NCBI GenBank assembly: GCA_016748015.1
Contig: JAAOMT010000512.1
Coordinates: 654,719 to 718,718, forward strand
DNA: 64,000 bases
Direction of reading: 5' to 3'
Origin: Geosiphon pyriformis
Taxonomy: Eukaryota > Glomeromycota > Glomeromycetes > Archaeosporales > Geosiphonaceae
The notes beneath the pieces are model-generated. The model was not told where the DNA came from. It ran no database searches and saw only the letters and a list, made by a program, of their open reading frames with translations. How positions within the stretch are numbered: position 1 is the stretch's first letter; each line of letters begins with the position of its first letter. The translations under genes were made by a program, and so were the position numbers. Positions 1-64,000 of the stretch are shown here, in pieces.

Positions 1-144
1 TTTTAATTATTACTTATTATTTAATTAATAATCTAATTTATACAAATACACAAATACAATTAAATTATATAATATTTTAAACTTTATAATATTCAAAAAT
101 TTGTCAAAATTTGTAAAATTTTGTAAAATAATTTAATAGTTTAC

Positions 145-285
145 TAAAGTAGTTTACAAACAAGATTTCTGTAAAAAAATTGACTTTTACAGCAAAATAA
201 TTACATATTTTAATAAGTTTTCAGATGAGTATTTTTTGAAAAAAAGTTAATTTTTACTGCAAAATAACTATACAAGTAACTAATA
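145..285 (+). repeat. Two ~70-bp units, left side of a possible decayed element
   Basis: Two adjacent, diverged units each contain a core like TTTTTACWGCAAAATAAYTA preceded by a run of A (around 170-205 and 238-272). The same pair occurs in reverse complement near 1.90-2.03 kb, and a further copy lies near 9.99-10.08 kb. The inverted spacing resembles subterminal repeats of a DNA transposon, but no transposase is visible between them. Confidence 0.45.
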
Positions 286-1896
286 TGAAATTGACTATTC
301 TATTTATAAGCTCAGCTATTTAAATTATAAAAAATAATTTGAAGAGAAATTTAGTTAATAAAAATTTTATAGCTTTTAATAATTATAAATTTACAACAAA
401 ACAACATTAACAACATTCAAAAAAAGAGACCAAAAATCTCTAATAACAATAGCTTTTGTTTTTATTTACTTTATAAAATAGTTGAGAACTATTATAATAT
501 ATTTATTGCTATTAAGAATTACTGTCAAAGATTTAACAACATTAATATCAATTCTATTAAATAATTGATCAACAAAAATTAGATAGATGTTTTTTTTCTA
601 TTAGAAAAAAAAGTTTTTTTTGGCAAGTATTATAAGATTTAATGTAGTTAATAATGTTTTTTTATAAAGTAAATTAATAATAGCAAGCTAAAATTTTCTG
701 AATTGTTTTTGTCTTCTCAAAATATCTAGCTAATAAATTAATATACATATTATAGATTAATATTTTTCTCTTTTTAAATTTTATAATTCTTTAGAAGCAA
801 TTAAAATTTTTTTTTTATATAATTGATTTTAAAAAATTAAATAAAAATTTGATTGTTTTTACAAATATTTTTTTTGTTGTTAAATATAATTTAAAAAATA
901 TTGTTTTTTATCTAAAAATTTTATTAAAGCAGAGTAATTGTTCAGTTTATTATTGTGTTTATAATTAAGTTAGTTTAATAGAAATAATTATGCTATTAGT
1001 TAATAATAAGTTTAGAAAAAGTATTAATATTTTGATAATTAGTTTTTTTGTAGTATTATATATTATAATCAAATTTATTCAATTAGAATATCTAGCAAGC
1101 TAACTGTTTATGTTCTAATTTTTTCTGATTGTACAGCCAAATTAAGACATAATGATTTGTTATTACCAAAAATTTGGCACCAAAAAAATATTTATCTTAG
1201 TAATTAGTAGTCTAAACTAATATTAGATATTCTTATTTAGTAATTAAATAGTTCTGTTCTGTTAGAAAAAGTGGTTTATTAATATATATAATTATATGTT
1301 TTTTATTATCATTATTTTTTTAAAAGAAAATACCATTAAGTACAAAGCTAAATGTATTAGTATAAAGAATAAAAGATTAATTCAGATTAGATTATTTGAA
1401 AATAGATTTAGTGATAAGTTTTTTTTTTAGAGTTTTAAAAGTTTTTTGCTAATATATATTCCAATAATAGTTAACATTTTTTTTAAACAATTGATTTAAA
1501 AATGCAGCAATTTTAGAAAAATTTTTGACAAATTTTTGATAATAAAAAGCCAAACCAAAAAAAAGCATATTTTAAATATATTTATTAGTTGTTTAAGATT
1601 TTAAACTTTTTTTGTTTTGGCAAAGTCAAAAAGAATTTTATTTTTTGTAATAAAATAATCAAAAAAATAAGTAGATAATTGTTTAAAAAAAGATTTGATT
1701 AGATTTATCTTTAGATTAATATTATTAAAAAAATTTTTACTTTTTTTTGAATATTGTTAATATTATTTTTATTATTAATTCTGTTATTAATAAAAGTCAG
1801 TAAATTTTTAATAAGTTAATTTTTCTTTTAAAGTATTTTTCTATACTTTGAATTATGTATATTATTAGGTTTATAATAAAATAGCCAATTCTATAC

Positions 1897-2030
1897 CAAT
1901 TATTTATATAGTTACTTTGTAGTAAAAATCAACTTTTTTACAAAAAAATTTTGTCTATAAGCTCTTCAAAAATATGTGTAGTTATTTTGCTGTAAAAATT
2001 AATTTTTTTACATAAAATTTTAACTGTAAG
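1897..2030 (-). repeat. Inverted copy of the ~70-bp units
   Basis: The reverse complement of this stretch aligns over its full length with 145-285, including both GCAAAATAAC-type cores. Together the two arms would bound an element of about 1.9 kb. Confidence 0.45.
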
Positions 2031-2419
2031 TTATTCAAATAATAATAAAAAAATAAAAAAAATAAACTAAAGAAAAAGAAAAAAAATATATTAAAAAAGT
2101 TATTTTGGATTCAGATTTAGAAGTTTGTTAATAGTTATTAAAATTGATAACTAATCAATTTCAAAACTTTAGTATAAAATAGTTAAGAATTTTTATGTTT
2201 TTTAAAATAAGTTTTATTAAAATTAATTTGTATAAAAGATACTAAGAAAAATATTAATTTTAATAAATTTATATTTTCTTGAAGAAAAAGTTTATTTTTT
2301 ATACAATTTGTTGTAATACTATTTTATGATTTAGTACTCTTTTTTTTAAATTTTTTAGTGTTATATAAGTAGAAAAACCAATTTAAAGCTATTAAAAAAA
2401 CATGATTAATATATAATAA

Positions 2420-2530
2420 CATAAAAAACATAATAATACAAAATAATACATAATAATACATAATAACATAAAATAATACACAATAATAGAAAATAGCACA
2501 GAATAACTAGTCATAATATAAAATAACTAA
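2420..2530. repeat. AATAATACAT-type simple repeat
   Basis: Imperfect tandem array of a roughly 10-base unit (AATAATACAT, AATAACATAA and variants) within A+T-rich sequence. Confidence 0.6.
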
Positions 2531-2936
2531 TTATAATATAAAAAAATAAAGCAATAACAGAAATAGCAAGTAATAGCTAGTAATAATAAATAATTAAAAG
2601 CAATTTTACAAAACTAAAAAATATGTATAAAAACAAATAGTTTTAGTAAATTAAAAAAGACAAACAAAAGACAAAACTTATTTTCTTAAAACATATCTTA
2701 GCTTTAATTTGATAAAACTTTTTTATCTTATATTTTCTATATTTTTCTATTTATTATTAAATAAAAAATATTATTTAATTTACTTATATATAATCACAGA
2801 ATTCATGTTATTAAAATTAAATTAATCATTTCTCTTATTTTTATTTTAGACCAGACATTATTAGTATAAAAAGCTTTAGAACACTAACAATTTGAACCAA
2901 TTATACTTGATTATAATAATTAATAATAATAATTTC

Positions 2937-3001
2937 TCTTTTTATTTTTTTTTATTTTTATTTTTTATTTTATTTTTTATTTTTTATTTTTTTTTATTTT
3001 T
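2937..3001. repeat. T-rich (TTTTTA)n low-complexity tract
   Basis: Runs of four to ten T separated by single A, with no other base over about 65 nt. Confidence 0.7.
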
Positions 3002-4389
3002 GTAAAGTAATAACAAAAAACATTGACTATTAGAAAATAGACTTTGTGATAGTCTAATAAAAAAAAAGCTTTTTTTAAATTTGGATTTAATTTTATCTTA
3101 TTAACTTATTAGAAAAGCAAAAAGACAATACCAAACTTTAATAATTGTTTTTAACTAGCTTGGAGAAAATAGCTTAAATTCATAACTACAAACTACCAAA
3201 ATGCATTTTTGTGTTTTATAACCAAAAAATTCTACAGGTAAATTTATATATAACAAAAACTTTTAAAAACTAATAAACTTTAATATATTTTCTATATAAT
3301 TAAAAGAAATTTTATAGTTTTTTTATTTAAATTTAAAACATTAAATGTTATTACAATATCTTACCAAATTTATTCATAATTTTTGGTATTTTCTGTAAGA
3401 TTATAAAATTTACAAAAACAAAGCACTTCAAAAATTCACAAAAGTGATAACTATTAAGACTATAAAAAAAGATTATTACTGTTTAAAAAAGTATTATATC
3501 ATTATTTTAAAGAAAATTTAAGAATACTAACAGAAATTATTACTGTTAAAAACAATTTTATTTATTATATATATGCTAGAATTGACTACTTACTAAGCCA
3601 AACAACAAATGTAAAAAAATTTAAAGAGCAAATTTATTAATAATTATTAACATATTTAATTTTAATTATTACAAGAGTGATAACTAAAATTTTTTTCTTA
3701 ATTAACAATAAAATTGAGTTATATATACAAAAACAGTACTCCTAATTAAAAAACAAACAAACATTAAAACCTGACTTCAAAAAATCTGAGTCTAATTCTA
3801 ATAATAATATACAAACTATACAAAAAAAACTTAACCTATGATTAATAAAAAATTAAGGTTTTTTTTATTAATAATTTTTTTTATATTATTAGACTATAAA
3901 AACAAAATTTTATTTAATCAACTTACTAAATTACATTTAAAAACTTCAAGAACTTTTGAAAATCTGTATTTTTAGAACTTTAATAAAAATTTTTGGACTA
4001 AATTTTTATTTAAAAGTTTTATTCTAACAAAAAAAACAATTATTTTTAAGATTAATAAAACAATTAAATATATTTCTATTAATATATTTTTTGTTTATAT
4101 TTAAATAAATCTTTATCATTCAGATCATAATTTACAAAAACATTACTAAACTGGGAAAATTATCTGATAAAAAAGACAATTTTATATATAAATTATAAAA
4201 GCTAAAAAATTAATTAAAATTAACAATTGGATTAAGACCAAAATAATTTAAATTTTATTTTTTTTTTGATTAAAACTACAAATCCATAATTTTAAAATCA
4301 TATTTATTTACTAATATAAATTAAAAATTAGTATTTAAAGTTTCAATAATTATTATAGTTTAGTTAGTATCTAAATTTAACTTAATTAG

Positions 4390-5600
4390 AAAAAAAATCA
4401 TGGCAAAAAAAAATAATTAGATAGCAAAAAAAATAGCAGTTATTTAAAAAGCAGAAACCATAATATAAACAGGAATAAAAACTAAAAATATTAATTCTAA
4501 ATATATTTTTTAATTGTTTTCAATTTTTTATGCAAATTCAATAGTCATATCTATTGTGAAATTATTTTTCAGGACCAAAAAAGGCCAAAAAGCATAAAAT
4601 AAGTCAGTTCTTATTTCTTTAATAAAAAAGTGAATCTTTTGTTTTCTGTTTAATTTTTTTTAGAGTTTATTTGTTTGATAAGCTTTCTTATTGTTTTGGC
4701 ATATTTAATTACTACTTTTTCTGGGCCTTGAATTTTTTTTCCAATTTCATGTACTATTTAAATATTAAGATTAGAATTTTGAATTTATTTTCAAATCGAA
4801 TAATAAAAAAGGTGTTGTCTTTTTTAGCATTTGTTAATATCTATTTAACAATTTTTTGTTGAGTATTAACATTGGTTTTTTATGAAAACCATGTTGCAAA
4901 AAAGCTTTAAAGGTAGCTACTAATGATTTGAAACTTGTAGTCAGTATTATTTTGATTGGCTGTAATTGCTTTTTTAAAGTTATTTAACTATTCAATAAGA
5001 TTTTGGATATTACCTCTAAATAATAATAATAAGATATTGTTTTTTTGTTTTAGAACAGTTTGTATATCTTGGAAAACGGTCTAAATATTTGCTTACATAA
5101 GATCAACAATTATTAATTCAAAAATAACTGTTTGTGTAAAATGGTCTAATTTACTTAAGAAAAGATTAATAACAGAAACAATTTAGTAGCTTTTTTCTTC
5201 TGTTTTAAAAAAAGTTTTAGTTAATTAATAGACAGTGATTCAGATGTAAATTTGATAATTTAGATATTCAAAATCAGAAAATTATTAGTCAAAAGTTGTT
5301 AAATATAAAAGTTAATTAATGTAGTTGTTTTTTTCTTCAAAGATTTTTTTAAAGTAAGTTTGATTAAAAAATAAATTGTATAGATTATATAAGTTTTAAC
5401 TGAATGTTTATTTAGAAACCAGTTCTAAAAATCTTGAAATTGTCTATTGGTTTGTTTTTTAACAAAAAAACAGATTAAGCAGAAGGACAGAGAATTGAGT
5501 TTAATAAAATTTAAGTCATTTTTGTTGTATACTGCAAAATGTTTTTTTGATTGTTATAACAGATATAAATAATTATCTATACAATAAAAAACAAAGTGAA
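4390..5600 (-). pseudogene. Decayed Ty3-type gag, reverse strand
   Basis: The reverse complement aligns base by base to the gag of the younger Ty3-type element at 60.52-61.7 kb. Anchors are the gag start region (about 5.4-5.55 kb matches 60.57-60.71 kb), the central capsid stretch (4.80-5.05 kb matches 61.07-61.26 kb) and the part before the zinc knuckle (4.40-4.65 kb matches 61.48-61.69 kb). Differences are mostly C-to-T and G-to-A, leaving stops throughout. It reads in order with the LTR at 5,633-6,300 and so is the 5' half of one reverse-oriented copy. No pol could be recognised below 4.39 kb. It is non-functional. Confidence 0.8.
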
Positions 5601-5632
5601 TTTTAAAAACCTTATAAAGAGCACTACTTTTA

Positions 5633-6300
5633 TGTTACAAGTTAAAATAACAAGCTAATAAATAGCAAAAGAGAACAGAATTATAGAATAATAAAATTAA
5701 TCAAAGAGAGAATTACAATAAAAAAGCAAATTAAATAAGTAAAAATTTAATATATGTGATTAGTCTCGTAAAAATTACAGTTACAAATCTTTTCTGGGAA
5801 TCTAAAGATAGTAAAATAGTTTGTAATTATTAATAAAATAATACTGCTATTATTATTTTATGTTTTAACTTAGCAATTTTTAAAATCAATAACAGATGTT
5901 ATTGTATTTTTTAATTGATTTTTTATTCAATAAATCACAAAAGCAAGCAATTGTTTTTCAGGCTAATTTTTAACAATACAAATCAAAAAAAGGAAAAGAT
6001 AAGATATATAAATACCAATAAATAATCTTTTATTCTAAGATATTCAAATACTTAAAAGTAAAAAAGAAAAATAAATAATATAAAAAGAAGTAATTAATAA
6101 TGAGTTTTATTTTATTACTTTGATCATGTTTTTTTTATAGCTAAGAGACTTATTATATATATAGTTATTAAAAATGATTAATGATTAAGTTATTAATTAG
6201 GTTAATAATTAAATTATTAATCAGATTAATAATTAAGTCAATAATTAGGTCAATAATCAGATCAATAATTAGGTTAATAATTAGGTTATTAATTACTATA
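5633..6300 (-). repeat. Decayed 5' LTR of the reverse-strand Ty3-type copy
   Basis: The reverse complement ends in CTTGTAACA followed by TAAAAGTAGTGC, matching the end of the intact LTR at 60,466 (CTGTAACA then TAAAAGTGGTGC). Upstream the two align through the stretch containing GTTCTC..TTGCTATTT. The outer end is approximate because of the minisatellite expansion. Confidence 0.7.
6172..6297. repeat. Expanded 12-bp LTR minisatellite
   Basis: About ten copies of a 12-base unit (GGTTAATAATTA, GGTCAATAATCA and variants). The intact LTR has about three copies of the same unit (CATTGACCTGAC type) at 59,896-59,940, so the array has grown in this dead copy. Confidence 0.7.
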
Positions 6301-6429
6301 TAAAAATAAAGTGGCTAATTATATAATATTAATAGTTAATATATGTAATAACTAATAAAAACTATAAGTTTTAATTATAATAATATATAAAACTATAATG
6401 TTTATTAAAAAAAAATAAAACCAAACAAA

Positions 6430-6970
6430 CTATTAAAATTAATCAAAATTAGACAACTATTTAATAAAATTAGAATTGACTTAATAAAATTATTAATAAT
6501 AATAAACAGAAGCAATTAGTATATTATTATTGTTATAGATTATTTTACTAAATGGCTAAAAGCTAAAGTTATATAAAAAGCTAATACAGAATTAATAGCT
6601 AAATTTGTTTATTAAAACTTAATCTGTTAATATAAATGTTTAAAAAAACTATTATCTAATCAAAAAACTCATTTTGTAAACAGAATATTAGCAGAATTAA
6701 GCCAAAAATTTGAAGTCAAAAAACTATTGTCATTACTATATGATTTATAAACAAATTGCTTAATTAAAAAATTCAATAGAATATTATATAAAATATTAAC
6801 TAAAATCAGTTAAAAAAACCAAAAAAATAAAACATATTTATATTATTAATACTATTTACTTATTAAATAATAAAGCAAAATACTGGTTAAGTTATACTAT
6901 TTAAATTAGTATATAACCAAATAATAATATTATTAATACAAAAAAAAATAATAAAATATTTAATAAAACT
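6430..6970 (+). pseudogene. Ty3/gypsy integrase core remnant
   Basis: Forward-strand translation, allowing stops, gives the order of a Ty3-type integrase catalytic core: YIIIVIDYFTKW near 6.52-6.55 kb (first catalytic Asp in the D-Y-x-T-K-W motif), then SNQKTHFVN near 6.66-6.68 kb in place of the usual SDxGTHF motif, then a stretch ending TNCLIKKFNRIL near 6.75-6.79 kb corresponding to the TNGxxERFNRTL box with the catalytic Glu. The second Asp has become Asn. Many stop codons interrupt it. It lies opposite in strand to the gag at 4.4-5.6 kb, so it belongs to another insertion. Neither RT nor LTR was recognised next to it. Confidence 0.75.
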
Positions 6971-9900
6971 AATAATAAAAGACATATATTAAGCAAAATT
7001 ATTAAAACAAACATAAAACTTAATAGAAATCTTAAAAAACAAAAAAAAACAACAACTAAATATATTAAAAAATTACAAAAAAAACAAAAAAAAAGACATA
7101 ATAATTTTTAAACAAACTAACTAAATTTATAATTAGAAACATAATATTTTTATATTATATAAAAGTAAAAAAACAATAAAATAAAAAATTTAATTTAAAG
7201 TAAAACAAATTATTTTATATTAAAAAATATTAAGAAATAAATTATACAGATTAAAACTAAAAAACCAAATTTTGACTAAAACAGTACATAAAAATTGATT
7301 AAAGTTATATTATAGTAAAATATTAATAAGTATTAATATATTTTAGTTAAAAGGATAGAAAATAATAATTAAACTAAATAAAATTTTATAAGATTTAGAA
7401 TTAATTATTATTATTAAAGTTAAATATATCACAAAACTAAAAATTATTATAAATATAATTAAAACACATAATAAATAAAATAATAAATAAAAATAATAAA
7501 TAAAATATACACAATAATATAATAATTATTTTAAATATTAAAAACCAAAAACTTAGATATAAAAATAACAATTAATAAGCAAAAAATTTGTTATAAAAAT
7601 ACTCAAAAAAACAAACCAATTAAAAAGAAACTATATAATAAAACTCAGAAATAAGAAAATATTTACATAAAAAAATTTGTTAAAAAAGTAAAAAAAATTT
7701 TAAAAATTCAGTAACAAATATTTAATTAAAAGAAATAATAAAAAAAGACTGAAAAAATTAGAAAAAACAGTTTTTAATAGCATATTGCTATTATTACTTA
7801 GAACAATAGCTAAATATTTAGACATTATATATCAACAGTTCCAAATAAGTGTTTGACAAAAAAATAATATAACAAATAAAATACTTTATTAGAAAAAACA
7901 ACTTAATAATCTATTTGAAAACAATTTACTAATTATATATAATCTTTTATAAATACAATTTAAAAAGCTAAAAACAGAAATTTTTAAGACCATAATAGAA
8001 AAAAAAATACATAAAATTATTTAAAAAAAAACTTAAAAAATTTTGCAGAAGCTTAATATTAAAAAAAAGAGATAATATCATTCATAAAAAAAAACATAAA
8101 AAAATAATAGCATAAAATAGCCAATAGTAAAATAAAAAATTATTAGAATATATAATACCAAAAATTCTAGAAATATCAGTAAAAATTTCAAGAATGTTAA
8201 AAATTCTAATAATAACTTAAAATAATTATAAAAATTGTAGAAATTTTGTATTACAAAGATTTATATATATATAGCAAAAATAGTAAAAGTTAAAAAGACA
8301 TCAATTTATTAGTTAATTATTAAAACAAAACAAACTTACTTTAAGATCAATTTAGTTATTTTTATTTTATTAACTATTATAATTTAATCAAAATATTTAA
8401 TAAAAGCTCTATTTTATTTATTTATCCATAAACTCAAGATTATTATATTAATACTTATATTATCATAATATTAATATTATTATTATCTATAATAATTACT
8501 TAATAATATTGAAACAATAGCTTTTAATTACAGCTATTAATAAGATACTAATTATTATTTTATTATTTCGTAAAGTTGTGTTTATTTAGATTATTAACTA
8601 CTTGTAAAAAAAGTTCTAAGATTATAAAACCAATGATTATTAGGTAAAAAATATCAGAAAAAAATATAAATATAATAAAAAACCTAGAATTGCTTATCAA
8701 AAAAATGCAAACATTAAAATAAACTGATTATTAAGCCAAAAAAATTAACAAATTTAGAATTAACTATTATTAAAAAAATTTTGTTTATTATAGAAAGAAC
8801 TTTCCAAAAAAATTTTCAAAAAATCTTTAAAATACATCATAATAAATCTAAATATCAAGTTACAAAAATTACCAATAACTATAAATATATTATATTTGTA
8901 ATATTATTACTAAAAAACAAATTAATTATATTTAAACAAAATTTACTACAATCTTATTAATAAATTCACAAAATTATTATTTTTATAAAAAAAACACAAG
9001 AAGTTATTCTGAAATTTATTTATTAAAACTTTTAAAGTAAGTTTTAAGAAAAAATTTATGGTTTATTTTTATTAATATTTCACTAAATACTACAGTTTAA
9101 CAAAAATTTTATAGATATTTTTATATTAAAAAAATACTTTACAAAAGAAAACTAAAACTTAAAACAACAAATTTTATAATCAAATTTATTTAAAAACAAA
9201 TACACAATAAATTTAAAACAATAGCTAAATTAACAAATCTTTGTTACAAAATTAGAACAGTTTTTAAACTTTATAACTTATTTTATATTTGTAAAAATAT
9301 TTTATAATACCTAATTTTACAATTTTTAAAGATTTAAAATATTGAAAAACTTGTTAAACTAAAATTTTAATAATTTTTAAACCAAATTTTTCAATAATTA
9401 TTTGAAAATTACAGATAGTATTTGAACTTTGACAAAACTTAGTTTTAAATTATTTGAATTATTATTTAATTAATAACTTAATTTATATAAAACACAAATA
9501 TAATCAAATTGTAATAATTAGATTATGCAATATACTAAACTATATAATATTTAAAGTTTATTAAAATGTTTAAAAATTTGAAATTTAATGAAATATATTT
9601 TTAGTTTGTTAAAATATTAGAAAAAAACTGTTAAATTATAGAATAGTATTATAATAAATTGTATAAAAATAATTTTTTTTTTAAAAAAAATATATTTTAC
9701 TTAGAATCTTTTATTAGATATCTTAATTTAAACTTATTTTTTTTATAATTTAATTTAATAAATTTATCTTGCAAACCCAATTTTTTAAATTATTACTGCT
9801 TTAAAATTAATTATTTTATATTAATATTTTGAAATTAATTAGTTACTAATTTTAATTATTAATAATTCTAGATTTAAATCTGAAATAATTTTCTTAAATA

Positions 9901-12400
9901 TATTTTTTATTTTTTATTTTACTTTTTTATTTTTTTTATATTATTAAATAACTTACAATTGAAAATTTCTTGCAAAAAATTTAATTTTTACATATTATTT
10001 AAAAAGTTTATAAATAAGATTTTTTTGTAAAAAAATTAATTTTTATTACAAAGTAACTATATAAAGTAATTAATATAAAAATGATTATTTTATTATAAAT
10101 CTAATAGTATATATAATCTAAAATAAAAAGAAATATTTTAGAAAAAAAATTAGCTTGTTAAAAGTTTACCAACTTTTATTAGTAACAGAAGTAATAATAA
10201 AATAATATTAATAATATTTAGAAAAGAGTAAAAATTTTTTTAATAATATTATTATAAAAATTAGAAAACTTTTAAATATTATTATTGCTATAAATATTAG
10301 AGTTTGAATTATTTGTTTATAAATTGTAAAATATTATTATATATTTTTTTTAAGTTATCTATAAAGTTTGCTGTTAATTTTAAGTTATTTGTATTATTTT
10401 TTATTAATAAAAAATTTTATGTTGAGACTTTTGTTTTTTTGGTTTTTTTTGTTGTTTTTTTGACTACTTTTGTTATTAATTTTATGACTAAATTTAGATT
10501 AAATTTTTTTAAATCTCAAATCTTAAACTTGATTATTTTAATTAAATTTATTATTAAATTAATTAGTTTTTTAATTACTTTGATTATTTTTTTTCTAAAT
10601 AAAAATATAGTGAAAGTTTCAAAATAAAAAAAAAATCTGCTATTTATAATAATTGTTTCTAATAATTTTGCTGGTTTTTTAATTAGTATATCTAAAAATT
10701 TCACTAATTTTAAAACTAAAATAAAATTTGACAACATAAATAAAGATAAAATAAGTACTGTTAAAACATTTTTGTTGAATAAAAATACTTACAAATATTT
10801 GGTTTTAATATTAAAAATAGTATTAAAAAATTAAACTGTTTTTTAACAAATTAATTTTGATAACTAAAACTAAAATAGTATTATAAAAAAAACTTAATAA
10901 ACTGAGTTTATTTTATATTTATTTTAATTTAGTTTAGTTAGTATTTTAATTAAATTAAGTAATTAATTACATATAAAAAATATTTAAAACATATTTATAT
11001 AAATATTTTATTAAGTTTTTTGGTCATATTTATAATAATTAAATAAATAAAATTATAATAAATTTTGACTTAATAAAAAATTATTAATATATAATAAATT
11101 AAATTAAAACAAAGTTTTTTTTTATTGCTTTAAAAAAAAATTTATAATTTTTTTTTATATAAAATTAAAAAACATAAAAGTTTAAATAATTACAGAATTA
11201 ATATTAAATTTGTTATTAAAATTAAAAAAATTAAACCTAAAATTAGTATAATTTTATTTTAATAATGTAATTTAAATTAAAATAGTTAAACTATTATTAA
11301 ATTTTAAATATATTTTTATTTATTTATTTAATAAGTAAAGCCCAATTACTTAAATATTATTAGTAAATTTTTTAAAATTAATAATATTTTTTTAAATATT
11401 AATAATTTATTTATTTCTATTATAAAAAAATATATGCACAAATATTTTGGAATTTTTTTGTTAATTAAAACTTTATTTAAGCTTAATTTTAAAAAATACA
11501 TTTAGTTATTAAATTTTTTGTAAATATAATTTAAAAAAACTATTTTTTTACTTTAGTTTTAACAATTTTATAATTTATAGTTAATTATAAAACACAGTAC
11601 AGTTTTGTTTTTAAAAAATTAACAAAAAATATATTAATTAAAAAAACTTAAAATTTAAAATAAATTTGCTTAAAAATTTTTTAATAAAATATTATAATAT
11701 TCTTTTTTATATTATTTCAAGATTTTTAAGCAAATTTAAATTAAAAAAATCTTAACAGCAATGGTTTTTTTAAATCTTAATAGTATTTTTGACTATTTAT
11801 TTAATTATATTTTATTGAATTTATAAATATTAAATTAAATACTTAAGAATTTATTGTAATATTTTGTAAATTAAAAATTAATTTAATAAACAATTTTTTA
11901 ATTAAAATTACAAGAATATTTTTTATTGTGGTATTTTTTTTATAAATAATATGTATGATATTTTTTATTTTATTAGTAGTGTTTTTATGTTTAATATTTT
12001 GGATAAATTAATATATTATAAGATAATAAAATTATTAAAAAAATTTAAAATTGCTTTTGTTAATTAACTATAAACATAAGTATTGTTTAAATTAAAAAGT
12101 TTTTATTATTAAAAAAAATTAGAATTTAAGAATTTAATATTTGTTTAATTTTAAATAAGATAATAATTAAGTTAAAAACATATTTAATTTAAATTTTTAA
12201 ATTTTTTTTAATATATAAGTAAAATTTATTTAAACAATTAAAAAAATTACAATTAAATTTACACAAAATACAATTTTTTTAACAATAAATTTTATTAAAT
12301 TAATTAAATTTTGTAATTATATATATAAAATTTTAATTAAACTTAAACAACATATTAAAAACTATTTATAACAAAAAAAATAGCAGTCTTAATATAAAAT
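6970..12400. other. A+T-rich stretch, no gene recognised
   Basis: Long A/T tracts and simple repeats (for example AATAAATAAAATAATA near 7.45-7.52 kb). Open frames at 10,304-10,627 (+) and 10,516-10,737 (-) are poly-Phe/Ile/Lys/Asn composition artefacts. A copy of the 70-bp unit lies at about 9.99-10.08 kb, and 9.42-9.60 kb resembles 1-120. Probably decayed transposons of unknown class. Confidence 0.55.
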
Positions 12401-14150
12401 ATTAAACCAATAAATTATTTTTTAAAAATTTTAAACATAATTAAAAACTTAAAAAAAAGTTTTTGTTAATTAATAAATATAACTTAATAATTAAAAACTA
12501 AATATTTAAACTTTAATATTTATAGCAATATTAATATTCAAAATTTTTATATCTAATATACTTTTTTATAAAGCATTAGTTTTAATAATAATAATAAATT
12601 TAAATATAAGAGTAATAAATTTTAATATTAATTATTAAAAAATTAAAAAATAAAATAAGTTTAATTATTAATTTAAAAAACCAATTTAATAATTTTATAG
12701 ATTATATAATAAAAAAAATAACTAAACTTGATTTTTAATATATTATAAAAAATAATAATATTTTGTTGATTTATAGAAAAAATTCTAATATTATTTTTAA
12801 TTATTAGAATAAATTAACAAAAACAGTTTTATTAATTTTTAAAAACTTTAAATATATTACAATATATTATTACAAACCAGTAAACTTTAATTTAATAATA
12901 AAAATTTTACCAAAAACACTTAAAAAAACATTATACAAACTTACAACAACAGAAACAAAAACAAAAATAGATATTACAAAAAATTTTACTATCTTAAAAA
13001 TAAAAAAAAATTAATGAGTTTAATTTAAACAGTAATATTCAAAAAAATTTAAAACACAAATTTTAAACAAAAAAGCTTAATATTATTTTTTACAATAATT
13101 TTTAAACTAATTAATCCAAACAAAAATTAAAATACAGTTTTAACATAAACCAACTTAATTTTAATAAATTTATTAAACATTAAAATAAAAACTACTTATT
13201 TAAAAAACTTTTAACAACAAATAATAGTTTTTTAAATAGTATTGAATTTAACAGTATTTTCAAAAAAAAGTGTTTTAGTTTTTATTTTATTAATCCAATT
13301 TTTAAAATTAAATAATCTAATAAGTTAATTAGTTAAAATTATATATAAAAATATAATTTGTCTTGTTTTTAAAACTGGTAATAATAAATTAGAATTTAAT
13401 ATATTAAGTAATTTAGTTATGTATTAATCTAATTAACTTTGGCAGTTATATTATTGTTGTTATTATTAAAAAGAAAAATATTGTTTATATTTAAATTAAA
13501 ATTGAGTATTATAATTAGTATAATTATAATAAAATTACCAAAAACATTCAAAAAGCTAAATAAAGTCAATGTTTACTTTTTACAAAAAGAAATATAAACT
13601 TTAAATAAAAAACATTTTTTCAAATATTTTAAAAGAATTAATTGTTCAAATTTAAAAAAAAGAAAGAGTTGCTTTTTTGTTTTTTTAAGAAAAATAGCTT
13701 GGCTATTAAAATTTTTTAAACTTTTTGAAATAATAATAACTACACTAAAATTGATCTTAATTAGTTACTTTAAAAAAACTTTGAATAATAAAAGGCTTTT
13801 ACTTAAAGTTAAAAAAAGTATTTTTTTAACAGTCAAAAACTGTTTTGTATTTTTTATATTTAAAAAAACACTTCGAAAAAATACTGTTTAGCTGTTTTTA
13901 CTTTTAAAAAGCTTTTTAATTTGTAAAAGTGTTAAAAACAATAAAAGAATAAATAGTTGCTTTTTTTTACTCTTTGTTTTAATTATAATTATAAAAATAC
14001 AAGAGAAAAAAAGTTTAATGCTTATATATTTTTTGTTTAAACCTACTGTACATTTATTAAAATTAATCAATTGTTAATTTTTGAAATAATCTAGTTAAAA
14101 AGTCTTAAAAATCTTTTTAATAATTTAAAATTTGTATTTCTTATTTTATT
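12400..14150 (-). repeat. A+T-rich repeat block, copy 1
   Basis: Aligns in the same orientation with about 18.2-19.3 kb. The shared landmarks include AAAAAAGCTTAATATT, a TATATAAAAATATAATTTGT stretch, a TAGCTTGGCTATTAA stretch and TACAAGAGAAAAA. Other copies lie at 35.0-37.3 kb and 46.7-48.9 kb in the opposite orientation. In the arm copies the block abuts a LINE 3' end, so it may be LINE-derived or a separate element; the class is unresolved. Confidence 0.6.
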
Positions 14151-14849
14151 AATTAATTATAATTGGTTTATTAATTTTTTTACATTTTTTGAGTAAAAAT
14201 AATAATGTATTATTTTGTTAATTAAAAACAATTTGAACATTTTAAAAAATAAATGAATTATTTTTATTAAAACAATTAATAATAAATTGGGTATAATGTT
14301 TTTAATAAGCAATTATTTTTTAAATTTTGGTTTAAATTATTTTAAAAATAAAAAATATTTTTTTTGTCGAGCAAATATTTTTAGTAAAAACGAGTTTGTT
14401 TTTTGATATTTTTCTTTCTTTATAATTTAAAATTACTTTATGAATTTATTTTTATATTGTATAATTAAAAAAATTACGAGTTTTTTTTACAATATATATA
14501 TAAATAACAAAAGTTAAAAAATTAAAAATCGCAAAATACAGCTAATTAATGGCTAATAAAAATCAAAAAAGCCAAAAACAATAATTAAACTTGACAACAG
14601 AAAACATAAAATTAATAAAAACAAACATATTTCAAAATAAAACTTGAAAAAACAATTTTAAAAAAAACAAATATGACTTAAATAAAACACTCAAACTGTA
14701 TGAACAAAATTTTCAACAATTTTTAATTTAATAGTAAAAGTAGAAATAAAACATATAATATAAAAAAAATTATGTAGGTAGGACGATTTTCTCAAGGTAC
14801 CAATTATTTTTAACTTTTTCACTATAACTTGATTATTGAAAAACAAACT

Positions 14850-15590
14850 TCTACCAATGGGTCAAATAACCCTTTCTTTTTATGACTTCTTTAACACGGT
14901 TTGGTATTGAGTCAAGAAATTGAAGAATTGTCACTAATGGAATAGCATTACACCAGCAAAGAGTAAGCATCTGTTCGTGGCTTTCGGTTTTGGTGAATCC
15001 AATTTTTAACTTTCCTCCACATATTTTCTATTGGACTGGCGATTGTGGAGGTCATTCCAAAGTCACAATTCCAAGATTATTTTGGATTTCCTTCACGAGC
15101 TTTGCACTTGTAAGTTAGGACGTTATATTTTTAAAATATTGGGTTTTCAGCAGTCATAATTATTAGATAAACTCTATCTAATATAAGGCTTCCATTTGCT
15201 TCACCAGTCATACGTGAAGGGGTACGAATCAATTATTCACACCTTGTCCGTTAATACATCCCATACCATGATATATTTACGTCCACTTTTAACGGTTCAT
15301 GATTACTTCTTAAATAATCAGTATTTTTTGTTAATAAAACAATTTTTAACACAAGTGGCGGATCGTCCAATAGTGCATAGAATTTCTGACCATTTTTACC
15401 GTTTTCACCAAAATCTTTTTGGTGACCAATTTGTGTATACATTTCGAATTTTCAAGTTGCTCTTTAATTAAACAATAAATTAAAGAAAGATGAATGTCTT
15501 TGTTATGAACAATAAGCCCACAAGTGCAATTTTAAGGTTGTTAGTATGTTTAAAATTCTTTACGGTTTTTGAGGAAACGTTCAAATTTTG
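14850..15590 (-). pseudogene. Tc1/mariner-type transposase pseudogene
   Basis: Read on the reverse strand, the sequence gives LGIVTLE-stop-PPQSP followed by IENMWRKVK in another frame, which is the hallmark WPPQSPDLNPIENxW box with the Trp turned to TGA and the DLNP part deleted (around 15.02-15.09 kb). Downstream comes IPLVTILQFLDSIPNRVKEV then IKRKGYLTHW (14.86-14.95 kb), the usual C-terminus of Tc1 transposases (..SMPRRVxAVIKAKGGxTxY). Upstream, a frameshifted piece with YIMVWDV near 15.27 kb fits the VMVWGC region. Stops and frameshifts make it inactive. Terminal inverted repeats could not be defined. It sits just upstream of the arm-1 duplication edge. Confidence 0.8.
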
Positions 15591-15639
15591 TGTGACGAAT
15601 TGATACTACGTAAAAATTAATTGAAGGATTTATATTTTT

Positions 15640-16076
15640 TAGATTATCTGTGAGAGATGATAAAATAGGTTTTAGGTTGACTGTTTTAAATTTAACCAAC
15701 CCTAATCAATGCCTTAGTGGCATATAATTACCAAAAAAGGTAATTCGAATAACCTAATAGGATAAATTTCTGAAAATCATATCAAGTGTCGTATGATGAT
15801 GCACTGCGTATCTATTTTTAAGTGATATATACAAATATGAACTTGATTACTCTTTGTCAACCCATTTTCATAAAAATAAATTGGTATTCTGCAGTCACAT
15901 AAATTTGTGTTCGAGTGAATGTAATACATTAATTAAAATAAAGGAGTCTATCAACAATATCAAAGTTTTTAAAAATGCTAAGTTATGATCTGTGAGTTAT
16001 ATAAGAGTCGAGAATGGATAAATAACTTGAAAATAAACATTCAAAAGATAGCTTTTAAAAAAAAATTGTATGAAAC
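15640..16076 (+). promoter_or_regulatory. Conserved upstream region of small gene A
   Basis: This about 440-nt stretch recurs upstream of every copy of the family (B 20.95-21.37 kb, D and C in reverse at 38.03-38.40 and 33.24-33.65 kb, E partly). It includes a conserved block TTCGAGTGAATGTAATACAT around 15.91-15.93 kb and a TATA box TATATAAG at 15,998-16,005, 72 nt before the ATG. It also holds a perfect hairpin AATTACC-A6-GGTAATT at 15,726-15,745. The hairpin is intact in A and E but broken in B and C. Confidence 0.6.
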
Positions 16077-16501
16077 ATGGATGAAGAACCACCTCCTCCA
16101 TATACTGCAGTAAAGGATTTTGTTGTTCCGATTGTGAGTGATAAAACGAGTTCTTCCCTTTTAAAGTTCCGTCATTTGTTTGTTTAAACGAACGAAAAGC
16201 ATTGATAAATTTCTAAAATTTTTTTTTAAAGGATGAACCAACACCAACATTATCATTAGAGTCACCACCACTAACACAATCTCCACCAGATATTAGTGAC
16301 TCGAAGGATAACGTCATGTGTGCTGGAGCTTTTTGTGGCATAGTTTTTCTTACAATAGCCGCAATTAGTAGTGAGTAATAATTTTTTTAATTTGATGAAA
16401 GAAAAAGCAATTACTATTCCACAATGTCGCTAAAAATTTTCAACTTATATCTTCAAAATTTTGGCCCAGTTTGGCGATGGATTATGGGAGATTTGAATTG
16501 A
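16077..16501 (+). CDS. Small PPxY membrane protein, copy A (3 exons)
   Basis: Model: exons 16,077-16,133, 16,232-16,370 and 16,470-16,501, giving 75 residues. Introns use GTGAGT donors and AAAG or CCCAG acceptors, and the frame closes across all three exons. Exon 1 encodes MDEEPPPPYTAVKDFVVPI, with a PPPPY motif of the PPxY class known to bind WW domains of NEDD4/Rsp5 ligases. Exon 2 encodes an acidic Pro/Ser/Thr linker beginning DEPTPT and then a hydrophobic segment (about residues 47-65) that could span a membrane. Exon 3 adds a short tail IWRWIMGDLN. There is no signal peptide, so a tail-anchored topology with the N-terminus in the cytosol is likely. I do not recognise a named family. A role as an Rsp5-type adaptor is inference only. 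If intron 2 is not spliced, the protein ends SSE after exon 2. Confidence 0.6.
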
Positions 16502-16874
16502 ATTGAAAAAAGCTGGGAGAAAAACAATCTTAACTGATTTGTGTAGGAATAGAGAAAATACTCGGTGTCTATTTTTACAACTATGAATTTGTAAAAATCT
16601 TTAATTTTAAAAATTGGGATTTCATTTAATGATTTTAATAAATGTTCTTGCCATTAAAAGATATAAACTCTAATAAAATTTCACCATTTTGTGGTCATTT
16701 ATACTATTATGAAGTTCAAAACATCAGTTGCTTACATAAATTTAAATGAGATAAAAGTAAGAATTCTTGAACCCACAATCCATTTGAGATTGATTTTATA
16801 TGTTTTTTTATCTAATAACTATTTAAAATTTGCGAGTAGCAGCTTTTTAAAAGTTTTTTTTATTATGCTTTAAC

Positions 16875-17010
16875 AAAGTGTAGTTCAATCACTATCTAAT
16901 GCAATATGATAATAAAATGTCCCAAATTAAACATGATTCACGCGCTTTCTATATGTGACTAGCCATCCGAGCCAGTCAAGCTGAATCTATAGAAGAAAAC
17001 TTCAAAAACA
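16875..17010 (-). mobile_element. LINE 3' end in arm 1
   Basis: Reverse-strand 3' terminus of a LINE: a T run with ATTATGC at about 16,856-16,868 (the poly(A) tail in sense), followed by the conserved terminal block (sense CTGGCTCGGATGGCTAGTCA ... GTGATTGAACTAC). The same block ends the elements at 17.65, 37.29, 46.38 and 48.94 kb. It sits at the equivalent position in the mirror arm (37.16-37.30 kb), so it inserted before the duplication. Confidence 0.65.
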
Positions 17011-19400
17011 TCATCTTTTGCATAGTTGCAACCAAACTATTACTACCAGTAAGCAAACCAGCTAACCATGCAACAGTCTTATTAAAATCATTAGACAAAC
17101 CATTCACACCACACTCCACCTTAAATTAATAACCTCTTTACTCAAATTATTAACAATTCTTTCAAAAATATTAATATTTTTTTTAATTACAAGAATTCTT
17201 TTTTTCATCTCAGCATTTAAAAAGAAGATTTACCAACCAACTTTGTAACCAAAAAAACCAGAACATTAATAGATTTTATAATAGATTTAACCAACAAAAC
17301 TAACTTAACCAACTCAGATTTTAAAAAAAAGAAACTACAGACTTAACAATATTAAGAACAAATGAAAAAACCAAAAAGCAGTAGTTTTAGCATAAAAATT
17401 TGTTTTGAAAAAGTAGGATTCAAAAATATTAGAACCAACAACAAGTCTAAAAAAAAATTAGAGAAAAAAGTAAACCATTTTGTAATTAGAAACCAAATAA
17501 CCTAAACTTTAATACTTAAAACAACATTAATACTTAGAAGTTTTTCACCAAATACAGCTTTTTTTCAAGCTACTAATCTTAAAAATAATAGTATCCAAGT
17601 TAGCTTGAAAGCCAAAAATAACAATAACATATTTTAATTGTTTTTTTTTTTATTACAGGATTAACGAGTGAGGCCCAACCACTACCTAAAACTATAGAAC
17701 ATAAGCATTCTTATATTAAGCGTGGCTCATGCGTTCTCTACACGTGACCGGTCACTCGGGCCAATCAAGGCAACACTAAGCGCTAAAACTATCAACAACA
17801 GGAACGTCCCGCAAAAAGCCAAAACTAGTATTAGATAAGCGAGAATGCAAACCGAAACAAACATGGATACCTAATCTGATGCCAAAATCAAAAATTACAC
17901 CACGGGACCAGACGGAGGCTAAGCCAGATATAGACGGTATCTCGGATCCATCACGCGGCAGAAGATCATGTCTCTCGTAATGCAACCTCAACTTTGCAGT
18001 CGGCAACCATATGGCGGACCTGTGACCCTCAGCGAAACCCCGAACCAGCTTGATGACAGAATCAGCACCATCGGAACTTTTAATTGTTAAAATAAATTAA
18101 GAGGCCAAAAAATAAAAAAATAAGATCATAAATTTAAAAAATTAACTTACTAATTTTAAAAGCAGTATAACCAAAAGAAAAATTTATTAACTTAGTTTTA
18201 AATACATCTTTTAAAATAATAACTTTTCTTTAATTTAGAAAAAAAATTAGCAAACAAAACTTGAATAGCAGTATTTAAAAAAAATTAAAATACAAATTTT
18301 ATACAAAAAAGCTTAATATTGTTCTTAAAAACTGACTTTATATTAATGAAGCCATATATAAATTAAAAAACAGTCTTAATATATACCAATTTGATCTTAA
18401 AAAAGACACCAACTACCAAAATAAAAATTATTTATTCAAAATATTTTAATAATTAATAATTGTTTCCTAAATATTATTAAAAAATAGTATTATTAGAAAA
18501 CAAAAAAGGAAAGAAATATTTATTTATTTTTTGGTTAGTTCAATTTTTAAAATTAAATAATTTAATAAACTAATTGAACAGAGTTATATATAAAAATATA
18601 ATTTGTTTTGCTTTCAAAATCAGTAAAGATTAATCGAAATTTAATATATCAAGTAATATAATTAAAATTTAATTTAAACCAAAATAGATTAATATACTTT
18701 CTTATTATTGTTTAGAATAGACAACTAATTGCTATTTATAGCCATAATAAAACCGAACACTATAATTGGTGATAATACTACAAAATTAATAAAAAAGCCA
18801 AAAAAACAGAAAAAACCGAAGCTTTATTTTTCACAAAAAAAAGTCAGATTTTATATAATTAAAAAAACAGAGTTTTCTAGCACCACAAAAAAACCGGCAA
18901 TTAACTTGAAAAAAAAGATAATTGTTTTTTCGTTGTTTTGGCTTTTTTTGCAATTTAAACAGCAAAAAAAAATGGTAGCTTGGCTATTAATTTATGATTA
19001 AAAGTCTTAAGACTCTTTAAAATAGTAGTAATTACACTAAAATTATTCTTACTGTGCCACTTTAATAAAATTTTAAAAGAAAAAATCTTTACTTAAAGGC
19101 AAAAAAAGTGCTTTAATATTAACAAAAAGCTGATTTACTATAATATTATTTAAGAAGAATGCTTTAAAAAAAGGTTGTCAAGTAGTTTCTACAGTTGTAA
19201 ATATATTTTTGATAAAAATATTATTAGAAACTTTTTTACTCTTTGTTTTAGTTGTGATTACAAAAATACAAGAGAAAAAGAATTCTAATATTATTTTGAA
19301 AGATTTAATATGTTAATATATTTAAATTTATTAAGTTTTTTTATGATTTTTTGCATATAATAATTTAAACATAAACTATACATATTATTAATATTTTTTA
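17010..19400 (-). repeat. A+T-rich repeat block, copy 2 (arm 1)
   Basis: Aligns in reverse complement with 35.3-37.2 kb and directly with 12.4-14.2 kb. It contains a later insertion of a more G+C-rich LINE fragment at 17.65-18.09 kb. No intact gene; the open frame at 18,729-19,001 is Lys-rich and not conserved in the mirror copy. Confidence 0.65.
17650..18090 (-). mobile_element. 5'-truncated LINE 3' fragment, nested, little mutated
   Basis: A G+C-richer island. On the reverse strand it encodes a C-terminal piece (open over 17,776-18,006, ending LRDVPVVDSFSA) resembling the decayed C-terminus of the LINE at 49.09-49.28 kb (FGLYKACFFFRYR). It is followed by the shared terminal block and a poly(A) tail (poly T at 17,640-17,652). 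It interrupts the A+T-rich block and is absent from the mirror arm, so it inserted after the duplication. Confidence 0.6.
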
Positions 19401-20930
19401 TAGATTATTGTTTTTTATTATTTTAATTGTGGTTATTTTTGCAAGTATTTTTTTTTAGTTAATATATAAATGGTTTATTAAGTATAATCTATGTATTATT
19501 AATATTAAAAATTAAAAATTTAAGTATATGCAATCTGTTTTTTTTATTACATTTTTTATAGCAATATAAATTTAATTATTATGTTTAATTTATTAAAGTT
19601 AGTTTGTAAAAAATAATTTAATATAAAGTTAAAAATTATATATTTTCTGTTGAATAAATATTTATTAAAAAATCACAGATTATTTTGATATTTTTAATGT
19701 TATAAAGTTTTAATTTTATTGTTATTTATGTTAAAATGTAAAGTAACATAAAATTAAGCTTTCTTAAGCATATATAACTTTAATTAATTTATAAAACCAT
19801 TGTAAATTTTTATTATCATTATAAATATAAAAAACTTGATTTTGATGATCAAGAAGCTTTAACACTTTTATTATATAAGCCAAAAACAAGCAACAAAATT
19901 TAATATTTTTTTAACTTTATTTATTATCAATAAAAATGGTTAATATTTAGAAAATATGCTCCACAAAGAGAATTTATGTTATAATATAACCGGAAAAATT
20001 TCATTTCATTTCCTTTGATAACAATTAAAATTAACCAATTCAGACTTCTGCAATTGATTTAAATAAAATAAAATGCCGTTGTTGAGCATAGAGACAATTC
20101 TCAATTATTACTGAAATATAAAAAAATGTGGGACATTAATTCTTTTCATGGCTCATTAGAAAAAAACATGCAGTAAAGCAAAAGTTGGGTCCAATAAATT
20201 GACAGATTAAAAATATGTTAATTGTTAAATATTATTGTATTTCAGTATAATAAAAAGTGGATTAAGTACTGCATGACTTGATCTAAGAATAAAAATGAAG
20301 ATTGAATTAATAGGCCAATGATTCTGCAAAATTTGTATTCATTTTTAGATTAATTTTAGACTTGAACATTTTGGTAGCCTTTTACTATCACAGCTTTTTC
20401 TAATAATTAAGATTACAAACTTTTATAAGCTTGGCAATGGGTGATCATGTTTAAAATCATTTTTTAAGAAGGAAAAGTGAACAAGAAAATCAAATTATTT
20501 TTCTTTTGAATTTTTGAACTAAAATTGCATGGCCTGATAATTCAATGCTGAATTAAATCTAGTAAAAAACCAGTTTATTTAATAAGTTGTATAAAAAGAT
20601 ATGCATATTGTTCGATTTAAATTTATTTTTCAAATCTAGATTTCAACCATTTTTCTCAGTTAGTTTTTCAAGCAAAATAAATTTAATGACTTTTTAGATT
20701 TACTTTTTAAGTGGAAAAAAAAGGAATTTCAATTTCTCCTTTCAATGTATGATATACTTTGGATACCAAAACAAACTTAATATCCTAGCCACAAAAATAT
20801 ATATTTAATAAATATGCCAAATACAAATAATTTTAAATAAACATATAATAATTTCATATTATATAGGCATATATATAATTCTACAAATTGTGGCTTTTTT
20901 CGCCTCCACGAATAGATAATATGTAAAAAC
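19400..20930. repeat. Arm-1 spacer, no gene seen
   Basis: Matches 33.7-35.3 kb in reverse complement with high identity (for example the stretch around 19.96-20.15 kb against 34.49-34.66 kb). No conserved reading frame. Part of it (20.78-20.93 kb) recurs at 38.46-38.60 and 39.78-39.90 kb as the spacer between family copies. Confidence 0.75.
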
Positions 20931-21375
20931 TAATCTATATTTTTAGCGTGAGAGATGATAAATAATCTTTAGGCGAACTTTTTAAATTTAACCAACCTAG
21001 TCAAACACCATAATAGCAAATAGTTACCAAAAAGAGAATTCGAATGACTTAGTAGGCTATATAAAATATCGCAAGATGGTGCACTACATATCTATTTTAA
21101 GTGGCATATACAAATACAAATATGAACTTTATTACAATGGATTACTCTTTGTGAGATTACCATTTTCATAAAAATAAACTGGTATTCTGCAGTCACATAA
21201 ATTTGTGTTCGAGTGAATGTAATACATTAATTAAAATAAAGGAGTCTATCAACAATATCAAAGTTATTAAAAATGCTAAGTTATGATCTGTGAGTTATAT
21301 AAGATTCGAGAATGTATAAATAACTTGAAAATAAACATTCAAAAGATAGCTTTTTAAAAAAAAATTGAATGAAAC

Positions 21376-21799
21376 ATGGATGAAAAATTACCTCCTCCAT
21401 ATACTGCAGTAGAGGATTTTGTTGTTCCGATTGTGAGTGATAAAACGAGTTCTTCCGTTTCAAAGTTCCGTCATTTGGTTGTTAAACGAATGAAAAGCAT
21501 TGATAAATTTCTAAAAAATCTTTTTAAAGGATGAACCAACACCAACATTATCATTAGAGTCACCACCACTAACACAATCTCCACCAGATACTAGTGACTC
21601 GAAGGATAAAATCATATATGCTCGAGGTTTTTGTGGCATAATTTCTCTTACAATAGCCGCAATTAGTAGTGAGTAATAATTTTTTTAATTTGATGAAAGA
21701 AAAAGCAATTACTATTCCACAATGTCGCTAAAAATTTTCAACTTATATCTTCAAAATTTTGGCCCAGTTTGGCGATGGATTATGGGATATTTGAATTGA
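21376..21799 (+). CDS. Small PPxY membrane protein, copy B (3 exons)
   Basis: Model: exons 21,376-21,432, 21,530-21,668 and 21,768-21,799 (75 residues), with the same splice sites as copy A. Exon 1 encodes MDEKLPPPYTAVEDFVVPI and keeps PPxY. The linker is nearly the same as in A. The hydrophobic segment differs (IIYARGFCGIISLTIAAIS), with an Arg and fewer nonpolar residues before it. The tail reads IWRWIMGYLN. From intron 2 through about 22,020 the DNA is almost identical to A (16.38-16.72 kb), while the upstream 450 nt is closer to C than to A. This mosaic pattern suggests gene conversion between copies. TATATAAG lies about 75 nt upstream. Function unknown. Confidence 0.58.
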
Positions 21800-22299
21800 A
21801 TTGAAAAAAGCTGGGAGAAAAACAATCTTAACTGATTTGTGTAGGAATAGAGAAAATACTCGGTGTCTATTTTTACAACTATGAATTTGTAAAAATCTTT
21901 AATTTTAAAAATTGGGATTTCATTTAATGATTTTAATAAATGTTCTTGCCATTAAAAGATATAAACTCTAATAAAATTTCACCATTTTGTTGTCATTTAT
22001 ACTATTATGAAGTTCAAAACATCAATTTTTTATATAAATATAACTGAAATAAAATAAAATTCGAAAAGTTGTTTAGTTGAATTTAAAATTTGCAAGTGGT
22101 AGCATTTTGAAAGGGTTTAAATAGTTATCAATTTGAATCTTTTATTACATAAGTTATCTTAATAATTTTGACATATTATTAATTGTTTATAACAGATTTT
22201 TGTTCTTAATACATTTTCTTCTATATATAGAATTACAAAAAACACTGAAACACTTGAATATGGGATGGAGTTTGCCCAACATGGAAATATTTAACATCA

Positions 22300-22760
22300 C
22301 ACTTATTAATAAATTAGATCTTGTGCTGGATAGATTATGGACTTGAGGAAATTCATTCTGCTGGTATGGTTCATCGTGATCTACACTCGGGGAATATCTT
22401 AAAAAAGTTTTCAAGTAAAAATTTGTGACCTCGGATTAATTCAACCTAACAAATAATGAAATAACAGAGGAAGTTGGCAATATTTATCGTCTAGGGTGAT
22501 ATTATGGTAAGTGGATCCCTTTATGATAATTCTCATGACCAAATCCTTATAATGAACAATTCAAATGGTAAAAAACCTGAAATTATCTCCAACTTGCTAC
22601 AAGTTGTCGTGAAGTTGAAGGAACTTAATAATTTGAATTTTAACTAGTGTTTAAGTGAGAGGTTACACTTTACAGAATTAGAAAATTACAATAAAAGAAA
22701 TTGCGGAAGATGACAAGGAGATATCAAAACCTTTAGGAAAAATTTTAAAATATGTTCAAT
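22300..22760 (+). pseudogene. Protein kinase (TKL-type) fragment
   Basis: Forward frames give HSAGMVHRDLHSGNIL, the catalytic loop of the very expanded tyrosine-kinase-like family of Glomeromycotina (catalytic Asp in HRD, metal-binding Asn). Then come KICDLGLIQP (DFG replaced by DLG, usual in this family), NIYRLG and SLYDNSHDQ, and a C-lobe piece KPEIISNLLQVV. The frame changes several times and stops intervene. The N-lobe is missing. Lies just past the arm-1 edge. Not functional as a kinase. Confidence 0.8.
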
Positions 22761-22859
22761 TCCTTCAAAAATCATGAAAGGGGAGGAGAATTCATTCAGA
22801 AGCAGTTGATACAAGTTGTCTTTTAACTGTTCAATTGATTAATTTTTCAACAGGTTTCT

Positions 22860-24150
22860 TCATATCATTTATTAATTATTGGTTTCATTGATAAATTGGT
22901 TATATTAATTAAATTTATATTTATATTTAATTATAAATATTTTTTTGAAAAGAAATTTCTCAGCAACAAACCTTTATAAAGGATCTTATTTATTCTTTTA
23001 TGTGAGAGAAACCGAGACATATAATATGGTTTGAAATAGATATTAACTAACTAGAGTTTCAATTAAATTAACATACTATAAGTAACTAGAAAATCTTCCT
23101 ACCAAATACATTTCTTCAAAGGCAAATCTGTTCCGAATATCAAAGTTATAGCAATTATAAAGTAAAATTTTAAAAATATCTGAAAACTCAAAGTTTGATG
23201 AAATTATCCAAAATTGTATATAAATCATGCTGGATTTTTTCAAAAAAACATTCTTGGTAAGTAGAAATAAGTTTGTAAATGCAGAGATTTTAAATTTTAT
23301 TACTAAAAAAAAACCACATTAAAATATACTTCAAAAATACAAAAAAACAAAATTTTGTTTCATAAATAAATTCATCATATTGTCATGGAAACTATATTTT
23401 TCATCGGATTAAATTTGAGATTTTTAAACGGGGAACATTCTTCCTTGCAACTACCTATTTTTGGCTTATCAGTAACAATTATTTGGTGAGGTTATCATTA
23501 TAGTTTTGTAAATAAATTTGTTTCTGATCTTGTCCACATTTAAAGTTCTTTCTAAAGTTCCATTGTAAATTATTTGAAATTAATTATATATCAAGGGGTA
23601 ATAGTTGAAATTGATCCAGTGGTCAACAAAAATTGAAATGATTATAAACAAATTATATGAATGAAATTAAAGCAAAAAGTCAATAATGGGGAAGAAACCT
23701 ATAGCTATTGTTCAAAGCCGATCTGTAAACCCGATTTTTCAGTCAATGATATTCTACCTGTTATTCCCTATTTTGAACATTTAAACTTTAGGAAATATAC
23801 GTAAAAGAACAAAATAATTAATTTAGTGTATATTTAAACCTTTTAGCTTTAATTCTTTTCACTCTACCGGCTTTTTGGTCCATTTTGTATATACATAAGG
23901 CACATTTTATTTTGTCACCTTTTTTCTTTTGTGTTTAAATTTTTCACAACAGACCACCCATAACTTTTACTTTGAATGTTTAGATCGATTCCCATAAAAT
24001 GATTAATTAATGTTAATGTAACGCGTTTTCGATTGTTGAAATGGATGATTGATTGTGTAATTTGGAAATACAAAACAAACAAATCCTCATTAACTATTTT
24101 AACGCATGTCAAGTGTTCCAACACCCCACTTACTTTTGATTAAGAAGCTA
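22860..24150. other. Intergenic, nothing recognised
   Basis: Moderately A+T-rich, unique sequence without a conserved frame. It presumably holds the promoter of the gene starting at 24,216. Confidence 0.5.
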
Positions 24151-24215
24151 ATTTGGCTATAGTAAAGCAATCCAATCCAATCCAAAAATATTTTTTCATC
24201 AATTTTTTTCACATA

Positions 24216-37300: not shown

Positions 37301-37611
37301 AAAAAACCTTTCAAAAAGTTGCTACTCACAAATTTCAAATAGCTATTAGATCCAACTATAAAAAAAGACTTAAAATCAATCTCAAATAGTTTGTGCGTTC
37401 CAGAATTCATACTTTTATCTTATTTAAATTTATGTAAGAAAATTGATGTTTTGAACTTCATCATAGTATATATGACCACAAAATATTAAAATTTTATTAA
37501 AGTTTATATCTTTAATAGCAAAGATATTTATTAGAGTCATAAATGAAATGCCAGATTTTTAGAAATTTATAATATTAAAAATAGACCCCTCCCCGATGGT
37601 TTTCTTTATTG

Positions 37612-38032
37612 CTAAATTACATGATTTCTCCACAAAGCTAAGTCAAAAATTTTACAATATAAGTTGAAAAAAATTTAGCGATTGTTGTAGAATTATAATA
37701 ATTTCTTTTTATTTCATCAAATTAAAAGAATTATTACTCACTAATAACTCCGCTTATTGTAAGAGAAATTAGAAAAGCACAAATTCGAGGACCCATAGAG
37801 CATTCGTCCGAGTCACTAGTATCTGGTGGAGGTTCTATTGATGATGGCACAGATTGTAGTGTTGGTGTTGGTTCATCCTTAAAAAAGAGTTTTTTATAAA
37901 TTTATCAATGCTTTCGTTCGTTTAAAAAAACAAATTACGGAACTTTAAAAGGGAAGAACTCATTTTATCACTCACAATAGGAACAACAAAATCCTCTACG
38001 GCAGTATGTGGAGGAGATAATTTTTCATCCAT
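37612..38032 (-). CDS. Small membrane protein, copy D (3 exons)
   Basis: Model, reverse strand: exons 38,032-37,976, 37,877-37,742 and 37,637-37,612, about 72 residues. Exon 1 is as in copy C (LSPPHTAVEDFVVPI), so PPxY is PPxH here. Exon 2 has the DEPTPT start, a longer Ser/Pro linker ending DTSDSDECSMG, and a hydrophobic segment ICAFLISLTISGVI. After a GTGAGT donor and a GACTTAG acceptor, exon 3 adds TLWRNHVI and a stop. Upstream sequence is nearly identical to that of C for about 250 nt, although D is the positional mirror of A. No stops or frameshifts. Function unknown. Confidence 0.55.
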
Positions 38033-38977
38033 GTTACATTAAATTATATTTAAAAAACTGTCACTTGAATGATTATTTTCAAGTCATTCATACATTTTTG
38101 AATCTTTTATATAACCCTCAGAGCATACTTGGGATTTTTAAAAACTTGATATTGTTCCTTTATTTTAATTAATGTATTACATTCAATCGAACACAAATTT
38201 TATGTGACTGCAGAATACTAGTTTTATTTTATGAAAATGGTAATCTCACAAAGAGTAATAAAGTTACCACTTAAAAATAAATACGCAGTGCATCATCTTA
38301 CGGCACTTGATGTAATTTTTAGAAATTTATCCTATTAGGTTGGTTAAATTTAAAACAGTCAACCTAAAAACTATTTTATCATCTCTCATGCTAAAAAGAT
38401 AGATAATCTAAATAGTGTAACCCTTGTACGATTAATTTTTATATAGTATCTAATCGTGAAGGTGAAAAAAGCTATAATTTATAGAATTATATATATACCT
38501 ACATAATATAATATTTTATTTAGATTATTTGTAATTAGTGTATTTATTAAATATATATTTTTGTGGTTAGGATATTATTAAGTTTGTTTAGGTATCCAAA
38601 GTATATTATACATTGAAAGAGAAATTAAAACTCCTTTTTTTTCTACTTAAAAGGGAATCTACAAAAGTTATTAAAAAAATTAATTTTGGCTTGAATAAAT
38701 TAATCTTAAAAATCAACATTTGAAAATAAATCTAAATTGAATAATATGCATACATTTTAATACCCCTTATTAAAAATAAAGTGATTTTAAACTAAATCTA
38801 ATTCAATGTTATATTTAATAAATTATAGCTGATGAAAATAAGGCTTTGTCAATAAAATACTTCAACTTGTTAACGCTAAGATACCACGCAACACTAATGA
38901 TAATTTTTATTTCAGAAATTTAAAAGAAAAATAATTTGATTTTCTTTATCATATTAAAAAAGCATAAAATTACTTAC

Positions 38978-39234
38978 TAAGGATTACTCCTATGATCATA
39001 GAACTAAGGGCCAAAAAAATCCTAAGTGTTTTTTTTTTTGTGGGGCTTGAATTTGCTGGTTCGTCCTTTGAAAAATGAGAGATGTTTTTTTTTAGAAATT
39101 TTCAATATTTTTCATCGATTTAAAAAAATACATAATAGACACAAGAGATTTTAAATCAAGGAAACCATTTTGCTACTCACGGCAACGGGCGCAATGTCAT
39201 TTACTCCATTATGCGAAGGCAATGGATTATCCAT
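38978..39234 (-). CDS. Small membrane protein, copy E (diverged; 3' exon unresolved)
   Basis: Reverse strand. Exon 1 39,234-39,181 encodes MDNPLPSHNGVNDIAPVA, without PPxY. The GTGAGT donor and CAAAG acceptor match the other copies. Exon 2 39,065-38,978 starts DEPANSSPTKKK and then a strongly hydrophobic segment IFLALSSMIIGVIL, with a basic flank not seen in the others. A GTAAGT donor follows at the conserved place; the third exon could not be placed, so the true end is lower. The upstream hairpin AATTACC-T6-GGTAATT is perfect at 39,604-39,623. Confidence 0.5.
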
Positions 39235-39423
39235 AATTCAATAAATTTTAATTCAGAGTTTCTAAAGTTATCTTTTGAATATTTAGCTCATTAGTTTTGG
39301 AGGGGGAGGAGAAAAGAATTGATTAAGTCTTGGTTTATTTATATAATTTTAAGAACCCGATTCACTTTTCAAACAATGTTCATTTCACTCGACACACAAA
39401 TTTTATGTGACTGCAAAATACAG

Positions 39424-39507
39424 TTCATTTTTATGAAAATGGCAATCTCACAAAGAGTGATTAAGTTCATTTTTATGAAAATGGCAATCTCACAAAGAGT
39501 GATTAAG
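39424..39507. repeat. Perfect 42-bp tandem duplication
   Basis: Two identical 42-base units (each with ATGAAAATGGCAATCTCACA) in the upstream region of copy E. The single-copy form is present in A, B, C and D, so the duplication is new. Confidence 0.9.
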
Positions 39508-39944
39508 TTCATATTTGTATGTACCACTTAAAAATAGATACGCAGTGCATCATCTTACGGCACTTGATGTAATTTTTAGAAATTTATCCTATTAGTTTAT
39601 TCGAATTACCTTTTTTGGTAATTATATGGCACTAAGGCATTGATTAGGGTTGGTTAAATTTAAAACAGTCAACCTAAAAATTATTTTATCATCTCTCATG
39701 CTAAAAAGATAGATAATCTAAATAGTGTAACTTTTGTACAATTAATTTTTATATAGTATCTATTCGTGAAGGCGAAAAAAGCCATAATTTATAGAATTAT
39801 AAATCTACCTATTGAATATAAAAATATCAAATGTTTTATTTGAATTGTTAGATTTTGTATATTTAATAAATATATATTTTGAGGCTAGGATATCCAAGTT
39901 ACTGTATATCATACGTTAAAAGGAGAAGTTAAAACTGGGTGGTC

Positions 39945-40150
39945 CTTTAAAATCAAGAAATTTTTTTAGAAATTTTCAATATTTTTCATCGATTTAAAAA
40001 GATATAATAGAACCAAGAGGTTTTAAAGCGAGGAAATAGTTTTGCTACTAACGGCAACGGGCTCAATATAATCTATTCTATTATGTGAAAGTAATAATTC
40101 AATAAATCTTAATTCAGAGTTTTTAAAGTTATCTTTTGAATATTTAATTG
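39945..40150 (-). pseudogene. Remnant F of the small membrane protein family
   Basis: Aligns with 39,061-39,260 (exon 1, intron and start of exon 2 of copy E), but the ATG region is deleted (ATGTGAAAGTAATAATTCAATAA in place of the start) and the donor is CTAACGG rather than CTCACGG on the forward strand. Marks the end of the tandem part of the array. Confidence 0.6.
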
Positions 40151-40159
40151 GTTAGTTTT

Positions 40160-40550
40160 CTAGAGGGGCAAGGAAAGAATTTATCAAGTCTTTATCTATT
40201 TATCTGACTTTGAGATGCTAATTTTTTGTTACAAAGCTGACGCTATTTTAATAGTTACATTTTCTTATAACAATTCAGAAAAGCTTGGAATCCCTTGAAT
40301 AGATTTTAAATCTCAAAGAATACCAATCCCCATTAAAAGTCATTAGTGATTTTTAGAAGAAATAATTGTTTTTCCTTCTTTAATAATGGTTTTAAACATG
40401 ATTAACCACGCGGCTAAGCTTATATAAGTTTGTAATCTTAATGTTTAAGTATAAAAACTATGATTATTGTTCAATGAGATACTAATCTTCCAGAATCATT
40501 AGTTTATAGATTTAATTGTCAATTTTTTTCTTTCTTTCTTTCTTTTAATA
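40160..40550. other. Intergenic with spacer remnant
   Basis: The stretch around 40.36-40.45 kb (CCTTCTTTAATAATGGTTTT, AAGCTTATATAAGTTTGTAA) is a diverged copy of 34.13-34.21 kb, the family spacer. Nothing else seen. Confidence 0.55.
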
Positions 40551-40551
40551 C

Positions 40552-42203
40552 CTACCAAACTTTTTTCTTTATTTTTTTAGGGCCATAACCCATCTTTCTC
40601 CACTTTTCCAACCTCTTCTCGTCTTTTTTCGCCTTTTCTAGTTTTCTCACCTGATGTTTACTTAAAACTGGTTCAATGACTGTCGTGAAATGTTTATCAA
40701 TCCCTTCCTTTGTCACATCATCTAAAGTGTACCTTCCGAACTTTCCAAGTCGGTATTGTTTTATAAAAAAATTCGCTCCATGATGTCGATCGAGTAAACC
40801 ACCCTTTTTTAAGGCGCCAATTCGTTTACAAATTGCTGGGAGAAGAACGTTGATATCATCGGTTGGTTCCGACATATCGAATCTTTCCATGTATGCTCTG
40901 TTTATAGGCGTAAAAATTGAGATATGGGAAGAAAGCAGACTTGAGAATGAGTAAATTTGCACATGGATTCTTACTTGAACCGACCAAATGTATTTAGACG
41001 CCATAATAAGTAATCAGCCATGATTTCCACATCTACTGCGTGATCTATTATCCCACCTAAATTAATGAAATTAGAGATTATTTATATAGACCTAAAAATT
41101 TTAAACTGAATGTTAAAATAATAATTCAAACCTGTTAATGCGACTTTTAATGAACTTATAGGGTCATGAATATGTGGAATCATCACACCTAGAAAATGAA
41201 TTAAAAAAATTTAGCACTTCTTTTTACTTTGGCTAAATATAATTGCTAAAAGATTATTGCCTGGGGTATCAATTATATATACAGGTGGGTTTTCGACCAC
41301 CTTTATAGTCTGACTAACAGATCTTGTAATTCCAGGATTGGCTCCAGTTCTAGCAGCTTTCCCTTTTTGGAAAATAAATCATATAAATCATTTAGAATCG
41401 TTATATATATTTAACTGAAACATTCAAGGTTTCTTTACCTTTTCCAACACCTATACTACGCATCGAATTGATTAATGTTGATTTCCCAACATTCGGCATT
41501 CCGAATACCATCACGTTAAAAGATGAGTATTGTATAGGATCTGATCTGGCCTTTTCTGTTCATATATAACCATATGAAAGTGAAAAAATTTTTTGTTAAC
41601 CTACAAAATTCATATTAAAAAAAAAATGAAGCTAAAAAGACCAATAAAGTTCTTACCAGAAGCAACTTTGATGATATTGTGAACATTTCTATCCACATTA
41701 GCGCTCGTGAACATGACTTTTTGATTCGGAAGATATTTTTGAAAAGCATTTATAATATTCTATGTGAGAATATAGATCTAATTTATTAAATTTTCAAATT
41801 TTTGATTGAGAAATTTTATTTCTAGATTTCGAAATTACTTGTTTACAAGCCACATCTGCTAAATCCGCTTTATTATAGACAATAAGCCGATCTTTTGTAG
41901 CGGCAAGCTCTTCAAATTTAATGTTTATCGCTGACAGAGGGATGTGTAAGTCAAAGAAAACAAAAAGTTAAGGGAGCTGAGTTTATAATTTCTCAATATC
42001 AATATTTGATTTTTAAAATTCCCAGTAAAAAATATTCCCTCTTCCAGAAAAAAAAAAAAAAAGGATATCCTTGCATCACGTAACTCAACGATCATATCTA
42101 CCGATAATAATCGCTCTCCAATCACTCTAATTCCTTTCGCCATATGTCCTGGAAACCAATTTATAACTTTGTCATAGCAAAATTGTGGGCGTATTTGGAA
42201 CAT
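40552..42203 (-). CDS. MTG1: Mitochondrial ribosome-assembly GTPase MTG1 (8 exons)
   Basis: Model, reverse strand: exons 42,203-42,069, 41,943-41,839, 41,759-41,657, 41,555-41,439, 41,362-41,261, 41,188-41,132, 41,056-40,975 and 40,897-40,552; 1,047 nt, 348 residues, frame closed. It is a YlqF/MTG1 circularly permuted GTPase: WFPGHMAKG near the N-terminus, G4 NKAD (69-72), G5 TSA (98-100), G1 GMPNVGKS (133-140), G2 Thr in PGITR (166) and G3 DTPG (185-188). The basic C-terminus (KKIKKKVW) fits a late assembly factor of the mitochondrial large subunit at the inner membrane. Length fits the family. All G motifs are intact. Intron 1 is AT-AC with U12-type signals. Intron 5 has a GC donor (CCAG/GCAATA). 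Diverges from the Hsp20 gene across 606 nt. Confidence 0.93.
41944..42068 (-). other. U12-type AT-AC intron in MTG1
   Basis: 125-nt intron between codons 45 (Arg) and 46 (Ile). 5' end ATATCCTTTTT is an exact match to the U12 donor. CCTTAAC at 41,973-41,967 is an exact U12 branch-site core, in the context CTCCCTTAACTTT. 3' end TTACAC. No GT-AG choice keeps the ARIPLSAI reading expected for this family (DARIP is a conserved motif). Phase 0. Confidence 0.85.
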
Positions 42204-42809
42204 TTTGGAAAGATAAAAAGTTTTTGGATTGACTGGTCGGATGAGATTCAGTTGATGGAAGATCAAGAAAAGGGTGAATTAATAAACAAGGTATATATGG
42301 ATAAAAGTTTTACCGAGATAAAATAGTCCGTAAATGTCTGTTTTTCAGGATTCAATAACTAAAAATAACTTGAGCAAATTTGTGTTTTAAAAATTAATTG
42401 TATATTAATATTTTTTATAAATACATTTTGATTTCTCAATTATATTACTTTATTGAAATATAAAATAAAATTTATTTAAAATAGATGTTTCATAGCTTAA
42501 AAAAGATAGAAAAGATCAATTAATTTAACAAAATTTTCTCACAAAAAAGCGAATTATTAGCCAAATAATTTATCGAGTTAACCTAATTTTATCAATTTTG
42601 AAAATATTATTTATTTATAATTTCTAATCTATCAAAGCTTTGAAGGGTACAATGATTGCATCTTTTTATTGCTATAAAATTTGTGATGAATCCTTTTGTC
42701 TTTTATCTTACATCTTTCACTCTATTATCTGAATAACTATTCCCTTTCCTTTCCTATTTAGAACTTTTGTTTACTTTTCTTTCTGATTAAAACCAAGACT
42801 TATTAAGAT
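42204..42809. promoter_or_regulatory. Divergent promoter region MTG1 / Hsp20
   Basis: 606 nt between the two start codons. A TATAAAA box at 42,673-42,679 lies 131 nt before the Hsp20 ATG, followed by pyrimidine-rich sequence. I saw no perfect three-unit heat-shock element (nGAAnnTTCnnGAAn). Confidence 0.45.
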
Positions 42810-43641
42810 ATGGGTACAACCAGTGGTGAGACTGATTATAGAGGCGACAATAGTGATGTTCATGGGCGTTTTGGTGGTTATGGTGTCGCTAGTCCTCGCG
42901 GTTTTGACGACAGAAATAATGATATTCGTAGTGTTCGTGTTTATAAGAAGGATTTTGACCATGATTGGGATTCGGATTGGATGCCTGATGTTGATTTGTA
43001 AGTAAATTCGTAATTGGTTTGTGAAAAAGTGGAATGAAATCAATTTTGAACAAATCAAACTCTTGCTCCTTTAGTTACGAGTTGGAAGAAGCTTTTTTTG
43101 TTAACGTTAACCTCCCGGTATGTAATTTTTATTGGGAAAAAATTGAACTCGGAGTCAACTTTTACAATTAATTTTCCTTCTATCCAAAGGGTCTTAAAAA
43201 GGATGAGGTAATCTTTTGAGATTATAACCGAAATGTCATTTTATTTAAACGAATCTAGTCACTAAACTGAAATTTCAAAGATACATATCGACGTGAACAG
43301 TAAAAACGAACTTTTTATTACTGGCACCAGACTATTCCCCAAAAAACTTATATATCTCGATCGTCGAATCACCGAGCGAGAGTATGGAAGTATTCGCCGC
43401 AGGTAGGTTTTAGGGTTTCGTACAATTTATTTTGATAAATCTTGGAAGGTTTTAAATCTTTCTTATTAGGATCGGTTTGCCAACAGATCTGGACCCTGAG
43501 AAAATCAAGGCCAAGTATGAGGAGGGCGTCTTGAATATTGAGATAAGTATACATTGGGTATTATATTAGCAGCTTATGTCACTCCCTCAGTTAATTAAAA
43601 ACGATTTTTCTATTTAGGTACCTAAACAACACAACAAGTGA
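42810..43641 (+). CDS. Small heat-shock protein, Hsp20 family (6 exons)
   Basis: Model: exons 42,810-42,997, 43,075-43,117, 43,190-43,207, 43,281-43,402, 43,470-43,557 and 43,618-43,641; 483 nt, 160 residues. The alpha-crystallin domain runs from about residue 63: YELEEAFFVNVNLPG, GLKKDE, IHIDVNSKNELFITG, then REYGSIRRR, IGLPTDLDPEKIKAKYEEGV and LNIEI, with the canonical GVL. The short C-terminus reads VPKQHNK. The N-terminal 60 residues are Gly/Asp-rich and unrelated to known leaders. ATP-independent chaperone holding unfolded proteins as oligomers, probably cytosolic. Exon 3 is an 18-nt microexon flanked by consensus splice sites. The end of exon 5 is uncertain: a GTATAC donor 11 nt earlier would end the protein at once, whereas the chosen TGG/GTATTA keeps frame. 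Confidence 0.85.
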
Positions 43642-43649
43642 TCTCTCAA

Positions 43650-44915
43650 CGCATTCAAATCGAGGATTAGTATTCTTCTATTCATTTTCCTTTAAATCAG
43701 CTCTTACTCTCCTTTAATAAAACTTTAATGAAGTGTTATTTTGTCTCACCCATTTGCTATTAAAATATGATCCAGCTAAAAAAAAGGATACGAGTATTCC
43801 TTTGGCAGTAAAATTTAGTCTACCAAAGCGATAATCAGAGTTATTTAGAATTTAGTGTGTGTAATATGGAAAAAGACTTTCAATACGAAATATCTCGATT
43901 AATGGAAGTAATGGAAGTAATATCGGTCCTGTCAATTGATTTTTATTGCCTCGACCCAATTTACAGGGGTTGGGTTGATATGGGTTTTTGAATTAGGATT
44001 TTTAGAATCACTGATTTCCTCTGCTAAAAGAACACCTTTAATATGGTTCAACTACAATGCAAATCTCAAATGAGCACATGGTATTGTAGTATGTTTACTT
44101 GAAATAACAATCAAATTGGTGTTACAAATTAAAAATCCAATGTGTTTTAATTATAATTATTATAATTAAAAATTGTATTTATAATCAAAAATAGAATATT
44201 GAAATAAATTATCCAATTATGAGTTATAATTTTTTTAATTATAATCTCATTTTTAATTTAAATATATAATGATAAATCAGAATACAAATTACAATTATAT
44301 ATCATAATTTTATAATAATAAAAAGCAAAAAGTATAACCAAAAATAATAAATTTAAAGTTCTAATTCTTTATATTTTTTTAATGATTTAATACTATTATT
44401 TAAAAAGTCACATTTTTTTATACATATTTTTACAATTAATATTAATAAAAATTTATTTAAAATTGAATTATATTTTTAAATAAAATAGAAAACTAAAAAT
44501 TGGAAACAAAAAAATTTCAAAAATAAAATAAAATAAAATTTGTAAAAGTTAAAAATAAATAAAAAATCTAAAGAATTTTTTGGTGAAAATTAATTGAAAC
44601 CATTTTTTTTAATGAAAATTTCTTAGACTTGTTTTTTTACATGTGAAAGAATACCCTTTATAACAAATTAATAATTAGACAAAAGTAAATTTAAATTCTA
44701 AATATTCCGGATGAAAAAGATTAAAATTAATCTCATTATGGAATTTATTATTCGATCACGATTAGATCGTCATAATTTATGAATTAAAGGAATTAACCTC
44801 TTGCAAAAAGATGACTTGTATCAAATGCCCCTGGATGAATTACTATCATTGAAGTTTTTCTTTTGTCTTTACATTTTTTTTTATATAATTTTCTGATTCC
44901 TTAAACTCTAAACTA
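43650..44915. other. Intergenic, A+T-rich, nothing recognised
   Basis: Contains a short imperfect AATGGAAGT duplication near 43.90-43.92 kb and long A/T tracts with palindromes (TTATAATTATTATAATTAA near 44.15 kb). No gene seen. Confidence 0.5.
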
Positions 44916-44919
44916 TCAT

Positions 44920-45560
44920 AAGTAGGATGACTCAATGGATTAGCATCCCTTTAAGATGTCATTTATAAGAATGTGGTCATGAGAACGATCATGAAAGGGA
45001 AGCTTTCCTGTTCCTAATTCCCATAATATCCTCCCATAGCTATAAATATCACCAGCCATAGTAAAATTTTCTCCTTTTAAAATCTCTGGTGGAATGTATA
45101 GAAATACTTTTGTAAAATATTGTCCGAGTTTAGGTCATTATAAACCATACCACCAGCATGAATTGAAACAAGTCCATAAGCTATATTTCGTGCGATCTCT
45201 AATTAATCATTCCACCGAGTATGACCCCGTTATCAATGAAGATATCTCTTTGAATATTTAACTGTTAAAGTGATTACCTCTTTAAAGACCTCATCACCTG
45301 TTCTACAAAGATTTATTATAAATTTTATTGCCGCTTCTATTTAATTGAATCATAATATTTTATACTATCTTTATCAATTAATTTTTTTAATTATTTCGTC
45401 AACTACTTTATTGCCGCTTGAAAAATCACTGTGAAAGTTTTTCAAAAAATATGAATTTACATGCTCTATATGATCTCCCTTTCGAATAATATATAGTACT
45501 CTATTAACATGAGGTTCTGGACGAGTTCTTTTATTTCTAAGGTTTTCCATGATGTGGATA
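44920..45560 (-). pseudogene. Protein kinase (TKL-type) pseudogene
   Basis: Reverse strand gives, in order, HVNRVLYIIRKGDHIEHVN and NFHSDFSSGNKVVDEIIKK (N-terminal leader typical of these kinases), then IARNIAYGLVSIHAGGMV followed by YNDLNSDNIL (HRDLHSGN degraded, catalytic Asp kept but HR lost), then PEILKGENFTMAGDIYSYG and LWELGTGKLPFHDRSHDHIL (APE and C-lobe). Most of the N-lobe and the DFG segment are deleted, with several frame changes. A dead member of the expanded family. Confidence 0.82.
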
Positions 45561-45569
45561 AAATCTGAA

Positions 45570-46280
45570 TAACTATTTATGAAAATTTTTCTAAAATAGA
45601 TCCCGATGAATTTTTTAAAATCTTTTCTCTGTAATATGTTTAGTAAGTGGTAAAATCATACAAGCTACTTTAATTATTTTTAATTCTGAAACTAAACTAA
45701 TTAAAATAAATAATATTCGTTATCAAAAATTATTTAATTTATGCACTGAAAATTAATTTATCTATTTATTTCCTAATTTTAAAATTCAAAAAATATATTT
45801 TTATTGTTAGTTTTTAATGCAAAACATTATAATCCAAACTTTAAATAATCTCTCATTATCTTCAATATAAAATAAGCATAAGCTAAATAAAATTAATAAC
45901 TTAATCCTTGCTCAAAATAATATTTGCTACAAAAAATATCGGTTAATCTCTCTCCACTGAATAAAATAACAAAGTAAATTTTTTAATATTGAATTTTAAT
46001 AACTGGAATAATGAGATATAATTTATCATATTTTATTAATATTATTTACACATAAATAGTTTTATATATAATCTAATATTAATTTTATCAATTTAATTAA
46101 TTAACAAAATAAACCTTGAAAATTAAGATAAATTATTATTTATAGATAATTAAAAATTAATTAAAATTTTAATAAAGAGTTACATAGGATTGAGAAGAAC
46201 ATCTCATATAATTTCACATGGCTCTAATTTAATAGATTTGAAATTTTTAACTCACTTTTTAGTAGGATAAATGCTAATGA
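45570..46280. other. A+T-rich intergenic
   Basis: No frame or repeat recognised. Confidence 0.5.
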
Positions 46281-46289
46281 ATATAGTAT

Positions 46290-46385
46290 AGTCTTGATCA
46301 GCTTGAGTGGTTGGTCACGTGTAAAAAGCGCATGTTATAGAACATGCATATATAATTATATAACGATTAAAAAAAATAAAACCAC
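46290..46385 (+). mobile_element. LINE 3' end, truncated copy
   Basis: GTCTTGATCAGCTTGAGTGG then TTGGTCACGTGTAAAAAGCG matches the LINE terminal block at 37.19 kb and (reverse) 17.73 kb, followed by A-rich sequence. Only about 90 nt survive or inserted. Confidence 0.6.
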
Positions 46386-46699
46386 AAACAATTATAAATC
46401 ATTATGTATATTAATTAAAAATTTAAAACTTCAATTATGTAGTTAAAATTGGTTTATATATTTATCATAATTAATAAATTATATTTTTAAAATAAAATTA
46501 TTGCAAAAAACAAAATAAGTTGTTAATTACAAATAATTTGTATCTACGTTTAATAAGACAAAACGACCACATTTTTTTAAATTATTAAACAAAACTTTAA
46601 AAAAATATTATATGAATACAAATTAAAAACTATAATTAAATTACAATAATATTATTGTATAAAAAATGTTCTGTAAAAAAGTTTTTTATTTTTAATCTT

Positions 46700-48940
46700 A
46701 TAAATCTTATATTTACTTTTATTTTTGTTAATATAATTAAGAAAACAACAATTGAATAGTAAAAACAGTTAAAAAAAACATTATAAAAGTGTTTTTCTTA
46801 AATAATAGAAAGTTAAAGCAGTTCTTGGTCATTTTAAAGACAATTTTTTCTTTTTAACAATAAGTTTTTTTTGCCAACTTTTGCATTAATTATTATTATA
46901 ATTTTTTAAATAACAAAATACAAATAAAACAACCAAAAGACAATTATTAGTACTACTATTAAATATAATATTAGCAAATTTTTAAAATACCATTTTTTTT
47001 GGTATTCTCTAAAACACCAGTTCTGTATTTTAAAAAAAAACTTTGAATTCGTTAATACTGCTTTAAAAATATTTTTGAAAATAAAACTGTAGTTTTGTGA
47101 CTTTTTTCTAGTTTTTTTATTAGTTTTATTTTACCAATTTTAATTAAAACAATTATTTCAAATTTAAATATTATTAATAACAGCATATTTATTAAAATAA
47201 ATCTAAATAAATATTTAACTTTATTGTTTATTAAAAAAAAACAAATTGTGTTACAATACATGTTTTTTTAATCAGCAAATATTATTATTTACTTTAAAAG
47301 ATTGAGATACTTTTATAAAAACTAAGACAACATTAATAATTAATATTTTTCAAAAATTAAATTATAAAAAAAAATTGTTAATATTATTAAAAATATTTGT
47401 TGTCTTTTTTTAAAATGGTTTTTTTACTTTTTTGTTTTTGGTAATTGAAAAATTGTTTTTGTATTTGCTATTATTTAAAAAGCAAAAATTATTAATATTT
47501 TATATTGTTTTTTTAAAAATATTTTTTGGAAATTTAATAATTATTATAATATTATTATTGCAAAATAACTTGTAAATTTAAGCAATTCTGTATAAATATT
47601 ATAAATTTGTTTTTAATAACTTAAATTAAATAAAAATACTTGTTATTTATAATTATTCTTTAAATATTTTAAAAAAATATATGGTTTTTATAAAATTTTT
47701 TTTAAACAATTAATTAAAAATAGTTTTAGTGTAATTGTTATTTTTATAAAAAGTTTAAAAGTTTTCTACAAAAAATTAATAGCCAATTTTTTTTTTAAAA
47801 CAATTTTTTTTATTTTTAATTTAAAGTTTTTTGTAAAAAATAAAAAATTAATGTTTTCTGGTTTTTTTGGTATTTTTACTAGTTTTTTTGTACTTGTACT
47901 AATTATAATATCCAATTTTAATCTGGTTATAAACAACAATTTTTTTTATTTTAAATAATAATAATAATAATAATAATAATATGTTTATCAAAATTGTTTC
48001 TAATTAATATATAGTTAAATTACTTAATATATTGAAATTTTAATTAATTTTAATAATATTTACAAATTATTAAAAATTTTGAATAAATATTTTTATTTTA
48101 ATATTTAATAAACTATTAATATTAAATTAATATAATGTTTTAGTTTTACATAATTTTATTTATTTAAAATTTATTATTAAGAATAATATTAACTTTTTTG
48201 TATAAAATTTACATTTTAAGTATTTTTAAATATTATTGTTAAAATTAAGCTTATTAAATTACTTTTTTTTATTACTTTTTAAGATTGTAAATCTTTTGTA
48301 ATATTTGTAATTGTTTTTAATTTTATTATTATAATTTTATATTATTTGTTTTTAAATATTTTTGGTATTTTTGGTAAAGTTTTGATATTAAATTAAAGCT
48401 TATTAGTTTATAATATTATATTACTGTGTATTTTAAATTTTTTAAAGCTGTCAAAACTGTTTTTGCTTATTAATTAATTTTAATAATAAAAAATAGTATT
48501 GAAATTATTTTTTTTGTAAATTAAAAAAATTATTGTTTTTTAAAATTTATTTAAAATTAAGTTAATTAATTTTTTTATTAATTATATAATTTTTAATATT
48601 AATAATTTGGATTTTTAAATTAGTAATCAGATTTGTTTTATTTTTTAATACCAATTATTATTTTTATTTTTAAGTTTAAAAAAACTTTTAATAAAGCAAT
48701 TATTAAAACTAATACTTTATACAAAAATTATATTTGGTAAAAAAATCTTAAATATTAATATTATATAGTATTAAATTTTAAATTACTTGTTTTTTAATTA
48801 TAAGATAGTTTTTTTATTTCTTTAAAACAATTTTTTAAATTTTTTATTATATTTAAAGTTTTATTAATTAATTTATTAATTTAATATTTTATATTAAAAC
48901 TACTGTTTTTTTAACTTTATTTTCTTGATTTTTTTTTATT
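46700..48940 (+). repeat. A+T-rich repeat block, copy 4
   Basis: Collinear with 35.3-37.2 kb in the same orientation and more decayed. Contains (ATA)n at about 47.96-47.98 kb. Ends tail-to-tail against the reverse-strand LINE. Confidence 0.6.
47958..47981. repeat. (AAT)n microsatellite
   Basis: About eight perfect AAT/ATA triplets. Confidence 0.9.
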
Positions 48941-50499
48941 ATTTTTTTACAAGTGCAGTTCAACTACTATCTAGTATACAAAGACATAAAAAAAATCCAA
49001 TTAAACATAGCTCATATACTTACTATATATAATTAGCCACTTAAGCCAATCAAGACAATACTACATATTTGTATAAACATTTGTACTATTATCTATATCT
49101 AAAAAAAAAGCATGCCTTATACAAACCAAAACTAATAGCAAAAGATTTACAAATATTAAATAAATAAACAATATCAGTAAAAAGAAGACATAGCACACTA
49201 CCAGAAGCAGTAGAAACCAAACTATCATCACCAACCAGATTATTTCTTTTTATATCTATTCTAAATTTTATTTTTAGCAATCACAATTTACTTTAATGCT
49301 TTTTAGCCAAACCATGCACAAAATTTACTATTAATTTGACCATTTCTTTTTATTATTAAAAACAGAAACCACTTCATCAACTTATTCTCTAAACACAAAA
49401 CTTTTATATAAAACTGTATAAAAACTTATATCTAAAATTCCAAAAAAAAGTGTACACAATACTACAAAAAAAAACAGAGAGTAATCAATCACTAATGATT
49501 TTCATAGATTTATATAACTTATTAAGATATAAAAATACACATTAGCATTCTCCAAACAAATAAAAATATGATTTGGTAATTTAACATTACCATATATTAA
49601 GCACAAAACACTTGGATAAGCTTTGTTATAAAGTTTTTTTCTAATCATAATTAACAGTCTTCTATAAATAGCTTTTATCAAATATGTATAAATAACAGCA
49701 AAAGTTTTGCTAGTAAAATCTAACAACATATAAAATTCAGATGCTATATTACAGCAGTACTATTTTAGTCTATATTTCTGATCAATAACTTCTAAATTAT
49801 ATATGCACTAGAATTAGTTTTTTAATAGGCATGACAAATAAACCAAAAAATGTCCTAAACAAAGTGACAAGAATTTTCTAATCTTATTATCAGCCATAAT
49901 AAATCTCACACAGTTACCCACAAAAAAAACAAAACCAAATTGGACTGCTTTATATATAAGAACATTAGTTTTTTTATTACCAATATTCTCAAAATGACCC
50001 TTGACTTTTACTTACCTAACAGAAATATTTTTAGATCTTATTAAATTAACTATATGACACCTTTTTACTTAGCATCTGTTCCAAAAGTCCAGCTGATAAA
50101 GTATGAGCTCCAAATTACAAGCATCTAAAGTGGTTTGGCTATTAATGTGAATTACTACTAAACATAATAATAGAATATATTCCAAAGCCAAAGCAACTGT
50201 TTAAAGTTTAGTTAATATAGATGAAAAAAGCCTGTATATCTTAACATCTATATTCACTTTAATATTAAAAAAATAAGCTGTTGCTCTATCAATAATTTTA
50301 ATCATGCCAAACTGTCTCAGAAAACCATCTATATATATATTAAACTCATCAGTTTACAATCTATGCAAACTATTCTGAACAACTGAGAAGTCACTTGAGC
50401 AAAGAAAATTTGAGCAACCAGATATACAACCACTTTTATTAGATCTAATTGGGTTTCTGTTTATGTAAAATAATGTTTTTTCAAATCATAATAGTACTA

Positions 50500-52600
50500 A
50501 ATTCTTAGAACTCAATTTTTTCTAATAACAAAAAGTGCTCCAACTTATTACTAACTCTTATTTATTCAATAATTTGTTACCAAAGGCAATACTAAAACAC
50601 TTTAATAAATAAACCACCTCAAAATAAAAAAAATCTCTCAAGATCAGAGACATTAAAAACTGGCCAACATTATAAAACATATTAGGTAAGTTGTTAGACA
50701 AAGAAATCTTATTATTCAAAAAATTTTCATAATACCTACTAAAAAATTATTCACAGAATTGACTTTTAATCTAACAGAATATTGCAGAAAATTTAAAAAA
50801 CTCCAACCAAAAACTTGCAAATCCAAAAAGCAATATTCAAACAATTGTTTAAGTATTTTAGATATATTAAAAAACATAATTAAAGAAGTAATCTTGCTTT
50901 TTACTTATAACTGCTTAAATAATCTTAAACTATAAAGAAAAGAGTAATATAAAGCTTCAATCAAAAAATTACCAAACAGATTGGCCTTAGATCTTAGCTC
51001 TCTTCTTAGTAAAACATCCTATTTCTAGCACATAGTCTTAAAAATAAAGCTAAATTGTATATAGTAATTAACTATAAACTATAAAATTGCTAAAACCAGA
51101 TATGAAAATTGTTTATTTAACAATGCTTTCTTGAGAACTAAATTGGAAAAAAATCTAACATCAGATTGAGCTTTAACAAGACTAGATTTAAACAAACTAT
51201 TTATTAACAAATAGATTCCTAAATACCTATAATATTTATTATGTTTGGCAATAGATATTGGTTGACCACAAATCTGCAAGAATACAACTTTAATCTTTTG
51301 ATTAATTAGAATTACCAGTTTTGTTATTGTTAATAGAAATATTATTCAACTCAAAAAATTCACTAGTTATGTTCAAGATGTATTGTATTGAAGCCTGACT
51401 ATTTTCAACTCAAATTGTATTATTGACAAATGCACCAGTCATAAAGAAAAAAAATTTACTCCCACTGGTCTTTAATTTGCCTGTTTTTACTACAAAGTTT
51501 GTATTGATCTTGTATCTACACAAATGTTCTTGTTTTTTAATCTTACACAACAAAAGATCATAAAAAATTCTTTACAAAAGAGATAAAAACACCTCACTTT
51601 AATCTAGTCTATTTATTACTATATAACTATCTAAAAAACCAAAGTCAGTCATTACTCTGTTGATTCTGTTTATGTATATATTCTCAAAAAATTTTATGAA
51701 TTCACTACACATCTTAATATGCTTTAAACTAGTCTTGAAATAATGCCACTCAACTAAATCATATGTCTTATGCATATTTTAAAAAATTAGTCAAACTTTA
51801 TAGTCTTTTTCCAAAGTATTTTTTACTATAAAGCCAATAACAAAAACAAAAAAATAAGTTGAAGTATTCTTTAAAACAGAAAAATTATTATTATAAAGCA
51901 CATTATATTTAATACAAACAGATAAAATTTGGTCTGACAAAATTTTTGATAAAATCTTCCTAACTGTTTCAATCAAAGCAATAAATTACATATTTATTAA
52001 GATATTATCTTATTTTTATAATTTAAGAATCATCAAGACCTATGTTCTTTTTTAAAGAACAAGAACTTTTCCAAAAGACAAACAAAAATTCAGTAAACTT
52101 AGTAAGCACTTAAGTATTATTTTATCACAATGTTTTCATAATTTGTTTAATATATCAAACAAACCAGCAGTTTTGTTATTAAGCAAACTCCCAATAACTT
52201 GGATTAATTTGCTCATACTAATTATATCTATCACACCAGAAAAAACATCTTTACTAATATAACTTAATAATACATATTAACAAGACTATACAGCAAAAAG
52301 CATTAATAACATCTTATGTTTCCTTATCTAATCTATCATGATTTTATTTACTCTAAGCTTTACCTTATTTGGTTTCAAAACTAAATTGTTACCAATCACT
52401 AAATAATCTAAAACAACTTTACAAAAAAGTTATTTCAAAATACTCTTTATCATGTTACTTTTGTTTAAACTAAAATTGTCTATTCTTTTTTCAATCACTT
52501 TTTTGATAGCTGTGTTCTCAGCTATTTTAAATTCATAATATTTCGATCTTTTGTAGTTTTTCTTGATTAAAAATAACTGCTTTAACACTTTATCTGTGTT
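50500..52600 (-). pseudogene. LINE reverse transcriptase, inactivated
   Basis: Reverse strand. Near 51.6-51.78 kb the frames read SLKHIKMC, EFIKFFENIYINRINRVMTD and FGFLDSY, the fingers/palm region. At about 51.41-51.45 kb comes GAFVNNTI-stop in place of the catalytic GAFVDDTIW box: both metal-binding Asp codons are Asn and the Trp is a stop. Then HNKYYRYLGIYL (51.20-51.25 kb), the RYLG motif before the thumb. The element cannot copy itself. Confidence 0.82.
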
Positions 52601-53149
52601 TTTATTATTACAAATTAAAATGTTAACTTTAGAAGCTTTCTCATTATTAAGAGTAGACTACATCTTAATAAAACAATCATATTTAAATTTACAACCTGCA
52701 CTTATTTTCTTTACAATTTTTGAGACTAATAGCTTTAGATTATGAAATCTCAAAAATTAATTATTTCTCATATACTCAAATTTATTATATTAATATTTAG
52801 AAAAAATTTCATTTGTCAAATTTATTATCACTCTTTTCAAAACATTTTACATAGTATCTAAATTGCCAAGATTACTAGTATTATCAACATTATTCACAAC
52901 TTTTAGTAGACTAGTGAAGACACACTCTTAAAAACTAATCTATTTAGCATTATTTGCATCTTTAATTCTAAACTTTTAACAGTTCTTATTAGTTTGTTTA
53001 CAAATTGCAAGCAGACATTTGTCCAATAAACCATTCAAATTAAAAGATATTATAATAGCCTTGTGGTTATTATCAAAAAACTCAAACATACTATTAATGC
53101 TTTAAACCACTACAAAGAATGAGAAATGTTCACTGATAAAAATATAGTA

Positions 53150-53710
53150 AATAGTTTTTTTTACACTTTATAAATTAGATTATATTGAAAGCTTGGAAGC
53201 TATTTTACTAAAAAGAGAATTTCACAAATCCAGATTAAAACATTTCTTGAAATTTGTACTGCATTTTTTTCTATTTTTATTGAAATCACTACCCAAAACA
53301 ACATAGAAGCTTAAATTAATTGTCTTAACAATAAAAAAAATTATCTTGTTGGCCTAATTAAATTGCATATTAACTAAAATACCTGTATACAAATCTATTA
53401 GCATTATAGAATATTTATTGCTAAACAGCAAACATATTGAAATAAGATAATTCAGAATCTTAGAGACTTTGCACATATGTCAAGTTAAAAAATTGTTTAT
53501 TAAAATTATCACTCTAGTACTTATGTACTCAGTGTTTAAACCAGAAACAAAAACTTTTACACCCTAAAATTTATTCTTAATCTAAAACCTAATTCGATCT
53601 TTCAACTTAGTTTTAGTAAGAAAAGAGATTCAATTGCTAAACTTATTGTGCCATTTAATTATGTCTTTTTGTTTAGCCAAATTGTTTATCTTTTAGATAT
53701 TACATGTAGC
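53150..53710 (-). pseudogene. LINE apurinic-type endonuclease (EEP) domain
   Basis: Reverse strand shows FVSGLNTEYIST, LLFSNKYSIMLIDLYTGI and FYVVLGSDFNKN (normally GGDFNE), in the order found in exonuclease-endonuclease-phosphatase domains of LINEs. This domain nicks target DNA. Gly, Glu and other motif residues are altered and stops are frequent. Confidence 0.8.
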
Positions 53711-53733
53711 AATTTTTTAGATAAAATTACTTA

Positions 53734-55575
53734 TTAAAAAAAAAATATTAACAAATTCAAATTAGCACACAACTGATCTAATTTCACTAAAACCAAATAC
53801 ACAGAAACATTAAGAGCCAACAACTTTAATTTTAGATTGCTTACTTTAGTAGTTAAGACTTTTAAACTACTTAAACTTAAAATTAAAGTTGTATTAATCA
53901 TAATTGAAGAAAAAAATGTAAGAAGCATTTGCAAAACATCCAAAACCATATTTAAATTTGAATCTAAAACCAAAAAAACAGATACAACATAAGAAAAAAG
54001 TTGAGAAACAAACACTTGTAGTACTAAATTAATAATATTTAATCTCTTAACAATAATTAATACTTGGTTAGCTAACAACTCCAAAGAATGTTTCAAAATG
54101 GCTAAAAGATTAGCAATAAATAAATTATCTTGAATAACTAAAGTATTACTTTTAATGTATAGTGCACTAGAAAAAAAAGAGAAACCAAAACTAGAACTAA
54201 AGTAAAAATTATCAGAATAGACAATAAGTGAAATTATCTGAGCCCAAGATTTGTCTCCAAAGGCAGCAAGATGAGAGATTAAAACACATTTCTTTGTATA
54301 TAACTTGACAAGCTAAAAACAATTCTCCTCTAAGACAAATTTTTTATAAAATTTTAAAGAAAGCAGAACAGACACATAGAATACATTATATTTAAGAGCT
54401 GAATACTCAAAATAACCACATTTTTTACATTAAACCAAATTTATTCTAGTCTATAAGAGTTTCATACTACCAAAAATAGATTTTATGTAAAAGGCAGAAT
54501 TTAGTTTCTTTTTTGACTTAAAGCCAACTACAATACAGTAAACTTTATTGCCAGTTTTAATTGATTGGTTTATAATGCAAGTTTTCTTACTAGTTTTATC
54601 CAAAAGAATTTCAAAATCATGTGCAATTGTTTTAACCAGCAAAGTAAACAAAAATGCTCTGAACTGATTTTTTGATATTCAGATATTATAATCTTTTATG
54701 GCTTTGATTACATGCATTAAATTTTTTTAATTAAAAATAACCATCTTACTGCCAATTAATCTGCTTGCTTTAATTTAGCAAACTCTACTATAGTCTTTTG
54801 TCATATTTTAATCAGTTGCAATTTGATCAACTTAGTTTGTTTAAATTCAGATACTATAATAATAATCATTTTTTTTGGCATATTTATGAGAATTTTTTTG
54901 ATTAATACAGTTTAATCTGAGCAAAATTTTTTTTTAAGATCACTGTTTACTATGATGTTATTTTTTCTGGCTAATGATGTGGTTTTTTCTATTCTTTCTT
55001 CTAAAATAAATATTAATCTGATAATTTCTTTAAACTTTAAAGAAGTAGTAACTTCTTTAAAACCATTAATAATTGAAAAAATTTTCCTAATAAACTGAGT
55101 TTTTATTATTGTTAATTTGCTCTTTATAGTTAAAAAATTAATATCAAAACAAAAAATTTTTTGATTGATACTTCTACTAAGGTTTTTACTATTTTTGGAT
55201 TAATCTATTTTTTGTTTAAAGAGATATTAATAGAAAAAAAAAAGAATTCCTTATTTTTATCTATTCCATAGTTAATTATATCAATAGAAAAGCCACAGTT
55301 CAAAACAGAATCAATCTTCTTGGCATTAGATATTGTTACAGCTAAGCTTAGAAAAAGATCATCACCAATGTTTTTAAATATACTGCCAATTTTACAATTA
55401 CTGAATTCACTATTCATATTTGAATACATATTACTACCAAGACTAGATTTGATTAGAGAAATTTCTTTTTTATTATCAGAGTGTTTAATATTGTTCAAAA
55501 AACTTTTTTCTTTTAAAAAAAAGTACCATCAACAAAACCATAAAAAGTTTTCTTAAGTGTCTTTTTTTTAGACAT
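53734..55575 (-). pseudogene. LINE ORF1 (gag-like), decayed
   Basis: Begins MSKKKTLKKTF at 55,575 with several later open pieces (55,205-55,498, 54,451-54,651, 53,734-54,096). The last is Leu/Val/Ser-rich (LELLANQVLIIVKRLNIINL) as in the coiled-coil end of these ORF1 proteins. Nucleic-acid binding role by family; dead here. Confidence 0.75.
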
Positions 55576-57714
55576 GTTACTACTTGAAACAGTCTTCAGA
55601 TTCATCACAAAAGAATTATTAGCTTGAGAAATATTAAAAATAATATAACTAAAAAAATAAAACAAAAAACTTTTTCAAAAATATGCTTTTTAGAGAATTT
55701 TAAACATAAGAGAGAAAGAAGTTTTTAATTTTTTCTTAATAATTTATTAATAAATATATAAATCCAATTTAATTTTTTTGAAATTTAAGTTATGTAATTT
55801 GTTTAAATTAATTAAATTTGTAATTAAAAAAATTAAATTTTTACTAAATTCAATTATTTTTTTATAATTAAAGTAAATCTTATTTAAATATTTAAAAAAT
55901 TTTTATTAGTTTTAAAAAATATAAGTCTTTCTTTTGTCAATTTTTTAGTCATAATAAGAGCAAAAAAATTATCAAAAAATAGCTTTTTCTTTCTTTCTTA
56001 TGTTTTTTTCTTTAGTTATGTTTTTTAACATGTCTTTTTTTGTTGTTATAAAATTAGTAAACTTTTTTGCTAATAGTTTTTGTTCGGATTTGACTGGTTT
56101 GAAAACCTGCTTAAGTATCAAACAAAACATATAAAGAGTGTATATTTTTACAGTGGGTTTTACAAAAAGCTGAAAAAGCTTAATGTAAATATTATTGTAA
56201 TTAATTTGGCTTTTTAAGACTTGAAAATATTGGTGTTATTAGTAAAAAGTCTATGGTATTCTGAAAAAGTGAAGTTAACAGCAAAGCTAATAGTATTAGC
56301 AGTTTGTTGGATGTAAAAAACATGAAAAACATAGTTGCTAAGGAAACTAATTATGTGAATTTGAATACTTTAGTGGTTAACAAAAACATAGAAAATATCA
56401 CATTACAAAAAATTCACATTTAGACATACATATTGGATCAACTACCAAAAACTTCTTCATTTGTTGATTTAAGTGATAATAAAGATGTTTTAATGCTTTT
56501 TTTATTTAAGTTTAATAACTTTAAACAACTTTTATTGGTTGAATTATGTGTTTTAAAAAAACAGACTTTTAATTCAGCAAAATTTTTCATGTTAGATATT
56601 AAGTTTTCTGTTGTATTTAATAAAATTTCTGGTAATAAGTTATTAAGTATAAAAATTTTTTTTATTATGTAAATAGTTTTGGAAGAGCTTTTACTTCTTT
56701 AAAATTTTTAGAAATAATCAAATCATTTTTTATATCAGAATTAAATTTGAAAAAGACTAAGAAGATGATTATTAGTGAAAAAATTTTAGTAAATAATAAT
56801 GTGAGAAAAGTAAACAGCTGTACAAATCGAGAAATAATTGTTAAGAAGATTTTAATAAATCTCTCCAAATTGGCTATAGAGTTAGTTTTTTCTAAATTTT
56901 ATAAAATAGTTTTGATTAAAATGCAGCTTATTGGTCTTTGGCAAAAAACCCTAATTGAGTTTAATTTATTTAATATTGCTAGTTTGGTTGCATCTAAATG
57001 GTTAATTTTTATGGAAAAAAATTTGGTGCATGTAATATTGGCCATTAATAATAAATAAACATAGATATTTAAAAATCTTTATTGAGCTTTGTTGTATACC
57101 TTGTTAATTGGTATTACTGCTTATAATTTTATTAACTTGTTAAAATTATATTGTGAAAAAACTTGTTTTATTGGCTACAACCCAGATTTTTATGTGTATA
57201 ACAGATGTATTGTAGTTTGTTTTGTTAATGAGACATCAAAAAAAGCTGCTATTAGTTTTATTCCTGTTTTTAAGAGTGTAAACTTATATTAGACTTGTCT
57301 TTAATTGGCTTATTGTACTTAATGCAAACAATTTGATTATGTTTCTGGTGTGTGTTGTTACAAGTGTTTATTTGGGGTCTCAAACCAAATAACAAATCCA
57401 TAACTTGATGCTCAATTAATGATTATAATGATTTTTGTGAGTGTTTATGAATCTGAAGGTTTTGTTGTAGAGATTTTGATTAAGTTTTTTGTATAATAGA
57501 CAGAGATTTACTATGGTTGGTTTTGGTTGATTTCTCAAGTCGTTTTCCCAATTTCTGTCTTCAGCATAGTGACTGGTTTAATCTGGCAATTGTGTCCTTC
57601 TGGTAAGCTATCTATTAATATATATAATTCTTATACTCTTTTTTTGGGAGTTTTTTACCAGGCTATCCTTGACATCAATAATTTAATGTTTAATCTCTTT
57701 AATCAGTAGTAAAT

Positions 57715-57772
57715 TAACAAACAAAAAAAAATAAATAAAAATAAATAAAAAATAAAAAAAAATAAAAAATTA
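57715..57772. repeat. A-rich (AAATAAAA)n tract
   Basis: Only A with single T over about 55 nt. The homologous tract at 63.91-63.96 kb is more varied. Confidence 0.8.
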
Positions 57773-58090
57773 GTAACTTGTCAATAGTTGTAATCAAGAA
57801 CTATTGTTTCAGTGTAGTTAAGTGTTGAATTTTATTAACATAAAGTGTTGATAAATGGAAGAGTGATTATATTTTCAAACAAATGACAATAACATGGATT
57901 TGAAAAATTGGAGAAATCTTTTATTTATATAATTTCATTTCAGTTAATAGCAACTATCCTTGAAATGAGAGTTAATAAATAGAGAAGAAAAGAGATTGTT
58001 CTAAATTAATAAAACTCTATTGAATTCTTCAGGAATTTTTTTTTTTGCTTTTAATACTCTCGCTATATATATATAATTTATGTTATATGA

Positions 58091-58257
58091 GATTTCTTGA
58101 ATTCTTCAATTCTCTAGCCAAGAATTCTGAAATTTCTGGAATTCTGCAATTCCTTTGAGAAAAATTCTGGAATTCTGGAATCCTGCAATTCCTCATATGA
58201 GAATTCTGAAATTCCTGGAATCTTACAATTCCTCTGAGAGGAATTCTGGAATTCCAC
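58091..58257. repeat. ~40-bp GAATTC-rich minisatellite
   Basis: About four diverged units of roughly 40 nt, each holding GAATTCTGgAATTcC-type palindromic text and a CTGCAATTCCTc.TGAGA end. Starts at 58,091 (GATTTCTTGAATTC) and stops at 58,257 (GGAATTCTGGAATTCCACA). Confidence 0.8.
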
Positions 58258-59803
58258 ATTTACTACGTTTACTTCTGATTGGCTAATTTATATGCTAATA
58301 TACTTCTTATATTCTATGAATAATAGTGTTTAATGGATGAAAATTTAAGTAATTATAATAAATAGGTGGTCAATTTTCAGAATCAGATTTGTTTAGTGAA
58401 TATATATATAAAAAAACAGACACCAAATATTTATTCAGTCTTATTTAATAAAAAGACTTGGGCTTAAATTGCTAATAGTTCTAGTTCTTATGTAGTGTCT
58501 TTGGTTTTTTTTGGTATTAGTTTAGCTTTAGATGTTAAACTTTCTCTGCTAGTTTTTTTGGAAGTGAATAATAGGTTTGCTATTCTTAAGTACAGTTTTA
58601 ACAGTTTTATAAAGCAAGTTAGTAAACTGGCTAAGAGATTAGATGCATTTGGACTAATAGTTTCTTAATCTAGTCTTGGATGTCAGTTATTAATAACTTT
58701 TTTATTACAGAATTAAGAGATAAATATAGTAATAAGCAAGAATTTAAGTGCAACCACTAATAATAAGACTGTTATTAAAGCAAAAATTTTGGATCTGTTA
58801 ATTGTTAAAAAGTTCAAAGAAAAAATAAACAATTTATCAAATATGATTATGTATCTGTTGGCCAAATTAGATAATAAAAATTTGAGTTTAAATATTTTTC
58901 TTTAATAATAACTAATCTTATATAGAAAGTTGTTATATATAATATTAAAAGTATTAATGTTCTTGCTAAGCAAATAAATGTAATTTAATAATATGTTAAT
59001 TTGGATAATATGATTTCTATTATTATGAAAACTAAATTAAGATTTAATATTAGGTTTTGGATAGCAAATAGGTTTAAAAAAGTGTAAATTTTCACATTTA
59101 ATTTGAATAAAAGTTTTTTTGGCATTAGAATGGCTATAATTATGAACAATTTTTTAGTTTAACATGTCTCAAAAATTGACAAAATTTTGGGCAAAATTGT
59201 TTTAGTTTGTCTTTTGTTTAAAAATAAACTCTTAATAACAATTTTAAAGTTGTATACAAGTGCTTTTTCTGAGATTAAATTCAAGCAGACATTAAAAATC
59301 AATTTTTTTTATTGCCAAGACAGTTAATTCTAATACTTTTATAGTCTTAAATGAAGATTTCAATAAAAATAGATCTAAAAAAAGTGTAAGTTTCAAGTTT
59401 TGTTTAGATCTAAATTTGGTTAATATGTTTAATAGACATTTATTAATTAAAACATCTATGTAGAAGAATTCTAAAGATATTAAGAAAGTTTTAAATTTTA
59501 TATTTGTAAATAAAAATCTGGCTTTTGCTGTTACAAATTATAAGGTTAATGTTGTGTCAGAATTTTTTAATATGAATCATAAAATAGTTTTAATTTTAGT
59601 TAATTTGGATAGTTTTTTGAATGTTCAACTTAATAGCATTTGTAAGCAAGCTAATAAAAATCAGTAAAAGTTTAAGATAAAAGATATAAATAAAACCAAA
59701 TAGATGCAATTTAAAAAATGCTCTTTTAATAAGTTGCTAGTAGTATCAAACATGTTCAAAAAGGCAGAGTCTTATAATAATTTAAATACAATATAAAAGG
59801 TAT

Positions 59804-60466
59804 TGTTATGGTTGAAACTCATAGTTTTTATTAGTTATCACATGTATTAGCCACTGATGTTATATAATTAGCCAACCTATTTTTAGATAGTAATCATTGA
59901 TCTGATCATTGACCTGACCATTGACCTAGTTGTTAACCACTTTTCATAGCTATATAAGTAATGAGTCTCTTAGCTGTAGAAAAGTATGTTCCCAACAATC
60001 AAAGAAATATAATAAAACAACTTTTATCTTAAATATTCTCTTATCACTAATTTTCCTTTCTCTACCTTTAAGTATTTGAACATTTTTTGGATAAAAAATT
60101 TCTTGTTGGTGTTTATCTGCCTTTTCTTGAAACAATTAAATGAAGTATTTGAAGATTATTGAATAAAATATAACTGAAAAGCACATCTGATACTTGATAT
60201 TGAATTCTAAGAGCACCGACGTAAGACATAGAATTATACCAAGTGTGATCATTTGTTGACAGTATGGACTATCTCTCTATCTTCAAATTCCCTAGTTATT
60301 TTTGAAAAGTATAGCGACTGAGATATTTTATGAGACTGATCTTGCACATTGAATCCATACTTATTCAATTTGCTCTTTGAAGTTGAATTCCCCTTTGATT
60401 ATTTTCATCACCCTACAATCCTGTTCTCCTTTGCTATTTGTTAGCTTGTTACTCCAATCTGTAACA
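59804..60466 (+). repeat. 5' LTR of the Ty3-type element
   Basis: 663 bp, starting TGTTATGG and ending TGTAACA, so the termini form TGTTA/TAACA. A TATATAAG box at 59,951-59,958 and an AATAAAA signal at 60,011-60,017 fit a U3/R layout. Immediately followed by TAAAAGTGGTGC, the primer-binding region. Contains about three 12-bp repeats (CATTGACCTGAC) at 59,896-59,940. The same LTR, decayed, is at 5,633-6,300. Confidence 0.8.
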
Positions 60467-60518
60467 TAAAAGTGGTGCTTTCTGTGAGATTGTCAAAATT
60501 CACTTATTTTCTCATTGT

Positions 60519-62057
60519 ATGGGTGATTATTCATATCTGCCACAGCAATCAGAAAAACACTTTGCAGCACACAACAGAAATGATCTAGACTTTATTGAAC
60601 TTAATCCTTTGCCCTTCTGCTTGATCTGCTTTTCCCTTAAAGAACAATCTAGTAGACAATTCCAAAACTTTTGGAACTGATTCCTGAACAAGCACTCAGC
60701 TGAAACCTATACAGCATATACAACTTATTACTTTGACCAAGCTTATTTTGAAGACAACTTTGAAGAAAAAAATAATAGCATTAATCAGCTTTTATACTTC
60801 ACAACTTTTACACAACAGCTCCCTGATTTCGAATATCTGAATCACCAAATACACATTTGGGTTGCTGCTCACCAATCAACTATAACTCCCCTTGAAACAG
60901 AAGAAAAAAGTTACCAAACTGCTTTTATTTTTGATCTCTTTTTAAGTGAATTAGAACATTCCATTCAAACAGTAACCTCTGAACCAATGGCCCAAGACCC
61001 TATGCAAGCAAACATTCTGGCCACCCTCCAAGGCATACAAACTGCTTTGGGGCAAAAAAACAACACCCCACTACCCCTATTCAGAAGTGATGCCCAAGAT
61101 CCAATTGAATGGTTGGACAATTTTAAAAGAGAAGCCACTGCAAACCAGTATGATGATAAATACAAGTTCCAAATTGTTGGTGGCTACCTCCAAGACTCCT
61201 CTGCTACCTGGTTTTCACAAGAAACCAATACTGGTGTTCAACAAAGAATTGTTAGATAGACCCCAGCAAATATTGGAAAAAACAACACCTCTTTCACTAC
61301 CTGGTTTGAAAACAAATTCAGAACCCCCATCTTAATATCCAAATGGCATATGGAATTAGAAAAAAGAACCCAAGGTTCTGGTAAAGTTGTAACCAAATAT
61401 GCCAAAGCAATCAGAAAACTCATCAAGTGTGTAGACTCTGGTAGAAACTAGACTGAAGAGCAAAAAATCCACTCTTTTACAAAAGGATTAAGAACTGATT
61501 TATTGTATGCTCTTTGGCCTCTCTTGGCTTTAAAAAATAATCCCACCATGAATATGGCCATTAAACTCGCCCAAAAAATTGAAGACAATCAAAGAATGCA
61601 TTTGAGATCCACACTTTCAGTTTTTGCTCCTGCTTTTGTTATGGCTTCTACTCCTCAAATGGCTGCTACTTCTTTTGCTGCCCAGACACAAGATCTAAAT
61701 GAACAATTAATAGATAAACTTACAGCAAATCTTGCTCAGCTATTAGAACCATTAGCCCAAGCAGTCAGAAATAACCAGCAACCACAAAAACCCAGATTTG
61801 AAAACTGTTTTAATCAGCCCCAGCAACCTCCTTACCAAAGACAGCAAAATTGTGGCCCTTCTGTGTGTTATAGATGTGGATTAACTGGACATTTCTTTAG
61901 AGATTGCAACAATTCTCCTTTGCCTCTTCCAGTTCCTAGAAACAATGACAACCAGAACAACAGAATCAATAACAACAATGCCTCCAATCAAAGACCCAAT
62001 TATGCCAACATCAATTTCTTTGGAGAGGATCTCCTAATTGAAACCACAGTTTACTAG
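60519..62057 (+). pseudogene. Ty3-type gag with three Trp-to-stop changes
   Basis: One frame from ATG 60,519 to TAG 62,055-62,057 (about 512 codons), broken only by TGA at 60,678, TAG at 61,257 and TAG at 61,449. At two of the three (after RIVR and after SGRN) Trp is the likely original; at the first (FWN-stop-FLN) a Trp also fits. The retrotransposon gag domain is visible (WLDNFKREATANQYDDKYK, TTWFENKFRTPI, IHSFTKGLRTDLL) and near the end a CCHC zinc knuckle CYRCGLTGHFFRDC (about 61.87-61.91 kb), then an Asn-rich tail. Only point changes separate it from an open frame, so this copy is young. Confidence 0.88.
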
Positions 62058-63541
62058 CTTTTAAACTAATAGGCACACCTCCAAAGAATGAGAGTGCAAG
62101 CCAACCAGAAGAAAACTCCTTTTATGCTTTTAACTTAACTAATGATGATCATAACATGGATGAACTAGCAATCAACACCTCAGAATCAACAAGGAAGAAA
62201 AAGAAAGCCAAGGTTGATTTCGTTTTAGATCCAAATAAACCATCCACATCAACTGCTAATAACAATAAGCCACCAAAGGCTAAAGTTTTTAAGAATCCTC
62301 CAAAGTTGGAACTCCCAGAAATAGTACAAAAATCTGGTCCTTATTCTGTTGTCAAAGATCTCATGGAAACTCCTGCACACATTACCTTTGGCCAACTAAT
62401 GACCCACTCACAATTCAGAAAAGATCTCCATAAATCTTTAATTCCCAAAAAAAAAACACCAAAAACCAATAAACGCCCTCGCCAAGCTGAACTTGCTGAC
62501 AACAGCAATGTTACTCTATTAATTTGCAAAGCCCAAGTGGCTGGCTATTTTATTGACTTAATCCTGAACAGTGGATTATCTATTAGCATTATTGCCAAAC
62601 ACTTTTTGGAAGCAATTGAGAGAAAGATTGATGAACTTTCCACCCGACCAATGACCAATATACATGGTGACAAGAAAAAAAGTCTGGACATAGCCAAAGC
62701 TGTTCCTGTTTGTATCAATGGCATGAGCATTGAAACTAACATGGAAGTTTCTGAAGCCAAGAAATACACTATTATTGTTGGAAATGAATGGCTCAAGAAA
62801 GCCAAAGCATTACTTGACTATGAACTTTGTGAGCTAACCATCAGATGTGGTGAAAAGCCCATTGTGGTTAAGTGTCACCACTGGACAACTCTTCCAACAC
62901 CAAAACAGAATCAGAAAGAAGAACAATCAGAGGAATCAGATGATGAAGAAGAACAAGAGGAACAAGAAAAAACTGCTGAACTTGCCTATACCACTTTTAT
63001 CAGCAATGGCAAGCCACTGGACAATGTCAAAGCTAACAGAGAAGAAATTATTGTAAATGGCAAGCTGATCTGCTGGTCCTACTATGATATCCTAAGAAGA
63101 ACTTTTGACCAGAAGCCTAGCAAGAAAGCCAAGTACTGTTATTGGTGGCATGGTTCTTGTGCCCAGTGCTGGTGCAATCAACCCTTGTATTCTCCAAGTG
63201 ATGAATGCAAATCCTGCCTGATCTATTACAAAGATTGGGAACCAATCAGTTTGATATCAAGAAAAAAATTAAAAGAAGTATAGAAGTTCTTTGAGAATGA
63301 ACCACTTGAAATCCAATCACTAGTTGTAAAACAAAGAAAACCCTTCCCAGAAGAAAGAAAGATAGACATTAAAAATCTGTTGGTTAGAAATAGCCCAGTT
63401 ATCTCAAAAAAAGGTAATACCCTCAGATAAACCCATGTGATACAACACACCATCACTACCAGAGAAATTCACCCCATTCATTTGAAGCCATATCAATCCA
63501 ATTGGTGCAATAATGAGTTTATCAAAAAAGAGATAAACTGG
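62042..63541 (+). pseudogene. Ty3-type pol, 5' part: protease to RT start, truncated
   Basis: Lies in the -1 frame relative to gag and is open from before the gag stop, with a long open run to 63,283 (first ATG 62,156). Holds a retropepsin-like domain where the catalytic DSG reads NSG (GYFIDLILNSGLSISII, about 62.54-62.59 kb), an acidic Glu-rich stretch (62.91-62.97 kb), then a Cys-rich motif CYWWHGSCAQCWC ... ECKSC (63.14-63.21 kb). A TAG at 63,281 replaces a likely Trp. After it HTITTREIHPIHLKPYQSN matches the start of Ty3-type reverse transcriptase. At 63,541 it is cut by repeat R; palm, RNase H and integrase are absent. Confidence 0.82.
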
Positions 63542-64000
63542 TGTTACAGGTGATTATTTCTGCTGTTAAATTAAATAACAAACCTGTAACTTGGTGCTCA
63601 AAAGCTACTTCTGTTGAGGCTGTTCTGCAGGTGCTGTATCTGAAGGTTTTGATGGATCTGAAGGTTTTGGTTGAATCCTTTGTATAATGGACAGAGATTC
63701 AATAGTGTCAATAGTAGAGATATTTTCCAAGAGTTTTCCCAATTTCTTTTTCAGTGTGGTGGCCAGATTTAGTCTGGCAGTCGTGTCCTTCTGGTAAGCT
63801 ATCCGATAATATATAAAAATCCTACCCGTATTTCTGGGTCTTTTACCAGGCTATCCTTGATGTCAATAACTCAGCACTTAATCGTTTATCAATTAGTATA
63901 TAACAACAAATCAAAATAAAATAAAGAAAAAAAAAATAAAAAGAAATAAAGAAAGCAAAGAAATAAGCCAAGACAATTTGCAGATTAGTATCTCGTCAAT
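63542..64000 (+). mobile_element. LTR-like repeat R, copy 2, runs off the window
   Basis: Starts TGTTACAGG directly after RT text of the Ty3-type element. Less mutated than copy 1 (CCCGTATTTCTGGGTCTTTT kept). Ends at the window edge in TATCTCGTCAAT, homologous to AACTTGTCAAT at 57,775-57,785. The rest lies outside. Confidence 0.6.

Follow-up and report, generated by a model that had tools for sequence, protein, structure and literature searches.

A probable U12-type AT–AC intron in MTG1 and matches to minor-spliceosome components in an AT-rich, probably fungal genome

The first intron of the gene for the mitochondrial ribosome assembly factor MTG1, located on the minus strand of the analysed window (a stretch of 64,000 nt with a G+C content of 23 percent), is very probably a true U12-type AT–AC intron that is removed by a retained minor spliceosome. 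The features of the gene and of the intron are listed in Table 1 together with the other candidate minor introns of the same genome. Judged from the sequence, the intron is presumably transcribed and spliced.

Table 1. Features of MTG1 and its first intron in the window, and candidate minor introns elsewhere in the genome with a domain match across the exon join.
Feature	Position	Strand	Termini	Gap from branch motif to acceptor (nt)	Basis or remark
MTG1, whole gene model, 8 exons, 348 aa	40552..42203	−			phmmer and Pfam matches
MTG1 exon 1, ending ...VELRDAR	42069..42203	−			gene model and phmmer alignment
MTG1 exon 2, starting IPLSAIN...	41839..41943	−			gene model and phmmer alignment
Putative U12-type intron 1, 125 nt, phase 0	41944..42068	−	AT–AC	23	sequence; highest score on human MTG1 among 154 open splice choices
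U12-type donor ATATCCTTT	42060..42068	−			9/9 of RTATCCTTT; pairing potential with U11 5' end and U6atac
Putative U12-type branch site TCCCTTAAC	41967..41975	−			core CCTTAAC exact; predicted pairing with GUAAGG of U12, one bulged A
Second, weaker branch-like 9-mer TTCTTTGAC	41950..41958	−			intron positions 111–119, 6 nt before intron end
Probable acceptor TTACAC	41944..41949	−		23	
Alternative acceptor GAC, in frame	41950..41952	−		17	would insert Leu-His inside DARIP
Alternative acceptor TAC, out of frame	41946..41948	−		21	
XPG/Rad2-like candidate L012			AT–AC	14	domain spans join
ATG9-like candidate L014			AT–AC	11	domain spans join
AKTIP-like candidate L007			AT–AC	23	domain spans join
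SMC3-like candidate L013			AT–AC	15	domain spans join
Formin FH3 candidate L015			AT–AC	9	domain spans join
Prefoldin candidate L022			AT–AC	13	domain spans join
ES2-like candidate L027			AT–AC	8	domain spans join; match gapped
Vezatin-like candidate L030			GT–AG	23	domain spans join
Histone-deacetylase-like candidate L033			GT–AG	25	domain spans join

The phmmer search against PDB chains matched the gene model to mitochondrial ribosome-associated GTPase 1 (entry 7o9k, which we take to be the human protein; E 1.5e-57, residues 8–277 of 348) and to RbgA/YlqF (E 1.6e-40, residues 13–294), the homology to MTG1 covering most of the protein. The MMR_HSR1 domain was found above the Pfam cut-off, and the motif DARIP was present in all four displayed phmmer alignments to MTG1 and RbgA chains. 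The matches bear out the identification of the gene as MTG1 by the sequence-only reading. Introns 2–4, 6 and 7 of the model are GT–AG introns, and intron 5 (41189–41260, minus strand; GCAATAATC...CTAG) is a GC–AG intron with a weak-looking donor. Opposite MTG1, an open frame beginning MGTTSGETDY... starts on the plus strand at 42810 and runs for 63 codons before the first stop; by eye it resembled the start of a small heat-shock protein, but no Pfam family matched its first 55 residues.

The junction of intron 1 is in phase 0 and separates the Arg (AGG) from the Ile (ATC) of DARIP. When read through, the intron contains no in-frame stop, but its length shifts the frame and leads to a stop at codon 93, in exon 2. 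The enumeration of splice choices covered introns of at least 50 nt with GT–AG, GC–AG, AT–AC, AT–AG and GT–AC termini, and 154 choices left exons 1 and 2 open. The AT–AC choice ending in CAC ranked first, with scores of 174 against human MTG1 and 169 against RbgA, followed by the same donor with the GAC acceptor (162 and 157). The sequence-only reading had placed the intron at 42068–41944 of the minus strand, in phase 0 between the Arg and Ile of DARIP, and had stated that no GT–AG option fits; the coordinates and phase proved exact, and the scores agree with the latter statement. The GAC and TAC acceptors and the second branch-like 9-mer of Table 1 were not mentioned in that reading.

Some GT–AG choices do keep the frame open, and a different GT–AG intron or a broken gene, with the U12 motifs matching by chance, could then be considered. 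The best of these choices reached only 125 against human MTG1 and 122 against RbgA and deletes DARIPLS. The full set of RTATCCTTT, CCTTRAC and YAC or YAG at the allowed spacings was found at one place in the window, which is intron 1 of MTG1, and a scan with a looser donor again gave this intron as the sole match. Such a set occurred in one of the 200 windows simulated with a first-order Markov model (mean 0.005), before requiring the right place and frame. A chance match is hardly credible on these grounds. The 8-mer RTATCCTT alone shows no excess over chance, with four occurrences in the window against 5.9 expected.

Searches with Rfam models included the whole genome of 124.7 Mb and 14 control genomes, all prokaryotes. 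Three of the minor snRNAs exceeded their cut-offs in the genome: U11 (80.9 bits, cut-off 39), U6atac (70.9 bits, cut-off 33) and U12 (55.1 bits, cut-off 53). The fourth, U4atac, stayed below its cut-off (43.7 bits, cut-off 53, E 1.7e-4), and for all four the whole model was aligned. None of the 14 control genomes had a match to the U11, U12, U4atac or U6atac models. The U11 RNA starts with UAAAAGGG, U6atac contains AAAGGAGAG, U12 contains GAGUAAGGA, and U4atac carries the Sm-like site AAUUUUUGGAA; these stretches are functional segments of the RNAs and are intact here. The duplex predicted between U4atac and U6atac has an energy of −33.8 kcal/mol.

The genes of U12, U6atac, U11 and U4atac (L001–L003 on the plus and L004 on the minus strand) have in common a TCCCAYAATT-like element upstream. 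The element, T(C/A)CCA(T/C)AAT(T/G), is located at −65, −67, −68 and −65 of the four genes, with 37 of 40 column agreements, the maximum among 300 simulations being 34. Also a TATA-like stretch begins between −26 and −37 upstream of the four genes. The element is thus a candidate for a common snRNA promoter element.

The layout of the intron is ATATCCTTT...TCCCTTAAC–23 nt–CAC, with the donor situated in a T-run, and its AT–AC termini are one of the accepted types of minor introns (AT–AC or GT–AG). As had been claimed, both the donor and the branch core are exact; the full branch 9-mer agrees with TTCCTTAAC at eight of nine positions. For the U11 5' end paired with the donor an energy of −7.7 kcal/mol was predicted, while the values for the six other MTG1 donors ranged from −4.2 to +0.7. 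With U6atac the corresponding values were −8.3 kcal/mol and from −2.0 to −7.2, the last of these belonging to the donor of intron 5. Because of these ranges the contrast is clear for U11 and not for U6atac in the case of intron 5, and the closeness of the two U6atac values was counted against the U12 reading. The duplex of U12 with the branch site was predicted at −6.5 kcal/mol with a single bulged A.

Removal of the AT–AC intron by the major (U2) spliceosome would be compatible with the T-rich stretch preceding the acceptor, and U2-type AT–AC introns exist. The donor and the branch core together form a U12 signature, however, and the predicted pairing of the intron with U11, U6atac and U12 likewise speaks against removal by the major spliceosome, which is very improbable.

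Proteins specific to the minor spliceosome were matched as well. An exon with the zf-U11-48K domain scored 27.3 bits in the Pfam search of the genome (cut-off 21.1). The domain alone is not specific, since the model also matched an archaeal genome among the 14 controls. When the exon was joined by eye with its neighbouring frames, the sole PDB match was U11/U12-48K (1.7e-11). For 59K, the PDCD7 domain scored 35.6 bits (cut-off 27) and the sole PDB match was PDCD7 (5.5e-5). Two exon pieces of a 65K-type RRM, joined by eye, had RNA-binding protein 40 as their top PDB match (7.9e-19) and RNA-binding protein 41 as the next (9.1e-11). The weakest of the four was the 25K candidate, with the Ubiquitin_4 domain, which we take to be a domain of the 25K protein, at 44.3 bits (cut-off 22.8; positions 50–87 of 89); in the PDB it matched a mouse-named chain weakly (E 0.0054). 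No tandem U12-type donors (USSE enhancer) were seen near the 48K and 65K loci.

Two genome-wide searches with donor–branch patterns found 20 and 8 places, altogether 28 with MTG1 included. The reversed-pattern controls gave 27 and 344 places, respectively, and donor–branch pairs are thus not enriched in bulk; the counts alone show nothing, because the real pattern is not commoner than its reversed control. A repeat family is one guess for the 344 occurrences of the reversed pattern against 8 of the real one. Since there was no bulk enrichment, reliance was placed on the base preceding TATCC and on exon joins spanned by a domain. In the first set a purine (A or G) preceded TATCC in 17 of 20 places (48 percent expected, binomial P 0.0008), and in 13 the base was A (P 0.007); in the second set the figure was 6/8. 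The exact-pattern set (n = 20) included 13 AT donors versus four GT donors.

A domain match spans the exon join over the putative intron in nine of the 27 places other than MTG1. In eight of these nine joins the matched spans are of equal length on both sides, that is, in the protein and in the family or chain, the exception being L027. All seven AT–AC candidates have an exact donor and branch core and are present in conserved genes, while the two GT–AG candidates could be major introns. The acceptors of the nine candidate introns were picked by eye among the open joins. The Pfam test included 10 of the 13 joined loci of the first set and three of the eight of the second, with one join each, also chosen by eye. 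Loci L005, L017 and L020 were rejected for lack of a Pfam domain over the join; in L018 an eIF3K-type domain does span the join, but the acceptor was not credible and the locus was rejected. Left out of the test by eye were L006, L008 and L009, which belong to the 13 joined loci, and L011, L016, L021, L024 and L034, which have open joins; L010, L019, L023, L028, L029 and L031, for which no join was listed, were outside it. These 18 places do not enter the count of supported introns.

Retention of a minor spliceosome in the lineage, as claimed by the sequence-only reading, is supported because snRNAs, protein matches and the nine other domain-joining introns are present in the same genome; splicing itself we infer from these. 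That reading had named a complete lack of minor-spliceosome RNAs and proteins as the outcome that would speak against it, and instead four snRNAs (U4atac below the cut-off) and matches to four proteins were found.

The distance from the branch motif through the final CAC is long, as had been noted. It places the branch site within the range of −40 to −5 used in PMC2846911 and outside 11–13 nt, which the review PMC3584512 gives as an optimum, not a limit, for U12 introns, described there as lacking a distinct pyrimidine tract. The gap, the presence of a nearer in-frame GAC and the T-rich composition of the 23 nt, which lie in a window with 23 percent G+C, were among the points counted against the U12 reading. 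The gap is not alone in its length, since the AKTIP-like AT–AC intron has the same one.

The same U12-type intron might be spliced mainly at the GAC, giving DAR-LH-IPLS; this acceptor is in frame and its gap comes nearer to the optimum. It would add two residues at a site where the aligned MTG1 and RbgA chains have none, it scores lower than CAC (162 against 174 on human MTG1), and GAC is a poor acceptor triplet. Furthermore, the domain-supported AKTIP-like intron has no AC or AG nearer to its branch than the acceptor at 23 nt. Predominant use of GAC is therefore unlikely, and CAC is probably the acceptor of the intron.

Somewhat less likely still is a branch point in TTCTTTGAC with the intron and its acceptor unchanged. 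This 9-mer has one mismatch to TTCCTTRAC, and the duplex predicted between U12 and the stretch past the branch site, which includes TTCTTTGAC, is stronger (−8.0) than that with TCCCTTAAC and was counted against the latter. Also gaps down to 8–9 nt are present among the candidate introns of the genome. On the other hand, the core of TTCTTTGAC is inexact while CCTTAAC is exact, the −8.0 duplex was calculated with the whole U12 5' region and extends beyond the branch-binding letters, and the resulting gap of 6 nt would be shorter than in all nine other candidates. The branch site actually used is thus probably CCTTAAC.

With CCTTAAC as the branch site and CAC as the acceptor, U11 would bind the donor through its 5' end and U12 would pair with CCTTAAC, bulging the branch A. 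U6atac, brought by U4atac, would then take the place of U11 on the donor. Joining of the exons at the CAC downstream would give an intact DARIPLS.

Minor introns have been described from other fungi. For Rhizophagus irregularis, PMC10639083 (2023) reports 205 predicted minor introns, the U11, U12, U4atac and U6atac RNAs and many specific proteins. The genome analysed here resembles it in its four minor snRNAs and specific proteins, and the intron motifs of R. irregularis are, according to the same paper, as in animals and plants. In the early-diverging fungi Rhizopus oryzae and Phycomyces blakesleeanus, the few U12-type introns listed in PMC2846911 (2010) are similar in the RTATCCTTT donor, the TCCTTAAC branch and the AT–AC and GT–AG subtypes; they differ in that MTG1 is not among the genes in the passages on them. 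In comparison to animal and plant U12-type AT–AC introns, as outlined in PMC3584512, the donor, branch and termini are alike, whereas the gap of MTG1 intron 1 is longer and T-rich. A search of the texts of the open-access literature found no report of a U12-type intron in MTG1; it gave PMC10639083 as the only report found on minor introns of Rhizophagus or Glomeromycotina, and nothing relevant on those of Mucoromycota. The inference that the minor spliceosome survives in such fungi is correct and not new, because the minor introns and snRNAs of R. irregularis were published in 2023 (PMC10639083).

The model of the type I fatty acid synthase ACP domain (PF18325) had no match in the genome, where a missing match does not equal absence, and matched one control genome under the cut-off. 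We know of no arbuscular mycorrhizal fungus (Glomeromycotina) with a type I fatty acid synthase, and the missing match agrees weakly with the sequence-only reading, which had called the fungus arbuscular mycorrhizal-type.

The analysis contributes a minor intron with good support, situated in the gene of a mitochondrial ribosome assembly factor. In the genome concerned, which is AT-rich and probably fungal, minor snRNAs have now been placed and four specific proteins matched. It is possible, though this is offered tentatively, that the minor spliceosome of the lineage accepts a gap of 23 nt, as in the MTG1 and AKTIP-like introns, and picks the first good YAC in a functional frame past the T-rich stretch; MTG1 would then perhaps be spliced at two in-frame ACs, and the four snRNAs might be transcribed from the common element 65–68 nt upstream. 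Why the minor spliceosome persists, and which spacing rule picks the AC acceptor, can usefully be studied in lineages that have retained minor introns.
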